Shown: positions 1-64,000 of the stretch, in pieces
Numbering within the stretch: position 1 is the first letter of the stretch
Layout of the letters: each line of letters opens with the position of its first letter
Made by a program: the position numbers and the translations under genes
Source: Halomarina litorea
GTDB taxonomy: Archaea > Halobacteriota > Halobacteria > Halobacteriales > Haloarculaceae
DNA: 64,000 nucleotides
Assembly: GCF_024227715.1 (NCBI RefSeq)
Contig: NZ_CP100448.1
Coordinates: 434,001-498,000 of the forward strand
Direction: 5' to 3'
The notes under the pieces: generated by a model
What the model saw: the letters and a program-made list of their open reading frames with translations, nothing else
Databases searched by the model: none
What the model was told of the DNA's origin: nothing

Positions 1-438
1 GTGAGCGAAGCGAACCGTGAGTAAGGCGCGGTTCGGAGCGACCGGAAGGGGACGAGAAGCTCGAAGACACGAACGGCAACCGGAGTGAGCCGTGAGAAGA
101 GCGCGGTTCGGGGGGCTCGAAGAGCCCGAGAACCGCGAGCAGGGCGAGCACAGCGAGCGCCTCGAACGCCGAACGGTGGGCCTCGCCTCCGGACCACACG
201 GCGAGTTCGACACATCTCTCCTCGGAAACTTCCGAAATGACGTCTTCTGGAGCGCTAGCGTCTGACCACGGTTTTCGCGGGAGCGTCACCGACTGCCGCC
301 GATAAACCACGAGCCGCGATATCAATCGAGTTCGTGACTGTCTCGGAGGGGGTATCTCTCCGTCGTCGGGAGCGGACGGACGCCCCTCGCACCAACCCGG
401 TGGTCCGTTTATGCGACCTCCGTCCCACCTCCCGGTCG
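1..438. repeat. gene-free spacer of imperfect palindromes
   Basis: I see no coding region here. The first 180 bases are a run of related GC-rich inverted repeats: CGAACCG and CGGTTCG flank a short core, AACCG and CGGTT do the same about 70 bases later, and GGGCTC-GAA-GAGCCC forms a perfect hairpin. The heptamer GCGAAGC occurs at 5-11. Two blocks of the form CCGTGAG..GCGCGGTTCGG look like copies of one unit. From about 230 on the sequence is less repetitive and should hold the promoter of the following gene. Confidence 0.7.
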
Positions 439-870
439 ATGCTGTCCCCGTTCGTCTGGCCGGCCGTCGTCCTCGTCGCCGCCGTCGCCACGAGCGCGGG
501 CGTCTGGGTGGCCCTCCGGCGCTACCGGCCGTCGCTCACCGCGAGCGGGTGTCTCGGCCTGTTCGTCGTGTTCGGGCAGACGCTCGACGGCCTCTCGACG
601 CTCGTAGCCGTCGACGTGCTCTCCTTCACCGAGCGGGTGGCCGCCTCGCGGGCCGTCCTCGCGTTCGCGGGCGACCTGCCCGTTGCGCCAGTGCTCGGAA
701 CGGGGTGGCTGTTCGTCCTCGTGAAACTCGGCCTCGCGCTCGTGCTGGTCTCGCTCGTCCGTCCGGAACTGGAGGAGTCGCCCGCGGTCGGACGAGCGCT
801 CCTGTTCGTCGCCGGGAGCGTCGGCTTCCTCCCGGGGGCAAGCAACCTCCTGCGGTTCCTCGCGGTCTGA
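439..870 (+). CDS. short DUF63-like membrane protein
   Basis: A 143-residue integral membrane protein of unknown function with about four hydrophobic segments. The stretch around TLDGLSTLVAVDVLSFTER, followed by a segment with VKLGLALVLV and a C-terminal PGASNLLRFLAV, resembles the second half of the archaeal DUF63 membrane family (known family pattern, from memory). Full DUF63 proteins are about twice as long, so this is either a short paralogue or a truncated copy. I used the ATG at 439 because translation from further upstream has Arg-rich, non-membrane character. It converges on the ABC transporter gene with a 9-base gap. Confidence 0.7.
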   Translation: MLSPFVWPAVVLVAAVATSAGVWVALRRYRPSLTASGCLGLFVVFGQTLDGLSTLVAVDVLSFTERVAASRAVLAFAGDLPVAPVLGTGWLFVLVKLGLALVLVSLVRPELEESPAVGRALLFVAGSVGFLPGASNLLRFLAV

Positions 871-879
871 CAGGGCGGG

Positions 880-2811
880 TCACGGACCGTCTTCCTCTCC
901 GTCGCCGTCGGTCCGCGCGCGGCGGGCGAACAGCGCCTCGGCGGCCCGTTCGCCCGCCTGAATCGTCCAGAGCGTGGCGTACAGGCCGTCGAGGGCGAGC
1001 AGGTCGTCGTGACTCCCCGACTCCACGATGCGGCCCTCGTCGACGACGTAGATGCAGTCGGCGTCCTTGATCGTCGAGAGGCGGTGGGCGATGACGAGGG
1101 TGGTCCGGTCTTCGGTCAGGCGGGCCAGTCCGCGCTGGATGAGCACCTCCGTCTCGGTGTCGACGGCGCTGGTCGCCTCGTCGAGCACCAGAATCTCGGG
1201 GTCCTGTAACATCGCGCGGGCGATGGCGACCCGTTGTCGCTGACCGCCGGAGAGTTTCACGCCGCGTTCGCCGACGCGGGTGTCGTAGCCGTCGGGCAGG
1301 TCTTCGATGAACTTGTGGGCCTCCGCGGCGCGGGCCGCGTCCGCTATCTCCTCGTCCGTGGCGTCGAAACTCCCGTAGGCGACGTTCTCCCGGACGGTGC
1401 CGTCGAAGAGGAACACGTCCTGCGAGACGTAGCCGATGGCGTCCCGGAGGCTGTCGACCGCAACGTCGCGCACGTCGAGGCCGTCCACCCGGATGATCCC
1501 GGCGTCGACCTCGTAGAGGCGCAAGAGGAGTTTCGCGGCGGTCGACTTCCCCGCGCCCGTCGGGCCGACGAACGCGACGGTTTCACCGGGGGCGACCGAC
1601 AGCGAGAGGTCGCGGACCACGGGGAGGTCCTCGCGGTAGCCGAAGGTGACGTCCTCGTACTCCACGCGGCCCTCGATGCGGTCGGGGACCACCGCGCCCT
1701 CCCGGTCGCGGACCACCACCTCCCGGTCGAGGAAGGAGACGACGCGTTCGGCGGAGGCGCGGGCGTCCTCGTAGGAGGCGACGATGCGCCCCGCCCCCGA
1801 GAGCGGGTCGATGAACCGCTGGGTCATGAACAGGAAGGTGACGAACTCCCCGACGAGGAGGGTCCCCGAGAAGGGACCCGGCGGCCCGGCGACGAGCCAG
1901 TAGCCCCCCAGCGCGAAGGTGGCGGCGAAGGCGACCCCTGCCAGCAGTTCCATCGTCGGCTGATAGAGGTACTCCAGGCGGGCGACGGCCCACGTCCGGA
2001 GGTAGTAGTCGAAGGAGGCCTCCCGGATGCGCGCCTCCTCGTGGGCCTCGGTGTGCGAGGTCTTGATGACCTCCATCCCGCTGATGTTGTTCTCCAGTCT
2101 GGTGTTCAGCGCCCCGACGCTGGAGCGGAGCGCGCGGTAGCGAGGGCGGATGGTCCGCATGAACCAGACGGTGAACGCCGTGAGGAGGGGGACAGCGACG
2201 AGGGTGACGAGCGCGAGTTGCCAGTTCAGCCAGAACAGCACGCCCGCGATGCCGACGACGGTGACGACGAGGGTGAGCGCGTTGCTCACTGTCGACCCGA
2301 GGAACGTCCGTAGGTTGCGCACGTCGTCGTTGAGGATGGACATGACCTGCCCGGTCTGCTTGTCGTCGAAGAACGCCATGTCGAGGCCCTGCATCGCCCG
2401 GTAGGCGTCGACGCGGATGGCGTGCTGGACGCGGTTCGAGAACAGCGAGAGCGTCGCGCCCTGCGTCCACGTGAAGACGACGCCGAGGACGAACGCCCCG
2501 AGGACGAGACCGACCGAGAGCCACACCTGCGCGACGCGGTCCGTCGGCAGGAGTTCGGGGGGGACGAGGGGGAGGCGGTACGGCGTCGTGCCGTTGAACA
2601 CGGCGTCGATGGCCACGCCCAACACGAGGGGAGGGACGAGGCTCACGCCCCGCCCGAGGATGCTGGCGAGGACGCCGACGACGAACAGCCACAGTTCGTC
2701 CGCCGCGTACCGCCCGAACAACCGGCCCACCGGGTCGTTCGACGTCCCCTCCCCGTCGTCTGCGGCGTCGGTCCACCCGCCGTGGAACCGGCCGCCGCCC
2801 GGCCCGTGCAT
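880..2811 (-). CDS. ABC exporter, fused permease and ATPase
   Basis: A 643-residue half-transporter of the MsbA/multidrug exporter type that should pump a lipophilic or peptide substrate out across the membrane as a dimer. Residues about 40-350 form the six-helix transmembrane domain. The nucleotide-binding domain follows with Walker A GPTGAGKST at 416-424, signature LSGGQ at 520-524 and Walker B ILVLDE at 540-545, then an intact H-loop (IAHR). The acidic, disordered C-terminal tail is normal for haloarchaeal proteins. It is divergent from the DICT-domain gene, with two palindromes between them. The substrate cannot be read from sequence. Confidence 0.93.
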   Translation of the reverse strand: MHGPGGGRFHGGWTDAADDGEGTSNDPVGRLFGRYAADELWLFVVGVLASILGRGVSLVPPLVLGVAIDAVFNGTTPYRLPLVPPELLPTDRVAQVWLSVGLVLGAFVLGVVFTWTQGATLSLFSNRVQHAIRVDAYRAMQGLDMAFFDDKQTGQVMSILNDDVRNLRTFLGSTVSNALTLVVTVVGIAGVLFWLNWQLALVTLVAVPLLTAFTVWFMRTIRPRYRALRSSVGALNTRLENNISGMEVIKTSHTEAHEEARIREASFDYYLRTWAVARLEYLYQPTMELLAGVAFAATFALGGYWLVAGPPGPFSGTLLVGEFVTFLFMTQRFIDPLSGAGRIVASYEDARASAERVVSFLDREVVVRDREGAVVPDRIEGRVEYEDVTFGYREDLPVVRDLSLSVAPGETVAFVGPTGAGKSTAAKLLLRLYEVDAGIIRVDGLDVRDVAVDSLRDAIGYVSQDVFLFDGTVRENVAYGSFDATDEEIADAARAAEAHKFIEDLPDGYDTRVGERGVKLSGGQRQRVAIARAMLQDPEILVLDEATSAVDTETEVLIQRGLARLTEDRTTLVIAHRLSTIKDADCIYVVDEGRIVESGSHDDLLALDGLYATLWTIQAGERAAEALFARRARTDGDGEEDGP

Positions 2812-2848
2812 TCACGTGAGGTAAGCGACCGCGCTACTTGACGTTCGC

Positions 2849-2889
2849 GGGGGGTTTCTGTCCCCCCGAGACGGGACCTTAATGTCCCG
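2849..2889. promoter_or_regulatory. paired palindromes between divergent genes
   Basis: Two perfect inverted repeats lie 4 bases apart between the divergent ABC exporter and DICT genes: six G (2849-2854) facing six C (2862-2867), and CGGGAC (2872-2877) facing GTCCCG (2884-2889). The second has CTTAAT in its loop, an AT-rich patch that could be a TATA element. A repressor bound there could control either gene. This is inference; no known operator consensus was matched. Confidence 0.35.
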
Positions 2890-2940
2890 GGGGACGTACC
2901 TCCCGGCGAACGACGGCGGGGCACCGCCACCACCACTCGT

Positions 2941-3654
2941 ATGACACTCCGAGAGCTGATTCGTGAGGTCGAGGGTCGCCGCAGGGAGATCACTGTCCGC
3001 GCCCCGTCGGACGAGGCGGGTCTCTCCGCGACTCTCGCCGAACACTTCGCGACGGAGAACGTCACCGTCGAACACGTACCCGTCGAGGACGGCGAGGACG
3101 CCGAGATACTGCTGACCGACGGGAACATCATCCTGGCACGCATCTGCGCCGGCGCGGCGCGCTCGCTCGCGGCCCCGGCGACGGACGCGCCGTGGCGCCC
3201 GGGCTTCGAGGGGTGTGACTACCGCGACCTGCTCGTCCACCTGGACGACACCCTCTTCTCGTCGTACGACCGCCGGCAGATGCTCGCGACCTCCCGCGAG
3301 ATAGAAGACCGGGCGTGGCGCACGGCCGAGGGGACGCTGTACGCCGGGTTCCAGCGGTTCTCGGTGCTCGACGCGCAACGGGAGGTGTACCGCCACCTCG
3401 CGCGGACGGGCATCGACATCCACGTCTACGGCGAGGCGGACCGCGATCCGCCGCTCACCGAGGGCATCACGTTCCACCCCTCGACGACCCCCGAGGTCAC
3501 GGACACGTGGTTCCTCGTCTTCGACGACCCGACGGGGTCGAACTCGTGTGCGCTGGCGGCCGAGGAACGCACCCCGGGGGCGTTCTTCGGCTTCTGGACG
3601 TACGACCCGATGACGGTCGACCGGGCCGTCGAGGCCGTCACCCGACTCGACTGA
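2941..3654 (+). CDS. DICT sensory domain protein
   Basis: A 237-residue soluble protein whose centre matches the DICT domain (named for its occurrence with diguanylate cyclases and two-component systems): YRDLLVHLDDTLFS, then SSYDRRQMLATSREIEDRA and YAGFQRFSVL. Haloarchaea carry many stand-alone DICT proteins of this size. A sensory or signalling role is assumed for the family, and the ligand is unknown. No DNA-binding or kinase domain is visible. It is divergent from the ABC exporter across a short region with two palindromes. Confidence 0.85.
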   Translation: MTLRELIREVEGRRREITVRAPSDEAGLSATLAEHFATENVTVEHVPVEDGEDAEILLTDGNIILARICAGAARSLAAPATDAPWRPGFEGCDYRDLLVHLDDTLFSSYDRRQMLATSREIEDRAWRTAEGTLYAGFQRFSVLDAQREVYRHLARTGIDIHVYGEADRDPPLTEGITFHPSTTPEVTDTWFLVFDDPTGSNSCALAAEERTPGAFFGFWTYDPMTVDRAVEAVTRLD

Positions 3655-3747
3655 CCCGTCGCCGGCACTATCGACCGCCTCGCCAACGACTAAACCCTCC
3701 CCACGAGTCCGGGAGCGTATGGCACCGAATTCTGCAGGTGAGCGACA

Positions 3748-4206
3748 GTGAGCGACCAGTCCAGCCAGTCAGCCGAGCGCCTCGACGACATCGGCGACGT
3801 CGACGTCGCGACGGACGAGGGTGAGGAGCGGACGGGCCGGCGGAAGCCCCCACTGGTCGCCCGCCTGCTGTTCGGCGGCGTCCTCGCGTACAACGGCTAC
3901 ACGCAGCTCTCGAACCTCCAGCAGATGGCCGGGTACGCGGACGCGAAGGACGTCCCGAAGCCCGGGAAGATGGTTCCGTTCACCGGCGGGATGCTCCTCG
4001 TCGGCGGCCTCGGCGTCGTCTTCTGGCGCGCGCCGAAGTTCCTCGCGGGCGCGCTGGCGACGTTCCTCGCCGTGACGACGCCGACGATGCACGACTTCTG
4101 GAACGCCGACGAGGAGTCGAAGCAGTCCGAGAAGAACCACTTCCTGAAGAACCTCGCCATGCTCGGCGCCGCGCTCGCGTTCGTGGGCTGGGACGACGAG
4201 GACTGA
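3748..4206 (+). CDS. DoxX-family membrane protein
   Basis: A 152-residue protein with an acidic soluble N-terminus (about 35 residues) followed by membrane segments of the DoxX type: LLFGGVLAYNGYTQL, FTGGMLLVGGLGVVFW and FLAGALATFLAVTTPTMHDFW. DoxX-like proteins are linked with redox processes in some organisms, but this subgroup has no firm function. The start is a GTG at 3748; no in-frame ATG lies nearby. The gene stands alone between the DICT gene and the trans-sulfuration gene. Confidence 0.85.
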   Translation: MSDQSSQSAERLDDIGDVDVATDEGEERTGRRKPPLVARLLFGGVLAYNGYTQLSNLQQMAGYADAKDVPKPGKMVPFTGGMLLVGGLGVVFWRAPKFLAGALATFLAVTTPTMHDFWNADEESKQSEKNHFLKNLAMLGAALAFVGWDDED

Positions 4207-4316
4207 CCGACCCCGAATCCAGCGATCCGGAACCCGATTCCTTCCGGTAATATTCGCCCGCCGACAAATTATCGAATTTCCGAAATGATTTTCCCCGACT
4301 CCGGTCTGAGTGAGGT

Positions 4317-5573
4317 ATGGACGAGTCCCGCTCGCACATCGAGACGCTCGCGGTCAGCCACGGCGAGAAGCCCTACCCTGACTCGCCCGCGGCGGGGAGT
4401 CGCCGGGGTGCGCAGTACGGCGACGTGGTCTCGCCGGTCCATCTCGCCTCGACGTACGCCCTCCCCCGCCTCGACCCCTCGATGGGACTGGACGACGCCG
4501 ACCCGGACGCGGGCCAGTTCCTCTACGCGCGCCTGTCGAACCCGACGCGCCACGCCCTCGAACAGCGGCTCGCGGCCCTCGAAGGCGGCACGCACGGTTT
4601 CGCCTTCGCCTCGGGGACGGCGGCCATCACCACCGTCCTGCTCTCCGTCGTGGAACCGGGCGACCACGTCGTCGCCTTCGACGACCTGTACGCGGGCACG
4701 CGCCGTCTGCTGGAGGACCTCTTCGAGCGCCGACTCGACGTGTCCGTCTCGTTCGTGGACGCCACCGACGTCGAGAACGTCGAACGGGCGATGCGCGAGG
4801 AGACGCGCTTCGTCTGGATGGAGACGCCGACGAACCCCCTGCTCCGTCTGTGCGACGTCGCGGCCATCGCGGACGTCGCCCACGAGGGCGGCGCGCTCCT
4901 CGGCGTGGACAACACGTTCGTGAGTCCGTACTTCCAGCAACCGCTGGCGCTCGGCGCGGACGTCGTCGCCCACAGCACGACGAAGTATCTCAACGGCCAC
5001 TCCGACAGCGTGGGCGGGTGCGTCGTCACGGACGACGACTCGCTGGCCGAGACCCTCGCCTTCCACCAGCAGGTGGCGCTCGGCAACGCCCTCGCGCCGT
5101 TCGACAGCTACCTCCAGTTGCGGGGGCTGAAGACGTTCCCCCTCAGGATGCGCCAGCACGAGGCCAACGCCACCGCAGTCGCCGAGTTCCTCGCGGACCA
5201 CCCGAGCGTCGAGCGGGTGCGCTACCCCGGCCTCGACTCCCACCCGCAGTACGACCTCGCCCGCGAGCAGATGACGGGCTTCGGGGGCGTCCTCTCGTTC
5301 GAACTCGCCGGGGAGATGGACGACGTCGTCGAGTTCGTCGGGGCGCTGGAGGAGTTCACGCTCGCCGTGAGTCTCGGCGGCGTCGAGAGCCTCATCGAGT
5401 GCCCGGCGGCGATGACCCACGAACCCCTGCCGCGTGCCGAACGCGAGGCGGTGGGCATCACGGACACCCTCCTCCGGGTGAGCGTGGGCGTCGAACACGT
5501 CGACGACCTGATTGCGGACCTCGAACGCGGCTTCGCCGCCGTCGGCCGTGCCACCGAATCACAGTCGGCGTGA
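4317..5573 (+). CDS. PLP-dependent trans-sulfuration enzyme
   Basis: A 418-residue cytoplasmic enzyme of the Cys/Met metabolism PLP family (cystathionine gamma-synthase or gamma/beta-lyase). The PLP-binding lysine is in HSTTKYLNGHSD (Lys about 223), the phosphate-binding stretch is FASGTAAITTVL, and DNTFVSPYFQQPL is intact. It makes or breaks cystathionine, or eliminates H2S from homocysteine or cysteine. Which reaction it prefers cannot be settled from sequence. A low-GC patch upstream (about 4250-4290, AATTATCGAATTTCC) probably holds the promoter. It precedes the L15e gene but has its own transcription signals. Confidence 0.9.
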   Translation: MDESRSHIETLAVSHGEKPYPDSPAAGSRRGAQYGDVVSPVHLASTYALPRLDPSMGLDDADPDAGQFLYARLSNPTRHALEQRLAALEGGTHGFAFASGTAAITTVLLSVVEPGDHVVAFDDLYAGTRRLLEDLFERRLDVSVSFVDATDVENVERAMREETRFVWMETPTNPLLRLCDVAAIADVAHEGGALLGVDNTFVSPYFQQPLALGADVVAHSTTKYLNGHSDSVGGCVVTDDDSLAETLAFHQQVALGNALAPFDSYLQLRGLKTFPLRMRQHEANATAVAEFLADHPSVERVRYPGLDSHPQYDLAREQMTGFGGVLSFELAGEMDDVVEFVGALEEFTLAVSLGGVESLIECPAAMTHEPLPRAEREAVGITDTLLRVSVGVEHVDDLIADLERGFAAVGRATESQSA

Positions 5574-5577
5574 CCTT

Positions 5578-5593
5578 CGAAGTCCCTAAGTAG
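5578..5593 (+). promoter_or_regulatory. promoter of the L15e gene
   Basis: CGAAG followed by CCTAAGTAG matches the BRE plus TATA-box arrangement of haloarchaeal promoters. It begins five bases after the stop codon of the trans-sulfuration gene and predicts a start site near 5612-5618, giving a leader of more than 100 bases. Confidence 0.6.
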
Positions 5594-5610
5594 CCCAGCT
5601 AGGTAGTAGG

Positions 5611-5724
5611 GACAACTCGCTGGGCGGACGGGCACCAGTGGGCACCTGCCTCGGCAGGTCGGGATGTGACTCGCGTCCGGAGGACGCCGGGTTGAACCAC
5701 GCAACGCCCGTCGGTGATTACACA
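5611..5724 (+). promoter_or_regulatory. structured 5' leader of the L15e gene
   Basis: The predicted leader folds into a compact three-way junction. GACGGGC (5627-5633) pairs with GCCCGTC (5706-5712) over 7 bp and encloses two perfect hairpins: ACCTGC/GCAGGT (5644-5649 with 5654-5659, CTCG loop) and GCGTCC/GGACGC (5673-5678 with 5682-5687, GGA loop). The closing stem ends one base before GGTGAT, the likely ribosome-binding site, so folding could affect initiation. Autoregulation by a ribosomal protein is a reasonable guess. It could instead be a separate small RNA. The pairing is seen directly; the function is inferred. Confidence 0.5.
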
Positions 5725-6315
5725 ATGGCACGAAGTTTCTACTCGCACATCCGCGAGGCGTGGGAGTCCCCGAAGGAGGGGAAACTCGCCGAGCTCCAGT
5801 GGCAGCGACAGCAGGAGTGGCGCGACCAGGGCGCCATCGAACGCGTCGAGCGCCCCACTCGCCTCGACAAGGCCCGCACGCTGGGCTACAAGGCGAAGCA
5901 GGGCGTCGTCGTCGCCCGCGTCTCCGTCCGCAAGGGCGGGGCCCGCAAACAGCGCTTCAAGGCCGGCCGCCGGTCGAAGCGCCAGGGGGTCAACAAGATC
6001 ACGCGGCGCAAGAACCTCCAGCGCATCGCCGAGGAGCGCTCCCAGCGCCGCTACCGCAACCTGCGCGTCCTCAACAGCTACTGGGTCGGCGAGGACGGCT
6101 CGCAGAAGTGGTTCGAGGTGATCCTCCTCGACCCCGAGCACCCCGCCATCCAGAACGACGACGACCTCAACTGGATCTGTGACGACTCCCAGAGGGGTCG
6201 CGCGTTCCGCGGCAAGACCGGGGCCGGCCTCAAGGGCCGTGGCCTGCGGAACCGCGGCAAGGGTGCCGAGAAGGTCCGTCCCTCGGTCAACTCGAACCGC
6301 AACCGCGGCAAGTAA
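5725..6315 (+). CDS. rpl15e: 50S ribosomal protein L15e
   Basis: A 196-residue protein starting MARSFYSHIREAW, the standard length and start of archaeal L15e (eL15). It is a basic rRNA-binding component of the large subunit. The core contains GVVVARVSVRKGGARKQR and the C-terminus LRNRGKGAEKVRPSVNSNR, both characteristic. The ATG at 5725 is chosen over an upstream in-frame GTG (5638) because that would translate the structured leader, and because GGTGAT lies just ahead of the ATG. Confidence 0.97.
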   Translation: MARSFYSHIREAWESPKEGKLAELQWQRQQEWRDQGAIERVERPTRLDKARTLGYKAKQGVVVARVSVRKGGARKQRFKAGRRSKRQGVNKITRRKNLQRIAEERSQRRYRNLRVLNSYWVGEDGSQKWFEVILLDPEHPAIQNDDDLNWICDDSQRGRAFRGKTGAGLKGRGLRNRGKGAEKVRPSVNSNRNRGK

Positions 6316-6357
6316 CCCGACTCGACTCTCCCGTTTCTCTCTCGACCAGCGACCGCT

Positions 6358-6948
6358 TCAGACGCGCTCGACCCGTGCGACGAACGCCGGCACCTCGCCG
6401 CCCGCCGACTCGTAGACTGTCTCCGAGACCCCCCGGACCGCCCACCCGTCCTCGAACGCCGCCGCGAACCCCCCGCGGGGGACCGGCGTGGGTCCCCAGT
6501 CCTCCGGCGCGCCCTCGGCGAACGCGAGGACGTGGACGCGACCGCCCGCATCGACCACTCCCGCCAGCGAGTCGGCGTAGCGCCGTCGCGTGTCGGTGTC
6601 GGCGAAGACGTGGAACAGGCCGCAGTCGAGGACCGTGTCGAACCGGCCGAGGTCGGCGGGCAGGGCGAGGACGTCCGCGACGCGGAACGTGACGTCCGCC
6701 GCGTCGGTCGCCGCCCGCGCCTGCTCGATCGCCCGCTCCGAGCCGTCTATCCCCACCACGGGGTGTCCTCGCTCGCCCAGATACCGGGCGTGTTCTCCCC
6801 GGCCGCACCCGACGTCGAGGACGCGCCCCTCGACGGCTCCCGTCTCGACGAGGCGCACGACGGCCGGTTGCGGGCGGCCCACGCTCCACGGCGTGTCGTC
6901 GGCCGCGTACCGGTCGTTCCACCACTCGAAGCGCGGGTCTTCGGTCAC
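6358..6948 (-). CDS. class I SAM-dependent methyltransferase
   Basis: A 196-residue Rossmann-fold methyltransferase. Motif I is VLDVGCGRGEHARYL, followed by the acidic VVGIDGSERAIEQAR and a VLDCGLFHVF segment, as in thiopurine/TehB-type small-molecule methyltransferases. The N-terminal WWNDRYAADDTPWSVGRPQP is typical of that subgroup. The substrate is unknown. It converges with L15e and is divergent from the YqeC gene. Confidence 0.85.
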   Translation of the reverse strand: MTEDPRFEWWNDRYAADDTPWSVGRPQPAVVRLVETGAVEGRVLDVGCGRGEHARYLGERGHPVVGIDGSERAIEQARAATDAADVTFRVADVLALPADLGRFDTVLDCGLFHVFADTDTRRRYADSLAGVVDAGGRVHVLAFAEGAPEDWGPTPVPRGGFAAAFEDGWAVRGVSETVYESAGGEVPAFVARVERV

Positions 6949-7028
6949 ACTCCCGTTCGAGACGACTCCGCGGGATAAACCCGACGCCCCGTCGCAGGAG
7001 TGAAACCCGCGGCGGGCGAGGCGGCGAC

Positions 7029-7748
7029 ATGGACCTCATCGAGGCGCTGTACGCCGACGGCCTCACGTGCGTCGTCGGCGCGGGCGGGAAGAAGACGACG
7101 CTGTACGCCCTCGCGAACGCGGCCGAGCGCGCCGTCCTCACCGCCACGGTTCGCATCCCCCTCTTCGACGAACAGGTTTCGCGGGTCGTCGTGACCGACG
7201 ACCCGGTCGGCGAACTCGACGGGAACGGCGAGTGGCCACTCGGTCTCGTCCCCGAACGCGAGGACGACCGCTACCGGGGGTACGACCCCGAGGTGGTGGA
7301 CGACCTGTCCGCCCACGCGCCCGGTCCCGTCCTCGTGAAGGCCGACGGCGCCCGAACGCGGGAGTTCAAGGCCCCCGGCGAGGACGAACCCCGCATCCCC
7401 GAGCACGCCGACACCGTCCTCCCCGTCGCCAGCGTCCACGTCGTCGGGAAGCCCCTCTCCGAGGAGTTCGTCCACCGGCCCGAACGGGTCGCGGACCTCA
7501 CGGGCCTCTCGACGGGCGACACCGTCGAACCGGAGCACGTCGCGCAGGTGCTCGCACACGCCCGCGGGGGGCTGAAGGGCGTCCCGCGGGACGCGACGGT
7601 GGTCCCCGTCCTGAACAAGGTGGACGACGGGGACCTGCTGGTGACCGCCCGCCGCATCGCCCACGGCATCCACGACCTGCTGGCAGAGGAGTTCCACGTC
7701 CCGCACGTCGCGCTCACCTCGCACGGCGAGGTCGTCAGGACCGTCTGA
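7029..7748 (+). CDS. yqeC: YqeC-like Mo/Se-hydroxylase accessory protein
   Basis: A 239-residue protein of the YqeC family, known as a putative accessory factor for selenium-dependent molybdenum hydroxylases. A P-loop-like VVGAGGKKTTLYALA is at residues about 15-29 (GAGGKKTT 17-24), followed by VLVKADGARTREFKAP and VLNKVDDGDLL, which resemble nucleotide-binding switch and NKxD elements. It sits tail-to-tail with a MobA-type gene and one gene from a CobW GTPase, suggesting a cofactor-maturation neighbourhood. No hydroxylase subunits are in the window. Confidence 0.8.
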   Translation: MDLIEALYADGLTCVVGAGGKKTTLYALANAAERAVLTATVRIPLFDEQVSRVVVTDDPVGELDGNGEWPLGLVPEREDDRYRGYDPEVVDDLSAHAPGPVLVKADGARTREFKAPGEDEPRIPEHADTVLPVASVHVVGKPLSEEFVHRPERVADLTGLSTGDTVEPEHVAQVLAHARGGLKGVPRDATVVPVLNKVDDGDLLVTARRIAHGIHDLLAEEFHVPHVALTSHGEVVRTV

Positions 7749-7754
7749 GAACCG

Positions 7755-8372
7755 TCAACGCCGTCGCAGACGCTCCTCCGCCGCACGGAGCTCCTCGCGG
7801 GTGTTGACGTTCTCGAAGGTGTCGAGCGACCCGCGTTCCCGGAGCCCCGCCTCCCCGACGACGACCCAGTCGAGGCGGTCGAGTGGAGCCAGAATCTTGT
7901 GTTCGCCCGCCGCGAGCGCCGCCTCGCAGGCGTCGGCCATCGCGTCGGCACGGTAGACGGCCTGCGTCGTCTGGTACCAGCCGTCGTCGAGTTTTGGCAC
8001 CGCGGCGTCGTGACCGGCCGCTCGCTCGAAGAGGTACGAGACGACGCCGGGGTCGACGAACGGCATGTCGCAGGCGACGACGACGGCGTACTCGCTCTCG
8101 ACGGCCCGCAGTCCCGTCCCGATACCGGCCATCGGCCCCTCGTCGGTGGCCTCGTCGACGGCGAACCGGACCGGGAGGGGGTAGCCGTCGAGGGCGTCCT
8201 CGATACGCCCGCGCTGGTCGGCCCGGCAGTTGACGACGAGCGAATCGACGACGCTCGCGAGGCGATCGGCGACGTGACGGACCATCGGTGTCCCTCCCAA
8301 CGACGCGACGGCCTTGTCCGCCTCGCCGAACCGTGTCGAGCGACCGCCGGCGACGATGACGCCCGTGGGCAT
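7755..8372 (-). CDS. mobA: molybdenum cofactor guanylyltransferase-like
   Basis: A 205-residue nucleotidyltransferase of the MobA family, which joins GMP (or CMP in MocA) to molybdopterin. The signature VIVAGGRSTRFGEADKAVA is at the N-terminus, followed by the metal-binding VACDMPFVDPG. It converges on the YqeC gene with a 6-base gap. MobA and MocA cannot be separated from sequence here, but the YqeC partner would fit a hydroxylase (cytosine-type) cofactor as well as a guanine-type one. Confidence 0.85.
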   Translation of the reverse strand: MPTGVIVAGGRSTRFGEADKAVASLGGTPMVRHVADRLASVVDSLVVNCRADQRGRIEDALDGYPLPVRFAVDEATDEGPMAGIGTGLRAVESEYAVVVACDMPFVDPGVVSYLFERAAGHDAAVPKLDDGWYQTTQAVYRADAMADACEAALAAGEHKILAPLDRLDWVVVGEAGLRERGSLDTFENVNTREELRAAEERLRRR

Positions 8373-8444
8373 GGCCGAGGGTTCGCCGCCCGACGGGAAA
8401 ACCGCCCCGGCGACTACTTAGGTGTGTGACACGAACCCGCGGGC

Positions 8445-9611
8445 ATGACCGACACGCGCGAGGCGGGGGACGGCGGCGAGAAGGGGGGAGTCGCCGACGA
8501 GCGAATCCCCATTACCCTCGTGAGCGGCCCCCTCGGGGCGGGCAAGACGACGCTGGTGAACCACCTCCTGCGGAACGCGGGCGGTCGCCGTATCGCCGTC
8601 GTCCTCAACGACATGGGCGAGGTGAACGTCGACGCCGAACTGGTCGAACGCGAGTCGGAGGACGAGGGCATCGTCGACCTCTCGAACGGCTGTATCTGCT
8701 GTCGGCTCTCGGGCGACTTACTCGACTCGCTGGACCGACTGGCCCGCGAACGCGACTTCGACCACCTCGTCGTGGAGGCGTCGGGCATCAGCGAACCTCT
8801 CCCCATCGCCCGGACGCTCTCGGGGGGCGACGGGGAGGGGCCGGACCCGACCGGGCGCTACCGACTCGACACGCTGGTGACCGTCGTGGACTGCTACGGC
8901 TTCTGGAAGGAGTTCGACGCCGGTGCCGCCCTCCCGGCGGGCTACGACCCCGACCGGCCGCTGGCGGACGTCCTCGTGGAGGGCATCGAGTTCTGCGACG
9001 TCCTCCTGCTCAACAAGTGCGACCTCGTCCCCGACGACGCGATGGACGATATCGAGGGCGTCGTCCGCCGCCTCGGGCCACGGGCGGCGGTCCACCGGAC
9101 GACGGAGTCGGCAATCGACCCCGAACGGGTGCTCGACACGGGCCGGTTCGACCTCGGGGCGGCCCAGCGAGAGCAGGGGTGGAAGCGCGAACTCGCCGGG
9201 CGTCACGACCCGGACGGGGACGGCGTGCACGCCGGCCACGACCACGCCGGGCGGTCTGCGGCCGAGGCCCACGGCGTCGAGTCGGTGGTGTACCAGCGCG
9301 ACCGGCCGTTCAACCCGGTACGGTTCGCGGGATTCCTCGAGTCGTGGGACGGGTCGGTGGTTCGCGCGAAAGGCTTCTGCTGGCTGGCGAGTCGGCCCGA
9401 GGAGGTAATCGGCCTGAGTCAGGCCGGTCCCTCGCTCCGGGCGGGTCCCATCGGGGAGTGGGGTGGGGACGACCCGGCGACGCGACTGGTGTTCATCGGG
9501 CGGGAACTGGACGAGGAGACGCTGACCGCGGGGCTGGACGACTGTCTCGTCGACGAGGGCGAGGCGTGGGTGGGCGAGGACCCGTTCCCGATGGAGACGC
9601 TGTTGCGCTGA
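8445..9611 (+). CDS. CobW/COG0523 GTP-dependent metallochaperone
   Basis: A 388-residue GTPase of the CobW family, whose members deliver zinc, cobalt or other metals to target enzymes. Walker A GPLGAGKT is at residues 28-35, the metal-binding CxCC motif in NGCICCRL at about 80-86, and NKCD at about 190. A His/Asp-rich loop (HDPDGDGVHAGHDHAG, about 254-270) is a likely metal-sensing insert. The C-terminal CobW domain ends in MVFIGR-like sequence. It is the next gene after MobA, divergently oriented. The target is unknown; the zinc-dependent dehydrogenase downstream is one possibility. Confidence 0.9.
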   Translation: MTDTREAGDGGEKGGVADERIPITLVSGPLGAGKTTLVNHLLRNAGGRRIAVVLNDMGEVNVDAELVERESEDEGIVDLSNGCICCRLSGDLLDSLDRLARERDFDHLVVEASGISEPLPIARTLSGGDGEGPDPTGRYRLDTLVTVVDCYGFWKEFDAGAALPAGYDPDRPLADVLVEGIEFCDVLLLNKCDLVPDDAMDDIEGVVRRLGPRAAVHRTTESAIDPERVLDTGRFDLGAAQREQGWKRELAGRHDPDGDGVHAGHDHAGRSAAEAHGVESVVYQRDRPFNPVRFAGFLESWDGSVVRAKGFCWLASRPEEVIGLSQAGPSLRAGPIGEWGGDDPATRLVFIGRELDEETLTAGLDDCLVDEGEAWVGEDPFPMETLLR

Positions 9612-9623
9612 GCGCTGACCGAC

Positions 9624-9767
9624 TCAGGCTAGCTGGTCGCGCAGGTCCTCGTAGGACTCGTGGAAGCCGTACGTCGACTCGGTCCTCCCGCGCATGGCGG
9701 TCTGGTACACCTCGTCGTACTCCAGCAGGCGCTCCCAGCCCATCCCCATATTGCAGTACAGGCACAT
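9624..9767 (-). CDS. small CxxC protein, 47 residues
   Basis: A very short protein beginning MCLYCNMGMGWERLLEYDEVY and ending in an acidic helix. The N-terminal CxxC followed by NMGMG could bind a metal or act in thiol exchange. It lies 50 bases downstream of the formaldehyde-dehydrogenase-like gene on the same strand, so the two are probably co-transcribed. It is too small for confident family assignment. A low-GC stretch (AACCGTTATTCTTCG on the minus strand) between the two genes could instead be its own promoter. Confidence 0.55.
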   Translation of the reverse strand: MCLYCNMGMGWERLLEYDEVYQTAMRGRTESTYGFHESYEDLRDQLA

Positions 9768-9817
9768 GACGTGGGGTAGCCGGCGTCGAAGAATAACGGT
9801 TGTGTCGAGGGTCGACG

Positions 9818-10984
9818 CTAGGGTTCCAGCAGGACCTTCGTGACGCCCTCCTCGCGCTTGTCGAACTTCTCGTACATCTCGGGGGCCCGTTCGAGGTCCA
9901 CGCGGTGTGAGACGACCCACGAGGGGTCGGCCCGGCCCTCGATGATGAGGTCGCGCAGTTCGCGGTTGTACTGCTTGACGTTGCACTGGCCCGTCCCGAG
10001 TTTCTGGCCCTTCTCGAACAGTTTGCCGAAGTCGATGCCGAGGCGGCCCTGCGCGGCCATCTCGTCGGGCGCACCGGGGTCAGAGGGGACGTACAGCCCC
10101 GGAATGCCGAGTTCACCGGTCGGTCGGACGACCTGAATCAACTGGTTCAGCACGACGGCGGGGTTCTCGCGGGCGGGGTCGTAGGCGTCCGACCCGGGGT
10201 CGGTCTCGGGGTCGATGGCCTGGTAGCCGACGGCGTCGACGCCCTTGTCCACGCCGTCGCCGTGCATCTCCTTGATCTGTTCGACCGGGTCGCCCTCCTC
10301 GAAGTTGATGGCGTGGGCGTCGCAGTGCTCCTCGGCGAGTTCGAGGCGACTCGGGACGCGGTCGACGACGTAGATTTCGGCCGCGCCCTTGACCTTCGCG
10401 CTGTAGGCGGCCATCAGGCCGACCGGCCCCGCGCCGAAGACGGCGATGGACTCGCCGGGTTGGAGGTTGGCGAGTTCCGTCCCGTGCCACCCGGTCGGGA
10501 AGATGTCCGCCAGCAGGGCGAAGGCGTCCTCGTGTTCGTCCCCCTCGGGCAGGTGCAGGGCGTTGAAATCGGCGTACGGGATGCGGAGTTGCTCGGCCTG
10601 CCCGCCCTGGTAGGGGCCCATCGCCACGTAGCCGTAGGCCCCGCCGGCGAAGCCGGGGTTGACGTTCGTACAGAACCCCGTGTAGCCGTTCTCGCAGTTG
10701 CGACAGAACCCGCAGGCGACGTTGAACGGGGCGACGACGCGGTCGCCCTCCTCGAGTGTGGTGACTGCGTCGCCCACCTCGGTGACGACGCCCATGTTCT
10801 CGTGGCCGAAGACGATGCCCGGTTCCGCCGCGGTCCGACCCTCGTACATGTGGAGGTCGGACCCGCAGATGCACGTCGTCGTGATGTCGATGACGACGTC
10901 GTTCGGGTGCTCTATCGTCGGTTCGTCGACCTGCTCGACCGCCACTTCCTTCTCGCCCTTGTAGACGACTGCGTCCATTGACAT
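9818..10984 (-). CDS. zinc alcohol dehydrogenase, formaldehyde-type
   Basis: A 388-residue medium-chain dehydrogenase closest to glutathione-independent formaldehyde dehydrogenases. The catalytic zinc region has TCICGSDLHMYEGR and FGHENMGVV, the structural zinc cysteines are in CGFCRNCENGYTGFC, and the NAD-binding Rossmann turn is GAGPVG. The long insert before the C-terminus (DPETDPGSDAYDPAREN) is typical of this subgroup. It should oxidise formaldehyde or another small aldehyde or alcohol with NAD. The start is MSMDAVV, with a GAGGAGG ribosome site just upstream. Confidence 0.88.
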   Translation of the reverse strand: MSMDAVVYKGEKEVAVEQVDEPTIEHPNDVVIDITTTCICGSDLHMYEGRTAAEPGIVFGHENMGVVTEVGDAVTTLEEGDRVVAPFNVACGFCRNCENGYTGFCTNVNPGFAGGAYGYVAMGPYQGGQAEQLRIPYADFNALHLPEGDEHEDAFALLADIFPTGWHGTELANLQPGESIAVFGAGPVGLMAAYSAKVKGAAEIYVVDRVPSRLELAEEHCDAHAINFEEGDPVEQIKEMHGDGVDKGVDAVGYQAIDPETDPGSDAYDPARENPAVVLNQLIQVVRPTGELGIPGLYVPSDPGAPDEMAAQGRLGIDFGKLFEKGQKLGTGQCNVKQYNRELRDLIIEGRADPSWVVSHRVDLERAPEMYEKFDKREEGVTKVLLEP

Positions 10985-11100
10985 GTGTTGTTCCTCCTCG
11001 TGGCGATTGGGTTACTGGAATGATATTTCTTTTCCGCTGTCGTGCTGTACGTCTCGGTTCCGACACTGTCCGGCGGGGCCGCGGTGTGGCGGGCCGGCGG

Positions 11101-11211
11101 TCAGAACGGCGCCTCGAGGGCGGGGGTGCGATGGGCGCGCCGCAGACCGAGGACGGCGACGGCGAGCGAGAGCAGTGCGACGAGCGCGACGGTTCTGGTG
11201 CTGGTGGTCAC
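11101..11211 (-). CDS. possible 36-residue membrane peptide
   Basis: A short reading frame from a GTG, immediately after the permease gene on the same strand (30 bases downstream). It encodes a Thr-rich start, one hydrophobic helix (VALVALLSLAVAVLGL) and a basic end. A GGAGGGTG-like ribosome site precedes it. Its size makes chance occurrence plausible in this high-GC DNA. No family is recognised. Confidence 0.3.
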   Translation of the reverse strand: MTTSTRTVALVALLSLAVAVLGLRRAHRTPALEAPF

Positions 11212-11241
11212 ACCCTCCCCACGCGCGCCGCGGGGTTAGTG

Positions 11242-12411
11242 CTATCCCTGCCGGGGGTCCAGAACGTCCCGGAGGGCGTCGCCGAGGACGCCGAAGGAGA
11301 GGACGGTCAGCGCGAGGAACACCGCGGGGATAGTCGCAATCCACCACGCCTGCACGAAGTCCGTCCACCGGAGCACCGCCCCGATGGTCCCCCCGGCGAT
11401 GATGTCGCCGAAGGAGGGGAGGGTGGACCTGCTGAGGCGGAGGTAGGCGAGCGCCGCCTCCGCGAGGACGATGGCGGGTATCTGGAGCGTCGTCGCGGTG
11501 ATGACCGTCCCCGAGACGTTCGGGAGGACGTGTCGGCGGACCACCTGGAGGTGGCTCGCACCGGCGGTGCGGGCCGCCCGCGCGTACAGTTCCTCGCGGC
11601 GCTGGAGGACCTCCGAGCGCACGAGGCGGGCGACGCCGCCCCACGAGAAGAGTCCGAAGACGAGGACGATGAGGAACAGCGAGCGACCGAACAGGAAGAT
11701 GGCGACGATGTAGACGAGGAAGGCGGGGATGGCCTGCTGGACGTCGACGTAGTACATCAGGACGTCGTCGACCCACCCGCCGACGTAGCCCGCGACGGTT
11801 CCGACCACTGTCGCCACGGGGACGATGATGGTTGCGCTGATGAGGCCCACCTGCAGGGTGATGCGCATCGCCATGACGACCATCAGGAGGACGTCCTTGC
11901 CCTCGAACGTCGTCCCGAGGGGGTGGGCCATCGTCCCGACACAGCGACTGGCGACGACGGGCCCGACGCACTCGTAGGGGACGCGCGCGTCGATGGAGAA
12001 CAACACGGGGGGCTGGAAGGCTACCTTCTTGCCGATGACGGGCGTCCCGAGGACGAGGGGGCCGACGAGGCCGAGCAGGAAGAACACGCTGATGTAGGCG
12101 GCGGCCGCACTCGCGAGGCTGTCCTCCCTGAGTTGCTGCCAGTAGCCGAGCGCTCGTTCGCGGTCACGCGCGAGGGGGACGACGACGTGGACGACGAAGA
12201 GGGCCAGCGAGAGCGAGAACAGCCAGTCGATGCGGGTCACCGTCCAGTTCAACTGGTCCGTCGGGCCGAGGCCGTGCTGGTCCGCGAACAGGACGGCGAC
12301 GACCCCGAGGAGGACGGCGACGGTGGCCCCCGTTCGCCAGCCGACCCGGGGGGCCGAGCGCTCGCTGTCCCAGTCGATGTCCTCGAACCGGTCGTCGATG
12401 TCGGTCGCCAT
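11242..12411 (-). CDS. oligopeptide-type ABC permease, DppC-like
   Basis: A 389-residue permease of the binding-protein-dependent peptide/nickel uptake class. It has an N-terminal helix, a long extracytoplasmic loop, then a core of about five helices. The cytoplasmic EAA loop that docks to the ATPase is present (ELYARAARTAGASHLQVV..HVLPN). It should pair with the divergent DppB-like protein to form one channel. The binding protein and the two ATPases normally in such an operon are not in this window, which is unusual. Confidence 0.88.
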   Translation of the reverse strand: MATDIDDRFEDIDWDSERSAPRVGWRTGATVAVLLGVVAVLFADQHGLGPTDQLNWTVTRIDWLFSLSLALFVVHVVVPLARDRERALGYWQQLREDSLASAAAAYISVFFLLGLVGPLVLGTPVIGKKVAFQPPVLFSIDARVPYECVGPVVASRCVGTMAHPLGTTFEGKDVLLMVVMAMRITLQVGLISATIIVPVATVVGTVAGYVGGWVDDVLMYYVDVQQAIPAFLVYIVAIFLFGRSLFLIVLVFGLFSWGGVARLVRSEVLQRREELYARAARTAGASHLQVVRRHVLPNVSGTVITATTLQIPAIVLAEAALAYLRLSRSTLPSFGDIIAGGTIGAVLRWTDFVQAWWIATIPAVFLALTVLSFGVLGDALRDVLDPRQG

Positions 12412-12545
12412 CCGTCTGCGCGTCGTGTCTCCGTGCCGTCGTATCCCCTATCGGGTTAGTGAAGTCTCTGTTTCACCAACCGGTCGGGTATTTGCACCCG
12501 CCGTTCCCGCCTTCGGGAGATGACTGCGACCGGAGGTGCGACTTC

Positions 12546-13544
12546 GTGGGTCGGTGGCTGAGTCTCGCCCGGCGGGTGGTCCTCGCCGTCCTCGCCGTCT
12601 ACCTCATCCTCTCGCTGACGTGGGCCGCGGTGGCGCTGACGCCGGACCCGAACGAGGCGCAGTTGCGCTACGCCGGTGCGGTCGACGACCAGACCTCCGC
12701 GAACGAGACGGAGAGCGCCATCCAGGCGTATCGCGAGGCGCGCGGCTACGACCGGCCCCTGCTCGTCCGCTACCGGACGTGGCTGGTCGACATGACGACG
12801 CTCGACTGGGGCGACTCGCGGAGCCAGACGATGGCTGGGCCGGACGGCGACCCCGTCCCCATGCCGGTGACGACGGCGCTCGCCCGGGGGATTCCGAACA
12901 CCCTGCGGTACGTCCTCCCCGCCCTCGCCCTCGCGGTGGGCGTCGGCGTCACCCTCGGGACGCACGGGGCGCTCAACCCCGACTCCCGGACGGCGCGCGT
13001 CGGGTCCGTACTGTCGTACTTCGGGTCCGGGTTCCCCAACTTCTACCTCGCGGCGTTCGTGCCGGTGGTCCTCGCCATCCCCCTCGACGTCCTCGGGTCG
13101 GGGCTGCCGCGGACCGTCGGCCCAGTGAGCGTCGGCCGGACGATACTCCCGGTGCTCGTCCTCACCCTCGGCCTCCTCGGGAGTCAGATTCGCTACGTGC
13201 GGACCGAGGTGCTGGAGTACGCCAACGAGGACTTCGTCCGCCTCGTCCGGTCGAAGGGGGCGAGCGAGTGGCGCGTCGCCCGGCACGTCCTGCGCAACGC
13301 GGCGCTCCCGCTGGTCGCCCTGTTCGTCACCGAGGTGCTCGCGGTGCTGGTCGTCGACGTGTTCGTCATCGAGTACGTCTTCGGCATCGACGGCCTCGGG
13401 TCGCTCGCCTACGACGCCATCTTCGCCCGAGACCTCCCGCTCGTCCTGGGGACGACGACGGTCATCGTCGTCGTCGGCGTCGCCGGCACGCTGCTTCAGG
13501 ATCTCTCCCACCAGTCGCTCGACCCGCGCGTCGGCGACGACTGA
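12546..13544 (+). CDS. oligopeptide-type ABC permease, DppB-like
   Basis: A 332-residue permease of the DppB type: an N-terminal helix, a periplasm-facing loop with RPLLVRYRTWLVD, then five helices with the EAA loop (NEDFVRLVRSKGASEWRVARHVL). I chose the GTG at 12546 because GGAGGTG lies seven bases ahead of it and the protein then begins directly with the first membrane helix; the ATG at 12459 would add a His/Pro-rich stretch unlike the family. It is divergent from the DppC-like partner, which is not the usual tandem order. Confidence 0.87.
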   Translation: MGRWLSLARRVVLAVLAVYLILSLTWAAVALTPDPNEAQLRYAGAVDDQTSANETESAIQAYREARGYDRPLLVRYRTWLVDMTTLDWGDSRSQTMAGPDGDPVPMPVTTALARGIPNTLRYVLPALALAVGVGVTLGTHGALNPDSRTARVGSVLSYFGSGFPNFYLAAFVPVVLAIPLDVLGSGLPRTVGPVSVGRTILPVLVLTLGLLGSQIRYVRTEVLEYANEDFVRLVRSKGASEWRVARHVLRNAALPLVALFVTEVLAVLVVDVFVIEYVFGIDGLGSLAYDAIFARDLPLVLGTTTVIVVVGVAGTLLQDLSHQSLDPRVGDD

Positions 13545-13595
13545 GCGCTGGCAGCCGGACGGGGATTTTAGAGATACGCGGCCGACGTCGCGCAC

Positions 13596-14020
13596 GTGGC
13601 GAGTCTTCTCTGGTACGCGGTGCTCGCGGTCGGCGCGACGTCGAGGGCCTCGTGCAGGCGGCCCTCGGGTTCGGGCGGGCGTTCGACACCCCGCCCATCC
13701 TCTGGGGTCTCACGGTCATCGCGGCGGGTACGAGTCTCTCCGACGCGTTCGTGAGCGTCCGCGCCGCCCGCGACAATGGGGGGGTCACCAGCCTCGCGAA
13801 CGTCCTCGGGAGCAACACCTTCGGCCTGCTGGTCGCCCTCCCAGTGGGCGTCCTCCTCGCCGGCGCTGCCACCATCGACTTCGCCGTCGCGGTGCCCACG
13901 TTCGGCGTCCTCACCGCCGCCACCGTCCTCCGCTTTACGATACTGCGCACCGACCTCGCGGTGAGCGACCGCGAGGCCTACGCTCTGCTGACGGCCTACG
14001 CCGGGTTCGTCGGCTGGTGA
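13596..14020 (+). pseudogene. frameshifted half-size sodium/calcium exchanger
   Basis: The second part reads as a repeat half of the Na+/Ca2+ exchanger family: GFGRAFDTPPILWGLTVIAAGTSLSDAF, then GSNTFGLLVALPVGVLLAG and further helices. The GTG at 13596 opens a plausible first helix (SLLWYAVLAVGA) in a different frame. Restoring one G near 13637 (GCGAC to GCGGAC) would join them into one protein of about 141 residues. The family's GTSLPE motif reads GTSLSD here, so the usual acidic residue is shifted in character. It is either a decayed gene or carries a sequencing error. Full exchangers have two such halves. Confidence 0.65.
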
Positions 14021-14096
14021 ATTCCAGTTCGGTCCACAGTCGGACTGAAACGCCCTTCTGCGCGTCTTTATCCCCCAGAGTGGACTCTACAGAGAC

Positions 14097-14327
14097 ATGA
14101 ACACTACCCGTCCGCAGGCCGCTACGCTCGCTCGGTTCGACCCCCTCGCGTTCGCCGTCTTCACCGTCCTCTCGGCGCTCGCCCTCGTCGAGGTACTGTT
14201 CGGGAGCGCCCTCCTCACCGCCGCGAGCGTGCTCCTCGCCGTCGGGACCGTCGCCGTCGCCGTGGCCTGCCTCACGCTCCTCCCGTTCGCCGTCGTCGCC
14301 CTCGCGGTCTGGGTGCTGGAGGGGTGA
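14097..14327 (+). CDS. small two-helix membrane protein
   Basis: A 76-residue protein with two strongly hydrophobic segments (PLAFAVFTVLSALALVEVLF and a longer C-terminal one ending VVALAVWVLEG). No family is recognised. A good TATA-like element, GTCTTTATCC at about 14063-14072, lies some 27 bases upstream of the ATG, which predicts a nearly leaderless message and supports this as a real gene and start. Confidence 0.6.
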   Translation: MNTTRPQAATLARFDPLAFAVFTVLSALALVEVLFGSALLTAASVLLAVGTVAVAVACLTLLPFAVVALAVWVLEG

Positions 14328-14406
14328 TTCGGGAGACGGCGGTAATGTACCGGCAGGTCACACCCGGGCCGCGTTCTTTTACCCCGAGGCCCGACGACGG
14401 GACACC

Positions 14407-15039
14407 ATGAGCGAAACTCAGGCCGAGGAGCGACTCACCGTCTACTCGGACTACGTCTGCCCGTTTTGCTACCTCGGGCGGAAGTCCCTCGACCGATATC
14501 AGGAGACGCGCGAGGCGGAACTCGACGTCGACTGGCACCCCTTCGACCTCCGGAGCCAGCAGCGCGGGCCGGACGGCGAGATCGACCACTCGGTGGACAA
14601 CGGCAAGGACGAGGACTACTACGCGCAGGCCAGAGAGAACGTCCAGCGCCTGCAGGAGGAGTACGACGTGGAGATGGCTCAGGAGATCGCGACGGACGTG
14701 GACTCGCTGAACGCGCAACTGGCCTCCATCTACGTGAAAGAAGAGTACCCCGAGCAGTGGCGGACGTTCGACGAGGCGATATTCGCGGCGCTCTGGCAGG
14801 ACGGCCGCGACATCGGCGACGAGGACGTCCTCGCGGACCTCGCCGAGGGTTCGGGACTGGACCCCGAGGCGGTCCGCGCGGCCCTCGACGACGATGACCT
14901 GCGCGAGCATCTGAACGAGCAGTTCACCGAAGCACAGCGCCACGGCGTCACGGGCGTCCCGACGTTCGCCTACGAGGGCTACGCGGCCCGCGGCGCGGTG
15001 CCCCCCGAGCAGTTGGAACGACTGGTCGAGGGAACCTGA
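14407..15039 (+). CDS. DsbA-family (FrnE-like) oxidoreductase
   Basis: A 210-residue thioredoxin-fold protein of the DsbA/FrnE group. The active-site CPFC is at residues 18-21 in YSDYVCPFCYLG, and the helical insertion domain and the cis-Pro region (GVTGVPTFAYEGY) are present. It lacks a signal peptide, so it probably acts in the cytoplasm in disulfide or thiol chemistry, perhaps under oxidative stress. It lies 48 bases upstream of pyruvate kinase on the same strand; a shared transcript is possible but not shown. Confidence 0.88.
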   Translation: MSETQAEERLTVYSDYVCPFCYLGRKSLDRYQETREAELDVDWHPFDLRSQQRGPDGEIDHSVDNGKDEDYYAQARENVQRLQEEYDVEMAQEIATDVDSLNAQLASIYVKEEYPEQWRTFDEAIFAALWQDGRDIGDEDVLADLAEGSGLDPEAVRAALDDDDLREHLNEQFTEAQRHGVTGVPTFAYEGYAARGAVPPEQLERLVEGT

Positions 15040-15087
15040 CGACCGCGAGTAGCTTTTTGTCCGCGCGCGGGCGAGTGAAGCCGTCAC

Positions 15088-16845
15088 ATGACCGAGACGG
15101 ACGCGAAGATCGTCTGCACGCTCGGGCCCGCCTCGGACGACCACGAGACGATTCGCGACCTCGCGCGGGCGGGGATGCGCGTCGCCCGCCTGAACGCCAG
15201 CCACGGGACCCGCGAGGAGCGACGCGCACTCGTCGAACGCGTCCGGGCGGTCGGTGAGGAAGTCCCCCACCCCCTCGCGGTGATGGTCGACCTGCAGGGG
15301 CCGGAGATTCGGACCGCGCCGCTCGACTCGCCCGTCGACCTCGCGGAGGGGAGCGAGGTGCGCTTCGTCGCGGGCGACACCGCCACGCCCGAGGAGGTGG
15401 GCCTCTCGACGGCCGTCGTCGGCGCGAGCGAGGGCGACCGAATCCTGCTGGATGACGGGCGCATCGAGACGGTGGTGGTTCGAGTCGAGGACGACGCCGT
15501 CGTCGCCCGCGTCGAGAGCGGTGGCGAACTGGGGGGACGGAAGGGCGTCAACGCCCCCGACGTGGACTTCGACCTCGACGTGCTCACCGAGGCCGACCGG
15601 AAGGAGGTGGAACTGGCCGTCGAGACGGGTGCGGACTTCGTCGCCGCGAGTTTCGTCCGGGACGCGGCTGACGTCCTGACCGTCGCGGGGGCCATCGAGG
15701 ACTGCGGCGGCGACGTCCCCGTCGTCGCCAAACTGGAACGCCGGGGAGCCATCGAACACCTCGACGAAATCGTGGAGGCGGCCTACGGCGTGATGGTCGC
15801 CCGGGGCGACCTGGGCGTGGAGTACCCCCTCGAAGAGGTCCCGCTCATCCAGAAGCGGGTCATCCGCCGGTGTCAGGCGGCGGGCGTGCCGGTCATCGTC
15901 GCCACGGAGATGCTGGACTCGATGGCCCGGTCCCGTCGACCCACCCGCGCCGAAGCCTCCGACGTGGCCAACGCCGTCCTCGACGGGACGGACGCCGTGA
16001 TGCTCTCGGGGGAGACGGCGGTGGGCGACCACCCCGTCCGCGTCGTTCGCACGATGCGGACCATCGTCGGCGAGGTGGAGGCGAGCGAGGAGTACGCCGA
16101 ACTCCGCGAACAGCGGGTGCCGAAGGCGGGGGCGACGAGCGCCGACTCGCTGGCCCGGTCGGCGCGCTACCTCGCCCGGGACGTGGGCGCGCGTGCCGTC
16201 GTCACCGCCAGCGAGTCGGGCTACACCGCCCGCAAGACGGCGAAGTACCGCCCGAGCGTCCCCATCGTCGCCGCGACGCCCGACGACGCGGTCAGGCGGC
16301 GACTGGCGCTCTCGTGGGGCATCCGGCCGCTCCCCGTGGAGGTGGCCCACGGCACGCAGGCGGTCATCACGGGCGCGGTGGACGCCGCCCTCGTCGCCGA
16401 CGTGGCCGAGAGCGGCGACACCGTCGTCGTCCTCTCGGGGATGATGTCCGACCTCACCGACGACACGACGAACACGCTGAAGATACACGTCGCCGCCGAG
16501 ACGCTCGCGACCGGGAAGGTGGCGGTCTCCGGGCGGGTCGTCGGCCCCGTCTTCCACACCCGGGGAGACCTGACGGACGCCCCCGAGGGGGCGATACTCT
16601 GTCTGCCCGCGGACTTCGACGCGGAGTTCACGGGCGACCTCTCGCGGGTCGCCGGCATCGTCGCCGCGGAGCGCGGTCTCACCGGCTATCCGGCCATCGT
16701 CGCCCGCGAACTCGGCGTCCCCATGGTCAGCGGGGCGGCCCTCCCGGTCGACCGGGTGCCGGACGGGACCGTCGTCACGCTGGACGCCGAACGAGGCGTC
16801 GTCTACGAGGGGGACGTCCTCGAGGGGTCGGACCGGGGGGCCTGA
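15088..16845 (+). CDS. pyk: pyruvate kinase with extra C-terminal domain
   Basis: A 585-residue pyruvate kinase, converting phosphoenolpyruvate and ADP to pyruvate and ATP. It has the N-terminal KIVCTLGPASDD and MRVARLNASHG, the catalytic VVAKLERRGAIEHLDEI and MVARGDLGVEYP, and the B domain between. After the usual C domain (to about 470) comes a swivelling PEP-utilising-type domain (GKVAVSGRVVGPVFH to the end), an addition also known in Bacillus-type enzymes. The extra domain explains the length above the usual 470-480 residues. Confidence 0.95.
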   Translation: MTETDAKIVCTLGPASDDHETIRDLARAGMRVARLNASHGTREERRALVERVRAVGEEVPHPLAVMVDLQGPEIRTAPLDSPVDLAEGSEVRFVAGDTATPEEVGLSTAVVGASEGDRILLDDGRIETVVVRVEDDAVVARVESGGELGGRKGVNAPDVDFDLDVLTEADRKEVELAVETGADFVAASFVRDAADVLTVAGAIEDCGGDVPVVAKLERRGAIEHLDEIVEAAYGVMVARGDLGVEYPLEEVPLIQKRVIRRCQAAGVPVIVATEMLDSMARSRRPTRAEASDVANAVLDGTDAVMLSGETAVGDHPVRVVRTMRTIVGEVEASEEYAELREQRVPKAGATSADSLARSARYLARDVGARAVVTASESGYTARKTAKYRPSVPIVAATPDDAVRRRLALSWGIRPLPVEVAHGTQAVITGAVDAALVADVAESGDTVVVLSGMMSDLTDDTTNTLKIHVAAETLATGKVAVSGRVVGPVFHTRGDLTDAPEGAILCLPADFDAEFTGDLSRVAGIVAAERGLTGYPAIVARELGVPMVSGAALPVDRVPDGTVVTLDAERGVVYEGDVLEGSDRGA

Positions 16846-16941
16846 CGGACCGGCGAACCCCTCCGTTTCGCGTGGAACAGTCCCACGCACAGGCCGTCCG
16901 GGGGCAGAAAGAGGCAAGTGGGCGTCCGATGCCCTAGGCGT

Positions 16942-18018
16942 ATGCGCGAACTCGCGGTCGTCGTGGGGACCCGGCCGGAAATCATCAAGATGGCGCCGGT
17001 GATACGGGCCGCAGAGGGCCGGTTCGACCTCCACCTGGTCCACACGGGCCAGCACTACGACCCCGAACTCAGCGGGACGTTCTTCGAGTCGCTCGACCTC
17101 CCGACACCGGACGAGAACCTCGCCATCGGGTCGGGGACGCAGGCCGAACAGACCGGACAGGCGCTCGTGGGCGTCGAGTCGATGCTCGCCGACCGCGACC
17201 CGGCGGCCGCCATCGCACAGGGCGACACCAACGCCGTCCTCTCGACGGCGCTCGCCGCCGCGAAACTCCCGGTCGCCTTCGGTCACGTCGAGGCGGGCCT
17301 CCGGAGTTTCGACCGGACCATGCCCGAGGAGGTCAACCGCGTCGTCTCGGACCACGTCGCCGACTTCTCCTTCGCTCCCACCGACCAGGCCGTCTCCCAC
17401 CTCGAGAGCGAGGGGGTCACCGCCGGCGTCTTCCGGACGGGCAACACCGTCGTCGACGCCTGCCGCGAGCACGCCCCCCTCGCCGCGGAGCACTCGACGG
17501 TGCGCTCGGACCTCGGCCTCGCGGGCGAGGACTACGTCGTCGCGACCATCCACCGCCCCTCGAACACGGACGACTCCGACCGCCTGCGGGCGGTCGTGGA
17601 CACCCTCGACGACGCCGACGCGCCCGTCGTCCTCCCGGCCCACCCCCGAACGAGGAGCGTCCTCGACGGGATGGGCTACGACCCGTCGGGGTCGCTGCGA
17701 CTGGTGGACCCGCTCGACTACCTCGACTTCCTGGACCTGCTGGCCAACGCCCGCGTCGCCGTCACCGACTCGGGCGGTATCCAGGAGGAAGCGTCCATCC
17801 TCGAAGTCCCGTGTCTCACCGTCCGCCCGAACACCGAACGCCCCGAGACGGTCGAGGCGGGCGTCAACGAACTCGTCGGACCCGAGACGCTCGCGCCCCG
17901 ACTGGAGGCGCTCTTGACCGACGACGCCGCGTGCGCCGCCATGACCGGCCACCCGGACCTCTACGGCGACGGGCGGGCCGGCGAGCGCATCGTCGACGTG
18001 CTGGCCGAGCGGGTCTGA
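16942..18018 (+). CDS. wecB: UDP-GlcNAc 2-epimerase
   Basis: A 358-residue non-hydrolysing UDP-N-acetylglucosamine 2-epimerase, producing UDP-ManNAc for surface glycans. Diagnostic motifs are GTRPEIIKMAPVI at the start, HTGQHYD, EAGLRSFDRTMPEEVNRVV, and DSGGIQEEA near the C-terminus. The ATG at 16942 fits the family start; the GTG eight codons upstream is less likely. It is the first of four same-strand glycan genes running to 21429. Confidence 0.93.
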   Translation: MRELAVVVGTRPEIIKMAPVIRAAEGRFDLHLVHTGQHYDPELSGTFFESLDLPTPDENLAIGSGTQAEQTGQALVGVESMLADRDPAAAIAQGDTNAVLSTALAAAKLPVAFGHVEAGLRSFDRTMPEEVNRVVSDHVADFSFAPTDQAVSHLESEGVTAGVFRTGNTVVDACREHAPLAAEHSTVRSDLGLAGEDYVVATIHRPSNTDDSDRLRAVVDTLDDADAPVVLPAHPRTRSVLDGMGYDPSGSLRLVDPLDYLDFLDLLANARVAVTDSGGIQEEASILEVPCLTVRPNTERPETVEAGVNELVGPETLAPRLEALLTDDAACAAMTGHPDLYGDGRAGERIVDVLAERV

Positions 18019-18071
18019 GGGGGGTCCGCGGAACGGGACGTATTTCCCGCCGAGTCGCGTCCCCGCATCCA

Positions 18072-19070
18072 ATGGTCGAGTCCACTCGCGTCCTCTGGCT
18101 CACGCCCGACAAGCCCGCGAACATCAGCGTCGGGCGGCGACGCATCGCGGAGTGCCTCGAAGCGGACGGGTTCGACGTGACCCTCCGCGGGACCACCCCC
18201 GCGACGGTCCGCGAGTCCCTCCGCGAACGCGACGCCTACGACGCCGTCGTCGGCACCACCCGCGCGGGGGCACTCGCCGGGTGCGCGCTGAAACTGCTCG
18301 GGACGCCCCTCGTCGTGGACCACGTCGACCCTATCCAGCAGTTCGAGCGCACGCACCCCCGCGCGCTCTCCCTCGCCGTCCGTGCCGCCGAGAACGCCGC
18401 CTTCGCCCTCGCCGACCATACGCTGTACGTCTACGAGGAGGAGGAAGCGCGGGTCCGGCGGTACGCCCGTGAGGCGACGGCGACGGACCTCGGCGTCTCC
18501 TTCGACCGCTTTGCCGACCCCGACCCCGAGAGCGTCGACCGGGCGCGCACTCGTCTCGACGAGGCGGGCGTCGGGTCGGAGAACGTCCTCGTCTACGTCG
18601 GCGGCCTCGAACCCATCTACGAGGTCCCCCAGCTTCTGGCGGCGATGGTCCACCTGCCAGACTGGACGCTCGTCGTCCTCGGGGCGGGGTCGCTTGAGGG
18701 GCGGGTCGAACGGGCCGCCCGCGACCGGGAGAACGTCGTCTTCCTCGGGACCGTCCCCCACGAGGACGTTCCGGGCTACCTCCACGCGGCGGACGTGGGC
18801 GTCTCGCTGGTGGACGACCCGCACACGCTGAAGGTGCTGGAGTACGGCGCGGCCGGACTGGGCGTCGTGCAGGCCGCCGGACGGGCGGAAGAGCGCTTCG
18901 GGGCGTTCGTCTCGTTCTGTGAGCCGTACCCGGCGGAGATCGCCCGCGCGGTCCGCGAGGCGGACGAGATGGGTGGGAGCGAGGACTTCCGGGAGTACGT
19001 CCGGCGATTCGACTACGCGCGAATCGCAGAGGATTATAGTCGGACGCTCCGAGCGGTGGTCAAGCGATGA
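18072..19070 (+). CDS. GT4-like glycosyltransferase
   Basis: A 332-residue protein with the GT-B layout. The N-terminal Rossmann half includes RVLWLTPDKPANISVGRRR, and the C-terminal half has VLVYVGGLEPIYEVPQLL and DVGVSLVDDPHTLKVLEYGAAGLGV-type sequence, matching nucleotide-sugar-binding regions of GT4 enzymes. It overlaps the next gene by four bases (ATGA), which points to coupled translation. The donor and acceptor sugars are unknown. Confidence 0.85.
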   Translation: MVESTRVLWLTPDKPANISVGRRRIAECLEADGFDVTLRGTTPATVRESLRERDAYDAVVGTTRAGALAGCALKLLGTPLVVDHVDPIQQFERTHPRALSLAVRAAENAAFALADHTLYVYEEEEARVRRYAREATATDLGVSFDRFADPDPESVDRARTRLDEAGVGSENVLVYVGGLEPIYEVPQLLAAMVHLPDWTLVVLGAGSLEGRVERAARDRENVVFLGTVPHEDVPGYLHAADVGVSLVDDPHTLKVLEYGAAGLGVVQAAGRAEERFGAFVSFCEPYPAEIARAVREADEMGGSEDFREYVRRFDYARIAEDYSRTLRAVVKR

Positions 19071-19891
19071 TCGACCCCGACTACTCCGTCTGTCTGACCC
19101 ACTACAATCAGGGACGAACGCTAGAGCGGAGTCTTGAGAGTATCCTCGCTCAGTGTCCTCCTGCGACGGAAGTAGTGGTCGTGGACGCCGGGAGCGACGA
19201 CGGTAGTCTCCCTGTATTGAGACGACTGGCCGCCGAGAGTGACGCGCTCCGTCTCATCGTTGACCCCGGCTGTAACCGCGGCGAGGGGCGCCAGCGCGCG
19301 CTGGTGGAAGCCCGGGGCGAGCACGTCATCGCCAACTACGACTTCGACCAGGAGTACGGCGACATTCTCGGTCCGATTCTCGATGTCTACCACGACGTGC
19401 AAGTACGGGAGGGGCCCGTCGCCCTCCGCACCGCGGGCAACCTCTTTTTCGCCCCACGTACCCTTCTGCTGGAGGTGGGCGGCTATCGCCCCATCATGCG
19501 CGGCGAGGACCACGAGCTGACCGACCGGCTGGAGGACGCTGGAAAACTCCGGTACCTCCCCGTCCTGTACACCCGGAACATCGACTCGCCGGAGCGGACG
19601 CCGAAACAGCGCCTCCAGCGGGGCTTCCGATCGGCGAAGGGGCTGTACCGCATCGGGTTCACCCCTGCCCAACTGTTCCGGTTCCTCTACACCCAGCACT
19701 CTCTCCCCACAGCAGTCGCGGGGACCCCCGTCTACCTCACAGGTATCCTCGCCGGTGCGCTCGCGGGCCGAGTGTACAACGCCCGGCGGAAGGACTGGCG
19801 CGAAATATTCGAGATGTCGGCACGCCCGACCTATCGTGACCTGTTGGTCGAGGTGCCTCCGGAACTCGCCGAGTACGCCGTCACCGACTGA
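19067..19891 (+). CDS. GT2 family glycosyltransferase
   Basis: A 274-residue GT-A glycosyltransferase. The N-terminus has YSVCLTHYNQGRTLERSL and VVVDAGSDDGSLPVL, the nucleotide-sugar-binding DxD region, followed by a membrane-proximal C-terminal stretch with two weakly hydrophobic segments. It joins the upstream GT by ATGA overlap and the downstream flippase by TGATG overlap. Codon choice is looser than in the neighbours (several CTA, AGT and TTG-type codons in the first 150 bases), which hints at acquisition with the glycan cassette. Confidence 0.88.
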   Translation: MIDPDYSVCLTHYNQGRTLERSLESILAQCPPATEVVVVDAGSDDGSLPVLRRLAAESDALRLIVDPGCNRGEGRQRALVEARGEHVIANYDFDQEYGDILGPILDVYHDVQVREGPVALRTAGNLFFAPRTLLLEVGGYRPIMRGEDHELTDRLEDAGKLRYLPVLYTRNIDSPERTPKQRLQRGFRSAKGLYRIGFTPAQLFRFLYTQHSLPTAVAGTPVYLTGILAGALAGRVYNARRKDWREIFEMSARPTYRDLLVEVPPELAEYAVTD

Positions 19892-21429
19892 TGGGCAACT
19901 CGGACCCTCGCGACTCCCTCCGAACGCTGTTCAAGGGCGGAAGCGTGCTCTTCCTCGGCCTCCTGCTCGAACTGGCAATCTCGTTCGTCGCCAAACTCGT
20001 CATCGCGCGAGTGCTCGGCCGGGTCGACTACGGAGCCGTCTCGCTCGGTATCACTCTCACGGCGTTCGTTTCGACGCTCGTCGTCCTCGGTCTGCATACC
20101 GGCATCGGACGGTTTCTCCCGCGCTACGAGGACCCGGGCCGGCGCAAGGGGGTCCTGCTATCGGCGTTCGAACTCGCCATCCCGCTCTCGGTGCTCGTCG
20201 GGGGGGCCATCGCCCTCCTTGCTCCGTGGCTGGCGGGGGCAGTGTTCGACGACTCCTCTATCGCTCCCGTCCTCCGGGTGTTCGGGCTGGCGATTCCACT
20301 GGCGGCAGTGATGAAACTCGCTGTCGGTGGCGTGCAGGGGCTCCAGTCCTCGCTCCCGAAGGTGTTCATCAGGAACGTCTCGCTCCCGCTGACGCGCTTT
20401 GCGGGCGTCGTCGTCGCCATTCTGCTGGGTTTCCGCTCGACGGGCGTGGCGTGGGCCTACGCGGCTTCCTACGCCGCTGCGGCAGGGGTGGGGCTGTACT
20501 TCCTCTGGCGGGACACCCCGTTGTTCGACCGGGCGGTTGAGGCAGTCCCCATGCGCCGGGAACTGCTATCGTTCTCCGCGCCGCTGGTCGTCTCGACGAC
20601 GATGACACTCGTCTTCTCGGACATCGATATGTTCATGCTGGGTATCTACGCCTCGACTGGCGACGTCGGGGTGTACAACACGGTTTACCCCCTCGCACAA
20701 CTGCTCACAGTGGCGATGAGCGCCTTCGGATTCATCTTCATGCCCGTCGTCTCGGAACTCCAGACGGCCGGCGAAGAGGACGCGTTAGGACGGCTGTATC
20801 AGGTCGTCACGAAGTGGATCTTCCTCGCCACGTTCCCGCTGTTCGTCCTCATGGTGCTGTTCCCGGAGGCGACCATCGCACTCACCTTCGGCCCCGAGTA
20901 CCTCCCCGGAACGACGGCGCTGGTCGTCCTCTCGGTGGCGTTCTTCACACACGCCATCGCCGGACCGAACGCCGACGCGCTCACCTCGCTGGGCCGGACG
21001 CGCCTCATCATGTACGACAACGCACTGGTTGCAGCGGTGAACGTCGTCCTCAACGTGGCGCTCATCCCGCAGTACACCTTCCTTGGGGCGGCGGTGGCGA
21101 CGGCCGTCTCCTACGTCCTCCTGAACGCTCTGTACGCCGCACAGCTCTACCGGTTCGCCGGCTTCCATCCTGTCACGGGCACGCTGGCGCGCATCGCCGC
21201 TCTCAGCGGGTTCCTCGCGGTTGCCCTCTATCTCGCGGTCACGAGCGCGTTCGCGGACCCGGTCGTCCAACTGGCCGTCGCCGGGAGTGTCTTCGCGGTC
21301 TGTTACGCCGTTGTCGCTCTTCGATTCGGCGTCGAGGAGGAGGAGGTGATGCTCCTGTTGAGCTTCGAGGAGCGGTTCGGCGTGGACCTCGGCCCGCTGA
21401 GAGCCATCGCGACGCGGCTGATGGACTGA
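19891..21429 (+). CDS. polysaccharide/oligosaccharide flippase
   Basis: A 512-residue integral membrane protein of the Wzx/MATE-like polysaccharide transporter group, with about 12-14 helices starting LFKGGSVLFLGLLLELAISF. It should flip a lipid-linked glycan across the membrane. A Glu-rich, cytoplasmic tail segment (VEEEEVMLLLSFEERFGVD) near the end resembles haloarchaeal relatives. It follows two glycosyltransferases with overlapping codons. A matching oligosaccharyltransferase (AglB) is not present in the window. Confidence 0.9.
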   Translation: MGNSDPRDSLRTLFKGGSVLFLGLLLELAISFVAKLVIARVLGRVDYGAVSLGITLTAFVSTLVVLGLHTGIGRFLPRYEDPGRRKGVLLSAFELAIPLSVLVGGAIALLAPWLAGAVFDDSSIAPVLRVFGLAIPLAAVMKLAVGGVQGLQSSLPKVFIRNVSLPLTRFAGVVVAILLGFRSTGVAWAYAASYAAAAGVGLYFLWRDTPLFDRAVEAVPMRRELLSFSAPLVVSTTMTLVFSDIDMFMLGIYASTGDVGVYNTVYPLAQLLTVAMSAFGFIFMPVVSELQTAGEEDALGRLYQVVTKWIFLATFPLFVLMVLFPEATIALTFGPEYLPGTTALVVLSVAFFTHAIAGPNADALTSLGRTRLIMYDNALVAAVNVVLNVALIPQYTFLGAAVATAVSYVLLNALYAAQLYRFAGFHPVTGTLARIAALSGFLAVALYLAVTSAFADPVVQLAVAGSVFAVCYAVVALRFGVEEEEVMLLLSFEERFGVDLGPLRAIATRLMD

Positions 21430-21479
21430 CGTGTGGGTGCGACCACCACGGCTAATACCACCCGCTCGTACCACCGCCC

Positions 21480-22532
21480 ATGAGCGACAGCGAGAGCGGT
21501 GACCCGCCCGAACTGGGGAAGGTCGACCGCGAGTTCTTCGACGAGTTCATCTACCCCTATCTGGGTGCCGACCGGGAAGACGTGACGCTCGCCCCGCAAC
21601 ACGGCGTGGACTTCGGCGCCATCGACGTCGGCGGGAAGACGGTGGCACTCGCCACCGACCCCGTGTTCGTCATGCCGTCGCTCGGCTTCGAGCGCGCGGC
21701 GTGGTTCGCCTTCCACATTCTCATGAGCGACGTCGCGGTGTCGGGCATCCCGCCGACGCACCTGAGCATCGACTTCAACCTCCCGCCCGAGATAACCGAC
21801 GAGGAGTTCGAGACGGTCTGGTCGACGATGGACCGCGAGGCGAGAGACCTCGACGTCTCGGTCGTGACGGGCCACACCGCCCGCTACGCTGGGTGCAACT
21901 ACCCGATGGTCGGCGGCGCGACGGTCCTCGGGGTGGGCGACCCCGACCAGCTCGTCCGGCCCGACGGCGCGCGGGTGGGCGACCGTGTCGTCGTGACGAA
22001 GGGACCCGCCGTCGAAGCGACCGGCCTCCTCTCCATCCAGTTCGAGTCGCTGATGCGCGGCGAGGTGGCCGACGACGCAATCGAGGCCGCGAAAGAACGG
22101 TTCTACGACATGTCGCCCGTGCGCGACGCCCTGACCGTCGCGGCCGCCGGCCCGCCGACGGCGATGCACGACGCTACCGAGTGCGGGGTCTACGGCGGCC
22201 TCTACGAACTCGCGCGGGCCGCCGGGGTGCGCATCGAGGTGGACCGCGATGCGATACCCGTCCTGCCGGGCGTCCGCGAGGCCTGCGCGTTCTTCGATGT
22301 CGACCCGTGGGCGTCCATCAGCGAGGGGACCCTGCTGGCGACGGTGCCCGCCGACCGCGTCGACTCCGTGCTCGCGGCCCTCGACGAGGAGGGCATCCCG
22401 GCCGCCGCCGTCGGAGAGGTAGTCGAGGGGTCGGGCATCGAGGTGAGCGGCGAGGACGTCGACCACCCCGGCGTGGACCCCTTCTGGGGCACCTTCGAGG
22501 AGTACATGGGGAAGCTACAGGCAGACGAGTAG
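21480..22532 (+). CDS. AIR synthase-like protein
   Basis: A 350-residue protein of the PurM/HypE/ThiL superfamily. The N-terminal PurM-like half has HGVDFGAIDVGGKTVALATDPVF and MSDVAVSGIPPTH; the C-terminal half has AMHDATECGVYGGLYELA and VDPWASISEGTLL, which look closest to HypE and other AIR-synthase-related proteins. No hydrogenase genes are near, so a HypE role is doubtful and the reaction is unknown. It stands 50 bases downstream of the flippase on the same strand. Confidence 0.85.
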   Translation: MSDSESGDPPELGKVDREFFDEFIYPYLGADREDVTLAPQHGVDFGAIDVGGKTVALATDPVFVMPSLGFERAAWFAFHILMSDVAVSGIPPTHLSIDFNLPPEITDEEFETVWSTMDREARDLDVSVVTGHTARYAGCNYPMVGGATVLGVGDPDQLVRPDGARVGDRVVVTKGPAVEATGLLSIQFESLMRGEVADDAIEAAKERFYDMSPVRDALTVAAAGPPTAMHDATECGVYGGLYELARAAGVRIEVDRDAIPVLPGVREACAFFDVDPWASISEGTLLATVPADRVDSVLAALDEEGIPAAAVGEVVEGSGIEVSGEDVDHPGVDPFWGTFEEYMGKLQADE

Positions 22533-22573
22533 CCGAGGCGAGGGTCCAAGTCGCTCGCACCCCTTCTCCCGGT

Positions 22574-22999
22574 ATGAGCACGAACGAGTCAGCGACGGCC
22601 ACCCCGCTTCGCCCCGCCGACGGCGACGAACTGGACGAGGTCCTCGCCGCCCACGACACCGTCCTCGTGGAGTTCTACACGAAGGGGTGTGCGCTGTGTC
22701 AGGCGATGGAACCCGTCCTCGGGAACGTCGCGCGCGAGATGGGAGCGAAGCGAGCATCTCGGAACGAGAGAGCGGGGAGCGAAGCGACCCACGAGTCGCG
22801 CGCCACCGACGTGACCGTGGCGATGGTCAACCCCGGGGAGGACATCGGCCTCGTCGACCGATTCGACATCCGCTCCGTCCCCACGCTCCTCCTCGTCCGA
22901 GACGGCGAGGAGGTGGCCCGTCTCGCGGACGGCTTCACCGGGGCAGGGGACGTGGTCACCTTCCTCGAACGTCACACGGAAGAGGCGGTCGAAGGCTGA
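22574..22999 (+). CDS. thioredoxin-like protein with in-frame repeat
   Basis: A 141-residue thioredoxin-fold protein. The active-site CALC (Cys39 and Cys42) follows VLVEFYTKG, and the second half reads VAMVNPGEDIGLVDRFDIRSVPTLLLVRDGEEV with the cis-proline. Between helix 2 and strand 3, residues about 57-78 are an Arg/Ser/Glu-rich insert encoded by a palindromic repeat found elsewhere only in spacers. Removing it would give a normal-length thioredoxin. The frame is kept, so the protein may still fold with an exposed loop. Confidence 0.87.
   Translation: MSTNESATATPLRPADGDELDEVLAAHDTVLVEFYTKGCALCQAMEPVLGNVAREMGAKRASRNERAGSEATHESRATDVTVAMVNPGEDIGLVDRFDIRSVPTLLLVRDGEEVARLADGFTGAGDVVTFLERHTEEAVEG
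22735..22799. repeat. palindrome pair inside the thioredoxin gene
   Basis: CGAGATG (22735-22741) faces CATCTCG (22755-22761) across a 13-base core containing GCGAAGC (22745-22751). A second GCGAAGC is at 22779-22785, overlapping a smaller inverted pair GCGAC/GTCGC (22784-22788 with 22795-22799). The left arm is normal thioredoxin coding sequence, so the right arm looks like an inverted copy of the host gene. Confidence 0.7.
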
Positions 23000-23312
23000 G
23001 GTGACGGGTGCGGTCGTGGTGCGGTCCTGGTGGGCTCGAAGTTCTCGTGAGTGAGCGTCGCGAGCGAACGAGAGCCAGTGAGACGCGAAGCGTCTCACGC
23101 GGGCGAGTGCGCCACCCGAAGCACGACGAAGTAAGCACTGCAGCGGCGTGAGCGGAGCGAGCAGAGCGAAGCGCGCAGCGAGTGGCGCGAGGGTAGCGGA
23201 CGAGGGCTTCGGAGTCGTTCCCGTCGTCGCTGGCACCGACAACTGCTTCGTGGTTCCCCGACTCTGCTAGCGACCAGTATCGCTTAGTGTCGACTCCCCG
23301 TATCGTCGCGCC
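23000..23312. repeat. gene-free spacer of palindromes
   Basis: No gene is visible. The spacer is a series of inverted repeats: CTCGT/ACGAG around a GAGTGAGCG-type core (about 23044-23072); a perfect 9-bp hairpin, GTGAGACGC/GCGTCTCAC with a GAA loop (23078-23098); and a longer foldback with arms GCGCCAC and GTGGCGC (about 23110-23195) holding GAGCGGAGCGAGC-like and GCGAAGC (23166-23172) cores. The last 100 bases lead into the ThiD promoter. Confidence 0.7.
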
Positions 23313-24683
23313 ATGCGACAGCCAGCGCCCGTCTCGCGTCCCGTCGTGCTCACCGTCGCGGGGAGCGACTCCGGCGGCGGCGCGGGCATCCAGGCGGACC
23401 TGAAGACCATCGAGGCCGGCGGCGGCTTCGGTACGAGCGTCGTCACCGCCGTCACCGCCCAGCACACCCGCGGCGTGGAGTCGTCGTTCGTCCTCCCACT
23501 CGACGAAATCGAGGCGCAACTCGACGCCGTCCTCGGTGACTTCGACGTGCGGGCGGTCAAGACCGGGATGCTGGCGACGGGCGAGGTGGTCGAGGCGGTG
23601 ACCGACCGCGCCCGCGAACTGGACGCGCCGCTGGTCGTGGACCCGGTGATGGTCGCCACGTCGGGCGACCGACTGCTGGCGGAGGCGGCCGAACGCGCCT
23701 ACGAGGAACTGGTGGGCGAGGCGACGGTGGTGACGCCGAACGCCGACGAGGCGGCGGTCCTGACGGGCGTCGACGTCGAGGACGAATCGAGCGCCCGCGA
23801 GGCGGGCGAGGCCCTCCGCGAGATGGGTGCGGAGTACGCCCTCGTGAAGGGCGGGCACGTCGACTCGGGCGACGAGGTGATCGACACGCTGGTCGGCCCG
23901 GAGGGGCGAGAGACGTTCACCCACGCACGGGTGGACACCGACGCGACCCACGGGTCGGGGTGTACGCTGTCGAGTGCAATCGCGACCCATCTCGCCCACG
24001 ACGAGGCCCCCGCCGCGGCGGTTGGCGACGCCACGTGGTTCATGGAACGCGCGGTCAGGTACCACCACGACGTTGGGCAGGGGCCGGGCGCGGTCCACCA
24101 CCTCGTGGCCCTGCGCGAGCGTGCGGACCGCCAGCCGACGCAGGAGGCCGTCGAGGAACTGGTCCGGGCGTTCGTGGACGCCGACGTCGGCCCGCTGGTC
24201 CCCGAGGTGGGGACGAACGTGGTCGGGGCGGGCGCGTACGCCGAGTCGGGCGACGAGGTGGTGGCCGTCGAGGGGCGCATCGCCCGGACCCTCTCGGGGG
24301 TCGAACCCACGCGCGGGACGCGCTTCGGCGCGTCGAGCCACGTCGGCCAGTTCCTCCTCGGCGCGCGGGAGGTGGACCCGGAACTCCGCTTCGCGGTGAA
24401 CCTCCGGTTCGACGACCGGGTCGAACGCGCCCTCGACGGCGTGCCGTGGCCGGTTGCGACGGCCGACGGCGGAAGCGAGGGGGACGAAGCCGACGAGGAG
24501 GAGGGCGAGCGCGGGGAGTTCACGGCGGCCCGGCGGACGCTCACGGCGGCGAGTCGGACCCCGCGGGCGGTCGTCAACCCGGCACGGGTGGGCTACGAAC
24601 CGACGACGCTGGTGCTGGCGCGGGAGGCCGACGTACTCCGGGAGCGGACGCTGACGCTCCTCGATAGACTGGAAGAGAACTGA
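23313..24683 (+). CDS. thiD: ThiD-ThiN fusion, thiamine synthesis
   Basis: A 456-residue bifunctional protein. Residues 1 to about 265 are the HMP/HMP-phosphate kinase ThiD ([51 protein letters not shown]). From about 280 on is ThiN, the archaeal thiamine-phosphate synthase domain ([41 protein letters not shown]). The fusion makes HMP-PP and joins it to the thiazole phosphate. An acidic insert of about 25 residues lies within ThiN. No TPP riboswitch is evident upstream, where the spacer is palindromic repeat. Confidence 0.93.
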
Positions 24684-24687
24684 GCCG

Positions 24688-24867
24688 TCACCCGTACGAC
24701 CGGCTTATCTCCACCACGTCGGTCGACCCACACTCCTCGCATCTGACGCCGGCCGGGGCGTCGGACTCGGGGACGGTGGTCGTGAACACGGTGTCACAGT
24801 CGTTGCACTCCCAGGCGATGGTCTCCTGGGTGCGGAACGCCGATTTCACGCGTTCGAGGAGGCTCAT
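24688..24867 (-). CDS. small zinc-ribbon protein
   Basis: A 59-residue protein with two CxxC knuckles: CNDCDTVF and CEECGST, about 20 residues apart, following a short basic N-terminus (MSLLERVKSAFRTQE). This is a typical haloarchaeal zinc ribbon of unknown partner. It converges with the thiamine gene, four bases apart. Confidence 0.75.
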   Translation of the reverse strand: MSLLERVKSAFRTQETIAWECNDCDTVFTTTVPESDAPAGVRCEECGSTDVVEISRSYG

Positions 24868-24933
24868 GGTCGACTCCTTCAGGACCCTCCACGCACGAGT
24901 GACGGCTCCGAGACCGGGTCCGGAGACATCCAG

Positions 24934-25221
24934 GTGACTGTCGTCTACGTGACGGATCCTCCCGAGGACGCGATACTCAACACGTACTCGGCAGAGGACA
25001 CGTCGAACCCTCATCTCGAACGCGCGCTCGACGTCGAACCGTTGTCGAACGGCTCCGGGACGGTATCGAAGTACATCGTGCAATCGGAAAACGCGTCCGC
25101 GTCCGAGGACGCGTTCGCCCGGTACAACTACTCGAAGACGGCCAACGGGACGGACGTCTCCGGGTACTACTTCGAGCGGGACGGGCACGTGTTCGCCGTC
25201 ACCTGGATAACGTTCGTCTGA
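24934..25221 (+). CDS. orphan 95-residue protein, possibly a remnant
   Basis: From a GTG, the frame encodes a Ser/Asn/Thr-rich protein (PHLERALDVEPLSNGSGTVS, later SGYYFERDGHVFAVTWITFV). GC content is clearly lower than in the neighbouring genes. There is no signal peptide, yet the composition resembles the mature part of a haloarchaeal lipoprotein, so an N-terminus may be missing. No family is recognised. It could also be an intact short gene. Confidence 0.45.
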   Translation: MTVVYVTDPPEDAILNTYSAEDTSNPHLERALDVEPLSNGSGTVSKYIVQSENASASEDAFARYNYSKTANGTDVSGYYFERDGHVFAVTWITFV

Positions 25222-25335
25222 TTCGTTCACCGGCCGTCGTCGTGTATCGAGTACCCCGGCCGCGACGTGTTCAATAGTGTTTCGGCCACCGGGGAACCCA
25301 CACCGTTTTACTCCGGCACCCGTCACTTCCGAACC

Positions 25336-28020
25336 ATGACTGCGGAGGGCATCGTCGGCGAGTACCTCGCGTTGAAGGAGGAGACCGACGCGGACGTGCT
25401 GGCGATGCAGATGGGCGACTTCTACGAGTTCTTCCACGAGGACGCCGAACTCGTGGGGCGCGAACTGGACCTGAAGGTCTCGGAGCGCTCCTCGGGCGGC
25501 GAGGCGTACAAGATGGCGGGCGTCCCGCTGGACGACCTGACGCCGTACCTGAGCGCGCTGGTCGAACGCGGCTACCGGGTCGCCGTCGCGGACCAGTACG
25601 AGACGGACGACGGGCACGCGCGGCGCATCGAACGGGTCGTCACGCCCGGAACGTTGCTGGAGACGAGCGACGGAGACGCGCGCTACCTCGCGAGTGTCGT
25701 CCGCGGAGGTTCGGGAGACGAGTACGGCCTCGCGTTCGTGGACGTGACCACCGGGAAGTTTCACGTCACGACGGCCGACGACGGGGCGAGCGCGCTGACC
25801 GAACTGTACCGCTTCGCGCCGACGGAGGTGCTCCCGGGTCCCGAGGTCAGGAACGACGACGCGTTGCTCGGCCGACTCCGGGAGCGACTGGACGCGACGC
25901 TGACGCTCCACGCGACGGACGACTTCGCGCCGGGGAGAGCGCGCCACGCCGTGCGCGAACAGTTCGGCGCGGCCGACGAGTCGGTCGGACTCGATTCGGA
26001 CCTCGCGGTGCGCGCGGCGGGCGCGGCGCTCTCGTACCTGCGGGAGACGGGGACGGGCGCGCTGGCGTCGGTCACCCGCCTGCGGACCTACCGCGGGGAC
26101 GACCACGTCTCGCTCGATGCCACGACCCAGCGCAACCTCGAACTCACGGAGACGATGACCGGCGGGGGTCGGTCGCTGTTCGACACCGTCGACCACACGA
26201 CGACGAGCGCGGGCGCTCGTCTCCTGAAGGAGTGGCTGGGCCGCCCGCGGCGGGCGCGGGGCGAACTCGACCGGCGACAGTCGGCGGTTGCGGCGTTCTG
26301 CGAGGCCGCACTCGCCCGCGAGGAACTGCGCGAGACGCTCTCGGAGGCGTCGGATCTCGAACGGCTGGCGAGTCGGGCGGTGTCCGGGAGCGCCGACGCC
26401 GCCGCCCTTCTGCGGGTGAAGGAGACGCTGGCGCTCCTGCCGGAACTCGCGGCCCTCGTGGACGCGACGCCGCGACTGACGGACTCGCCGGTCCGCGAGA
26501 TACTCGACCGGCCGGACCGCGAGGCGGCCGCCGAACTCCACGACGCACTGGAGGAGGCACTCGCGGAGGACCCACCGAGTACGGTCACGCAGGGCGGTCT
26601 CATCCGCGAGGGGTTCGACGACGAACTGGACGACCTGATCGCGCGCCACGAGTCGGCCGTCGAGTGGGTCGACACGCTCGCGGACCGCGAGTCGCGCGAA
26701 CACGGCATCTCACGGCTCTCGGTGGACCGCAACAAGACCGACGGCTACTACATCCAGGTCGGGAAGTCGGAGGCGGATTCAGTCCCAGACCACTACGAGG
26801 GCATCAAGACGCTGAAGAACGCCCAGCGGTACGTCACCGACGAACTCCGCGAACGCGAACGCGAGATACTCAGACTGGAAGAACGGCGCGGCGACCTGGA
26901 GTACGAGGTCTTCCGGGGACTCAGGGAACGGGTCGCCGACCACGCCGAACTCCTGCAGGACGTGGGCCGTGCCGTCGCGGAACTCGACACGCTGGCGAGT
27001 CTCGCGACGCACGCCGTCAGGAACGACTGGGCGCGTCCCGACCTCGTGGCGTCCGGTCCCCTGCACGTCGAGGCGGGCCGCCACCCCGTCGTGGAGGCCG
27101 ACACCGAGTTCGTCCCGAACGACCTCTCGCTGGACGAGGACCGGCGCTTCCTCGTCGTGACGGGGCCGAACATGAGCGGGAAGTCCACCTACATGCGACA
27201 GGCCGCCCTCATCACCCTGCTCGCGCAGGTGGGGAGTTTCGTCCCCGCCCGGTCCGCGACGGTGGGGCTGGTCGACGGCATCTACACCCGCGTGGGGGCG
27301 CTCGACGAACTCGCGCAGGGGCGCTCGACGTTCATGGTAGAGATGCAGGAACTCTCGAACATCCTCCACTCTGCCACCGAGGACTCGCTGGTCATCCTCG
27401 ACGAGGTGGGCCGCGGGACGGCGACGTACGACGGCATCAGCATCGCGTGGGCCGCCACCGAGTACCTGCACAACACGGTGGGCGCGAAGACGCTCTTCGC
27501 CACGCACTACCACGAACTCACGGGGCTGGCAGACCACCTCCCCCGGGTGGCGAACGTCCACGTCGCCGTCGACGAGGGGTCCTCGGCTGCCAGCGGGACG
27601 GAGTCCCGCGCGGTGGACGAGTCCGACGGCGACGTGACCTTCCTCAGGACCGTCGAGGAGGGGGCGACGAACCGTTCCTACGGGGTCCACGTCGCGGACC
27701 TCGCGGGCGTCCCCGGGCCGGTCGTCGACCGGGCGGCGGAGGTGCTGGACCACCTGCGCGAGGAGAAGGCCATCGAGGCGAAGGGAGGCGGCGGCGGGTC
27801 GGTACAGGCCGTCTTCGACCTCGGGTCGGGGCAGTTCACCACCGGCACCGACGACGCCCCCGAGGCGTCCGCCGACGGGGGAGAGGAACCGCCCCCGTCG
27901 CTCGACCCGGAGACGGAGGCCGTCCTCGCGGACTTGCGCGCGACGGACCCGAACGAGTTGACGCCCATCGAGGCGTTGCAACTGGTCGGCGACCTCAGGG
28001 GGCGGTTGCCCGATGAGTGA
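25336..28020 (+). CDS. mutS: DNA mismatch repair protein MutS
   Basis: An 894-residue MutS1-type protein. The mismatch-contacting Phe-x-Glu is in MGDFYEFF near residue 30; connector, lever and clamp domains follow; and the ATPase has Walker A GPNMSGKS at 610-617, then FMVEMQEL, VILDEVGRGTATYDG and LFATHYHEL. It recognises mismatches and recruits MutL. The ATG at 25336 is preferred to an upstream in-frame start (25267) because it gives the family N-terminus. Its end overlaps the NUDIX gene by 8 bases; mutL follows about 870 bases later on the same strand. Confidence 0.96.
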   Translation: MTAEGIVGEYLALKEETDADVLAMQMGDFYEFFHEDAELVGRELDLKVSERSSGGEAYKMAGVPLDDLTPYLSALVERGYRVAVADQYETDDGHARRIERVVTPGTLLETSDGDARYLASVVRGGSGDEYGLAFVDVTTGKFHVTTADDGASALTELYRFAPTEVLPGPEVRNDDALLGRLRERLDATLTLHATDDFAPGRARHAVREQFGAADESVGLDSDLAVRAAGAALSYLRETGTGALASVTRLRTYRGDDHVSLDATTQRNLELTETMTGGGRSLFDTVDHTTTSAGARLLKEWLGRPRRARGELDRRQSAVAAFCEAALAREELRETLSEASDLERLASRAVSGSADAAALLRVKETLALLPELAALVDATPRLTDSPVREILDRPDREAAAELHDALEEALAEDPPSTVTQGGLIREGFDDELDDLIARHESAVEWVDTLADRESREHGISRLSVDRNKTDGYYIQVGKSEADSVPDHYEGIKTLKNAQRYVTDELREREREILRLEERRGDLEYEVFRGLRERVADHAELLQDVGRAVAELDTLASLATHAVRNDWARPDLVASGPLHVEAGRHPVVEADTEFVPNDLSLDEDRRFLVVTGPNMSGKSTYMRQAALITLLAQVGSFVPARSATVGLVDGIYTRVGALDELAQGRSTFMVEMQELSNILHSATEDSLVILDEVGRGTATYDGISIAWAATEYLHNTVGAKTLFATHYHELTGLADHLPRVANVHVAVDEGSSAASGTESRAVDESDGDVTFLRTVEEGATNRSYGVHVADLAGVPGPVVDRAAEVLDHLREEKAIEAKGGGGGSVQAVFDLGSGQFTTGTDDAPEASADGGEEPPPSLDPETEAVLADLRATDPNELTPIEALQLVGDLRGRLPDE

Positions 28021-28450
28021 ACCCCGGGAGGACGTCGACGGCGAGGCGAGTAGGGAGGCGCCGAAGCCCATGCTGGCGACGGTGAGTCAGAAGGCGATCC
28101 TGTTCGGCCCCGACGGCCGCCTGCTCGTGTTGCGCGAGGCCGACGGCGACTGGGAGTTCCCGGGCGGGCGCATCGACCGCGGCGAGGCGGTCATGCCGGC
28201 GCTCCACCGCGAACTCCGCGAGGAGACGGGCCTGTCGGTCACGGTCGGTGGTCCGGTCCACACCGCCGTCCGGAAGCGCCACGATCGGGGGAAGTTCTTC
28301 GTCTACTACCGCTGTGCCACCGACGAGGCGGACGTGACGCTCTCCGAGGAACACGTCGACAGCGAGTGGACGACGCCCGAACGCGCGCGGGACCGACTCA
28401 ACGACCGCTGCCGGTCGGCGCTGGAGCGAGTCCTCGGGCGCGAGGAGTAG
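28013..28450 (+). CDS. NUDIX hydrolase
   Basis: A 145-residue NUDIX protein. The box G-x5-E-x7-REUxEE-x-G reads GRIDRGEAVMPALHRELREE followed by TG, with catalytic glutamates intact. It hydrolyses a nucleoside diphosphate linked to another group; a nucleotide-pool-cleaning role would suit its place between mutS and mutL, but that is inference. It overlaps the end of mutS by 8 bases, so translation is probably coupled. Confidence 0.9.
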   Translation: MSEPREDVDGEASREAPKPMLATVSQKAILFGPDGRLLVLREADGDWEFPGGRIDRGEAVMPALHRELREETGLSVTVGGPVHTAVRKRHDRGKFFVYYRCATDEADVTLSEEHVDSEWTTPERARDRLNDRCRSALERVLGREE

Positions 28451-28510
28451 TCGGTCCCCGTCCGCACACGCGGGGTGGCTTTTTGTCGCCCGGGACTGAG
28501 GTGACGGACG

Positions 28511-28813
28511 ATGATACTCCAGTACGCCATCATCCCCATCGACCCGGACAGCCACGACGAGGCCATCGAGGCCCTCACCGAACTCGGCCAGCGCTCCCGC
28601 GAGGAGGAGGGTGTCCTCGAGTACCGCGTTACCACCGACGTGGACGATGACGCCGTGATTCGCATCTTCGAGCAGTACGAGGACGAGGAGGCCGTCGAGG
28701 CCCACATGACCAGCGAGCACTTCGAGGCGTTCCAGGAGCAGATTCCGGACTTCGTCGGCGGCGAGGTGGAACTCTACAAGTACGAGGTGTCCGACTCGAC
28801 GCAGTTGATGTGA
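28511..28813 (+). CDS. antibiotic biosynthesis monooxygenase-fold protein
   Basis: A 100-residue dimeric ferredoxin-like ABM-domain protein: LQYAIIPIDPDSHDEAIEAL, EEEGVLEYRVTTDV and EQYEDEEAVEAHMTSEHF. Family members act as small monooxygenases or heme-interacting proteins; the substrate is unknown. It lies between the NUDIX and mutL genes on the same strand, but a TTTTTGT patch about 25 bases upstream (28482-28488) suggests its own promoter. Confidence 0.87.
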   Translation: MILQYAIIPIDPDSHDEAIEALTELGQRSREEEGVLEYRVTTDVDDDAVIRIFEQYEDEEAVEAHMTSEHFEAFQEQIPDFVGGEVELYKYEVSDSTQLM

Positions 28814-28891
28814 GAGAGCGCGGGATTCATGTGAGCGACTCCCCTCGGTCGCTCGTATGACCCGCACGCCCGAGAGCGAGGTGAGCGCCCG

Positions 28892-30979
28892 GTGACGGAC
28901 ACGAGGGACATCCGTGCGCTCGACCCGAAGACCGTCGAGCGAATCGCCGCCGGCGAGGTGGTCGAGCGGCCTGCCTCTGTAGTAAAAGAACTCGTCGAGA
29001 ACGCCATCGACGCCGACGCCTCGCGGGTGCGCGTCGCCGTCGAGAGCGGCGGCATCGACGGGGTCCGCGTCACCGACGACGGCGTCGGGATGTCCCGCGA
29101 GGCGGTCGAGCGGAGCGTCGAACAGCACACCACCTCGAAGATACGCGACATCGAGGACCTCGAATCGGGCGTCGCCACCCTCGGCTTCCGGGGGGAGGCC
29201 CTCCACGCCATCGGGGCCGTCTCGGAACTCACCGCCACCACCAAACCCCGTGGCGGCGGCCAGGGAACCGAACTCGTCGTCCGCGGCGGCGACGTGCAGT
29301 CCGTGGGGCCGGCGGGATGTCCTGAGGGGACCACCGTAGCGGTGTCGGACCTGTTCTTCAACGTCCCGGCGCGCCGGAAGTACCTCAAACAGCCCTCGAC
29401 GGAGGCCGACCACGTCCAGCGAATCGTCACGGGCTACGCCCTCGCGAACCCAGACGTGGCCGTCGCCTTCGAGGCGGACGGGCGGGAGCGCTTTGCCACC
29501 ACCGGGCGGGGCGACCTGCGCTCGACAGTGATGAACGTCTACGGACGAGAGGTGGCGAGCGCGATGGTCCCCGTGGCCCCCGACACGCTCCCGGACGGCC
29601 CCCTCGACGGCGTCTCCGGCCTCGTGAGCCACCCCGAGACGACCCGCGCGAGTCGGGAGTACTGCGCCACGTTCGTCAACGGGCGGTTCGTCACCGCGAG
29701 CGCCGTCCGCGAGGCCATCGTCGACGCCTACGGGACGCAACTGGCCCCCGACCGCTACCCCCTCGCCGTCGTCTCCCTCGACGTGGACCCCGCGACGGTG
29801 GACGTCAACGTCCACCCCCGCAAACTGGAGATCAGGTTCGCCGACGAGGCGGGCGCCCGCGCGCAGGTCGAACACGCCGTCGAACGCGCCCTCCTCGACG
29901 AGGGCCTGATTCGCTCGGGCGCGCCTCGTGGCAGGTCGGCCCCCGACCAGACCGAAATCGCACCCGAGTCTGGCGAAGAGGCCGAGACGGACGACGCCCC
30001 CGACCCGGGCACGCCGGAGACGTCGGCGAGTCGGGAGAGTCAGCGGAGTCGGCGAGGACGGGCCAGTCGTACCGACAGCGAGGCCCACGCGGACGACGGG
30101 TGGGAGGCGCGCGGGCGGGCCGCCGCGGACGTCGACTCGGCGGGCGTCGAGTCGGTCGACGTCGGACAGTCGAGTGCGGCGAGCGACGACGAATCCACCG
30201 ATTCGTCCACCGTCGAGGAACGTGGCGGCAATCGGGCGACGGGGACGGACGACGGTTCCTCACCCGAGTCCTCGACTGACCCCCACGACCGCCGGGACCG
30301 GAAGTTCCGCGCGGCGACCGAACAGACCCGCCTGTCGGGGCGCGCGCCCGAGTCCGAACGCGAGTACGACCGCCTGCCCGCCCTCGACGTCCTCGGGCAG
30401 TACGACGACACGTACGTCGTGGCGGCCACCGACGACGGTCTGGTGCTGGTCGACCAGCACGCCGCCGACGAGCGGGTGAACTACGAACGACTCAGGGCGG
30501 CGTTCGCCGACGGCGTGGACGTCCAGTCGCTCGCCGAACCCGTCCGACTGGAACTCACGGCCCGCGAGGCGGCGCTGTTCGAGGAGTTCGCGGACGCCCT
30601 CGCGTCGCTCGGCTTCCACGCCTCGCTCGCGCCGGACGACGACCGAATCGCGGAGGTCAGGACGGTTCCGGCCCTGCTGACAGGGCGCGAGGACCTCGTC
30701 CGGGACCTGCTGACGGCGTTCGTCGCGGGCGACGGGGCGGCCACCGTGGAGGCCGCCGCGGACGAACTGCTCGCTGACCTCGCCTGCTACCCCTCCATCA
30801 CGGGCAACACGTCGCTGACGGAGGGGTCGGTCGTCGACCTGCTCTCCCGACTGGACGACTGCGAGAACCCCTACGCCTGCCCGCACGGGCGGCCGACCGT
30901 CGTCGCGTTCGACCGCGAGGAGATCGAAGACCGCTTCGAACGGGACTACCCCGGCCACGCGGGGCGACGGGCGGAATGA
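28892..30979 (+). CDS. mutL: DNA mismatch repair protein MutL
   Basis: A 695-residue MutL. The GHKL ATPase is at the N-terminus (AAGEVVERPASVVKELVENAIDADA, with its DDGVGM and GFRGEAL boxes), a long acidic linker spans about residues 345-480, and the C-terminal domain carries the endonuclease motif DQHAADERVNYE at 521-532 and CPHGRP. It should therefore nick DNA itself, as in MutH-less organisms. The start is a GTG at 28892. Spacing and strand suggest it works with the mutS located upstream. Confidence 0.96.
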   Translation: MTDTRDIRALDPKTVERIAAGEVVERPASVVKELVENAIDADASRVRVAVESGGIDGVRVTDDGVGMSREAVERSVEQHTTSKIRDIEDLESGVATLGFRGEALHAIGAVSELTATTKPRGGGQGTELVVRGGDVQSVGPAGCPEGTTVAVSDLFFNVPARRKYLKQPSTEADHVQRIVTGYALANPDVAVAFEADGRERFATTGRGDLRSTVMNVYGREVASAMVPVAPDTLPDGPLDGVSGLVSHPETTRASREYCATFVNGRFVTASAVREAIVDAYGTQLAPDRYPLAVVSLDVDPATVDVNVHPRKLEIRFADEAGARAQVEHAVERALLDEGLIRSGAPRGRSAPDQTEIAPESGEEAETDDAPDPGTPETSASRESQRSRRGRASRTDSEAHADDGWEARGRAAADVDSAGVESVDVGQSSAASDDESTDSSTVEERGGNRATGTDDGSSPESSTDPHDRRDRKFRAATEQTRLSGRAPESEREYDRLPALDVLGQYDDTYVVAATDDGLVLVDQHAADERVNYERLRAAFADGVDVQSLAEPVRLELTAREAALFEEFADALASLGFHASLAPDDDRIAEVRTVPALLTGREDLVRDLLTAFVAGDGAATVEAAADELLADLACYPSITGNTSLTEGSVVDLLSRLDDCENPYACPHGRPTVVAFDREEIEDRFERDYPGHAGRRAE

Positions 30980-30987
30980 TTTTATCC
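30980..30987 (+). promoter_or_regulatory. TATA box ahead of the 14-codon ORF
   Basis: TTTTATCC starts right after the mutL stop codon. Its centre is about 24-25 bases ahead of the ATG at 31008, which predicts transcription starting at or very near that ATG. Confidence 0.55.
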
Positions 30988-31007
30988 GAGTAGAGACAGT
31001 CAAAAAT

Positions 31008-31052
31008 ATGAACACGGAATCGACACCGTCCGGCGGGCGGGTGGAACCGTGA
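31008..31052 (+). CDS. possible 14-codon upstream ORF
   Basis: ATG AAC ACG to TGA encodes MNTESTPSGGRVEP. Its stop codon overlaps the GTG start of the PfkB gene (GTGA). The TATA box at 30980-30987 places the transcript start at or near this ATG, so ribosomes would read the small ORF first and reach the kinase start by termination-reinitiation. Whether the peptide itself matters is unknown. Confidence 0.4.
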   Translation: MNTESTPSGGRVEP

Positions 31053-32008
31053 CGCTCGTCACGTTCGGGGAGGCGTCGCTCCACCTCGCCGCGCCCGACC
31101 GCGAGCGACTCGTGACGGCCGACGGCCTCCGGGTCCACGTCGACGGTGCGGAGTCGAACGCGGCGGTTGCGGCCGCCCGCCTCGGCGTCGAGTCGGTGTG
31201 GCTCTCGAAGCTCCCGGACTCCCCGCTGGGGCGGCGCATCGCGGGCACCCTGCGCGGGCACGGCCTCGACGCGGACGTCGTCTGGGCCGACGGCGGGGAG
31301 CGACAGGGTGTTCGCTACTTCGAACGGGGGAGCGACCCGCGTCCCGACGTCACCGTCGACGACGCGGCGGGGGCGGCGGTCACGCGACTGGCCCCGGAGG
31401 ACCTCAGCGTCGACCGCCTCCGGGGCGCGGGGGCGTTCTACACGACGGCGGCGACGATGGCGCTCTCGCGTGACCTCGTGCGGACCTGCGCGACGTTGCT
31501 GGCGACGGCGAGCAACGCGGGCGTCCGCACGGCGTTCGGCCTCGGCCCCCGGGGGCGCTGGTCGCCCGAGGCGGCCCGCGAGACGGTCCGCGACCTGTTC
31601 TCGGACGTGGACGTCCTCGTGGCTCGCGAGTCGGACGTGCGGGCCGTCCTCGGGCGCGACGGGACGGCCCGCGAACTGGCCCACGCACTGGCGACGGCCC
31701 ACGATTTCGAGCGCGTCGCCCTCACGCGCGGCGACCGGGGCGGCGTCCTCTGGGAGGACGCGACCTGCCACCAGCGTGCGGCCACCGAGACGCGCGTCGT
31801 CGACCCGACCGGGGCGGCGGACGCCTTCGCGGGCGTGGTCCTCGCACGGACGATGGCGGGCGCGGGGGCGGCGGAGACGCTGGCCGACGCCGTCGCCGCC
31901 GAGACGCTGGCGCGGACGGTTCCGGGACCGCTCTCGACGGCGACTGCGGCCGACATCGCGGAGGTCGTCGCGCGGATGGACGACGAGCGAGACCGGCGCA
32001 GTCAGTAA
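31049..32008 (+). CDS. PfkB-family sugar kinase
   Basis: A 319-residue ribokinase-fold kinase. The N-terminal VTFGEASLHLAAP and DGAESNAAVAAARLG fit sugar kinases, and 2-keto-3-deoxygluconate kinase-like members are common in haloarchaea. The C-terminal signature is DPTGAADAF (252-260); the catalytic Asp258 is kept, but the usual GAGD anion-hole loop reads GAAD. This may lower activity or alter substrate. The start is a GTG that overlaps the stop of the 14-codon ORF. Confidence 0.83.
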   Translation: MTLVTFGEASLHLAAPDRERLVTADGLRVHVDGAESNAAVAAARLGVESVWLSKLPDSPLGRRIAGTLRGHGLDADVVWADGGERQGVRYFERGSDPRPDVTVDDAAGAAVTRLAPEDLSVDRLRGAGAFYTTAATMALSRDLVRTCATLLATASNAGVRTAFGLGPRGRWSPEAARETVRDLFSDVDVLVARESDVRAVLGRDGTARELAHALATAHDFERVALTRGDRGGVLWEDATCHQRAATETRVVDPTGAADAFAGVVLARTMAGAGAAETLADAVAAETLARTVPGPLSTATAADIAEVVARMDDERDRRSQ

Positions 32009-32095
32009 TCCGACGGCGACGCCGTAACTCGAAATCCTCTCACCACTACGTACTGAGACGATACTGATTTGTAAGAAAGACACTCACCCGTCGGT

Positions 32096-33325
32096 ATGAG
32101 AACGAACTACGTGGTGGTCTGTGCGCTTCTCGTCCTCGCGTCGGCCATCGCACCGACAGCCCTCGCACAGACCGAGGACGTGACGCTCACCGTGACCGTC
32201 GTGAACGAGGACGGCGACCCGGTCGGCGGTGCGGAGTTGACCGTCTCGTGGGACGGCGGCGAGGCCACCGAGACGACCCGGTCGAACGGACAGGCACTCA
32301 TCGACGTTCCCGAGGGCAGCGACGTGACCATCACCGTCGCGGACGACCGCTACGTCCGCAACGCGCCGTTCGTCGTCACTGACGCGCAGGGCGGCGAGGT
32401 GACCGTCGAGGTGGCCCGGCAGGGGTCGGCCGTCGTCCGCGTCGCCGAGGGGAGTCAGGGGCTGGCGAACGCCCACGTCGTCGTCTCGCGCGACGGCGAG
32501 GCGGTCGTCAGCGGGTCGACCAACGAGAACGGCGGGTTCCAGACGGGCACCATCGAGCAGGGGTCGTACGACCTGAGAATCGTCAAGCCCGGCTACTACG
32601 CCGTCGAGCGCTCGCTGTCGGTCACAGGCGACGTCTTCCGGACGGTGTCGCTCGAACAGGGGTCCGTCTCCGTGACATTCCGCGTCGTCGACGACCACTT
32701 CGCGGAGAACCGGACGCTCGCCGGGTCGACGGTCCGCGTCGGGTCGCTGGCGACGCTCAACACCTCGCAGGACGGCGCGGCGACCATCGGCATCCCCGTC
32801 AACTCCGTCTTCGAGGTGCGCGTCTCGAACGACGGCTACCGGACCGGGACCGAACGACTCGTCGTCAACGAGTCGGGCACCACCGTCACCTACGGCATCC
32901 GGCGCACCCCCTCGCTGACCGTCTCGCCCGCGAACACGCAGGTCGTGGTCAACCAGACGGTCCGCGTCGAGGTGACCGACGAGTACGACGAGGCCGTCGC
33001 GGACGCCACCCTCACCCTCGACGGCGAGTCGGTGGCGACCACCGGCGCCGACGGCGTCGCCCGCGTCCGCATCCCGTCGGCCGGCGACCACGAACTCGCC
33101 GCGACGACGGGCAACGTCACCGCCGAGTCGGTGACCGTCGAGGGGGTCAGCGCCGGGCAGGCGACCCGGACGGCGACCGACACGCCCGAACCGACCACCA
33201 GCGAACCCACCGACACGCCCGCCCCCACCACGACCACCTCCAGCGGCGACGGGCCGGGCTTCGGCGTCCTCGCGGCCGCCCTCGCCCTCGCCCTCTCGGC
33301 ACTCCTGCTCGGCCGGCGGCGCTGA
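32096..33325 (+). CDS. PGF-CTERM surface protein
   Basis: A 409-residue exported protein. It has a Sec signal (MRTNYVVVCALLVLASAIAP, cleaved near ALAQ), several carboxypeptidase-regulatory-like beta domains (for example VTVVNEDGDPVGGAELTVSW), a Thr-rich linker and a C-terminal PGF-CTERM anchor: GDGPGFGVLAAALALALSAL followed by LLGRRR. In haloarchaea such anchors are processed by archaeosortase A and replaced with a lipid. A binding or structural cell-surface role is likely. A low-GC element GATTTGTAAG lies upstream at about 32067-32076. Confidence 0.88.
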   Translation: MRTNYVVVCALLVLASAIAPTALAQTEDVTLTVTVVNEDGDPVGGAELTVSWDGGEATETTRSNGQALIDVPEGSDVTITVADDRYVRNAPFVVTDAQGGEVTVEVARQGSAVVRVAEGSQGLANAHVVVSRDGEAVVSGSTNENGGFQTGTIEQGSYDLRIVKPGYYAVERSLSVTGDVFRTVSLEQGSVSVTFRVVDDHFAENRTLAGSTVRVGSLATLNTSQDGAATIGIPVNSVFEVRVSNDGYRTGTERLVVNESGTTVTYGIRRTPSLTVSPANTQVVVNQTVRVEVTDEYDEAVADATLTLDGESVATTGADGVARVRIPSAGDHELAATTGNVTAESVTVEGVSAGQATRTATDTPEPTTSEPTDTPAPTTTTSSGDGPGFGVLAAALALALSALLLGRRR

Positions 33326-33343
33326 AGAACCGCGTTCCCCTCC

Positions 33344-34105
33344 CTAGCTCGTCGAGAACCCGCCGTCGATGACCAGTCCGTGGCCCGTCACCCACGACGC
33401 CTCGTCGCTGGCGAGAAAGCAGATGGCGTCCGCGATCTCCTCGGGTTCGCCGAGTCGGCGCAGGGGGTACCGACGCAACATTGCCTGCTTCGCCGCCTCC
33501 GGGTCCTCCTTCGACTCCCAGTGCTGTCTGCCGAGGTCGGTGTTGACGAAGCCCGGACAGACGGCGTTGGCGCGCACGCCCTTCGGCCCCGCCTCGGCGG
33601 CGACGGCCCGCGTGAAGTTCAACACCGCGCCCTTCGTCAGCGAGTAGACGGCCTGCTTCGGGAGACCGTACAGCGCCGCCAGCGAGGCCACGTTGACGAT
33701 GCTCCCCGACCCCTGTTCTTTCATGATGGGCAACGCGGCGTGACAGCCGTTCCAGACCCCGTTGACGTTGATGTCCATCACGAAGTCGCGCGTCTCGGCG
33801 TCCGTCTCCTCCGTGTAGGCGGGCGGATGGCCCGTCCCGGCGTTGTTGACGAGGACGTCGAGGCCGTACTTCTCGTCGGTGGCCTGCACGAGGTCGTGAA
33901 AGCGGTCGGCGTTCGTCACGTCGAGTTCGTGGGTGACAGCCTCGCCACCCGCCTCGCGGATGGCGGTCGTCGTCGCCTCGGCACCCTCCCTGTCGACGTC
34001 GGTGACGACGACGTGTGCACCCTCCTCGGCGGCCCGCAGTGCCGTCGCTTCCCCGATACCCGCACCAGCACCCGTAATGAAGACCGTCTTGCCGTCGAAT
34101 CGCAT
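33344..34105 (-). CDS. SDR family oxidoreductase
   Basis: A 253-residue classical short-chain dehydrogenase. The nucleotide-binding [10 protein letters not shown] is at residues about 12-21, followed by NNAGTG, the catalytic Ser region [10 protein letters not shown], and YSLTK. The pattern after the second strand ([13 protein letters not shown], with an acidic Asp) favours NAD over NADP. The substrate is unknown. The ATG at 34105 gives the family start [14 protein letters not shown]. Confidence 0.9.
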
Positions 34106-34194
34106 ACACGGGCCACGGGGTGTGGTGACATAAAACCGGGAGCAGGTCCGGCGTCGACCGCAAGCGATTCCCCGTCCTGTGCCCACACACCTCC

Positions 34195-34659
34195 ATGCTC
34201 GCTCCCGGTGACGACGCCCCCCGGTTCGAACTGCCCGACCAGCACGGCGACACCGTCGAACTCCCCGAGGAGGGGGCCGCGGTGGTCTACTTCTACCCCC
34301 GGGCGGACACGCCCGGCTGTACCACCGAGGCCTGCGGCTTCCGCGACGCGTGGGACGCCTTCGAGGAGCGTGCCGTCCCCGTCTTCGGCATCAGCGACGA
34401 TTCCGTCGACGACCTCGCCGACTTCGCGGAGAAGTACGATCTGCCCTTCCGCCTGCTGTCGGACGCCGACGGGTCGGTCGCCCGACAGTACGACTCCTAC
34501 GGCGAGAAACGGGTGGGCGGGAAGACCTTCGAGGGGGCCTTCCGGAACACGTTCGTCGTCCGCGACGGCGACGTGGTGGCGGTGTTCGAGGGGGTCTCGC
34601 CGGCGGGCCACGCCGAAGAGGTGCTGGCTGCCCTCGACGGGGGCGGCACGTCCGCGTAG
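34195..34659 (+). CDS. BCP/PrxQ-type peroxiredoxin
   Basis: A 154-residue thioredoxin-fold peroxidase that reduces hydroperoxides. PRADTPGCTTEACGFRDAW holds the peroxidatic Cys and, five residues on, the resolving Cys, the atypical two-Cys pattern of bacterioferritin-comigratory proteins. It is divergent from the SDR gene across about 90 bases. Confidence 0.93.
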   Translation: MLAPGDDAPRFELPDQHGDTVELPEEGAAVVYFYPRADTPGCTTEACGFRDAWDAFEERAVPVFGISDDSVDDLADFAEKYDLPFRLLSDADGSVARQYDSYGEKRVGGKTFEGAFRNTFVVRDGDVVAVFEGVSPAGHAEEVLAALDGGGTSA

Positions 34660-34709
34660 GCGTCGTCCGGAGCGAAAGAACGACGCCCTCCCCCGCGGAA
34701 CGTCATCGC

Positions 34710-35465
34710 ATGACACGACCCCTCGACGGGAAGTCGGCGGTAGTGACTGGCGCGAGTTCCGGCATCGGCGCGGCGACGGCCCGCCACCTGGCTCGGGACG
34801 GCGCGAACGTGGCGCTCGCGGCCCGGCGCAAACAGCACCTCGTCGACCTGCGCGAGGAACTCGAAGACGAGTTCGACGTGGAGGCGGCCGCCGTCCCGAC
34901 CGACGTGCGTGAGGAGGTGATGGTCGAGGAGCTCGTCGAGACGGCGGTCGACCGGTTCGGCGGCCTCGACGTCCTCGTGAACAACGCCGGCCTCGCCCGC
35001 GGGTCCAGCGTCGAGGACCTCTCGACGGACGAGTACCGGCTGATGATGGACACGAACGTCGACGGGATGTTCTTCGCGACGCGGGCGGCCCTCCCTCACG
35101 TCCGCGAGTCCGAGGGGACGATCGTCTTCATCGGGAGCTTCGCGGGGCAGTACCCCCGCCCCTTCAACCCGGTGTACGCCGCCACGAAGTGGTGGACCCG
35201 CGGGTTCGCCCACAGCGTGGCCGCACAGGTCGGCGACGAGGGCGTCGCCGTCTCCGTCATCAACCCCGCGGCCGTCCGCACGGAGTTCGAGGTGCCCGGC
35301 AGCGGTGACCTCGACGGGAGCGGCAAGTTCAAAGACCGGTTCGCGCCCGGCGAGGCGGTCGAACCCGAGGAGGTTGCCGAGGCCGTCGCCTACGTCGCCC
35401 GACAGTCCCCCTCGATGGTGAGCGAACTCGACCTCTACAACCGCGACAAACTGACGCTGTTCTGA
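34710..35465 (+). CDS. SDR family oxidoreductase, NADP-type
   Basis: A 251-residue short-chain dehydrogenase. TGASSGIGAATA is the cofactor loop, and AARRKQHL after the second strand (basic Arg-Arg-Lys) favours NADP. NNAG, a Ser in FIGSFAG and YAATK complete the active site. The substrate is unknown. It lies 50 bases after the peroxiredoxin on the same strand, so the two may share a transcript. Confidence 0.9.
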   Translation: MTRPLDGKSAVVTGASSGIGAATARHLARDGANVALAARRKQHLVDLREELEDEFDVEAAAVPTDVREEVMVEELVETAVDRFGGLDVLVNNAGLARGSSVEDLSTDEYRLMMDTNVDGMFFATRAALPHVRESEGTIVFIGSFAGQYPRPFNPVYAATKWWTRGFAHSVAAQVGDEGVAVSVINPAAVRTEFEVPGSGDLDGSGKFKDRFAPGEAVEPEEVAEAVAYVARQSPSMVSELDLYNRDKLTLF

Positions 35466-35483
35466 GTCCTGGGGGTTCCGAAC

Positions 35484-35870
35484 TCAGCGCAGTTCGACGC
35501 GGAGGGCCTCCTCGGGCGTCCGGCCCGCCCGGACGTATCCCGAGGGCCCCTTCTCGAAGGCCGCGACGGTGACGACGAGTCGCCCCGGGTCGAGGGTGGC
35601 ACGGAGGACGGGGCCGACGCCCGTGACGACGACGTAGGGCGGTCCGGCCACCGGCCGCGCCCGGAGTTCCTCGCCCGCGGCGTCGACCGCTCCGGCGAGG
35701 ACGTTCGGAAGGCGATCGAACACGCCCGACTCGCGCAGGCACGCCTCCAGGTAGTCCCCGAGTCGGTCGTCCGGCGTCCCCTCGACGGCCTCCGCACACG
35801 ACAGCACCGCCACCACGAGCGACCGGTGCTCGGAGAGCAGGTACGCCCGCACGTCGCTCTCGACGTTCAT
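35484..35870 (-). CDS. conserved hypothetical protein
   Basis: A 128-residue acidic protein with an N-terminal helix (SDVRAYLLSEHRSLVVAVLS) and a C-terminal beta region (YVVVTGVGPVLRATLDPGRL). No family is recognised. Its start codon overlaps the stop of the rhodanese-MBL gene by four bases (ATGA), so they form one operon, and it may assist that enzyme. Confidence 0.75.
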   Translation of the reverse strand: MNVESDVRAYLLSEHRSLVVAVLSCAEAVEGTPDDRLGDYLEACLRESGVFDRLPNVLAGAVDAAGEELRARPVAGPPYVVVTGVGPVLRATLDPGRLVVTVAAFEKGPSGYVRAGRTPEEALRVELR

Positions 35871-37066
35871 CCCGCTGCGCAGTTGTTCGGCCCGAGTTCG
35901 AGTTCGAAGGCGGTTCCCTCGTCGACCGCCTCGCGCCCGAGGTTCACCGCGATGACTCGCTCGAAGTTCGCCGGGCGCGCCCCCATGCGCTCGGTGACGT
36001 ACGCGACGAACTCCTCCTCGCTCATCCCGAAGGCGGGCAGGGACTCGCGCAGGTCCCCGAGTCGGGCGACGTGCGGGCCGGCCCCGCCGTCCGCGGGGTC
36101 GTAGTGCCCCGGCGCGACGAGGGCGTCGTCGGGCAGGTCGGCGAACCGCCCGACGAGCGTCCGGTGGAGGTCGCGGGCGTGGTCGGCGGCCCCCTCGTCG
36201 CCCGCTTCGAGGTCCGGCCGGGGGACGCGTTCTGTGAACAGGCCGTCACCGGTCAGGAGGACGTCTCCTCCCTCCTCGCGTCCGCCGTCCTCGGTCTCGT
36301 CGCCTCCACTCCGAACGCGATAGGCCGTCATCTCGGTGGTGTGGCCCGGCGCGGCCACCGCCTCGACGGTCGCTCTGCCCACCGCGAGCGAGTCGCCCGC
36401 TTCGAGGAGCGTGAACCGCTCCGGGTCGGCGAGTCCACGCTCCGTCGCCTCGGCCGGAAGGACCGGCCCGACTCCCTCCTCGGCGAGTTCGCGGAGTGCG
36501 GAGACGTGGTCGGCGTGGACGTGGGTGTCGAGTGCGTAGCGCAGTTCGGCGCCGTACTCCCGTGCGTCCTCGACGTAGCGGTCGGCGAACGCGCGAAGCG
36601 GGTCGACGACGGCCGCCTCGCCGTCGCTGACGACGAGGTAGGCCAGACACCCGCTGGACGGGCGCGCGTACTGCACGACCCGTGGCTCCTCGGAGACGGT
36701 CGTCGCTTCGTAGAGGCGCGCCCACCCCTCCATCCCGCCGGCGAGGTTCGCCGCCTCGATGCCCTCCCCTTCGAGGAGGCTCGCGACGTACGCGCTCGCC
36801 TCCCCACGGGCGCAGACGGCGACGACGGGTTCCGCGACGTTCTCGACGAGGTCCGCGACGCTGTCGGTCGCCTCGGCGGCGACGAATTTCATGTAGGGGA
36901 CGTCGGTCCGGTCGACGTTCTCGCCCTCGATGCGCCACGCGTCTATCTCGCTCCGGTTGCGCACGTCGAGGAGGTGGACCGACTCCCCGGCGGCGAGTCG
37001 ACGCCGCACCTCCCGCGCGTCGAGCGACGTGACCGGTCGTTCGGGATCCGGGTACTCCTGGCTCAC
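35867..37066 (-). CDS. rhodanese plus MBL-fold hydrolase
   Basis: A 399-residue two-domain protein. A rhodanese domain comes first (residues about 10-115), with its Cys in AVCARGEASAYVASLL. An MBL-fold domain follows, with the metal-binding HVHADH in LDTHVHADHVSAL and further His/Asp ligands in AAPGHTTEM and LTGDGLFTE. This combination matches persulfide dioxygenase/glyoxalase-II-like enzymes, usually in the reverse domain order. A role in sulfane-sulfur metabolism is likely. It leads a two-gene operon with the hypothetical protein. Confidence 0.85.
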   Translation of the reverse strand: MSQEYPDPERPVTSLDAREVRRRLAAGESVHLLDVRNRSEIDAWRIEGENVDRTDVPYMKFVAAEATDSVADLVENVAEPVVAVCARGEASAYVASLLEGEGIEAANLAGGMEGWARLYEATTVSEEPRVVQYARPSSGCLAYLVVSDGEAAVVDPLRAFADRYVEDAREYGAELRYALDTHVHADHVSALRELAEEGVGPVLPAEATERGLADPERFTLLEAGDSLAVGRATVEAVAAPGHTTEMTAYRVRSGGDETEDGGREEGGDVLLTGDGLFTERVPRPDLEAGDEGAADHARDLHRTLVGRFADLPDDALVAPGHYDPADGGAGPHVARLGDLRESLPAFGMSEEEFVAYVTERMGARPANFERVIAVNLGREAVDEGTAFELELGPNNCAAG

Positions 37067-37162
37067 GTACCGGGGGACGCTCGGCGGGCGAATAAGCTCC
37101 CGGGCGAACGTATCAGCTCGTGGGGGACATCCTTCATACGGCCGGCGCGAGTCCCGTCGAGC

Positions 37163-37792
37163 ATGAACGAGGAGGAGTTCACCGCGACCGTCCGCGAGGA
37201 GTGCGCACAGGAACTGGACCGCCTCGGCAGCGAGAAGGCGCTGGTCGCGACGACGGCTGCCCAGCTGGAGGACGACCGCGTCCTCGAGTCAGCGGCGCAG
37301 GCCGAGCAGCGCGCTATCGAGACGTTCGAGCAGTGGTCGACGACGGAGGCCAACACCGAGGCGCAGACCACCTTCGAGCGCATCCTCGGACAGGAGCAGG
37401 ACCACTACGACCGCATCGCAGAACACCTGGAGACGGTTTCCGAGGCCGACGAGGACGAACTGCACGAGTATCTCCGCGGCCTGGACGACGCCATCGAGCG
37501 CGTCGCCGCCGGCGTCGTCGCCCGCGGGATGGTCTCCTCGCGGTCGCTCCTCCAGACCATCAACTACTTCGTCAACGAGTCGGACGAGGCGACGGCCGAC
37601 CTCTTCCGGGACATCCGTGCGGAGACGGACGAACAGGTGGAGTCGGGCGCACGGCTCCTTGCGGACCTCTGTGCCGAGGACGCCCAGTGGGAGCGCGCGC
37701 AGACGGCCGCCGTCCAGACCATCCAGTTGGCCTACGAGGAGTACGCCGAGAGCCTCGAAGGGATGGGCATCGACCCGAAGCCCGTCTGCTAG
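37163..37792 (+). CDS. rubrerythrin/ferritin-like helical protein
   Basis: A 209-residue, mostly helical acidic protein. EKALVATTAAQLEDDRVLES and FERILGQEQDHYDRIAEHLE carry Glu and His in positions seen in ferritin-like di-iron proteins of the rubrerythrin group. A second helical half follows with QLAYEEYAESLEGM. Family members handle peroxide or store iron. Whether the full di-iron ligand set is present cannot be confirmed here. Confidence 0.65.
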   Translation: MNEEEFTATVREECAQELDRLGSEKALVATTAAQLEDDRVLESAAQAEQRAIETFEQWSTTEANTEAQTTFERILGQEQDHYDRIAEHLETVSEADEDELHEYLRGLDDAIERVAAGVVARGMVSSRSLLQTINYFVNESDEATADLFRDIRAETDEQVESGARLLADLCAEDAQWERAQTAAVQTIQLAYEEYAESLEGMGIDPKPVC

Positions 37793-38159
37793 GAGTCCCC
37801 ACGCTTTTCGTCGTCGGATGGTGCGAAGCGCCACCGCTCTCCACGGGCGACCCGTGAGTCGCCCGTGGGGAAGCGAGACGGCTCCGCCGTCTCGCCCTCC
37901 TCGAAAAACCCTGCATTGCGAGACGCGAAGCGTCTCGCAGGCTCCCAGAACCGCGTCGCTCCGCGACGCGGACGCTCTCTTTCCCCCGACCGCAACGCTA
38001 CGATTCCGTCTGGCGAACAGGCGACTTTCCCTCACCGAACGCCCAGTCGCGCGTCGTGACCGACGCCGGGGCGCGTCGCGCCCCGCACCCGCGTCACGTC
38101 CGGCGTCGCTCGTCAGTGCATGGGGTCGGGTGGTCCCGCCCTCTCACTTGAACCCTCGC
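37793..38159. repeat. gene-free spacer of stable hairpins
   Basis: No gene is visible. It holds four near-perfect hairpins in a row: CCACGGGCGA/TCGCCCGTGG (10 bp, 8-base loop, about 37838-37865), GCGAGACGGC/GCCGTCTCGC (10 bp, TCC loop, about 37873-37895), GCGAGACGC/GCGTCTCGC (9 bp, GAA loop, about 37918-37938) and CCGCGTCGC/GCGACGCGG (9 bp, TCC loop, about 37950-37970). GCGAAGC occurs at 37823-37829 and 37925-37931. The second half is less structured. Confidence 0.75.
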
Positions 38160-38582
38160 TCACTCCTGTTCGGGCGGTTCGTCCTGGAAGGCGTCGACGG
38201 CCTCGCGGAAGTCGTCGGGGACGCGGGTCGTCTCGCCGTCCCCGTCCACGGCGACGTGGACGACGTGGCCCTCTGCGAGCACCTCGTCGTCGCGCTTTCG
38301 TCGGGTCCGGGTGGCAAAGAAGATGCTCGCGCGACCGATGCGTTCGACCCGGACGGCGGTGACCAGTTCGTCCTCGAAGTGGGCCGGACGGCGGTAGTCG
38401 AGGTCGACGTGCGCGACGTGGACGTCCCAGTCGGCGGCCCGGATGGCCGCGTAGTCGTAGTCGATGGCCCGGAAGAAGGCGTTTATCGCCTCGTCCTGGA
38501 AGGTGACGTACTCGCCGTAGAAGACGACCCCCTGCTGGTCCGTCTCGGCGAAGCGCACGCGGTTCTCGAAGACGTCGTGCAT
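38160..38582 (-). CDS. hot-dog fold acyl-CoA thioesterase
   Basis: A 140-residue 4HBT-type thioesterase that splits acyl-CoA to acid and CoA. The active-site region reads RFAETDQQGVVFYGEYVTFQDEA, with the conserved Asp, Gly and Tyr, followed by VDLDYRRPAHFEDEL. The ATG at 38582 gives the usual compact start MHDVFENRVRFAETD. It begins a run of same-strand genes with the two hypotheticals upstream of it. Confidence 0.9.
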   Translation of the reverse strand: MHDVFENRVRFAETDQQGVVFYGEYVTFQDEAINAFFRAIDYDYAAIRAADWDVHVAHVDLDYRRPAHFEDELVTAVRVERIGRASIFFATRTRRKRDDEVLAEGHVVHVAVDGDGETTRVPDDFREAVDAFQDEPPEQE

Positions 38583-38610
38583 ATCGGGGGAGGGTCGCGG
38601 GGGGAGGTAA

Positions 38611-39018
38611 CTACTCGGTCTCGGTGCCCGCGTCGGCCTCGGTCTCGGCGTCGGTCTCCGTCCGCGGTCCCCACCCACGGACGGCGTCGATGGCCTTCTC
38701 GGAGAACTCCACCTCGCTCAGTTCGCCGTCGTCGAGGGCGCGGAGCCACGACTCGCGGACCTCCCACGTCCCGTGGACGACGCCCTCGGGGTTGGTGAGG
38801 GTCGCCCCGATGTCCCGGTGTTCCCACCCGTCGTACTTCCGGAGGGCGACGACCACCTGCCCGACCTGTCGCGGGGGGACCCCCCCGGCGGGAACGACCG
38901 TCTCGTAGACGAGTTCGAGCGTTCCGTCGACCGTCCCCGCGTCCACGAGGTAGACGTTCTGACTCATCAGGTTCGTCTCGAGGTGGTCGGCGAGCGCATC
39001 GACGTCGAGCCCGGACAT
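38611..39018 (-). CDS. conserved haloarchaeal hypothetical protein
   Basis: A 135-residue acidic protein with ADHLETNLMSQNVYLVDAG and a compact alpha/beta core (ELVYETVV..QVGQVVVALRKY), then a low-complexity acidic tail of Glu, Asp, Ala and Thr. It looks like one of the many unannotated single-domain haloarchaeal proteins. No function can be assigned. Confidence 0.7.
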   Translation of the reverse strand: MSGLDVDALADHLETNLMSQNVYLVDAGTVDGTLELVYETVVPAGGVPPRQVGQVVVALRKYDGWEHRDIGATLTNPEGVVHGTWEVRESWLRALDDGELSEVEFSEKAIDAVRGWGPRTETDAETEADAGTETE

Positions 39019-39064
39019 ACCCCGAGGAACGGCGGGCGCGGACAAAAGCGTGCGGTCGGCCACG

Positions 39065-39775
39065 TCAGCCCGTCGGGTCGTCCCCGGCGTCGTCGGGGCC
39101 CGTCAGCCCGTCGAGGTCCGCGAGGCCGCCGAACTCGTCGTCTCCGCCGGCTCTATCGCCGCCGTCTTCGTCCGCCCTGCCGCTTCCGTCGTCCGCCTCG
39201 CCGTCCAGCCCGTACGTCTCGCGGACGGTCCGGGCCAGCAGGCCGCCGCGTTCGAGCGCGATGTAGACGACGACGAACGGGTGGTCGGCCGGGTCGAGGA
39301 CGAACACCTCGTAGGGGGGGTCGGCTCCCGTCACGGCCGCGAGCAGGGGGTCGAGGGGTTTCGTGCCGTCGCGGAACTCCTCGAACAGGTCGCGCTGGCC
39401 GGGTTGGTCGGCGAAGACGTAACAGACGCCGTTGACGTCCCCGTCGGTGCCCCGCGTGAGGCGAGAGTTCATCGCCTCGCCGCCGTGCTCGGCCTCGCGC
39501 CAGCACTCGACGGCCGCCTCGAAGAGGTTCGTCACGTCGCGGGCGAACGCGAAACGTGTCCGTTCGACCACCTCGCAGGCGTCGAAGCGGGGTCGCTCGC
39601 CGGTCCAGTCCACCTCGCACGCCACGAGGTTGCCGGGTTCCACCGCGGCGACGTGCTCCGCGAGCGGGTCGTCGTAGCCTGTCCGGGCGACGTACGTCGG
39701 GTCGGCCGTCTCGGGGTCGAGGAGGAGGAACTCGTCGGCCGCGCGCGTGCTGTCGAGGACGCGGAGTCGGTCCAT
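39065..39775 (-). CDS. conserved haloarchaeal hypothetical protein
   Basis: A 236-residue acidic protein. The first 180 residues are ordered (FLLLDPETADPTYVARTGYD, AFARDVTNLFEAAVECWREA, GVCYVFADQPGQRDLFEEF), and the last 45 are an Asp/Gly-rich tail. The start is chosen as the ATG at 39775, with a TATA-like GAATTAGG about 27 bases upstream; a GTG nine bases earlier is possible. No function is recognised. Confidence 0.7.
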   Translation of the reverse strand: MDRLRVLDSTRAADEFLLLDPETADPTYVARTGYDDPLAEHVAAVEPGNLVACEVDWTGERPRFDACEVVERTRFAFARDVTNLFEAAVECWREAEHGGEAMNSRLTRGTDGDVNGVCYVFADQPGQRDLFEEFRDGTKPLDPLLAAVTGADPPYEVFVLDPADHPFVVVYIALERGGLLARTVRETYGLDGEADDGSGRADEDGGDRAGGDDEFGGLADLDGLTGPDDAGDDPTG

Positions 39776-39824
39776 CGGCGGCACTATCGGGCCGCGGCCT
39801 AATTCGCTGTCGAAAACGACGCGC

Positions 39825-39935
39825 CTACCGGTGTCGGAGATACGCGTTCACGCCCGCCTCTGCCGCCTCGCTCACGAGACGCCGAATCGTACTGTCGCCC
39901 TCGCCCCATCCGACGGTGGTTTCTGCGCTGTCCAT
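39825..39935 (-). CDS. 36-residue leaderless small protein
   Basis: The frame encodes MDSAETTVGWGEGDSTIRRL and a short helix ending in AYLRHR. The ATG sits about 25 bases downstream of TACTTATC on this strand, the distance expected when transcription begins at the start codon. This promoter evidence is the main reason to call it. No family is recognised. Confidence 0.5.
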   Translation of the reverse strand: MDSAETTVGWGEGDSTIRRLVSEAAEAGVNAYLRHR

Positions 39936-39954
39936 ACCCCCTGTTGGTAGTCAG

Positions 39955-39963
39955 ACGATAAGT
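39955..39963 (-). promoter_or_regulatory. TATA box of the 36-residue gene
   Basis: GTACTTATC on the minus strand, in an AT-rich patch (CTATATAGAGAAAGTACTTA) that stands out from the surroundings, is about 25 bases from the ATG at 39935. The same patch also lies upstream of the plus-strand corrinoid-binding-like gene at 40042. Confidence 0.5.
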
Positions 39964-40041
39964 ACTTTCTCTATATAGTGACCTTCAGTTCAAATCGCAC
40001 ACTACCCGGAGGTTGACGGCGGTGGCCCGCGTAGGCGAGGT

Positions 40042-40968
40042 ATGCGCGTCGTCTCGCTGTTGCCGTCGGCGACCGAACTCGTCTACGCCCTCGGCGTCGA
40101 ACCCGTGGCCGTCTCTCACGAGTGTGACTACCCGCCAGAGGCGGCGGAGAAGCCCGCCGTGAACGCCGCCCGCGTGGACGCGAGCGCGTCGAGCGCCGAG
40201 ATCGACCGACAGGTCCTCGCCGCCGAACGCGAGGGGGGCGGCGTCTACGAACTGAGACTCGACGTCCTCGCGGCGGCCGACCCGGACCTCGTCGTCACGC
40301 AGGGGCTCTGTGACGTCTGCGCCGTCGACGAGGTGCTGGTCGAGGAGGCCGTCGACGAACTGGGGCTGGACTGCGAAATACTCACCACCGACCCCCACAG
40401 CCTCGCGGACGTCCTCGACGACGTCCGCAGGATCGGGGCGGCGACGGGCCGCGAGGACTGCGCCGACCAACTCATCGCGGACCTCCGGGGGCGAGTCGAG
40501 GCGGTCCGCGAGACGGCCGCCCGTGCCGACGAGCGTCCCCGGACGCTCGTCCTGGATTGGTTGGACCCCGTGATGACGGCGGGCCACTGGGTGCCCGAGA
40601 TGATCGAGTGGGCGGGGGGCGAGTGCGTCCTCCCCGCCGACGCGTCCACGCCCCGGGAGTGGGAGACGGTGCGCGAGGTGGACCCGGAGGTGCTCGTCGC
40701 GGCGCCCTGCGGGTTCGACCTCGACCAGACCGCCGAGAACCTCGCGGACCTCACCGACCGAGAGGGGTTCGCGGACCTGACGGCCGTCCGCGAGGGGCGC
40801 GCCTACGCGATGGACGGCCACCAGTACGTGAACCGACCGGGCGTGCGCCTCGTGGACTCACTCGAGTACCTCGCGGCCCTGCTCCACCCGGACCTGTTCG
40901 AGACGCTGCCGGCGAGCGCCGCCCGACCCCTCGACGCCCTCCGCACGGTGTCCGACGGCACGCCCTGA
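40042..40968 (+). CDS. BtuF-like corrinoid/iron-complex binding protein
   Basis: A 308-residue protein of the helical-backbone metal-chelate binding family (BtuF/FecB type): MRVVSLLPSATELVYALGVE, SHECDYPPEA and VTQGLCDVCAVDE. Typical BtuF proteins are exported, but this one starts with the domain itself and has no signal peptide, so it is probably cytoplasmic. No transporter genes are adjacent. It may bind cobalamin or a related chelate inside the cell. The desampylase gene begins one base after its stop. Confidence 0.8.
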   Translation: MRVVSLLPSATELVYALGVEPVAVSHECDYPPEAAEKPAVNAARVDASASSAEIDRQVLAAEREGGGVYELRLDVLAAADPDLVVTQGLCDVCAVDEVLVEEAVDELGLDCEILTTDPHSLADVLDDVRRIGAATGREDCADQLIADLRGRVEAVRETAARADERPRTLVLDWLDPVMTAGHWVPEMIEWAGGECVLPADASTPREWETVREVDPEVLVAAPCGFDLDQTAENLADLTDREGFADLTAVREGRAYAMDGHQYVNRPGVRLVDSLEYLAALLHPDLFETLPASAARPLDALRTVSDGTP

Positions 40969-40969
40969 G

Positions 40970-41386
40970 ATGGCGACGCTCGAACTCCCCGCCGAGGTGT
41001 ACGACGCCGTGGTCGCCCACGCTCGCGAGGGCGCGCCCGAGGAGGTCTGCGGGGTGCTCGGGGGTCGCCGGGAGGCTGGGACCTGTCGCGTCTCACGCGC
41101 CGAACGAGTCCCGAACGTCGCTTCGACGCCGGAGACGCGCTACCAGTTGGACCCGGGCGACCAGTTGGCGGCCATGCGTGCCGTCGAGGACGCCGATGGG
41201 GAGGTGGTGGGGTTCTACCACTCCCACCCGAGGGGGCCGCGGCGACCGAGCGCCACCGACGAGGCGCAGGCGACGTGGCCCGACGCCTCCTACGTCATCG
41301 TCTCGCTGGACGGGACAGCGCCGTTCGTGGGGAGCTGGCGCTGGACGGGCGAGCGGTTCGAGGAGGAGGCGGTCCGGGTCGACTAG
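40970..41386 (+). CDS. JAMM/MPN+ desampylase
   Basis: A 138-residue zinc isopeptidase related to HvJAMM1 of Haloferax, which removes ubiquitin-like SAMP proteins from targets. The JAMM motif is complete: Glu25 in APEEVCGVL, then His84, His86, Ser94 and Asp97 in FYHSHPRGPRRPSATD. It begins one base after the BtuF-like gene and ends exactly where the UbaA gene ends on the opposite strand. Both enzymes act in the same modifier pathway. Confidence 0.88.
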   Translation: MATLELPAEVYDAVVAHAREGAPEEVCGVLGGRREAGTCRVSRAERVPNVASTPETRYQLDPGDQLAAMRAVEDADGEVVGFYHSHPRGPRRPSATDEAQATWPDASYVIVSLDGTAPFVGSWRWTGERFEEEAVRVD

Positions 41387-42211
41387 TCAGTCCGCGTCCA
41401 CCGAGCAGGTGTCCTCGTAGGTCACGTCGTGGACCGACTCGATGTCGGGGTCCTCCCCGCAGACCGGGCAGTCGGGGTTCTTCCTGACCTCGACGGTGTC
41501 GAACGTCATGTCGCCCGCGTCGTAGAGGATGAGCCGGCCGTCCAGCGTCTCGCCGTAGTCCATCGCGAGCTTGACCGCCTCGGTCGCCTGGATGCAGCCG
41601 ACGGTCCCCGGGAGGACGCCGAGGACGCCCGCCTCGGCGCAACTGGGGACCGTCCCGGCGGGGGGTGCCTCGGGGAAGAGACACCGGTAGCAGGGGCCGT
41701 CCTCGCGCGCCTCGAAGGTCGTCACCTGTCCCTCGAAGCGCAGGATGGCGCCGTGGGAGAAGGGGACGCCCGCCAGCGTGCAGGCGTCGTTGACGAGGTA
41801 GCGGGTGGCGAAGTTGTCCGACCCGTCGACGACGATGTCGTACTCCCCGATGAGGTCCTCGACGTTCTCGCTCGTAACGCGCGTCTCGTGCGTCTCGACG
41901 GTCACGTCGGGGTTCTGCTCGGCGACGAAGTCCGCGGCGGATTCGACTTTCGACCGGCCGATATCGCTCTCGCCGTGGATGACCTGTCGCTGGAGGTTCG
42001 AGCGTTCGACGACGTCGTCGTCGGCGATGCCGATGGTCCCGACGCCCGCGGCGGCGAGATACTGGATGACCGGCGACCCGAGGCCGCCCGCGCCCAGACA
42101 GAGGATGCGGCTGTCGAGCAGGCGCTGTTGGCCCGCCGGCCCCACGTCGTCCATGATGATGTGCCGGGAGTACCTGTCTAGCTGTTCCGGGTCGAGCGAG
42201 AGGCCACTCAT
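41387..42211 (-). CDS. ubaA: E1-like SAMP-activating enzyme UbaA
   Basis: A 274-residue ThiF/MoeB/HesA-family protein that adenylates the C-terminal Gly of ubiquitin-like SAMPs. In haloarchaea the same enzyme supports protein conjugation, tRNA thiolation and molybdopterin synthesis. GAGGLGSP is at 40-47, SDNFATRYLVND binds ATP/Mg, the likely catalytic Cys is 191 (PSCAEAGVLG), and CYRC (174-177) with CPVC bind zinc. It is tail-to-tail with the desampylase with no gap. No SAMP gene was found in the window. Confidence 0.92.
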   Translation of the reverse strand: MSGLSLDPEQLDRYSRHIIMDDVGPAGQQRLLDSRILCLGAGGLGSPVIQYLAAAGVGTIGIADDDVVERSNLQRQVIHGESDIGRSKVESAADFVAEQNPDVTVETHETRVTSENVEDLIGEYDIVVDGSDNFATRYLVNDACTLAGVPFSHGAILRFEGQVTTFEAREDGPCYRCLFPEAPPAGTVPSCAEAGVLGVLPGTVGCIQATEAVKLAMDYGETLDGRLILYDAGDMTFDTVEVRKNPDCPVCGEDPDIESVHDVTYEDTCSVDAD

Positions 42212-42257
42212 GGCCGAGGAAGGACGGGGACGCTGATAAGCGTCCGGCCCGTTCGCC

Positions 42258-42803
42258 TCAGAACTTCTGACTTCGGCCGCCGTCCTCCCGCCTGCCCCGA
42301 CCGGTGATGGCGAGGACGACGGCGAGGACGACGGGCGAGAGCGCCGCCGTCACCGCCGCTCCGAGGATGAGCAGCAGGGAGGTCGGGTCGACGTCCGGCC
42401 CGCCCTCGCCGGACCCGCCTCCGCCGCTGGCGTTTCCGGACCCGTTACCGGAGGCGTCGCCGCCGGTCTGGCCACCACCGCTCCCGTTGCCGGTGGCGTT
42501 GCCTGCCCCGGTGCCGTTCCCGCTCGTCTGGTTTCCGGTCGACTGGTTCCCCGTCGTGGCGTTTCCAGCCGTCGCATTGCCGGCCGTCGCGTTCCCCCCA
42601 GTCTGATTCCCCCCGGTCTGATTCCCCCCGGTCTGGTTCCCACTCGTCTGGTTGCCACCGGTCCCGTTCCCCGCGGTCTGGTTGCCGCTCTCGTTACCTT
42701 GCTGTGCGCTCGCCGCGCCGGTCGCGGCGCCGAGGGCCGCCGCGCCCGCGCCAGCACTCGCCTTCAGGAACGTCCGCCGGTCGTAGCTGTCTCCGGTGTT
42801 CAC
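42258..42803 (-). CDS. Tat-exported sequon-repeat protein
   Basis: A 181-residue protein. The Tat signal is DRRTFLKASAGAGAAALGAA, cleaved near ASAQ. Then comes a low-complexity region of about 95 residues built of GNQTx and GNATx units, giving over a dozen Asn-x-Thr N-glycosylation sequons, followed by a Gly/Ser stretch and one C-terminal membrane helix (LLLILGAAVTAALSPVVLAV) with a basic end. It probably forms a glycosylated, membrane-anchored stalk on the cell surface. The start is a GTG. Confidence 0.75.
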   Translation of the reverse strand: MNTGDSYDRRTFLKASAGAGAAALGAATGAASAQQGNESGNQTAGNGTGGNQTSGNQTGGNQTGGNQTGGNATAGNATAGNATTGNQSTGNQTSGNGTGAGNATGNGSGGGQTGGDASGNGSGNASGGGGSGEGGPDVDPTSLLLILGAAVTAALSPVVLAVVLAITGRGRREDGGRSQKF

Positions 42804-42894
42804 GGTTGTCGGGGTGGTTCTTGCCCCGGTCTTATCACCCTTACCGAACTGGTCCGGCCCGAACGGTTAGGTCGGCGCACACGTTCCGGGAGAC

Positions 42895-43209
42895 ATGCAG
42901 AAACTCGTCTTCGGGCTGAACCGTCCCGACGACACCGACTTCGAGGCGTTCCGGGAGTACTGGCTGGAGGAACACGCCCCCATCGCCGCCGAACTCCCGG
43001 GTCTCCGCCGGTACACCGTCTCCTTCCCCGACGATCCGGACCGCTCGCAGTACGACGGCCTCGCGGAACTCTGGTTCGACGACCGGGCGGCACTCGACGC
43101 CGCCCTCGCGAGCGAGGCAGGGGAGGCGACGGCGACGGACCTCGCGAACTTCGCCGGCGACGACGACATGCTCCAGTTGGTCGTCGAGGAACACGTCGTC
43201 GTCGAGTAG
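42895..43209 (+). CDS. EthD-family protein
   Basis: A 104-residue dimeric alpha/beta barrel protein of the EthD type: KLVFGLNRPDDTDFEAFREYW, EEHAPIAAELPGLRRYTVSF and a C-terminal helix. EthD was named from ether-degradation clusters; most members are uncharacterised. A short AT-poor spacer lies upstream. Confidence 0.85.
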   Translation: MQKLVFGLNRPDDTDFEAFREYWLEEHAPIAAELPGLRRYTVSFPDDPDRSQYDGLAELWFDDRAALDAALASEAGEATATDLANFAGDDDMLQLVVEEHVVVE

Positions 43210-43443
43210 CCCCGAAGGGTCGGCGGGGGCGCGGCGCTCACCGCCGTCACCGGTGCGCATCGCGCTTCGGTTGGCCAACCGGGCTTCGCTCGGTGACGTC
43301 GCCACCTTCCTCGGCGTCCTCTCGCGGAGCCACGGGCGACGTGCGCTCTCGGGGTGGTGAGCGTCGGGTCCGCGACCAGCCGGAATCGTGAGTATTGATA
43401 ACACGGGACAACGCTATGTCGCTCCGGCCCCGTACCTACCCGT

Positions 43444-43821
43444 ATGAGCACCACGACACTCCCCGACCCCCTGCGGGAATCGCTCGTCAGCGCCTCTCGC
43501 ACCGCAATCGGTGACGACCTGCGGAGCCTCGTCTACTTCACGCCCGACGAGTTCGAGCAGTTGTACCTGCGAAGCGACCTCGAACGCGGCGCGGCCCTCG
43601 ACGCCTTCGTCGAGAACGAACGCCACGGCGTGGACGCCCAGCAGACCTACGGCGACACGGAACTGGGCGACTACGAGTACACCGTCCGGGCGTTCTCCCA
43701 CGGCTACGTCGTCCGCGTGATGCACGGCGACCGGGGCGCGTTCGCGACCACCGACCGCATGCCAATCGCCCAGTTCGAGGAGGTGGCGACGGCGATGCGG
43801 AAGGTACTGGCCGAGAAGTGA
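43444..43821 (+). CDS. conserved haloarchaeal hypothetical protein
   Basis: A 125-residue acidic protein: SLVYFTPDEFEQLYLRSDLE, FVENERHGVDAQQTYGDTEL and GYVVRVMHGDRGAFATTDRM. It resembles a family of small proteins widespread in haloarchaea (I believe DUF7522, from memory). No function is known. A perfect palindrome CGGTTGGCCAACCG lies in the upstream spacer at 43268-43281, and a weak promoter-like ATTGATAAC at about 43396-43404. Confidence 0.7.
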   Translation: MSTTTLPDPLRESLVSASRTAIGDDLRSLVYFTPDEFEQLYLRSDLERGAALDAFVENERHGVDAQQTYGDTELGDYEYTVRAFSHGYVVRVMHGDRGAFATTDRMPIAQFEEVATAMRKVLAEK

Positions 43822-43867
43822 AACACATCTCTCCTCCGTTTCGAGTCCGATAGTTGGTCGCTCCCGT

Positions 43868-44100
43868 CTGCCCTGTCGGATTTGAACCAGACCTCGCACC
43901 TCCCAGTTGCTCGACAGTTCAAATCCGGGTCGGCCCCTCCGACGCGAGTTGCTCGGCTCTCGCACACGCCTCGCTGCCGCTCGGCGGTGCTCGATGGTGA
44001 CGCGCGTCAGAGATGGGCCCTGCCGGATTTGAACCAGAGGAAGACGGACCGCTCGCTCCGCTCGCGGTTGCGACTTCCTTCATTCAAATCGGCAGCGGTG
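43868..44100. repeat. two tRNA-tail foldback elements
   Basis: Unit A: a 21-base near-copy of the tRNA(CAU) 3' region (43870-43890, one mismatch) faces an inverted copy, GGATTTGAAC at 43878-43887 against GTTCAAATCC at 43917-43926. Unit B: a 25-base exact copy (44013-44037) extends into AGGAAG and faces CTTCCT plus an inverted, slightly shortened tail at 44074-44095; its core is CGCTCGCTCCGCTCGCGG. About 20 bases of the tRNA's downstream flank are also copied with unit B. No gene is visible here. Confidence 0.75.
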
Positions 44101-44134
44101 ATTCGACACGACGCGCTGACGCGCGTCGGTCTCA

Positions 44135-44243
44135 TGGGCCCTGCCGGATTTGAACCAGCGATCACCCGGTGTCCCACGGACCTGCCACGACGACAGCGAA
44201 CCGATATGAGCCGGGGGCTGTAACCAGACTTAGCTAAGGGCCC
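44135..44243 (-). tRNA. tRNA with CAU anticodon and 34-base intron
   Basis: Acceptor GGGCCCT pairs with AGGGCCC, discriminator A. T-arm GCTGG/CCGGC has loop TTCAAAT, and anticodon stem CCCGG pairs with CCGGG. The anticodon loop CTCATA is interrupted after position 37 by a 34-base intron (44171-44204), the usual archaeal splicing position. Exon 1 is 44205-44243 and exon 2 is 44135-44170. The anticodon CAU fits elongator tRNA-Met, whose haloarchaeal genes usually have an intron; tRNA-Ile2 (modified CAU) is the alternative. CCA is not encoded. Confidence 0.85.
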
Positions 44244-44267
44244 TCGTTTTCGCGTGAACGCCCCGTC

Positions 44268-44282
44268 GTCAAGTAGTTTCCT
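44268..44282 (-). promoter_or_regulatory. tRNA(CAU) promoter
   Basis: GAAACTACTTGACG on the minus strand resembles a BRE/TATA element and ends about 25 bases ahead of the tRNA start. Confidence 0.45.
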
Positions 44283-44327
44283 CTCCCTCGCCGACAGACC
44301 CAACCGTCCACCCTGCCACTTCCACGC

Positions 44328-45482
44328 ATGCACCCCGAGAAACGCGCCCGACTCGACGAGTTCCTCGACGAGGAGGACGTCGAGGCGGTCTGGTTCGCCC
44401 GCTCCGCCTCCTTCGCGTGGCTCACCGGCGGCGACAACGTCGTGGACCGCGCGGGCGACGTCGGCGTCGCGGCGGTGGGCTACGACGGCGACGGACTCGA
44501 AGTCGTCACCGACGACATCGAGGCTCCCCGACTGCGAGCGGAGGAACTCCCCGACGACGTGCCCGTCGAGGCCTACGAGTGGTTCGGCGCGACACTGGGG
44601 GAGGCCGTCGCGGAGCGAAGCGCCCGCCCCGCCGCCGTGGACTTCGACGTGCCGGGGTCGTCGTTCGAGGACCTCGACGCCTCGCCCCTCCGCCAACCGC
44701 TGACCGACGACGACTGCGAGGCCTACCGTGCGTTGGGCCGGGAGACGGCGGAAGCCGTCGAGGCGGTCTGCCGCGAGTGTTCGCCCGAGGACACCGAACG
44801 CGAGGTGGCCGCCGACCTGCGCGAGCGACTGGCGCGCGCGGGCATCGACTCCCCGGTGGCACTCGTCGGCGGAGAGGAACGCGCCCCCACGTACCGCCAC
44901 TACACACCGACGGACACCGAAATCGGGGGGTACGCGCTGGCGTCGGTGACGGCCCGGCGCGGCGGCCTGTACGCCAGTTGCACCCGGACGGTGGCGTTCG
45001 ACCCGCCCGAGTGGCTCGAAGAACGTCACGACGCCGCCTCCGCCGTAGAGGTGAGCGCCCTCGCCGCGACCCGCGCGGTGGGGTTCGAGGGCTCCCCCGA
45101 GGCGGCCAAGGAGGCGAAAGGCGGCACCGCGGGCGACGTGTTCGCGGCCCTCCAGTCGGCCTACGAGGCGGTCGGCTGGCCCGACGAGTGGCGACGGCAC
45201 CACCAGGGGGGCGCGGCGGGGTTCGCGGGCCGCGAGTGGATCGCCACGCCGGGGGGCAAAGCGCCGGTGGTCCTCCCGATGGGCTACGCGTGGAACCCGA
45301 CGGTCGAGGGGGCCAAGAGCGAGGACACGGTGCTCGTCACCGGGGAGGGCTACGAGGTACTCACGGCGACCGACGGGGGAGACTGGCCGACCCAGTCGGT
45401 CGATGCGGTCGGGGAACTCGACGACGGCACCGACCTCGAACTCGCCCTCGACCGGCCCGCGGTGCTCGAACGGGAGGGGTAG
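44328..45482 (+). CDS. M24-like protein, metal ligands apparently lost
   Basis: A 384-residue protein with the creatinase/Xaa-Pro aminopeptidase architecture: an N-terminal domain (MHPEKRARLDEFLDEEDVEA) and a pita-bread C-terminal half with EAYRALGRETAEAVEAVC, YASCTRTVAF and HHQGGAAGFAGREW. In active M24 enzymes the segment before TRT carries two metal-binding Asp residues and the last ones are Glu; here it reads ARRGGLYASCTRT and no Asp pair is visible. It is probably non-peptidase, perhaps a binding protein. Confidence 0.75.
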   Translation: MHPEKRARLDEFLDEEDVEAVWFARSASFAWLTGGDNVVDRAGDVGVAAVGYDGDGLEVVTDDIEAPRLRAEELPDDVPVEAYEWFGATLGEAVAERSARPAAVDFDVPGSSFEDLDASPLRQPLTDDDCEAYRALGRETAEAVEAVCRECSPEDTEREVAADLRERLARAGIDSPVALVGGEERAPTYRHYTPTDTEIGGYALASVTARRGGLYASCTRTVAFDPPEWLEERHDAASAVEVSALAATRAVGFEGSPEAAKEAKGGTAGDVFAALQSAYEAVGWPDEWRRHHQGGAAGFAGREWIATPGGKAPVVLPMGYAWNPTVEGAKSEDTVLVTGEGYEVLTATDGGDWPTQSVDAVGELDDGTDLELALDRPAVLEREG

Positions 45483-45494
45483 TTCGCGACCGAG

Positions 45495-47264
45495 TCAGTT
45501 CTCGGCGGTCCACTTCGCGTCGGCGAGCGTCCGCTGGACGGCCTCGCTCCCGACGGCCCGCGCCAGCGTCTGGAACCCCGCGCGCTCCTCGCCGTCTCTC
45601 GCCTGTGCGACGAGTCGCGAGACGATGAACTCCGGGGTGGAGCGCCCGAGCGTCCCGAACCGGGGCTGGTAGTCCACCTGCAGGTCGAGGTCCGGCGTGA
45701 GGCCCTCCGCGAAGATACCGTCGATGCGCGCCACGTCGGGCAGCGGTTCGAGGTCCTCGGCGAGGTGGGTGACGAACACCCCCAGCGCGTCGCGTTCGAC
45801 GGTCAGCGTCACGAGACCGTGGAGCAGGTCGGCCGCGCTCCCCGGCTCCGTGATGGCCTCGAACTCGTCGACGAGCATCAGCGTCCGCCCGCCGCCCGTC
45901 AGCGGCGGGACGACCGACCGGAGAGTGGATTCGAGGACGCCCGCGTTGAACGAGGCGTGTCGCCGGTGGAAGACCAGCGAGTCCACCAGCGACACCTCGG
46001 CGCGCTCTGCGGGGACGGGCAGACCCATGTGCGCGAGGAGGGCGACCTGACAGAGCGTCTCCAGCAGGGTCGTCTTCCCGCCGGAGTTCGCCCCCGTCAG
46101 GACGCCCACCCGGTCGCCCGTCGGCACGTCGGACAGGTCGTGGTCGCCCACGGCGTAGGTGACGGGCTGGACGTCCACCCCGGCGGCCAGCAGGTCGAGG
46201 CTCCGCGCCGCCTCGACGGCCAGAACGCTGTCGCTCTCGGCCCCGCCCTCGCCCGTCGTGAGCGTCGGTCGCCGCAGGTCGAACGCCAGCGCGAACCGGG
46301 CGAGCGACACCTGCACCGCGATGTCGTCGACGGCCTGCACCGCCGCGTCCACGTCCTCGCGGGCCGTCTCGACGGCCGCCTCCAGTTCCTCCCGGACGGT
46401 CGCCTCGCGTTCGTCCACCCGTTCGCGGAGTGCGCGCGCCAGTCCGCGGAGCGTCTCGGAGACGAAGTCGGCGGCGTCCGTCGCCTCGCCGGGCATCGCC
46501 TCCCGGACCGCCGCCCCCTCCACGCCCGTCTCGTCGGTGACGTGACGGGCGAGTGCGTCCCGGAACGCGCTCGCGTCGCGGGCCGTCCCCTGCACCGCTT
46601 CCAGCACCTCGTCGGGCGCGGCGGCCATGTCCTCGACACGGCCCAGATCCGCCCGCAGGCGGTCGAGTTCGTCGTCCGCGCCCGTCTCGACCGTCCCACC
46701 GTCCTCGGGAAGCGCCCGGAGCGCCACGCCCGCCTCCGAGAGCGCGTCCGCGTCGAGGTCCGCGAGCGGGGCGAACACCCCTTCGCGCACGCCCACCTCG
46801 CGCAGGGCGAGGGCCGTCTCGACGCTCGCGGCCTCCCCCCCGGCACGGCTGTCGTAGCCCGAGAAGGCGTCGAGGACCGCCTCGCGGGTCCCCTCGTCGA
46901 GCGCTCGCCACGCCTCGACGGCTGCCATCGTCTCGTCCAGCCGGGACTCGATGGCCTCGCGGTCGGTCAGCGGCGTCAGCACCCGTAACTGGTCTGCGGC
47001 GTACTCGGTGATGGCGAACGACTCGACGAGTTCCACCACGTCCCGGTACACCGCCCGCGCGTCCCGCGTCGCGAGCAGGTCCAGTCCTTCGCCCCCCTCG
47101 ACCCGCCGGAGGATGCGCGTCGCGCGCCCCCGACTCACGCCCGCGCCGACGAGCGCACGGCTGTCCGCCGCCTCGATGGCCGCGATGGCGGCTTCCTCGC
47201 CCAGTTCCTCTCGGAGCGCCCCGGCGGTCTTCGGTCCGACCCCCCAGTAGTCCTCCAGTCGCAT
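45495..47264 (-). CDS. MutS-related ATPase with HhH N-terminus
   Basis: A 589-residue protein. The N-terminal 60 residues are a helix-hairpin-helix region (DYWGVGPKTAGALREELGEE), and the middle is lever/clamp-like helices. The C-terminal MutS ATPase has Walker A GANSGGKTTLLE, then LMLVDEFEAITEPGS (Walker B) and VFVTHLAEDL. It lacks the mismatch-recognition domain of MutS1, so it more likely binds branched or junction DNA, as suggested for related archaeal MutS5-like proteins. It lies 13 bases beyond the M24-like gene, convergent. The ATG at 47264 gives the MRLEDYWG start. Confidence 0.88.
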   Translation of the reverse strand: MRLEDYWGVGPKTAGALREELGEEAAIAAIEAADSRALVGAGVSRGRATRILRRVEGGEGLDLLATRDARAVYRDVVELVESFAITEYAADQLRVLTPLTDREAIESRLDETMAAVEAWRALDEGTREAVLDAFSGYDSRAGGEAASVETALALREVGVREGVFAPLADLDADALSEAGVALRALPEDGGTVETGADDELDRLRADLGRVEDMAAAPDEVLEAVQGTARDASAFRDALARHVTDETGVEGAAVREAMPGEATDAADFVSETLRGLARALRERVDEREATVREELEAAVETAREDVDAAVQAVDDIAVQVSLARFALAFDLRRPTLTTGEGGAESDSVLAVEAARSLDLLAAGVDVQPVTYAVGDHDLSDVPTGDRVGVLTGANSGGKTTLLETLCQVALLAHMGLPVPAERAEVSLVDSLVFHRRHASFNAGVLESTLRSVVPPLTGGGRTLMLVDEFEAITEPGSAADLLHGLVTLTVERDALGVFVTHLAEDLEPLPDVARIDGIFAEGLTPDLDLQVDYQPRFGTLGRSTPEFIVSRLVAQARDGEERAGFQTLARAVGSEAVQRTLADAKWTAEN

Positions 47265-47376
47265 TGTCTCGTGGTTTCGCCCCGACGGCTTAACGCCGCC
47301 GGGGTCTGCCCGCCTCGCCTCCCCGTTCGCCTCGTCCGGGCGCAACAGCGAACCTCTTGCGGCCCCTCCCTGTCCC

Positions 47377-47496
47377 ATGCAGCACCGACGCGGCGCGGTC
47401 CGGCGCGCGTGGGATGCGGTGGCCGACGACTACGCCGCCAGCCGGCGCGCCGACGGTGAGGACGCCGGACTCGTCGCGGACTTCCTCGCGGGATAG
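47377..47496 (+). pseudogene. N-terminal remnant of a methyltransferase
   Basis: The first 39 residues (RRAWDAVADDYAASRRADGE through VADFLAG) match the N-terminal helix of class I SAM methyltransferases, which normally continue into the VLDVGCG motif. Here a TAG follows at once and no methyltransferase sequence is found downstream in any frame. The break point lies 55 bases ahead of the copied tRNA-Asn tail, so a deletion at the tRNA locus probably removed the rest. Confidence 0.6.
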
Positions 47497-47551
47497 CAGG
47501 CGGTATCGACGGGGTACAGCCGACGCTGGCGACGTAGCTTCCCAAAGAGTA

Positions 47552-47577
47552 GTGAGCGCCACCGCCAGGGCTCGAAC
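47552..47577. repeat. 26-base copy of the tRNA-Asn tail
   Basis: This segment is identical to 47699-47724, which covers the last 21 bases of the tRNA-Asn gene and 5 bases of flank. The copy has no matching 5' part. Between the copies lies a foldback with arms CTCAC/GTGAG (47657-47661 and 47699-47703) and an inner pair CGGTC/GACCG (47666-47670 and 47683-47687). The 5' edge of the copy also faces an imperfect inverted CGCCTCAC near 47597-47604. Confidence 0.75.
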
Positions 47578-47703
47578 ACGCCCGGAGGTTCCTGCTCGCC
47601 TCACGACATTCGGCTCCGCGGACTGCCTCCGGTCTGCTCGACCTCTCGACGCGGCACTCACGGAACGGTCGCTCGCGGACGAGACCGCTCGCAGAAATGT
47701 GAG

Positions 47704-47776
47704 CGCCACCGCCAGGGCTCGAACCTGGGACAACCTCGTTAACAGCGAGGTGCTCTACCAGCTGAGCTACGGCGGC
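47704..47776 (-). tRNA. tRNA-Asn (GTT)
   Basis: A 73-base cloverleaf with all stems intact. Acceptor GCCGCCG pairs with CGGTGGC (one G-U), discriminator G. D stem is GCTC/GAGC, the anticodon loop is CTGTTAA giving GTT, and the T arm is CCAGG/CCTGG with TTCGAGC. No intron is present, and CCA is not encoded. Confidence 0.95.
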
Positions 47777-47799
47777 TCGATTCACCATTGCCGCAGTTG

Positions 47800-47816
47800 C
47801 TTCATAGGGGTTTCGC
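47800..47816 (-). promoter_or_regulatory. tRNA-Asn promoter
   Basis: On the minus strand GAAACCCCTATGAAGC combines a BRE-like GAAA with a CTATGAA TATA element, ending about 25 bases ahead of the tRNA start. Confidence 0.55.
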
Positions 47817-47895
47817 TTCGTCACGCCTTCGACACGAAATCGCACGGCCCCACCCCATCGACACGCTTTCACCCGGTAGCGGCGAACCCCCAGCA

Positions 47896-49347
47896 ATGAC
47901 CGAGCGCGACGAGCCAGCGGGCGACGACGTCGAGGCCGTCCTCGCGGCGGTCCGCGGGCGGGTCACTCCCGACGCCGACGAGCGCGAGCGCCTGCGGGCG
48001 GTCGCGGACCGGGTGATGGCCGACGCGCGCGAGGCCATCGTGGACCTGCCCGTCGAGGCGGACGTGGTACAGGTCGGCTCGACGGCCCGCGGGACGTGGG
48101 TGGCGGGCGACCGGGACATCGACGTGTTCGTCCGCTTCCCGCCGGACGTCGCGCGCGAGGACCTCGAACGCTACGGATTGCAGGTGGGCCGGGCCGCGGT
48201 CCCCGACGGGCGCGAGGAGTTCGCCGAACACCCCTACATCAAGGGCGAGGTCGAGGGGTTCGACGTGGACCTCGTGCCCTGCTACCGACTGGAGCGCGCG
48301 ACGGACATCCGCTCGGCGGTGGATCGCACGCCGTTCCACAACGCCTACCTCGCCGAGCGCATCGGCCCGGACCTCGCGGACGACGTGCGCGTCGCCAAGG
48401 CGTTTCTGAAGGGCGTCGGCGTCTACGGGAGCGACCTCCGGACGAAGGGGTTCTCGGGGTACCTCACGGAACTGCTCGTCCTGGAGTACGGGGGCTTTCG
48501 CCCGCTCCTCGACGCCGCCCGCGACTGGCTCCCCCCGGTCGAACTCGACCCGGAGGGCCACGGCACCCGCGTCCACGACGACCCGCTGGTCGTGGTCGAC
48601 CCCACCGACCCCGCACGCAACGTCGCGGCCGTCTGCTCGGCGGCGAACGTCGCCCGCCTCACGCACCACGCCCGGCAGTTCCTCGCGGCCCCCGACGAGT
48701 CGGTCTTCGACCAGTCGCCGCGCAACCCGCTCACGCCGGAGGCGATGGCCGCCGAACTCGATCGGCGCGGGACGACGGCCCTCGCCGTCGTCTTCGACGC
48801 GCCTGCCCTCGTGGACGACCAGTTGTACCCCCAGTTAGAGAAGTCCCTCGGCGGTATCGTCGGCGAACTCGACCGACGCGGGTTCGACGCCCTCCGAGGG
48901 ACGGTGCTCGCCGCGCCGGAGGCGGAGCGCACCCGTTCGCTCGACTCCGCCGCAGGGGACGACGGCGACGACGGCGACGACGGGGACGTGCCCATCGCCG
49001 CCCTGTTCGTCGAGTGTGCCGTCGCGGAGCGCCCGCGCGTCGAGCGCCACGAGGGCCCGCCGGTCCACGTCGACGCGCACGCGGCCGGCTTCTACGAGAC
49101 GTACGCGGCCGACGAGTCGGTGTACGGCCCGTTCGTCGACGGCGACCGCTACGTCGTCGAACGCGAACGCGAGTTCACGACCCCGGAGGTCCTCCTCGCG
49201 AGCGACGCACTGTTCGACGTGGCACTCGGCGTCCGCGTCGAGTCGGCACTCCGGGGCGGCTACGACGTACTCGTCGGCGAGGAGACGGCGGTGCTGGCCG
49301 ACCGGTTCGGCGCCGACCTCGCGGCGTACTTCGACCCGCGGCCCTGA
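47896..49347 (+). CDS. cca: archaeal CCA-adding enzyme
   Basis: A 483-residue class I CCA tRNA nucleotidyltransferase, which completes or repairs the 3' CCA of tRNAs. The nucleotidyltransferase core is VQVGSTARGTWVAGDRDIDV with the catalytic Asp pair, followed by IKGEVEGFDVDLVPCYR and the archaeal-type central domains (RVAKAFLKGVGVYGSD, FSGYLTELLVLEYG). None of the tRNA genes in this window encodes CCA, so the enzyme is needed for all of them. The start is the ATG at 47896. Confidence 0.95.
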   Translation: MTERDEPAGDDVEAVLAAVRGRVTPDADERERLRAVADRVMADAREAIVDLPVEADVVQVGSTARGTWVAGDRDIDVFVRFPPDVAREDLERYGLQVGRAAVPDGREEFAEHPYIKGEVEGFDVDLVPCYRLERATDIRSAVDRTPFHNAYLAERIGPDLADDVRVAKAFLKGVGVYGSDLRTKGFSGYLTELLVLEYGGFRPLLDAARDWLPPVELDPEGHGTRVHDDPLVVVDPTDPARNVAAVCSAANVARLTHHARQFLAAPDESVFDQSPRNPLTPEAMAAELDRRGTTALAVVFDAPALVDDQLYPQLEKSLGGIVGELDRRGFDALRGTVLAAPEAERTRSLDSAAGDDGDDGDDGDVPIAALFVECAVAERPRVERHEGPPVHVDAHAAGFYETYAADESVYGPFVDGDRYVVEREREFTTPEVLLASDALFDVALGVRVESALRGGYDVLVGEETAVLADRFGADLAAYFDPRP

Positions 49348-49360
49348 CCCGGTTCCGTCT

Positions 49361-50365
49361 CTACTCCAGGTTCAGCGCCTCGCGGACGTCCGTGACGACC
49401 GAGCGCGCCCCGTCGTTGGCGTCCCGGTCGGGCGTCATCGGGTCCCGGCCCATGAAGACTTCGTGGACCATGCTGACGCTCTCGGCGAGACACTCCAGTC
49501 CGTACCCCCCTTCGAGGACGAACGCGAGTGCGGCGTCCGTCCCCTCGGCGAGGTCGATACAGCGCTCGGTGAGCAGGCCGTACCCCTCCGTCGAGACGCG
49601 CATGCGGGAGATGGGGTCGCGTTCGTGGGCGTCGAAGCCCGCGCTCACGAGGAAGAGGTCGGGGTCGAAGCGCTCGACGGCGGGCGCGACGGCCTCGTCG
49701 AAGCCGTAGGCGTACTCGGCGTCCCCCGCGCCGGGGGGGTACGCGAGGTTGAGGTTCGCCCCCTCGCCGTCGCCCGTGCCGGTCTCCGGGACCTCCCCCG
49801 TGCCGGGGTAGAGGCCGCGCTCGTGGACCGAGGCGTAGAACACGTCGCCCCGGTCGTAGAAGATGTCCTGCGTGCCGTTGCCGTGGTGGACGTCCCAGTC
49901 GAACACCGCCACGCGCTCCGCGCCCGCCTCGAGGGCGGTCTGTGCGGCGACGGCGACGTTGTTGAAGAAACAGAAGCCCATCGCGTCGTCCTCGACGGCG
50001 TGGTGGCCCGGCGGCCGGCCGAGCGAGAACGTCGTGTCGTTGCCGTCGGCCCCGTCGAGGGCCTCGAGGGCGGCCCACTGCGCCAGCCCCGCGCTGGCGA
50101 GGGCGGCGTCCCACGTCGCCTCGACGGCCACCGTGTCGGCGTCCCACGATCCGCCGCCGCCCTCGCAGAACTCGCGGACGGACTCGACGTAGTCGGCGTC
50201 GTGGACGGCCTTCACCGCCTCGACGCTCGCCCGGTCGGGGTCGTCGTAGACCACGCCGTGGAGGCGCGAGAGCGCCCTGCGGATGGCGCGGAGGCGGTCC
50301 GGTCGCTCGGGGTGGCGAGCACCTGTGTCGTGGTCGAGACAGACCTCACGGTAGCCGAACCTCAT
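49361..50365 (-). CDS. histone deacetylase family protein
   Basis: A 334-residue zinc-dependent arginase/deacetylase-fold enzyme of the HDAC class. The motif set is complete: RPPGHHA, FCFFNNVAVAA, DWDVHHGNGTQ, SAGFDAHERD (zinc ligands Asp, His, Asp) and the catalytic Tyr in LEGGYGLE. Possible substrates include acetylated lysines of the adjacent histone or other proteins, or acetylpolyamines. Its start overlaps the histone gene's end by four bases, so the two are one operon with coupled translation. Confidence 0.93.
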   Translation of the reverse strand: MRFGYREVCLDHDTGARHPERPDRLRAIRRALSRLHGVVYDDPDRASVEAVKAVHDADYVESVREFCEGGGGSWDADTVAVEATWDAALASAGLAQWAALEALDGADGNDTTFSLGRPPGHHAVEDDAMGFCFFNNVAVAAQTALEAGAERVAVFDWDVHHGNGTQDIFYDRGDVFYASVHERGLYPGTGEVPETGTGDGEGANLNLAYPPGAGDAEYAYGFDEAVAPAVERFDPDLFLVSAGFDAHERDPISRMRVSTEGYGLLTERCIDLAEGTDAALAFVLEGGYGLECLAESVSMVHEVFMGRDPMTPDRDANDGARSVVTDVREALNLE

Positions 50366-50796
50366 TCGAAGTGTGGGATGAGTTCGAAGTACGCCTCGAC
50401 GTCGGCGGCGACGACCGTCCGTCGGTCGGCGTGGCGAGCGAGGACGGCCGCGGCGGCCGCCACGTCGTCGGCGTACTGCTCGAGGACGGCCGCCAGCGCG
50501 ACGCGGGCGTCCATCGAGACGCGATACCGGTCGTCGATGTCGAGCCGAGCGATACGGTCGACGGGGGCGATGGGGAGTTCGAGACCCACCTTCCGGCCCT
50601 CGGCCCCGAAGTCGGCCGCCATCAGCGTCTTGCGACCGTCGTCGGTCGCCCGCTCGGCGGCCTCCACCGCCAGCCGCGCGCCGTGGTCCTGGATGCGTCG
50701 CGCGAGCGCCTCGGCGGCGTCGGCGCTCACCCGGAGCTCGTCCGCGTTCCGCCGGATGATGGCGTCAACCGGCGCGAACGGAAGCTCGACGCTCAT
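50362..50796 (-). CDS. double histone-fold protein
   Basis: A 144-residue archaeal histone in which two histone folds are fused head-to-tail (about residues 1-70 and 73-144): ELPFAPVDAIIRRNADELRV and DAAEALARRIQDHGARLAVE for the first, ELPIAPVDRIARLDIDDRYR and ADRRTVVAADVEAYFELIPH for the second. One chain therefore equals a histone dimer. The protein is acidic overall, as in other haloarchaeal histones. It is immediately upstream of, and overlaps, the HDAC-family gene. Confidence 0.93.
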   Translation of the reverse strand: MSVELPFAPVDAIIRRNADELRVSADAAEALARRIQDHGARLAVEAAERATDDGRKTLMAADFGAEGRKVGLELPIAPVDRIARLDIDDRYRVSMDARVALAAVLEQYADDVAAAAAVLARHADRRTVVAADVEAYFELIPHFE

Positions 50797-51081
50797 AGCG
50801 TGACACGGGACTGTCGCGGGCTTAAGCGTTCCGCGTCCGGCAGTCGCTGCCCGCCGCCCAGGTCGGACCCGCATCCGGCCCTCGCGAGCGACCCCGCTGT
50901 TCGCCGTGACAGCGCGCCCTCAGCGGGTGACGGTCCGGCAAAGCGCTTTTCCGAGCGCGTGATATTAGCCCGGTGGAACCGAGAGTACACACTGTGCAGG
51001 CGGCCGGAGGGCCGCCGACACCCACCACCCCCATCGTGTCCGGGGCGCACCAGACGGTCTAGACGCGTTCCACCACCCACG

Positions 51082-51423
51082 ATGACCGGACCTACAGCCG
51101 GGGACGCGATCCGTCCTCACGACCACACGGGCGCCGCCGCCGACCCGCTCGAACTGCTCGCGGACGGCGACCGCCGCCGACTCCTTCGCACACTCGCAGA
51201 CGGCGCCGTCGACGCCGCCGACCGCCTCGCCGACACCGAGGGGACGACGCGGAAGCACTACCGCCACGTCCACTTGCCGAAACTCGACGACGCACGCGTC
51301 ATCGAGTGGCGACCGGCCACCGACTCCGTCGAGAAGGGACCGCGGTTCGACGCGACCGAACCGCTCCTCCGGGCCGTCACCGAGTGGGCCGGCGTCGACG
51401 ACGGCGTCGAGCAGGCGGGCTGA
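51082..51423 (+). CDS. winged-helix (DUF7344-like) regulator
   Basis: A 113-residue protein with LELLADGDRRRLLRTLADG, DAADRLADTEGTTRKHYRHV and HLPKLDDARVIEW, a layout seen in small haloarchaeal winged-helix proteins with a DUF7344-type domain. It may bind DNA as a dimer. It is divergent from the histone operon and convergent with the RPA-like gene. The target is unknown. Confidence 0.75.
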   Translation: MTGPTAGDAIRPHDHTGAAADPLELLADGDRRRLLRTLADGAVDAADRLADTEGTTRKHYRHVHLPKLDDARVIEWRPATDSVEKGPRFDATEPLLRAVTEWAGVDDGVEQAG

Positions 51424-51447
51424 CCCGACCTCCTCCCGGGGTCGCCC

Positions 51448-52929
51448 TTAGAACACCTCCTCGGCGTCCAGTCGCCCGTCGGTCAACCGCCCGCGGACGG
51501 TGATCTCCTGACCGAGACGCACGTCCTCGCTCGTCAGGACGGTGACCGTCTCGCTCCCGTTGTCGAGCATCACCGGGTCGCCCGTCTGGACGACCGTGCC
51601 CGTGAACTCGACGGGGCCGTCGTCGGCCGCTTCCTCTCCGACGTCGACGGTCGCCCCGGCGTCGTCGGTCGCTTCCTCTCCGACGTCGACGGTCGCCCCG
51701 GCGTCGGCGTTCCCGCCGTCGTCCCCGGAGTTCGACCCGTTCGCGAACGCCGAAAGACCGGTCTCGGTCGCCCCGGTGTCGGTGTCCTCGGTGGTACGCT
51801 CCCGACTCGCGCTGGCGCTCCCCTCGTCGAGGACCGAGACGGTCGAGCGCCACCCGGCGGACGCCTCGAGGTCGTCCTGCCAGCCGTCCTTGATCTCCAC
51901 GTCGGCGAACAGTACCTCGTCGCCAGGGCCGATGTCGGCGTCGGCCTTCTCGCCCCAGAGGGCGACGCGCACGTCGCCGGACTTGTCCTGGACGCGGACG
52001 TTCCGCACCTGCCCCTCGGAGCCGTCGTCGCGGTCGAACGTGCGCTTGGGGTCCGCAGAGCGGACGACGCCCGCGATGTCGGCGACGGTGTCGATTTCTA
52101 GGTCGTCGATGGGCGTCGTCTCGGGGACGTAGGTGACCTCCTCGTCGATTTCGGTTATCTTCCCGCGCTCGCCCACGTGGAGTTCGAGCGCGCCGTCGCG
52201 TTCGCGCACGTAGCCGTCGACGATTTCGACGACCACTCCCTCCGAGAGGTCGTCGGCGGTGTCTGCCTGCCCGTCCCACATCGTCACGCGCACGCGGTCC
52301 GTCTCGTCGCCGAGGACGAGGTTCGACACCTTCCCCTCGGAGCCGTCGTCGCGCGAGAACGTCCGGACGGGTTCCGTCCCCAGAACCTTCCCCCGGAGGG
52401 TGACGTCGCTCTGGCCGAGCGAGAGCGACTCGACGGTCCCCGGTTCGCCGAGGTCGACGTCGATGTCGACGTCCTGTTCGCCCTCGACGCGGGTGGCGGA
52501 TACCTCCAGCCCGTTGTACCCCTCCTTCGGCCGACCCGAGATGCGGAGGACGTCCCCGGGCGCGAGTTCCTCCGTCGCGGCCTCCGCGTCCTCGTCCCAG
52601 AGGGCCACGCGCACGCGGCCCGTCTCGTCGGCCACCTCGAGGTTCAGCACCTTCCCCTCGCCCTCGTCGCGTTCGAAGGTCCGGAGGTCGCCGACGCTGA
52701 CCACCTTCGCGAGGAACTTCACCTCCTCCATCCCCGGTTCGATGTCGGCGACGCCGTTGACGTCGTCGTCCGTCAACTCGCTGGCGAGGAGCATCGCCGC
52801 AGTCTCCTCGTCGACCAGTCCGTTCATCTGCTCGACCTTCTCGGCGACCGCCTCGCGGAACTCCTCCTCCTCGACATCCGCCTCGAGGTCGGCGTAGACG
52901 TCCTCGATAGAACCCATTAGTTCGCTCAT
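51448..52929 (-). CDS. RPA-like single-stranded DNA-binding protein
   Basis: A 493-residue protein with at least three OB folds related to replication protein A: VSVGDLRTFERDEGEGKVLN with RVRVALWD, GKVLGTEPVRTFSRDDGSEG with RVRVTMWD, and GVVRSADPKRTFDRDDGSEG with DVRVALWG. An acidic linker and a shorter C-terminal OB-like domain (GTVVQTGDPVMLDNG) follow. It should bind single-stranded DNA in replication and repair. The start is MSELMGSIEDVYADL. A 14-residue unit is duplicated in the linker. Confidence 0.92.
   Translation of the reverse strand: MSELMGSIEDVYADLEADVEEEEFREAVAEKVEQMNGLVDEETAAMLLASELTDDDVNGVADIEPGMEEVKFLAKVVSVGDLRTFERDEGEGKVLNLEVADETGRVRVALWDEDAEAATEELAPGDVLRISGRPKEGYNGLEVSATRVEGEQDVDIDVDLGEPGTVESLSLGQSDVTLRGKVLGTEPVRTFSRDDGSEGKVSNLVLGDETDRVRVTMWDGQADTADDLSEGVVVEIVDGYVRERDGALELHVGERGKITEIDEEVTYVPETTPIDDLEIDTVADIAGVVRSADPKRTFDRDDGSEGQVRNVRVQDKSGDVRVALWGEKADADIGPGDEVLFADVEIKDGWQDDLEASAGWRSTVSVLDEGSASASRERTTEDTDTGATETGLSAFANGSNSGDDGGNADAGATVDVGEEATDDAGATVDVGEEAADDGPVEFTGTVVQTGDPVMLDNGSETVTVLTSEDVRLGQEITVRGRLTDGRLDAEEVF
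51619..51702. repeat. 42-bp tandem duplication in RPA-like gene
   Basis: Two adjacent 42-bp units (51619-51660 and 51661-51702) differ at one position. They encode two copies of an acidic block of the form ATVDVGEEAxDD in the disordered linker between OB folds. The length keeps the frame. Confidence 0.9.
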
Positions 52930-53051
52930 GGCAACAGCGCTGTTAATCCTTGTCGGTCCGTGCGACAATGCATGGTCCGGGATGGTCCCGGCCTCCCGCA
53001 AAAACGTTCGGGAGTGGTGCGAACTCGCGGGTGTGAACTTCTGGGTCCGAA

Positions 53052-53696
53052 CTACCGGGTGCGGACTCGCCGGTCTGTGCCCTCGCCCGTCTCGACGACG
53101 CCGTCGAACAGCGAGGTCAGCGTGGCGAGGGTTCGCTCGCCGTGGGCGTCCGGGTCGACGTGGAAGTGTGCGTGCGCGCCCACGGCCGCCGTCCGCCAGG
53201 TGAGGACGTGCAGGAACCGGTAGGCCCGTTCGAGCGAGACGTACTGGAGCAGCGCAGTCAGCGAGTCGAAACAGAGCACCGTCTCGGTGTCGTCGCCGCC
53301 CCACGACGAGAGGTGCTGGCTCAGCGTGATGCCGATGCCCGTCAGGTCGTCGGGGCTCTCGGCGGATTTGAGCGCGTGGTTCTGGCCGGTTACCTCGCCA
53401 GCGGGGAACGACGAGGCGGCGGCCGACCGCGTGGTGTCCTCGACGCCCACGACGGCGGTCCGGCCGGGGAGCCCCCCGACCTCCGTGGTCCACTCGCTCA
53501 GCCACTCCTCGGCCGACTGAGTGTAGGTGACCGCGAGCAGGTCCATCCGGTCGAGGTCGTCGCTCACGTCGTGACACGCGTCGAGACAGGCACCGGTAGC
53601 GGCGTATCCCATCGATGGCGTCTGGTACAGCACGTTGTCGCAGGTGGTGAGTGCCCCCTCACCCACCGACGACTGGTAATCGTCCGTCGCGCCCAT
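53052..53696 (-). CDS. RecA/KaiC-like protein without P-loop
   Basis: A 214-residue protein similar in layout to haloarchaeal DUF7504-type proteins. GALTTCDNVLYQTPSMGYAA stands where RecA-fold proteins have a Walker A, and ETVLCFDSLTALLQYVSLER stands at the Walker B strand. No GxxGxGK is visible, so it probably does not hydrolyse ATP. Relatives are thought to be regulators or sensors. A short AT-rich promoter region (TATTACATTCATACG on the minus strand) lies directly upstream. Confidence 0.75.
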   Translation of the reverse strand: MGATDDYQSSVGEGALTTCDNVLYQTPSMGYAATGACLDACHDVSDDLDRMDLLAVTYTQSAEEWLSEWTTEVGGLPGRTAVVGVEDTTRSAAASSFPAGEVTGQNHALKSAESPDDLTGIGITLSQHLSSWGGDDTETVLCFDSLTALLQYVSLERAYRFLHVLTWRTAAVGAHAHFHVDPDAHGERTLATLTSLFDGVVETGEGTDRRVRTR

Positions 53697-53768
53697 TCGT
53701 ATGAATGTAATATTACTGTGTGATAACTGTATCGCTAGCGATGTTCACGGGGACGGACGAACCGTAAC

Positions 53769-53777
53769 CGACTTAAC
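53769..53777 (+). promoter_or_regulatory. tRNA-Arg promoter
   Basis: CGACTTAAC is a TATA-like element about 25-30 bases ahead of the tRNA, preceded by CCGTAAC that could serve as the BRE. Confidence 0.5.
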
Positions 53778-53801
53778 TGGAAGGCCGGTACGAAAGGATG
53801 A

Positions 53802-53874
53802 GTCCTGGTAGGGTAGTGGACTATCCTCTTGGCTTGCGGAGCCAGGGACCGGAGTTCAAATCTCCGTCAGGACG
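53802..53874 (+). tRNA. tRNA-Arg (GCG)
   Basis: A 73-base cloverleaf. Acceptor GTCCTGG pairs with TCAGGAC (one G-U), discriminator G. T arm is CGGAG/CTCCG with TTCAAAT. Anticodon stem TTGGC/GCCAG holds the loop TTGCGGA, which places GCG at 34-36, so it reads CGC and CGU codons. CCA is not encoded. A TTTTC tract follows at once and may end transcription. Confidence 0.92.
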
Positions 53875-54131
53875 TTTTCAGGTGCGCAACGTCGCGAGCG
53901 TAGCGAGCGACCGCGCACCGAAACGCCGCGCGGTGATTTGAGCAGACGAGACGAGCGCCAGCGAGTCTCGGCGCGTTCAAATCTCCGTCAGGACGCTTAC
54001 TTCACAACCGCAGAGCGGTTCGCTCGTGCGCGCCCTGACGTGCCTCACGCTCGTTTCGTCGCCGGCGCTTCGCGCCGGCTTCCAGCGGGACCTTCGGTCC
54101 CGCGCAGCTCGCGTGAGACTCCGTCAGGACG
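53875..54131. repeat. tRNA-Arg tail foldback array
   Basis: No gene is visible. A 21-base copy of the tRNA tail (53975-53995) is the right arm of a foldback whose left arm has GATTTGA at 53935-53941; the core holds CGAGAC/GTCTCG. A 13-base copy (54119-54131) is the right arm of another: CCTGACG (54034-54040) and CTCACGC (54044-54050) face GCGTGAG (54111-54117) and CGTCAGG (54122-54128). Inside that loop are two perfect 8-bp hairpins with TTC loops (54061-54079 and 54085-54103). A further palindrome, GGTGCGC..GCGCACC, begins at 53881. Confidence 0.8.
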
Positions 54132-54488
54132 CTAAATCTGTGAGAAATTTTCGCCGAGAACTGTCTGTCTCTTCTCCGCCGAACCAGACGGTCATCGAGG
54201 AACGACCATCGACCTCACTCCCGACGGACGGCGAGGTGGGACCGCCCGTCCTCCTCGTCCCGGCATCCCGCCGGAACTGCTGTCATGCAGAGCACGGTTC
54301 GGCTGTCCGAACCGTACCACTCCCGTGTGGGGGCGACCGGGGAGTACTTTGTGGCTCCTCTCGGCGGGAGGGAGCGTCACGACGTCGAATACGCCGGGTA
54401 GGATTCGCCGGACGGTACGGGGTCGCTCGTCGTCGCCCGGGGCGAGTAGGGCAACGTTTCTTGTCGACGGCCCCACTGGTGAGTGACG
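54132..54488. other. spacer without a convincing gene
   Basis: The first 50 bases are AT-rich (AAATCTGTGAGAAATTTTCG), and a perfect hairpin CGGTTCGG/CCGAACCG lies at 54295-54314. A 38-codon frame from 54285 to 54401 exists but has no promoter, ribosome site or family support. The end of the spacer should hold the promoter of the Tat-exported protein. Confidence 0.5.
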
Positions 54489-56495
54489 ATGACCGACCCC
54501 ACGCGCCGTCGGGTGCTCGCCACCGGTGGTCTCCTCGCCGCCGGGGCGACGGGGGCCGTCGTCGGGTCGTCGCTGCTGGGTGACGGTGGGAACCGGACGC
54601 CCGAGCGCACCGACGCGAACCGCACGCGCACCGCCGGGTCAGCCACGGCCACCCCCGGGTCCGACGCGACGGGCCGGGAGGACTTCGTCTGGGCCGAACG
54701 CGACCTCTGGCGCGAAGCGGGCCTGCGGCGCAACCTGCTGGCGTTCGCCGCCCGGAACGGCCTCGCGATGATGGTCGCACAGGCCGACGCGACGGACCGC
54801 GATGGGGTCGACCGCCTCTCGACGGTCCTCGATGCCGCCGCCGCCCGCGACGTCCCCGTCTGGCTGAACACGGGCGTCCTCAAGAGCCTCACCGCCGAGG
54901 CGTTCGTCTCCGACCCGGACGCCCGCGAGCGACACCTCGACGCCCTGCGCAGGGTGGCCCGACGGTACGGCGAGGCGATGCCCGAGGGTCGACTCGTCCT
55001 CTGGCAGGAGGCACCCGTCGCCGGCGACTGGGTCGAGGGCGGCGCGTGGAACGACCAGTCCGTCGAGAACCTCCAGTCGTACGGCCCGGAGATATTCGAG
55101 GCGCAACTGGCGGCCGTGAACGAGGCGGCACCGGACGTCGCGGTCGGAACCTTCCTGCACTTCCCGTACGTCGTCGAGTCGCGCCAGCCGGCGGTGTTCG
55201 CGGACCTGATGGACGCACTCGCGGACCGGGACGCCCGCCCCGACTTCGTGTTCACCGACTTCTACCGCGGGTGGTACGAGAAGGACGTGGGTCCCGGCCC
55301 CGCGAACGCCGCAGTCCGGAGTCTCGTCGCGAACGCGCGGCGACACGCCGACGCGCCCGCCCTCTTCCTCGGGCAGGCCCACACCGTCAACCCGCGGCAC
55401 ACGCCGAGCAAAGCCGCGATGCGGATGGACCTGCGCGCCGCCACGGGCGCGGGCGCGGCGGGCGTCGGATGGTACGCCCGCACCGCCTACAAGCAGACCC
55501 GGACGGGCTTCGACCCCTACCTCCCGAACCGGGCCGGGGAGGACGCCGTCCCCGACGCCCCGCGGGTGAACACGCTCACCGTCGCCCGCGACCGTTACCT
55601 GTTCGCCTACGCCCAGACGCTCGCGACGGCGAGGGGTCCCGACGCCCGCCCCCGGGTGGACCTGTGGCTCCACGGCTCCTCGCTCGGCTTCCACGACCAC
55701 GCCGTCTCGGTCCGGACCGCCGAGGGGTGGACGTTCGTCGGCGACGTCTCCGGGTACGCCGCCGGCACCTACGCCGGCGACGGCGACCACGTCTCCGTGT
55801 TCCACGCGCTCGACGACGTCCGGTTCGTCCGCGAGGGGACCCTCGACGTGCGAATCGAGACGCCAGACGACGGGAACGCGGGCCACCTCCACGGGGTGTC
55901 CGTCCTCCCGTTCGACGCGGGCCTGTACGTCTCGGAACTCGAGGCGACCCGTCTGGTGGCCGACCGCGACGTCTCGCCCGTCGCCCGCGGGACGCGATCG
56001 GTCGACGCCGCCCTCGACCCCGGCGGGCGCGTCGAGGTGTCGGTCCCCGTGAGCGACCCGGACCGCCCGCTCGCGTCGCTGGTCCACCCCGGGTGGGGCG
56101 ACACCCTCGACGCACTGGCGTCGGCGGAACGCTCGGCGGGGTTCGACCCGGACGCGGCGTTCGACCTCTGGGTCGTCGGGCGGGGTGCGGCGGGGGCCGT
56201 CGCCGACCTCGGGTCGCTGTTCCCGGACGCCGCCTCGGCACCCGAACCGGCCGCGACGGCGTCGGGCGATGGGACGGCCGTCGCCTACGGCCTCTCGCGG
56301 GAGTCGATACTCGGCGAGTACGCGTCGGTGACGCTCGGGGAGGCGCTAGACCGCGCGGGCGACGGCGTTCGCGCCCTGTACGCGATGCCGTACTTCGGTC
56401 GCGACGACTTCTACGCGCCCGGCCGGGCCGCCCGCCTCGTCCGGGAGATGCCTGGGCAGGTGGAGACGTTCAGCGTCGCCACGAAGCGACGCTGA
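54489..56495 (+). CDS. large Tat-exported protein, hydrolase-like fold
   Basis: A 668-residue protein with a Tat signal (PTRRRVLATGGLLAAGATGA). Its first 400 residues look like a TIM-barrel hydrolase or glycoside-hydrolase-like domain: DVPVWLNTGVLKSL, EGRLVLWQEAPVAGDW, PDVAVGTFLHFPYV, RPDFVFTDFYRGWYEKDVG and AGVGWYARTAY follow one another as barrel strands and loops. The rest is beta-rich. The family is not recognised and a sugar substrate is only a guess. An ATG at 54489 and a GTG two codons earlier are both possible starts. Confidence 0.8.
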   Translation: MTDPTRRRVLATGGLLAAGATGAVVGSSLLGDGGNRTPERTDANRTRTAGSATATPGSDATGREDFVWAERDLWREAGLRRNLLAFAARNGLAMMVAQADATDRDGVDRLSTVLDAAAARDVPVWLNTGVLKSLTAEAFVSDPDARERHLDALRRVARRYGEAMPEGRLVLWQEAPVAGDWVEGGAWNDQSVENLQSYGPEIFEAQLAAVNEAAPDVAVGTFLHFPYVVESRQPAVFADLMDALADRDARPDFVFTDFYRGWYEKDVGPGPANAAVRSLVANARRHADAPALFLGQAHTVNPRHTPSKAAMRMDLRAATGAGAAGVGWYARTAYKQTRTGFDPYLPNRAGEDAVPDAPRVNTLTVARDRYLFAYAQTLATARGPDARPRVDLWLHGSSLGFHDHAVSVRTAEGWTFVGDVSGYAAGTYAGDGDHVSVFHALDDVRFVREGTLDVRIETPDDGNAGHLHGVSVLPFDAGLYVSELEATRLVADRDVSPVARGTRSVDAALDPGGRVEVSVPVSDPDRPLASLVHPGWGDTLDALASAERSAGFDPDAAFDLWVVGRGAAGAVADLGSLFPDAASAPEPAATASGDGTAVAYGLSRESILGEYASVTLGEALDRAGDGVRALYAMPYFGRDDFYAPGRAARLVREMPGQVETFSVATKRR

Positions 56496-56508
56496 GGCGG
56501 CCGTCGAA

Positions 56509-56949
56509 TCAGCCCATCGGGAAGAGGACGCGACCGACCATCGACATGACCGTCTCGCCGTCGTCGTTCGTCGTCACCGTCCGTGAGTGGACGAGGCCGA
56601 TACCCTCGCGGAACGGCTCTTTCTCCAGCACCTCCGTCTCTATCGAGAGCGTGTCGCCCGGGCGGACCGGGTTCGGCCAGCGCAGTTCGTCCACGCCCAC
56701 CGCGCCGAGCGCGCCCGACTCGTTCAACTCGCCGTCGACGAGCATCCGCATCGTCATCGCGGCGGTGTGCCAGCCGCTGGCGACGAGGCCGCCGAACATG
56801 GACGACTCGGCGGCCTCCTCGTCGACGTGGAACGGCTGGGGGTCGTACTGCCCCGCGAACCGCAGGATCTCCTCGCGCGTCACCTCGTACTCGCCGAACG
56901 AGCGCGTCTCGCCGACGGTGACGTCCTCGTAGGTCTGGTCGTGGCTCAC
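56509..56949 (-). CDS. MaoC family dehydratase
   Basis: A 146-residue hot-dog-fold protein of the MaoC type. The hydratase motif region reads FAGQYDPQPFHVDEEAAESS with the conserved Asp and His, followed by FGGLVASGWHTAAMTMRM. It probably hydrates an enoyl-CoA or acts on a related thioester. It converges on the Tat-exported protein gene. Confidence 0.9.
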   Translation of the reverse strand: MSHDQTYEDVTVGETRSFGEYEVTREEILRFAGQYDPQPFHVDEEAAESSMFGGLVASGWHTAAMTMRMLVDGELNESGALGAVGVDELRWPNPVRPGDTLSIETEVLEKEPFREGIGLVHSRTVTTNDDGETVMSMVGRVLFPMG

Positions 56950-57043
56950 GGCCCACCCGTCTCGGCGGCCCCCGATAAGCGTTCGCAGGCGGGGCGGACT
57001 CGTGGTGCGAGAGACACTTGCCCCCGCGGGCGCACGGACGGGT

Positions 57044-57778
57044 ATGCACGGGACCGACGGCGCGGGCGGGGGACCGGGCGAGTCCGAGGAGTCGGTCGCG
57101 GAGCGCCGCCTCCACGCCGGCGTCGTCCTCTACGACGCCGGGGAGTACCACGCCGCCCACGACCCGTGGGAAGCCCACTGGCTGGCGCTCGCGGACCGCG
57201 AGGACACGCCCGAGGACGGCACCGAACGTCGGTTCTTCCAGGGACTCGTCCAGACGACGGCCGCCGTCTACCACGCCCGTCGGGGGAACTGGACGGGCGC
57301 GACGGGCCTCGCCGCGGGCGCACTCGGCTACCTCGACGGTCTCGGTGAGACCTACCGCGGGGTCGCCCTCGCTCCGGTCAGGCAGTACCTCGAAGCCCTC
57401 GCCGCGGACCCCGAAGTCGTCGAGCGCGGCCCCCCAGTCAGACTGACCGTCGCGGGGCGGGCGCTCGACCCCGCGGACCTCCCGTTCGACGCGCTCGTTC
57501 TCGCGGTCGAGGCGCTGGTCGAGGAGTACGCGCTCGACGGGGCGATGGTGGAGCGGGCAGTCGAGTTCGCCCGGGCGGACCTGGACGAGGGGCGGGCGAC
57601 CAGTCCGTTCGTCGCCCTGCTGTACGACCTCGTGGAGGGGCGAAACCGGGGGCTGGTCGTCCGGCGACTCGGCGAACACGTCGACCGGCGCGAGCACCGG
57701 GAGTCCGACGTTGCCGGCCTGTTCGACGTGGGTGGGGGCGGGGACGAGGGTGAGGGCGAGAGCCAGCGGGAGCACTGA
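57044..57778 (+). CDS. DUF309 protein
   Basis: A 244-residue helical protein with the DUF309 signature EYHAAHDPWEAHWLALAD (His/Glu/Trp pattern) and FFQGLVQTTAAVYHARRGNW. Function is unknown across the family, although the His/Glu cluster suggests metal binding. The second half is acidic and Gly-rich. The ATG at 57044 fits; upstream frames are Arg-rich. Confidence 0.85.
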   Translation: MHGTDGAGGGPGESEESVAERRLHAGVVLYDAGEYHAAHDPWEAHWLALADREDTPEDGTERRFFQGLVQTTAAVYHARRGNWTGATGLAAGALGYLDGLGETYRGVALAPVRQYLEALAADPEVVERGPPVRLTVAGRALDPADLPFDALVLAVEALVEEYALDGAMVERAVEFARADLDEGRATSPFVALLYDLVEGRNRGLVVRRLGEHVDRREHRESDVAGLFDVGGGGDEGEGESQREH

Positions 57779-57793
57779 CCCGACCGGGCGAGG

Positions 57794-59113
57794 TCAGTCC
57801 GTCGGGTGCTCGGTCCCCGACTCGGCGGCCGTCCGGCGTTCCTCGCGCACGCGACGGTGGAGCGAGAGGGCACAGAGTATCGAGACGAGACCGGCGGCAA
57901 CGGCGACGGCGAAGGCGACCCGGTAGCCGGTCGCCGTGTAGACGCGCGTGCCGCCGACCGTCTCGCCGGTCCAGTAGGCGTCCAGCACGGCACCGAGGAC
58001 GACGGGGAACGCCGCGGCCCCCGCCCAGCCCATTGTGTTCACGATGCCGACGACGGTTCCGCTCGCGCCGTCCGGGTGGCGCTCTTTCATGACGGCGAAC
58101 GCGAGGGGGACGCCGCCCCGGAGGACGCGCCCGAACAGGAAGACGACACCCACCAGCAGGAGGGGAATCGAGCCGAAGACGGCGAAGACGCCCCACGTCG
58201 CCGCGAACACGACCGTCGAGAGGACGATGAGTTCAGTCCGGCGGCCGAGGCGGTCCGAGAGCCACCCGAACACCGTCGGCCCGACCATCCCCCCGACGTT
58301 GCCCACGAGCAGGTAGACCGACGCCTCGGTCACGGAGATGCCGTACGTCTGGACGAGATACGGGATGCCCCACAGGCCGAAGACGGTGATGCCGACGCCG
58401 GTCATGAAGAAGAGCATCACGCCGATGAGCCACGTCTCGGGTTCGCGGAGCGCCGCGATGGTGTGTCCCTTGAGGTCGTTCGCGGACACCGCCGGACGGT
58501 CGGGGACGCCGTCGATGGGTTCGAACCCGGCCCGTGCGGGGGTATCGTGCGACAGGAGGACGACGCCGAGTGCGACCAGCAGACCGACACCCCCCAGTCC
58601 GGCCATCGTGGGCCGCCAGCCGAGGGTCGTCACGGCGACGGCGAGCGGCGTCGTCGCCGCCAGCCCCCCGAGGATGCCGACGGTGAACGTGATGCCGGTC
58701 ATCGTCCCGAACTCGTCCGGGCGAAACCAGTTGGCGCAGAACCGGAGGACGGTGACGAACAGCACGCTCGCGCCCAGCCCCACCAGCAGGCGGCCGAGGA
58801 ACGCCACCGCGTAGGTCCCGCTCAGGCCGAACGCGAGCGCTCCCCCGGACATGAGCGCCGTCCCGCCCGCCGCGATGACCCGCGCGCCGTAGCGGTCCGT
58901 GAGCAGTCCCGCCGGCACCTGGAAGGCCGCGTAGAGGTAGAAGAAAGAGGCGTGGAGGAGGCCGAGACTCGTTCCGGTGGTGTCGAACGACCGCATCAAC
59001 TGCTCGGAGAGGACGGCCGTCGACGAGCGGTGGAGGCTGACGAGGAAGAACGCCGCCGCCAGCAGGCCCCAGCCGACCCATCGGCGTCGGGCGGGAGACG
59101 AGAACAGGTCCAT
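57794..59113 (-). CDS. MFS transporter
   Basis: A 439-residue major facilitator with about 12 helices and a long central loop (residues about 190-225, EPIDGVPDRPAVSANDL). The segment YLYAAFQVPAGLLTDRYGARV between helices 2 and 3 matches the MFS signature, and WLSDRLGRRTEL is its repeat in the second half. The substrate cannot be told; relatives include small organic acid transporters. The ATG at 59113 gives MDLFSSPARRRWVGWGLL as the start. Confidence 0.9.
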   Translation of the reverse strand: MDLFSSPARRRWVGWGLLAAAFFLVSLHRSSTAVLSEQLMRSFDTTGTSLGLLHASFFYLYAAFQVPAGLLTDRYGARVIAAGGTALMSGGALAFGLSGTYAVAFLGRLLVGLGASVLFVTVLRFCANWFRPDEFGTMTGITFTVGILGGLAATTPLAVAVTTLGWRPTMAGLGGVGLLVALGVVLLSHDTPARAGFEPIDGVPDRPAVSANDLKGHTIAALREPETWLIGVMLFFMTGVGITVFGLWGIPYLVQTYGISVTEASVYLLVGNVGGMVGPTVFGWLSDRLGRRTELIVLSTVVFAATWGVFAVFGSIPLLLVGVVFLFGRVLRGGVPLAFAVMKERHPDGASGTVVGIVNTMGWAGAAAFPVVLGAVLDAYWTGETVGGTRVYTATGYRVAFAVAVAAGLVSILCALSLHRRVREERRTAAESGTEHPTD

Positions 59114-59375
59114 GATCGGTGGTCGCACGGTTCGTGGGCGAGTGACATAAACGACCCCTCGACTGGTGGACGGGACGACCGACTCCCCGTGAACCGTGGC
59201 TTCCCCAGTTTCCACCGGGACTCGTGACGGTCCGGGCACCGCCACCGGTCAGAACCATCGACTGGACAGAAGTATTGCGAAGGCACGATCGATTCGAAAT
59301 TCGTTCAGCAAACATCGGGATTTTGAAACTGATTCCAGAACACTTACCCGTGTGGTTCACCCTTGTCTATTCGTA

Positions 59376-59570
59376 ATGGCAAACGGTACGGTTGACTTCT
59401 TCAACGACACGGGCGGCTACGGTTTCATCGAGACTGACGACTCTGACGACGACGTGTTCTTCCACATGGAAGACGTCGGCGGCGAGGACCTCACCGAGGG
59501 GACGGACATCGAGTTCGACATCGAACAGGCCCCCAAGGGCCCCCGCGCGACGAACGTCGTCCGCGCATAA
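59376..59570 (+). CDS. cold-shock domain protein
   Basis: A 64-residue CspA-type OB-fold protein: MANGTVDFFNDTGGYGFIET, DDVFFHMEDVGGEDL and TNVVRA, with the RNP-1 (GYGFIE) and RNP-2 (VFFHME) motifs. It binds single-stranded nucleic acid, probably as an RNA chaperone. Haloarchaea usually have several copies. The upstream spacer is notably AT-rich (CTGATTCCAGAACACTTACC). Confidence 0.95.
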   Translation: MANGTVDFFNDTGGYGFIETDDSDDDVFFHMEDVGGEDLTEGTDIEFDIEQAPKGPRATNVVRA

Positions 59571-59742
59571 GCGTTCGCACCGTCGCCACACGGCGACACC
59601 GCGTATCACAGCTTTTGACGAACCCGACACCGGAGAGCGACCGCTCTGGGAAAGAGGGATCTACAGTCTCTGGAGCTTCAGGTCAGAACTGTCGAGCGTT
59701 CGACTCCGGGTCCCAGACGACGACCGGAGGGGTGGCTTTCGG

Positions 59743-60486
59743 TTAGTCGCCGTGCTCCGCCGAGTTGTCCTGCGGGTCGTACCCCAGCACCTCGCGCGCC
59801 CGGTCGATGGAGTAGTACTTGCGGTCGTTGTCGGAGATGCCGTAGACGATTTCGTAGTCGTACTCCGCCTTGACACAGCGGTCGAAGAGGTGCGCGCAGT
59901 CGCGATACGAGAGCCACATCGCCTGTCCGCGCTCGTAGTCGATGGGCGGGTGGCCCTTCGTGAGGTTCCCGATGCGGACGCAGACGACCGACAGGTCGTG
60001 GTGGTCGTGGTAGTAGCGCCCGAGAGTCTCGCCGGCGGCCTTCGAGACGCCGTAGAGGTTCGAGGGCCGGGGGAGTTCTGACCCGTCGAGGCGGTACTCG
60101 CTCTCGGGGCGGTAGATGTCGGGTTTGCGCGACTCCTCGTAGGCACCGACGGCGTGGTTCGAGGAGGCGAACGCCACCTTCTCCACGTCGGCGTCGACGG
60201 CGGCTTCGAAGACGGCGTGGGTGCCGTCGATGTTGTTGTGGAGGACGCTGTCCCACGGGGCCTCGGGACGCGGGTCGCCCGCGAGGTGGACGACCGCCTG
60301 CACGTCGTCCATCGCCTCGCGGAGGGTCTCCTCGTCGGTGATGTCCGCGGTCACGTAGTCGAACTCGGTCAGGTCGCCCGTCGGCGGGTCGCGGTCGAGC
60401 AGTCGCCAGTCGTACTCGTCGCCGATGGTGTCGAGGATGGCGCTCCCGACGCGACCGGCGGCCCCCGTGAGTAACACCCGGTCCAT
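59743..60486 (-). CDS. azf: NAD-dependent glucose-6-phosphate dehydrogenase
   Basis: A 247-residue extended SDR enzyme closely resembling Azf of Haloferax volcanii, the first step of its oxidative pentose phosphate pathway. TGAAGRVGSAIL is the NAD site, HLAGDPRPEAPWDSVLHNNI and ASSNHAVGAYE are shared family segments, YGVSK is the catalytic pair, and the C-terminus has YEIVYGISDNDRKYYSIDRA. A uronate-dehydrogenase-like relative is the main alternative. Confidence 0.85.
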   Translation of the reverse strand: MDRVLLTGAAGRVGSAILDTIGDEYDWRLLDRDPPTGDLTEFDYVTADITDEETLREAMDDVQAVVHLAGDPRPEAPWDSVLHNNIDGTHAVFEAAVDADVEKVAFASSNHAVGAYEESRKPDIYRPESEYRLDGSELPRPSNLYGVSKAAGETLGRYYHDHHDLSVVCVRIGNLTKGHPPIDYERGQAMWLSYRDCAHLFDRCVKAEYDYEIVYGISDNDRKYYSIDRAREVLGYDPQDNSAEHGD

Positions 60487-60876
60487 TCAGGCGACGAGAG
60501 GTGAGTGGGGGGCAAGAAAGGAGCGGTTCCGTGGAGCGAGCGAAGTGAGCGACACGGAGCAGGGAGCACCGAAGGTGTGACCGAGTTCTACGGAGGGAGC
60601 GAACGCAGTGAGCGACCGACGTAGAATCAGTGAGACGAACGGAGTGCGTCTCACGCGATTCCCGCGAGCACAGCGAGCGGGGGTACACGGGTACGCTCCG
60701 CGTCCCGCCCAGTTCCCGCGAGCGAACGCAGTGAGCGACCGACGTAGAATCAGTGAGACGAACGACGCGCGGCGCGACCGTCGGGAGGGCCGCGACGAGG
60801 CGAGCGGTGGAACCGCGAGCAGTGCGTCTCACGCGATTCCCGCGAGCACAGCGAGCGGGGGTACGCGGGTACGCTC
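60487..60876. repeat. duplicated palindrome array
   Basis: No gene is visible. Two long copies of one unit are present: about 60598-60690 and about 60719-60875. Each contains GAACGCAGTGAGCGACCGACG, the hairpin arms GTGAGACG/CGTCTCAC, and CCCGC/GCGGG around GAGCACAGCGA. In copy 2 about 55 extra bases sit inside the loop of the GTGAGACG hairpin. Upstream, TTCTACG and CGTAGAA form 7-bp arms, and CCGTG/CACGG 5-bp arms around a GAGCGAGCGAAGTGAGCGA core. Confidence 0.8.
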
Positions 60877-61530
60877 TCACTCCCCGTCGAGCAGGCCGAG
60901 TACCGTCTCGCGAAGGTCCGCGGGGTCCTCGGCCACCGCGTCCGCCCCCTCGATGGCGGTGGCCGCCTCGTCGCGCCGGAAGCGGACGACGGTCGCGCCC
61001 GCGTCGGCCCCTGCCCGGACGCCGTGGGCCGAGTCCTCGACGACGATGCACTCCACCGGGGCGACGTCGAGTCGTTCGGCGGCGTGTTCGTAGACGCCGG
61101 GCGCGGGTTTCCCCGGCCCGTCGACGTCCATCGCGCTCACGACGGCGTCGACGGGGAGGTCGAACCGGTCGACGACGGCCCGAATCCACTCGCGGGGCGA
61201 CGAGGAGACGATGGCGACGGCGTGGCCGCGGTCCCGGAGGGTCGCGAACAGGTCGGTCACGCCGGGCGTGAGAGTCACCCGTTCGCCGTACACCTCGTCG
61301 GCGGCGTCGTCGAACAGGCCGGCGTAGTGCTCGACGTCCTTCGGGAAGCCGTACTCGTCGGCGAGCTCCCGCAGGCTCTCGCGGTAGTTGCGGCCCGTCA
61401 CCTCGTCGAGCGAGGGCGTCCCGCGTTCGGCGTCCACGAACACCTCCTCCCGCCAGACGCGCCGCCAGTGGGGTTCCGAGTCGACGAGGACGCCGTCCAT
61501 GTCGAACAGCACCGCGCGGAATCGAGTCAC
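60877..61530 (-). CDS. HAD superfamily hydrolase
   Basis: A 217-residue HAD-type phosphatase or phosphoglucomutase-like enzyme. Motif I is FDMDGVLVDSEP (nucleophile Asp), motif II is VSSSPREWI, and motif IV is VVEDSAHGVRAG. The cap insertion (HWRRVWREEVF onward) is of the beta-phosphoglucomutase type. The substrate is probably a small phosphorylated sugar. The gene begins only after the palindrome array to its left on the map, which lies downstream of its stop. Confidence 0.9.
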   Translation of the reverse strand: MTRFRAVLFDMDGVLVDSEPHWRRVWREEVFVDAERGTPSLDEVTGRNYRESLRELADEYGFPKDVEHYAGLFDDAADEVYGERVTLTPGVTDLFATLRDRGHAVAIVSSSPREWIRAVVDRFDLPVDAVVSAMDVDGPGKPAPGVYEHAAERLDVAPVECIVVEDSAHGVRAGADAGATVVRFRRDEAATAIEGADAVAEDPADLRETVLGLLDGE

Positions 61531-61632
61531 GGGTGGAGTTGGTGATGCGGGGGGAAGGTGGTTCCGGGAGGCCGGCGGTCGGTCGGCACCCGTGGCTCTC
61601 GACCGCGGAGAACGGGGAGAAGACGCGAATCG

Positions 61633-62256
61633 TCAGTCGTGCTTGGATTCGAGGCGGGCGAACGCGAGCGACCCGGAGATGTTCTCGATGTACGCCTCGA
61701 CGACGTCGCCCTCCTGTGCGCCGGGGACGAAGATGGTGTACTTGCCCTTCTCGGAGACGCCGTCGCCCTTGCGGCCCGTGGAGGTGATCTCGAGCGTGTA
61801 GGTCTTGCCCTCCTCGACGGCCTCTCGCTGTTGCTGGTCCTGGCTGGTCCGGCGCTGCTTCGAGACGGGCCGGAAGGCACCACAGGCGTCACAGCGGAGC
61901 ATCGGCGTGCGGTTCTCGGTGACGAGTCGGGTGTCGGGGAGGCCACACTCGCCACAGAGCACGTACGTCTCGACGTAGCTCTCGATGGTGGCGTCGAAGT
62001 CGGACCCCGAGAAGTTCCCGTTGTAGCGCCCGACGCCCTCCTCGAGTTTCCCGTTGGTGCCGAGTTCGCGCTGGACGAACCGGTGGACGTGGTCGGTCTC
62101 GCGCGAGAGGGTGTCCGCGATGGCTTCGAGGTTGGTCAGGCGGGTGAACGCGCCGTCCTTCTGCGCTTGCGCGTCCGGTACGGAGAGTCGCTCGCCGCTG
62201 CTTTCGATGTCCGGGACCTCGTCCATGGCCCGGCCGAGGCTCGATTCGTAGTCCAT
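61633..62256 (-). CDS. translation initiation factor IF-2 beta
   Basis: A 207-residue archaeal initiation factor 2 subunit beta. The core (NGKLEEGVGRYNGNFSGSDF) is followed by the zinc ribbon CGECGLPDTRLV..RCDAC and a C-terminal TRAM domain (KGKYTIFVPGAQEGDVVEA), an added module seen in haloarchaeal versions. It helps deliver initiator tRNA to the ribosome. The start is the ATG at 62256, giving MDYESSLGRAMDEVPDIES. Confidence 0.93.
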   Translation of the reverse strand: MDYESSLGRAMDEVPDIESSGERLSVPDAQAQKDGAFTRLTNLEAIADTLSRETDHVHRFVQRELGTNGKLEEGVGRYNGNFSGSDFDATIESYVETYVLCGECGLPDTRLVTENRTPMLRCDACGAFRPVSKQRRTSQDQQQREAVEEGKTYTLEITSTGRKGDGVSEKGKYTIFVPGAQEGDVVEAYIENISGSLAFARLESKHD

Positions 62257-62415
62257 AGCGGGTGAAAGGTGATTCGCACCTAAACCCGTTGCGTGATGGA
62301 CCGCCACACACCACACGACCGGGAGTGGCGGTCTCACACTGTCTCGCCCGCCTCGGCCCCGACGGGACGCTCGCGGTTTCGCGTCCCTTTAGTCCCGTCG
62401 CCGACCACCCCCCAC

Positions 62416-62751
62416 ATGAACCCGACCGACCGGGAGGTCGCCTGCTTCGAGGCCGGGGTGAAGTTCGGCACGCTCTACCACCAGTTCGCCGGCACGCCCG
62501 TCAGTCCCGCGAGCGCGCCCAGCCTCGAACGGGCGATGGAGGACGCCATCGAGAACCAGCCGTACTGCGAGGCGGTGTCCGTCGACATCCTCGAGGACGC
62601 CCTCGACACCACCCACGGCTACACGGAACTCACGGGCGAGTACATGGAGGTGCGGATGCGCATCGAGTACGACGGCTGTACCGTCCACACCGAGATGGCG
62701 ATGGAGGACGGCTATCCCCTGATGCGTGTCGTGGACGTCCACGAGGGCTGA
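62416..62751 (+). CDS. mptD: archaeal dihydroneopterin aldolase, MptD-type
   Basis: A 111-residue protein matching the archaeal family first described for Methanocaldococcus (DUF372): CFEAGVKFGTLYHQFAGTPV, SLERAMEDAIENQPYCEAVS and GYTELTGEYMEVRMRI. It cleaves dihydroneopterin to the 6-hydroxymethyl pterin needed for folate or methanopterin-type cofactors. It is divergent from the IF-2 beta gene across about 160 bases. Confidence 0.88.
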   Translation: MNPTDREVACFEAGVKFGTLYHQFAGTPVSPASAPSLERAMEDAIENQPYCEAVSVDILEDALDTTHGYTELTGEYMEVRMRIEYDGCTVHTEMAMEDGYPLMRVVDVHEG

Positions 62752-62807
62752 ACCGGCGCGCCGGGACCCCGCGCAACCGCTATCCCCGCCGAGGGCCTCC
62801 CGGTCCC

Positions 62808-63839
62808 ATGGTACTGCACGCGATATCCGACCTCGACGAGGCGTTCGAGGCGACCCGCGACTTCCTCCTGCCGTTCGACGCCCGGACGTGGCTGCGCCTC
62901 GCCGTCGTGGTGTTCTTCGTCGGCGGCGCGAGCGCCCAGTTCTCCGGGACGAACTTCCAGTTCTCCGGAGACGACGTGCCGGGCGAGTTCGGCGAATTCG
63001 GCGAGTTCCCCGCCGCCCTCCCCGTCGACCTCCTCACGCTGGCGGTGGCGCTCGTCGCCCTCGGCGTTCTCCTCGCGCTGGGCTTTCTCTATCTGGGGAG
63101 CGTGATGGAGTTCGTGCTGCTCGACGCGGTGCGGCGCGACTCGCCCGAGGTCGCACTTCGCCGGTCGGTCCGGCGGCACGCTCGCCGGGGCCTGCGACTG
63201 TTCGGGTTCCGGGTCGCACTCGGTCTCGCCGTCCTGACGACGGTGGCGCTGCTCGTCGCACCCGTCGTGCTGACGCTGGCTGGCGGCCCGACCGACCCGG
63301 CGTCCGTGGGCATCGTCGTCCTCGTCGTCCCGCTGGTACTGCTCGTCGCGGGCCTCGCGGCCGTCGTCGACGGGTTCACCGCCGCGTTCGTCGCGCCCGT
63401 GATGCTCCTCGAATCGCGGAGGGTCGTCGCCGGGTGGCGGCGCTTCTGGCCGACGCTCCGTCGGGAGTGGAAGCAGTACCTCGCGTACGCGCTGGTCGGC
63501 GTCGCGCTCAACTTCGTGGCGGGTATCGGCCTCGCCGTCGTCGGCACGCTGGTGGCGTTGACGCTCCTCGTCCCGTTCGGACTGGTCGGCGGCCTCGTCG
63601 TCCTCGCCGCCCTCGGGACCGGCGGCCTCTCGGTGCTCGCGGGTGCGGCGCTGGCGGGTATCGGCCTACTGTACGTCGCCTGCCTGCTCGTCGCGCTCGC
63701 GGTGGCCCTCGTGCCCGTGCGGACCTACCTGCGCTACTACTCGCTGTTCGTCCTCGGGGACACGGAGGCGGCGTTCGACCTCGTCCCCGCGGCGCGGGCG
63801 CGGACCCGGCCCGAGACGGCCAGGGACGAGAGCGCCTGA
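62808..63839 (+). CDS. DUF7544-like multi-helix membrane protein
   Basis: A 343-residue membrane protein. LHAISDLDEAFEATRDFLLP leads into about six hydrophobic helices, with a GEFGEFGEFP repeat in the first outer loop and the amphipathic stretch VMLLESRRVVAGWRRFWPTL in the middle. The pattern matches a haloarchaeal family related to the membrane domain of glycerophosphodiesterases, but no catalytic residues are seen. Function is unknown. Confidence 0.8.
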   Translation: MVLHAISDLDEAFEATRDFLLPFDARTWLRLAVVVFFVGGASAQFSGTNFQFSGDDVPGEFGEFGEFPAALPVDLLTLAVALVALGVLLALGFLYLGSVMEFVLLDAVRRDSPEVALRRSVRRHARRGLRLFGFRVALGLAVLTTVALLVAPVVLTLAGGPTDPASVGIVVLVVPLVLLVAGLAAVVDGFTAAFVAPVMLLESRRVVAGWRRFWPTLRREWKQYLAYALVGVALNFVAGIGLAVVGTLVALTLLVPFGLVGGLVVLAALGTGGLSVLAGAALAGIGLLYVACLLVALAVALVPVRTYLRYYSLFVLGDTEAAFDLVPAARARTRPETARDESA

Positions 63840-63923
63840 ACTGACCGAACGGTCGCTCTCGGGGGGAATTTCACTTTCACTTTCGGGCGGGTATTTATAC
63901 TGACAGCTACCAAACCCGGTGGC

Positions 63924-64000
63924 ATGAGCCAGTCCTCACTCGACGACGACGAACTCTTCGGCGAGGCCGCGACTGAGATTCGCACCGACGTCGAAGACCA
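63924..64000 (+). CDS. start of a DUF5790-like protein, cut off
   Basis: The first 25 codons are present: MSQSSLDDDELFGEAATEIR then TDVED, the typical opening of a small haloarchaeal family of unknown function (DUF5790, from memory). The rest lies beyond the window. An AT-rich promoter region, with TATTTATACTGACAG at about 63892-63906, precedes it by about 25 bases. Confidence 0.7.
   Translation, partial: MSQSSLDDDELFGEAATEIRTDVED

What the first reader, a model, noticed from the sequence alone, without database searches (positions are those of the whole stretch)
43868..44158. tRNA(CAU) tail copied twice into inverted-arm elements
Downstream of the tRNA, its 3' end recurs at 44013-44037 (25 bases exact) and 43870-43890 (one mismatch in 21). 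Each copy faces an inverted copy of itself about 27-45 bases away, making large foldbacks. Unit B extends beyond the tRNA tail into AGGAAG..CTTCCT and has the GCTCGCTCCGCTCGC-type core. About 20 bases of tRNA downstream flank are copied as well. Simple integration sites give one direct repeat, not paired inverted ones.
Basis: seen in the sequence. Interest (0 to 1): 0.75.

Follow-up and report, generated by a model that had tools for sequence, protein, structure and literature searches.

The report
Haloarchaeal tRNA-tail foldback cassette arrays
Downstream of many tRNA genes in salt-loving archaea sit short tandem units, each with a hairpin and each ending in a copy of the end of that very tRNA gene, and the units appear to be gained, lost and reshuffled like cassettes.

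Summary
All three tRNA genes in the window (Met-CAU, Asn, Arg) have an exact 21-nt copy of their own 3' end downstream. In this genome 17 of 30 sampled tRNA genes have one within 400 nt downstream, against 0 of 30 upstream and 0 of 30 with shuffled tails. Other haloarchaea vary: 9 of 28 and 7 of 29 with 2 of 29 upstream. The T-arm palindrome occurs in 30 of 53 sampled genomes of the class and 0 of 241 others of the phylum. Each unit is: trailer segment, inverted T-arm, inner hairpin, T-arm plus the acceptor end of that tRNA, in tandem arrays of 1-3. Inner hairpins covary, are oriented with the tRNA in 239 of 261 units, match no Rfam family, and resemble each other more within a genus than at the same tRNA across genera. 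Whole units are permuted between congeners; tail copies decay mostly at the distal end. Best reading: cassette-like arrays remodelled by recombination at the tRNA tail. No recombinase was identified; an RNA-level trailer function is the main rival. I found no published description.

The parts
44135..44243 (-). tRNA gene, anticodon CAU, with intron (probably elongator Met); its 3' tail GGTTCAAATCCGGCAGGGCCCA is 44135-44156
   Evidence: the Met assignment is recalled knowledge
44094..44134 (-). unit 1 (alpha), trailer segment
   Evidence: homologous alpha trailer in three congeners
44082..44093 (-). unit 1, inverted T-arm (5' arm of the foldback)
44036..44081 (-). unit 1, inner hairpin, type I core GAAGTCGCAAC..GGTCCGTCTTC
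   Evidence: fold z -3.8; related core GGAAGTCGCAGC..GACCGTCTTCC in 55 of 141 class genomes, a stricter form which this copy itself does not match exactly
44014..44035 (-). unit 1, exact copy of the tRNA 3' tail including acceptor end and discriminator
43930..44013 (-). unit 2 (gamma), trailer segment
43917..43929 (-). unit 2, inverted T-arm
43891..43916 (-). unit 2, inner segment (degenerate, weak hairpin)
43867..43888 (-). unit 2, terminal tail copy, acceptor end diverged (3 mismatches in 21)
47557..47577 (-). exact 21-nt copy of the tail of tRNA-Asn (47703-47776, minus)
53975..53995 (+). exact 21-nt copy of the tail of tRNA-Arg (53802-53874, plus), preceded by an inverted T-arm and hairpin

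Best explanation
These are cassette-like arrays anchored at the 3' ends of haloarchaeal tRNA genes. A unit of roughly 80-145 bp consists of a trailer segment and a T-arm-bounded foldback, and the junction between units is the tail of the local tRNA (T-arm plus acceptor end). SHOWN: unit anatomy, tRNA-specific tails, orientation, structural covariation, distal decay, whole-unit differences and permutation between congeners, and sharing of near-identical inner hairpins between different tRNA genes. INFERRED: units are gained and lost by recombination at the tail (a crossover near G53/T54 of the T-loop or in the acceptor end), with the palindrome acting as a folded recombination site somewhat as attC does in integrons; because an insertion at the tRNA would replace its 3' end, only units carrying the matching tail survive. 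The enzyme is unknown; a tyrosine recombinase is the natural candidate.
For: Tail copies carry the local tRNA's acceptor end exactly (172 of 261 units with 0 mismatches in 12 nt), although the acceptor end is barely paired in the foldback, so pairing alone does not explain it. Own tail beats every other tRNA's tail in 17 of 17 (G000) and 9 of 9 (G058); 5 of 7 in G040. A search by the inner core alone, with no demand on arms, gave 30 loci, 22 downstream of a tRNA on the same strand; 22 of those 22 have the inverted T-arm (<=3/11), 15 of 22 a tail copy (<=4/21), 19 of 22 match their own tRNA best. Polarity: non-terminal copies have an exact acceptor in 58 of 63, terminal in 27 of 54, p = 3e-7. 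Order alpha-beta in G003 but beta-alpha in G004 and G005, alpha-gamma in G000. Ser, Pro and Gly arrays of G060 and G045 differ by whole units, with trailer and hairpin modules reassorted, and an identical 38-nt inner module at tRNA-Ser and tRNA-Pro of G060. 32 cross-isotype pairs with inner modules >=92% identical, 29 of them with <10% 8-mer sharing between trailers. Inner modules group by genus over tRNA, 0 of 500 permutations.
Against: No recombinase found. tblastn with five integrase ORFs of the own genome hit 0 of 120 loci (at least some of these query frames look wrong, so the test is weak). The one integrase seen beside an array (L338) belongs to an inserted element, and among its relatives only 3 of 30 loci had a T-arm palindrome within 900 nt upstream. 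No circular or empty form was seen. Unequal crossing-over plus deletion could also give permuted orders. No matching phage record, no plasmid match with the window unit, one weak plasmid match with a Halorubrum array. Occupancy is patchy: 7 of 29 in G040, where 2 of 29 upstream hits show that duplicated tRNA genes contribute. Exactly identical inner modules at two isotypes were rare: 1 of 281 distinct inner sequences.
Confidence: 0.45

Rival explanations
1. Functional trailer RNA: the units are transcribed behind the tRNA and the foldbacks act in RNA (3'-end processing, read-through control, a small RNA, or a switch in which the inverted T-arm pairs either with the tRNA's own tail or with the copy). 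Arrays change by ordinary recombination.
For: Strong stem covariation with fixed internal motif in 102 type-I-like hairpins: 96.5% of cells paired against about 82% shuffled, 11 of 18 pairs with changes on both sides. Units oriented with the tRNA 239 of 261, against 9. RNA folding of the inner part is better on the sense strand in 176 against 83. G-A mismatches 798 against T-C 79 on the sense strand.
Against: G-T is not favoured over A-C in the inner stems (94 against 210). The exact but hardly paired acceptor copy has no role in the foldback. Several tRNA genes in the same genome lack units. Orientation and covariation are also expected of a directional folded-DNA site. No transcript data were available.
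Confidence: 0.3
2. Neutral by-product: tandem duplication and template switching at the tRNA tail make inverted and direct copies, and quasi-palindrome correction keeps the arms matched.
For: Tandem triplication of a core at 272-bp spacing in G170; arms are palindromic by nature; terminal copies decay.
Against: The inner hairpins are recurring families with a conserved core, found in 55 of 141 class genomes, and do not look like copies of neighbouring tRNA sequence (by eye); 0 of 241 sampled genomes of the phylum outside the class show the palindrome.
Confidence: 0.15
3. Attachment scars: remnants of ordinary elements that integrated at the tRNA tail and lost their middle.
For: Tail direct repeats are the classical att signature; elements appear to insert at these tails (L175, L190, L200, L329, L338); one element end beside an integrase carries a small T-arm palindrome.
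Against: Spacing of tail copies peaks near 75-125 nt with further peaks near 200-250 nt, conserved inner families, and no general link to an integrase (weak).
Confidence: 0.1

Closest known systems
E. coli tyrT / rtT repeats (Rfam RtT)
   Same: Copies of the tRNA 3' end repeated downstream of the tRNA gene (recalled; passages on RtT RNA read in PMC4986893)
   Different: As recalled, one or a few operons, a longer period and no T-arm foldback; the window does not match the Rfam model
Integron cassette arrays with attC sites
   Same: Tandem small units with a fixed orientation, an imperfect palindrome as the boundary, permutation and decay away from the anchor (attC features recalled)
   Different: Anchor is a tRNA tail; no room for a gene in the unit; no integron integrase found or searched for; the core GTTCAAA departs from the GTTRRRY consensus (recalled)
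tRNA-targeted integrative elements and their att sites in archaea (SNJ2, pNOB8, SSV types; PMC8371274, passages)
   Same: Exact copy of a tRNA 3' end as direct repeat
   Different: Units too short to carry an integrase, foldback in the units, more than half of the sampled tRNA genes of this genome affected; real elements appear to sit between tRNA and array
REP/BIME (recalled) and small mobile repeats such as PATEs and SMRs of Haloquadratum (PMC3119063, passages)
   Same: Short dispersed palindromic DNA without genes
   Different: Arms here copy the local tRNA and position is fixed downstream of tRNA genes

Membership tests
RtT RNA (Rfam RF00391, number recalled) | scores with the family's covariance model | tested here: not met
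   cmscan at E<=1 of window 43800-44300 and of a Halorubrum array: no RtT match
RtT / tyrT tail repeats | tRNA 3' tail repeated downstream of its gene | tested here: met
Integron | integron integrase gene next to the array | tested here: inconclusive
   No integrase by tblastn in 120 loci, but own-genome queries only and partly misframed; IntI itself not searched
Integron | imperfect palindromic site bounding each unit, one orientation | tested here: met
Integron | attC core sites RYYYAAC / GTTRRRY (recalled) | tested here: not met
   T-arm GTTCAAAT read directly; C where R is required
Integron | cassettes carry a reading frame | tested here: not met
   units are about 80-145 bp
Integrated mobile element with att repeats | tail repeats bound an element with an integrase | tested here: not met
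   121 and 147 bp between successive copies in the window; three congeners with a readable array show none at this tRNA
MITE / REP-like element | terminal inverted repeats independent of the insertion site | tested here: not met
   arms follow the local T-arm, 22 of 22 in the core-only search
SNJ2-type integrase substrate | recombination by IntSNJ2-type enzyme | not testable with these tools
   needs in vivo or in vitro assay

The most novel reading that the evidence does not exclude
Haloarchaea have an integron-like system without genes: T-arm palindromes are folded recombination sites through which short modules insert at tRNA 3' ends, each event handing the tRNA a fresh, matching 3' end, so that tRNA genes act as anchors of shuffling cassette arrays across the whole genome.
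Probability: 0.35. Interest if true: 0.9.

Novelty: categorically new. Interest (0 to 1): 0.76.

Why it matters
More than half of the sampled tRNA genes of this organism, and many across the class, are followed by structured, fast-changing units that copy the tRNA's own end. If they are recombination cassettes, haloarchaea hold a gene-free counterpart of integron arrays and a reason why their tRNA ends tolerate integration. If they act as RNA, they are an unnamed class of tRNA trailer structures in well-studied model organisms. Either way they confound tRNA-end-based searches for integrated elements, and they are directly testable in Haloferax, Haloarcula and Halorubrum strains.

Tried and rejected
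Plain att scars: looked for an element at tRNA-Val near an integrase of the own genome; no distal tail copy within 19 kb. Link to one integrase family: 3 of 30 loci only, rejected as a general link. Viral origin: the pattern in viral contigs gave 6 stretches, by appearance bifidobacterial prophage sites, none that I took for haloviral; no phage record matched. Extended pairing of the 5' arm with the acceptor end, suggested by eye, was near background: ungapped pairing 0.27-0.39 per position, and 31 of 215 against 17 of 215 shuffled for the outer end, so I dropped it. G-U preference as proof of RNA was not found in the inner stems. Template switching as sole origin: the inner parts do not look like complements of the tRNA (by eye). 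Rfam: no family. Literature: ten answered searches listed no description of these units; only open-licence papers are held.

Limits. Unit detection required the arms to be within 2-3 mismatches of the tRNA's own T-arm, which favours matching arms; one search is the test without that demand. tRNA samples: 30 of 42 (G000, n=30 used), 30 of 42 (G058, n=28 after two without a recognised T-loop), 30 of 48 (G040, n=29 after one), 30 of 54 (G309, n=30: 3 down, 5 up, from duplicated tRNA genes by my reading). The loci are those with the best tRNA scores. G058 was chosen after it had shown hits, G040 because it had no exact palindrome. In one search the printed mismatch column is out of register and was not used. 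In one search only four of seven congener loci printed. In one search the script's strict arm pattern counted only 7 of 30; one search replaces it.

Full report
Observation. The window is a haloarchaeal chromosome stretch (G000:C1:434001-498000). Its genus includes Halomarina halobia, judged by a contig of identical length in the named and the unnamed collections. A tRNA(CAU) gene with an intron lies at 44135-44243 on the minus strand. Downstream of it an exact copy of its 3' end lies at 44014-44034 and a diverged one at 43867-43887, each facing an inverted T-arm. The first foldback is far more stable than shuffled sequence (z -3.8), the second is not (z -0.7). Chance gives 0.29 hits at <=5 mismatches per shuffled tail over both strands of the window.

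It is not local. The other two tRNA genes of the window, Asn and Arg, also have an exact 21-nt copy of their own tail downstream, at 47557-47577 and 53975-53995. In 30 of the 42 tRNA genes of the genome that were fetched, 17 have a copy within 400 nt downstream at <=4 mismatches in 21; none of 30 has one upstream and none of 30 reaches it with any of 50 shuffles; the own tail beats all other tails in 17 of 17. A distant haloarchaeon gave 9 of 28 downstream and 0 upstream. A third, chosen because it has no exact palindrome, gave 7 of 29 downstream and 2 of 29 upstream, some of it due to duplicated tRNA genes; 1 of 29 shuffled controls also reached the threshold there. A Methanosarcina-like control gave 3 of 30 down and 5 of 30 up, which I attribute to duplicated tRNA genes.

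Distribution. The exact palindrome GGATTTGAAC-N22-52-GTTCAAATCC is in 82 of 145 genomes of the class, with 0 matches to the reversed pattern. In a phylum-wide sample it is in 30 of 53 class members and 0 of 241 others. In the named collection 80 loci were listed before the scan stopped at its limit; 73 are haloarchaeal by title. Of the 82 palindromes in those loci, 70 lie downstream of a tRNA on its strand, 0 upstream, 2 overlap a tRNA call and 10 have no tRNA in the locus.

Anatomy. On the tRNA strand a unit reads: trailer segment, often itself a hairpin; inverted T-arm; inner hairpin; T-arm; acceptor end and discriminator of that tRNA; next trailer. Distances of tail copies peak at 75-125 nt with further peaks near 200-250 and 350 nt. 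Arrays hold 1 (144), 2 (45) or 3 (9) recognised units. In 261 units from 189 loci, 172 copies have no mismatch in the 12-nt acceptor part, and the inner hairpin is oriented with the tRNA in 239, against it in 9, undecided in 13; the type I core is 68 to 0. A type I core (AGTCGCAGC..GACCGTCT) recurs in many genomes. In 102 type-I-like hairpins 96.5% of pair cells are standard pairs against about 82% after shuffling, and 11 of 18 pairs show changes on both sides. No Rfam family matches.

A search without bias on the arms. Looking for the inner core alone found it in 55 of 141 class genomes. Of 30 loci, 22 lie downstream of a tRNA on the same strand, 1 near a tRNA on the other strand, 7 have none near. 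All 22 have the inverted T-arm just before the core, 15 of 22 have a tail copy after it (<=4/21), 16 of 22 keep the acceptor (<=1/10), and in 19 of 22 the tail of their own tRNA fits best; tRNAs with unusual T-loops have matching unusual arms. At least four of the loci without tRNA are a different dispersed repeat that holds the same core.

Dynamics. At the same tRNA, congeners differ by whole units: alpha then beta (truncated) in G003, beta then alpha in G004 and G005, alpha then gamma in the window; alpha carries a type I hairpin in the window and another type in G003 and G005. G060 and G045 differ at tRNA-Ser, -Pro and -Gly by whole units, with trailer and hairpin modules in new combinations; one 38-nt inner module is identical at tRNA-Ser and tRNA-Pro of G060, with unrelated trailers; the Ser copy has its tRNA's exact tail, the Pro copy is slightly diverged. 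Over the set, 32 cross-isotype pairs share inner modules of >=92% identity; 29 of these share <10% of trailer 8-mers, and in 14 each copy keeps its own, clearly different, acceptor. Inner modules are more alike within a genus at different tRNAs (0.174) than at the same tRNA in different genera (0.129), 0 of 500 permutations. Non-terminal copies keep an exact acceptor in 58 of 63, terminal ones in 27 of 54. At several tRNAs a mobile element appears to sit between the tRNA body and its array, which is found at the far end (L175, L190, L200, L329, L338; my reading of the sequence).

Mechanism. The acceptor part of the copy is hardly paired in the foldback, so its exactness needs another cause; recombination at the tail, refreshing it, fits, as do polarity, permutation and module sharing. 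The covarying palindrome with fixed orientation fits a site recognised as a folded strand, as attC is (recalled). The step from these facts to a site-specific recombinase is inference: none was found. The main rival is a function in RNA, supported by orientation, covariation and better sense-strand folding, not supported by the G-T against A-C count in the inner stems (94 to 210). Both may hold together.

Known relatives. The nearest precedent is the tail repeat of E. coli tyrT (rtT), of which I read only passages about the RNA (PMC4986893) and recall the repeat itself. Passages of the review of archaeal tyrosine recombinases (PMC8371274) and of the Haloquadratum genome paper (PMC3119063) describe att-type tail repeats bounding elements, with partial tRNAs kilobases away, not these arrays; passages of PMC2584109 mention none. 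Ten answered literature searches listed no report; only open-licence papers are held, so a report in a subscription journal could exist.

Noticed in passing
L094-L098 (viral contigs): Palindromic sites CATGGATTTGAACC..CCAGAGG..GGTTCAAATCCATG in what look like bifidobacterial prophages: T-arm copies facing each other, perhaps a palindromic attP and a parallel to the haloarchaeal foldback.
   Followed up: partly
L158:6376-6440 and L212:3010-3079: A Woesearchaeota MAG with tRNA-Ser followed by a T-arm palindrome ending in that tRNA's exact tail, and a Methanomassiliicoccales MAG with a T-arm palindrome: possible transfer or convergence outside haloarchaea.
   Followed up: no
L350, L351, L353, L354 near 1501: The same type I hairpin core sits inside another dispersed structured repeat (GGTGGGACTNAAAGG..CTGGGGCTTTGG), seen here in loci of one haloarchaeal family; function unknown.
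   Followed up: partly
L175, L190/L330, L200, L329, L338: Inserted elements appear to separate a tRNA body from its array; in L338 a 419-aa integrase (PF00589) starts about 30 nt from a small T-arm palindrome at the element end.
   Followed up: partly
L082 and L084: Two tRNA-Val genes of the own genome share about 140 nt of downstream trailer, but only one has the foldback and tail copy; the likeness ends just before the foldback.
   Followed up: partly
L182:262-320 and L217:4727-4785: In two Haloferax species tRNA-Asp is followed by a unit whose acceptor end (GTCACACCCG) is not that of tRNA-Asp.
   Followed up: no
window 5645-5703, plus strand: eL15 ribosomal protein leader of Euryarchaeota (Rfam RF03144, 41.4 bits).
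   Followed up: no

Follow-up and report, generated by a model that had tools for sequence, protein, structure and literature searches.

Tandem foldback units ending in tRNA tail copies behind haloarchaeal tRNA genes, and their possible recombination at the tRNA end

The tRNA-Arg(GCG) gene of Halomarina litorea is followed by foldbacks that end in copies of its own 3' tail, which raises the question of what these structures are and whether they belong to this one tRNA or to tRNA genes at large. Mobile elements land at tRNA genes more often than anywhere else, and small repeats beside these genes have been little studied. The window analyzed here is a 64,000-nucleotide segment of the haloarchaeal chromosome (C1:434001-498000). 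A preliminary description, made from the letters alone, reported tail copies of 21 and 13 bases as the right arms of two foldbacks, inverted left arms opposite them, and two perfect 8-bp TTC-loop hairpins inside the second. Sequence comparison confirmed all of these at their positions, with both copies exact (Table 1), and we could add two features that had been missed: a hairpin, GGTGCGC/GCGCACC, directly behind the tRNA and an inner stem, CGAGAC/GTCTCG, in the first foldback.

The last 21-22 nt of tRNA-Arg(GCG) constitute the master tail. Hairpin 1 of module I adjoins the tRNA 3' end and occupies a slot that interchangeable hairpins fill in relatives, and the right arm of hairpin 2, GTTCAAATC, is at the same time the beginning of tail copy 1. 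The ORFs listed downstream of the tRNA are overlapping frames in G+C-rich DNA, so the spacer holds no credible gene, and no decayed mobile element with genes of its own was found there. The window has two further tRNA genes, tRNA-Asn (47703-47776, minus strand) and an intron-bearing tRNA-Met (44135-44243, minus strand), and both are also accompanied by tail copies, one for tRNA-Asn (47530-47702) and two for tRNA-Met (43850-44134). Elsewhere in the window, three GAGCGA-type palindromic core motifs lie at 60534-60738 with no tRNA nearby, and an Rfam eL15-Euryarchaeota ribosomal leader scores above its gathering cut-off at 5645-5703.

Table 1. Features of the tRNA-Arg(GCG) locus, in window positions.
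Feature	Position	Strand	Basis
tRNA-Arg(GCG) gene	53802-53874	+	ARAGORN, Rfam RF00005
Master tail GTTCAAATCTCCGTCAGGACG, T-loop start to discriminator base	53854-53874	+	Sequence comparison
Unit I	53875-53995		
Module I, hairpin 1: GGTGCGC/GCGCACC, outer part TTTTC/GAAA	53875-53924	+	Folds
Arms of hairpin 1, GGTGCGC and GCGCACC	53881-53887, 53913-53919		
Module I, hairpin 2: left arm GATTTGA (53935-53941), inner stem CGAGAC/GTCTCG, right arm GTTCAAATC (53975-53983)	53935-53983	+	Folds; class-wide structure with covariation
Tail copy 1, 21/21 identical to the tRNA-Arg tail GTTCAAATCTCCGTCAGGACG	53975-53995	+	Sequence comparison
Unit II	53996-54131		
Module II, hairpin 1 (CCGC-AGAGCGG region of the fold)	54009-54029	+	Folds; counterpart present in relatives
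Module II foldback	54034-54128	+	Folds; stems common to L195, L196, L198, L199 and L201
Outer stem of module II, CCTGACG/CGTCAGG	54034-54040, 54122-54128		
Inner stem of module II, CTCACGC/GCGTGAG	54044-54050, 54111-54117		
Two 8-bp TTC-loop hairpins joined by TTCCA, optional insertion in module II loop	54061-54103	+	Comparison with relatives
Single TTC-loop hairpins	54061-54079, 54085-54103		
Tail copy 2, 13-nt form CTCCGTCAGGACG	54119-54131	+	Sequence comparison

Folding predictions of the kind proposed in the preliminary description placed 53875-54131 above 200/200 dinucleotide shuffles in both forms, with z -3.4 for DNA and z -4.3 for RNA. Significant folding in both forms cannot discriminate a DNA reading from an RNA reading, and the RNA value agrees with the main rival to the explanation we favor below. 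Under this rival, the modules would encode a structured trailer RNA that corresponds, in archaea, to E. coli rtT RNA: a read-through tRNA transcript would be cut by RNase Z to free the trailer, the tail copy would serve as a tRNA-like 3' end, and the hairpin would be kept for the work of the RNA. We judge it possible, if on balance somewhat unlikely. The E. coli precedent keeps it a strong rival: there the repeat layout is alike, and the 171-nt RttR RNA stops where the first tail copy ends. A CTTCT-like trailer, often found after the haloarchaeal tRNA and after the tail copies alike, points in the same direction.

To survey the source genome, we took all 42 tRNA genes with their flanks and sought a copy of each gene's own tail 40-330 nt downstream. 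Copies matching in at least 20/22 positions were found behind 20/42 genes, and behind 25/42 at a threshold of at least 17/22. Tails of other tRNAs, compared with the same zones, reached these thresholds in 4/1718 and 77/1718 comparisons, respectively, and no own-tail match of at least 17/22 occurred within 330 nt upstream of the 42 genes or 700-990 nt downstream of them. The contrast between 20/42 own tails and 4/1718 foreign ones, together with the empty upstream and far-downstream controls, excludes chance, and copies were thus found at tRNA genes other than the one first described. Arrays consist of one to three hairpin modules, each ending in an exact or near-exact copy of the last ~22 bases of its own tRNA. 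Units of two types occur in the source genome and may come in either order: in type I the tail starts at about -22, in type II at about -14. The arms behind the Tyr, Gly(CCC) and His tRNAs mirror the odd T-arms of those same tRNAs.

The copied block has sharp edges that fall on features of the tRNA. It runs 22 nt from the start of the T-loop to the discriminator base, with a minor class of 13-16 nt. Across 169 copies, which were selected on the acceptor part alone from a locus set enriched for pattern hits and hence inform on shape rather than frequency, identity to the tail leapt from 0.37 at position -23 to 0.83 at -22, then fell from 0.95 at -1 to 0.63 at 0 and to background by about +6. 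Left ends peaked at -22 (n=81), and a smaller group ended at -13 to -16 (n=20). First copies begin 72-151 nt downstream of the tRNA (5-95% range), and units of about 75-150 nt comprise two hairpins followed by the tail copy. The letter-for-letter match of a copy to its own tRNA is left unexplained by the trailer-RNA rival.

The copies are usually preceded by a hairpin. An inverted T-loop arm lies within 70 nt upstream of the first copy at 174/200 loci, compared to 3/200 in a shuffled control. Its commonest form is a 44-nt hairpin whose inner stem is 96.5% paired and covaries (5 pairs changed on both sides, 16 cells; both values exceed all 500 shuffles); because the pattern used to choose the set dictates the arms and some flanking bases, the independent part of this evidence is confined to the inner stem and loop. 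The mismatches G12.G33 and A15/G29A30 are invariant in this form, partly owing to the pattern selection, and identical bases recur in hairpins found without the pattern. Core orientation is constant in 172/173 cases. The sole exception, a Haloferax locus (L400, genome G190) in which the core is inverted between its T-arm repeats, was missed by a motif-based search for inverted cores and detected by an alignment-based one. Covarying stems, one-strand invariant mismatches and fixed orientation in hairpin 2 would all suit a functional trailer RNA.

Left arms also match their own tRNA beyond the shared T-loop, at 0.72 versus 0.52 for other tRNAs. Such a fit is what templated correction of imperfect palindromes would yield, and it is consistent with an origin that needs no dedicated machinery: template switching would generate palindromes and duplicated tails, and gene conversion and slippage would homogenize the copies and alter their number. 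GAGCG-rich palindromes are indeed common in these genomes. We nonetheless regard this origin as improbable, as a fixed 22-nt block with sharp edges, a core shared behind many tRNAs, invariant mismatches and near-constant orientation would not be expected from random events.

Complete surveys of two further genomes indicated that the tail-copy pattern is wide among haloarchaea yet not universal: a genome from an unrelated family (G007) carries copies at 19/43 tRNAs, whereas the complete genome G129 from a third family (f10) has them at 0/40. As an array-free haloarchaeal genome, G129 is useful for spotting a correlated gene. A trailer RNA is hard to reconcile with these counts, as about half of tRNAs, plus all 40 in G129, manage without units. 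The pattern GATTTGA-N24-40-TTCAAATCC was present in 203/292 Halobacteria genomes, and its reversed control gave no match in any listed genome. Of 30 such loci from 30 genomes, 26 follow a tRNA that has a tail copy, at a distance of 32-90 nt; at a further locus (L061) the pattern comes after the second of the units that follow a tRNA-Gly, and at another (L057, genome G016) an insertion of ~1.27 kb separates tRNA and array.

Scanning about 85,000 species' genomes gave at least 120 matches, and among those listed 89 were behind a tRNA; by record title, all of these 89 are haloarchaea except one Woesearchaeota MAG. The latter (L278), outside Halobacteria, has a typical unit behind tRNA-Ser (18/22), with contamination possible. 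The remaining 31 matches listed include a few haloarchaeal contigs with the tRNA cut off or uncalled. The other non-haloarchaeal matches among those listed had no tRNA with a matching tail: Poseidoniales matches appear to be a tRNA gene's own arms, and others inverted tRNA pairs or chance. At least 120 matches of the hairpin pattern in viral contigs were likewise read as chance; among those listed, only two contigs exceed 55% G+C, neither has a tRNA and both loops look unrelated. SRP RNA genes, used as a control in 29 genomes, showed zero tail copies, a further point against an origin without dedicated machinery. A mechanism tied to tRNA loci, as the preliminary description had argued, is therefore well supported by the presence of arrays at most tRNA species across Halobacteria, by block edges that are tRNA features and by the SRP RNA control.

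Comparison of relatives shows that modules have been gained, lost, reordered and shuffled. Behind tRNA-Arg(GCG), seven congeners display the orders I-II, II-I and I-II-I', plus a decayed unit. At tRNA-Ser(TGA), 15 Haloferax genomes carry one- and two-unit arrays as well as short forms with a 14-nt tail only, and hairpin-1 types A, B and C combine freely with hairpin-2 types X, Y and Z. One of these genomes provides an exact empty site: in G112 (L397) the tRNA joins the flank that follows two units in G189 (L391). In the source genome, the Arg(TCT) array contains units bearing the Arg(CCT) tail, which argues that units pass between loci. One unit, a module plus a tail that is Arg(TCG)-like, was also seen displaced 4.7 kb from its tRNA and on the opposite strand (L215, C1:1074805-1074940). 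Losses between direct repeats are compatible with the slippage invoked by the no-machinery explanation, but loss of units, swapping of hairpins and altered order between close species are unlike the behavior of a needed RNA.

The double TTC-loop hairpin, which the preliminary description took as two side stems of a cruciform, did not hold up as part of the core structure. It is present in unit II at two related loci (L195, L196) and missing from three (L198, L199, L201). Other sites in the genus and haloarchaeal plasmids also carry the motif GCCGGC-loop-GCCGGCTTCCAGCGGGAC-loop-GTCCCGC, in most cases away from tRNAs. These dispersed copies, on chromosomes and plasmids (L546, L558, L562, and within L540 and L543), share the plan GCCGGC..GCCGGC-TTCCA-GCGGGAC..GTCCCGC, with an outer stem that differs from place to place. 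A weak match of Rfam CRISPR-DR20 to 54056-54089 (25.3 bits against a gathering cut-off of 42) corresponds to this dispersed double hairpin. The double hairpin is either an optional guest or a shared structural motif, and lies outside the core.

Weighing these observations, we tentatively favor, at somewhat less than an even chance, the explanation that the array at 53875-54131 comprises two small non-coding foldback modules, which recombine at the tRNA tail and are moved in trans. In each module, two hairpins are followed by a tail copy that reaches the discriminator base, from the T-loop start in module I and from the acceptor side in module II; this copy would act as attachment and recombination site. 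Units would enter behind the tRNA and exit between direct tail copies, and hairpins would be exchanged at the T-arm inverted repeats. The tRNA would remain intact throughout, since every unit brings the tail. Recombination at the tail is where the block edges, the exact empty site, the reordering and the hairpin swapping all point, and the conserved hairpin with its fixed orientation suggests a recognized structure. The mover would be a tRNA-targeting recombinase acting in trans, most likely a tyrosine recombinase, with the hairpin as its presumed recognition site. Movement between tRNAs would need an extra step, because crossover into a tRNA with a different tail would give chimeric tRNAs.

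Two known att locations in tRNA genes are the T stem-loop and the 3' end, and for SNJ2-type integrases the att site can be as short as the tRNA acceptor end (PMC8371274). The edges of the copied block coincide with both locations, and the 13-16-nt class fits an SNJ2-type acceptor-end core by length alone. Edge profile and empty site also show that a direct repeat of the tRNA 3' end bounds the units, as in tyrosine-integrase elements. The units, gene-free at about 75-150 nt, contain no integrase gene and so could only be non-autonomous. Against the foldback-unit explanation, losses between direct repeats are possible by ordinary slippage. One integrase of the genus is similar to integrases of tailed haloviruses, but we saw no hairpin associated with it, and an integrase fragment searched against viral contigs found no relative. 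Nor did we find a halovirus, plasmid or integrase element with the hairpin at its own att end.

The two integrated elements that we examined use a longer att and sit between tRNA and array, which also counts against the foldback-unit explanation. In one congener (L539, G294:C1:433000-451500), a 14-kb integrase-coding element with an att of ~44 nt lies between tRNA-Arg(GCG) and an intact tail array, and the ~1.27-kb insertion at L057, in which no integrase was seen, has an att block of ~40 nt and separates tRNA-Gly(TCC) from its array. Integrase elements thus do enter these tRNAs, as they would if the units were decayed attR remnants of ordinary large elements. We consider this very improbable and largely refuted: the tight unit lengths, uniform two-hairpin plan and complete lack of remaining genes weigh heavily against it, and the true elements left their long att blocks before the arrays and not within them. 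As to a use of the copies once in place, the preliminary description had raised decoys for tRNA 3' processing enzymes, since the copies reproduce the T-loop and the acceptor 3' strand. RNase Z binds the minihelix, and a copy without the 5' strands of T stem and acceptor would form no minihelix by itself; in module I, moreover, the T-loop copy is already paired with the left arm. We give this proposal hardly any credence.

A bolder version of the foldback-unit explanation, which we offer as doubtful, would see in these arrays a class-wide haloarchaeal system in which hairpin cassettes, gene-free and anchored at tRNAs, recombine in the form of folded strands at the T-loop or the acceptor end by means of a putative recombinase. 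Tail copies may act in it as landing sites that spare the tRNA. In the literature searched, mostly without subscription papers, haloarchaeal tRNA-tail arrays had no earlier description, a result that speaks only weakly for their novelty. With a defined copied block and a conserved hairpin, arrays that follow roughly half of the tRNA genes, as they do in two of the three fully surveyed haloarchaeal genomes, offer a natural data set on tRNA ends in recombination, and the RNA and DNA explanations are separable experimentally in a tractable host such as Haloferax.

Several known systems share parts of this layout. SNJ2-type and other haloarchaeal tyrosine integrases also leave a tRNA 3'-end direct repeat with edges in the T-loop or acceptor region (PMC8371274), but the units have neither integrase nor cargo, and real elements here used an att of ~40-44 nt. 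In Haloquadratum, PATEs and the small mobile repeats (the latter ~80-110 bp) are short and non-coding, have palindromes or inverted repeats and are presumably moved in trans; they are described as duplicating no target, and the small mobile repeats enter other mobile elements (PMC3119063). Unlike PATEs and IS200-IS605 derivatives, which have near-terminal palindromes and no target duplication, the haloarchaeal units are bounded by a 22-nt direct repeat and sit at tRNA ends. Casposons target tRNA 3' ends with a short target duplication, yet they are large, code for Cas1 and PolB, and have terminal inverted repeats and a 14-15-nt duplication, in contrast to gene-free units with a main block of 22 nt. 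Integron attC sites offer an analogy only: a hairpin folded from a single strand, in which unpaired bases are conserved and one end varies, in an array of units beside a fixed site, to which a cassette array with the tRNA gene as that site might be compared, although no attC sequence (core GTTRRRY), gene cassettes or IntI acting on a folded bottom strand are shown here.

The nearest precedent is the E. coli tyrT/tyrV-rttR (rtT) repeats (NC_000913.3), so that the architecture is already known from one bacterial operon. To our knowledge, these repeats have long been known while their origin and role are unsettled. The tyrT-tyrV spacer and the rttR repeats (L508, NC_000913.3 1285800-1288400) have the same foldback layout as the haloarchaeal units. 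Behind tyrV, 18-nt copies of the tRNA-Tyr tail lie at 160, 338 and 516 nt. Every copy belongs to a unit of 178 bp, in which the inverted left arm GGGGAAGGAT faces ATCCTTCCCC, and GAGCG/GAGCGCCAGCGAG-type palindromes lie between them. In both cases an inverted arm pairs with the tail copy. The block of 18 nt, which includes the encoded CCA, the unit of 178 bp, the core sequence and the inner hairpin differ from the haloarchaeal ones, and Rfam rtT had no match within the window. E. coli has such repeats at one tRNA operon, whereas haloarchaea have them at about half of all tRNA genes in some genomes. With tandem units that follow a tRNA and each end in a tail copy, the haloarchaeal arrays belong to the E. 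coli tyrT/rtT kind, and they place the E. coli repeats in a wider family.
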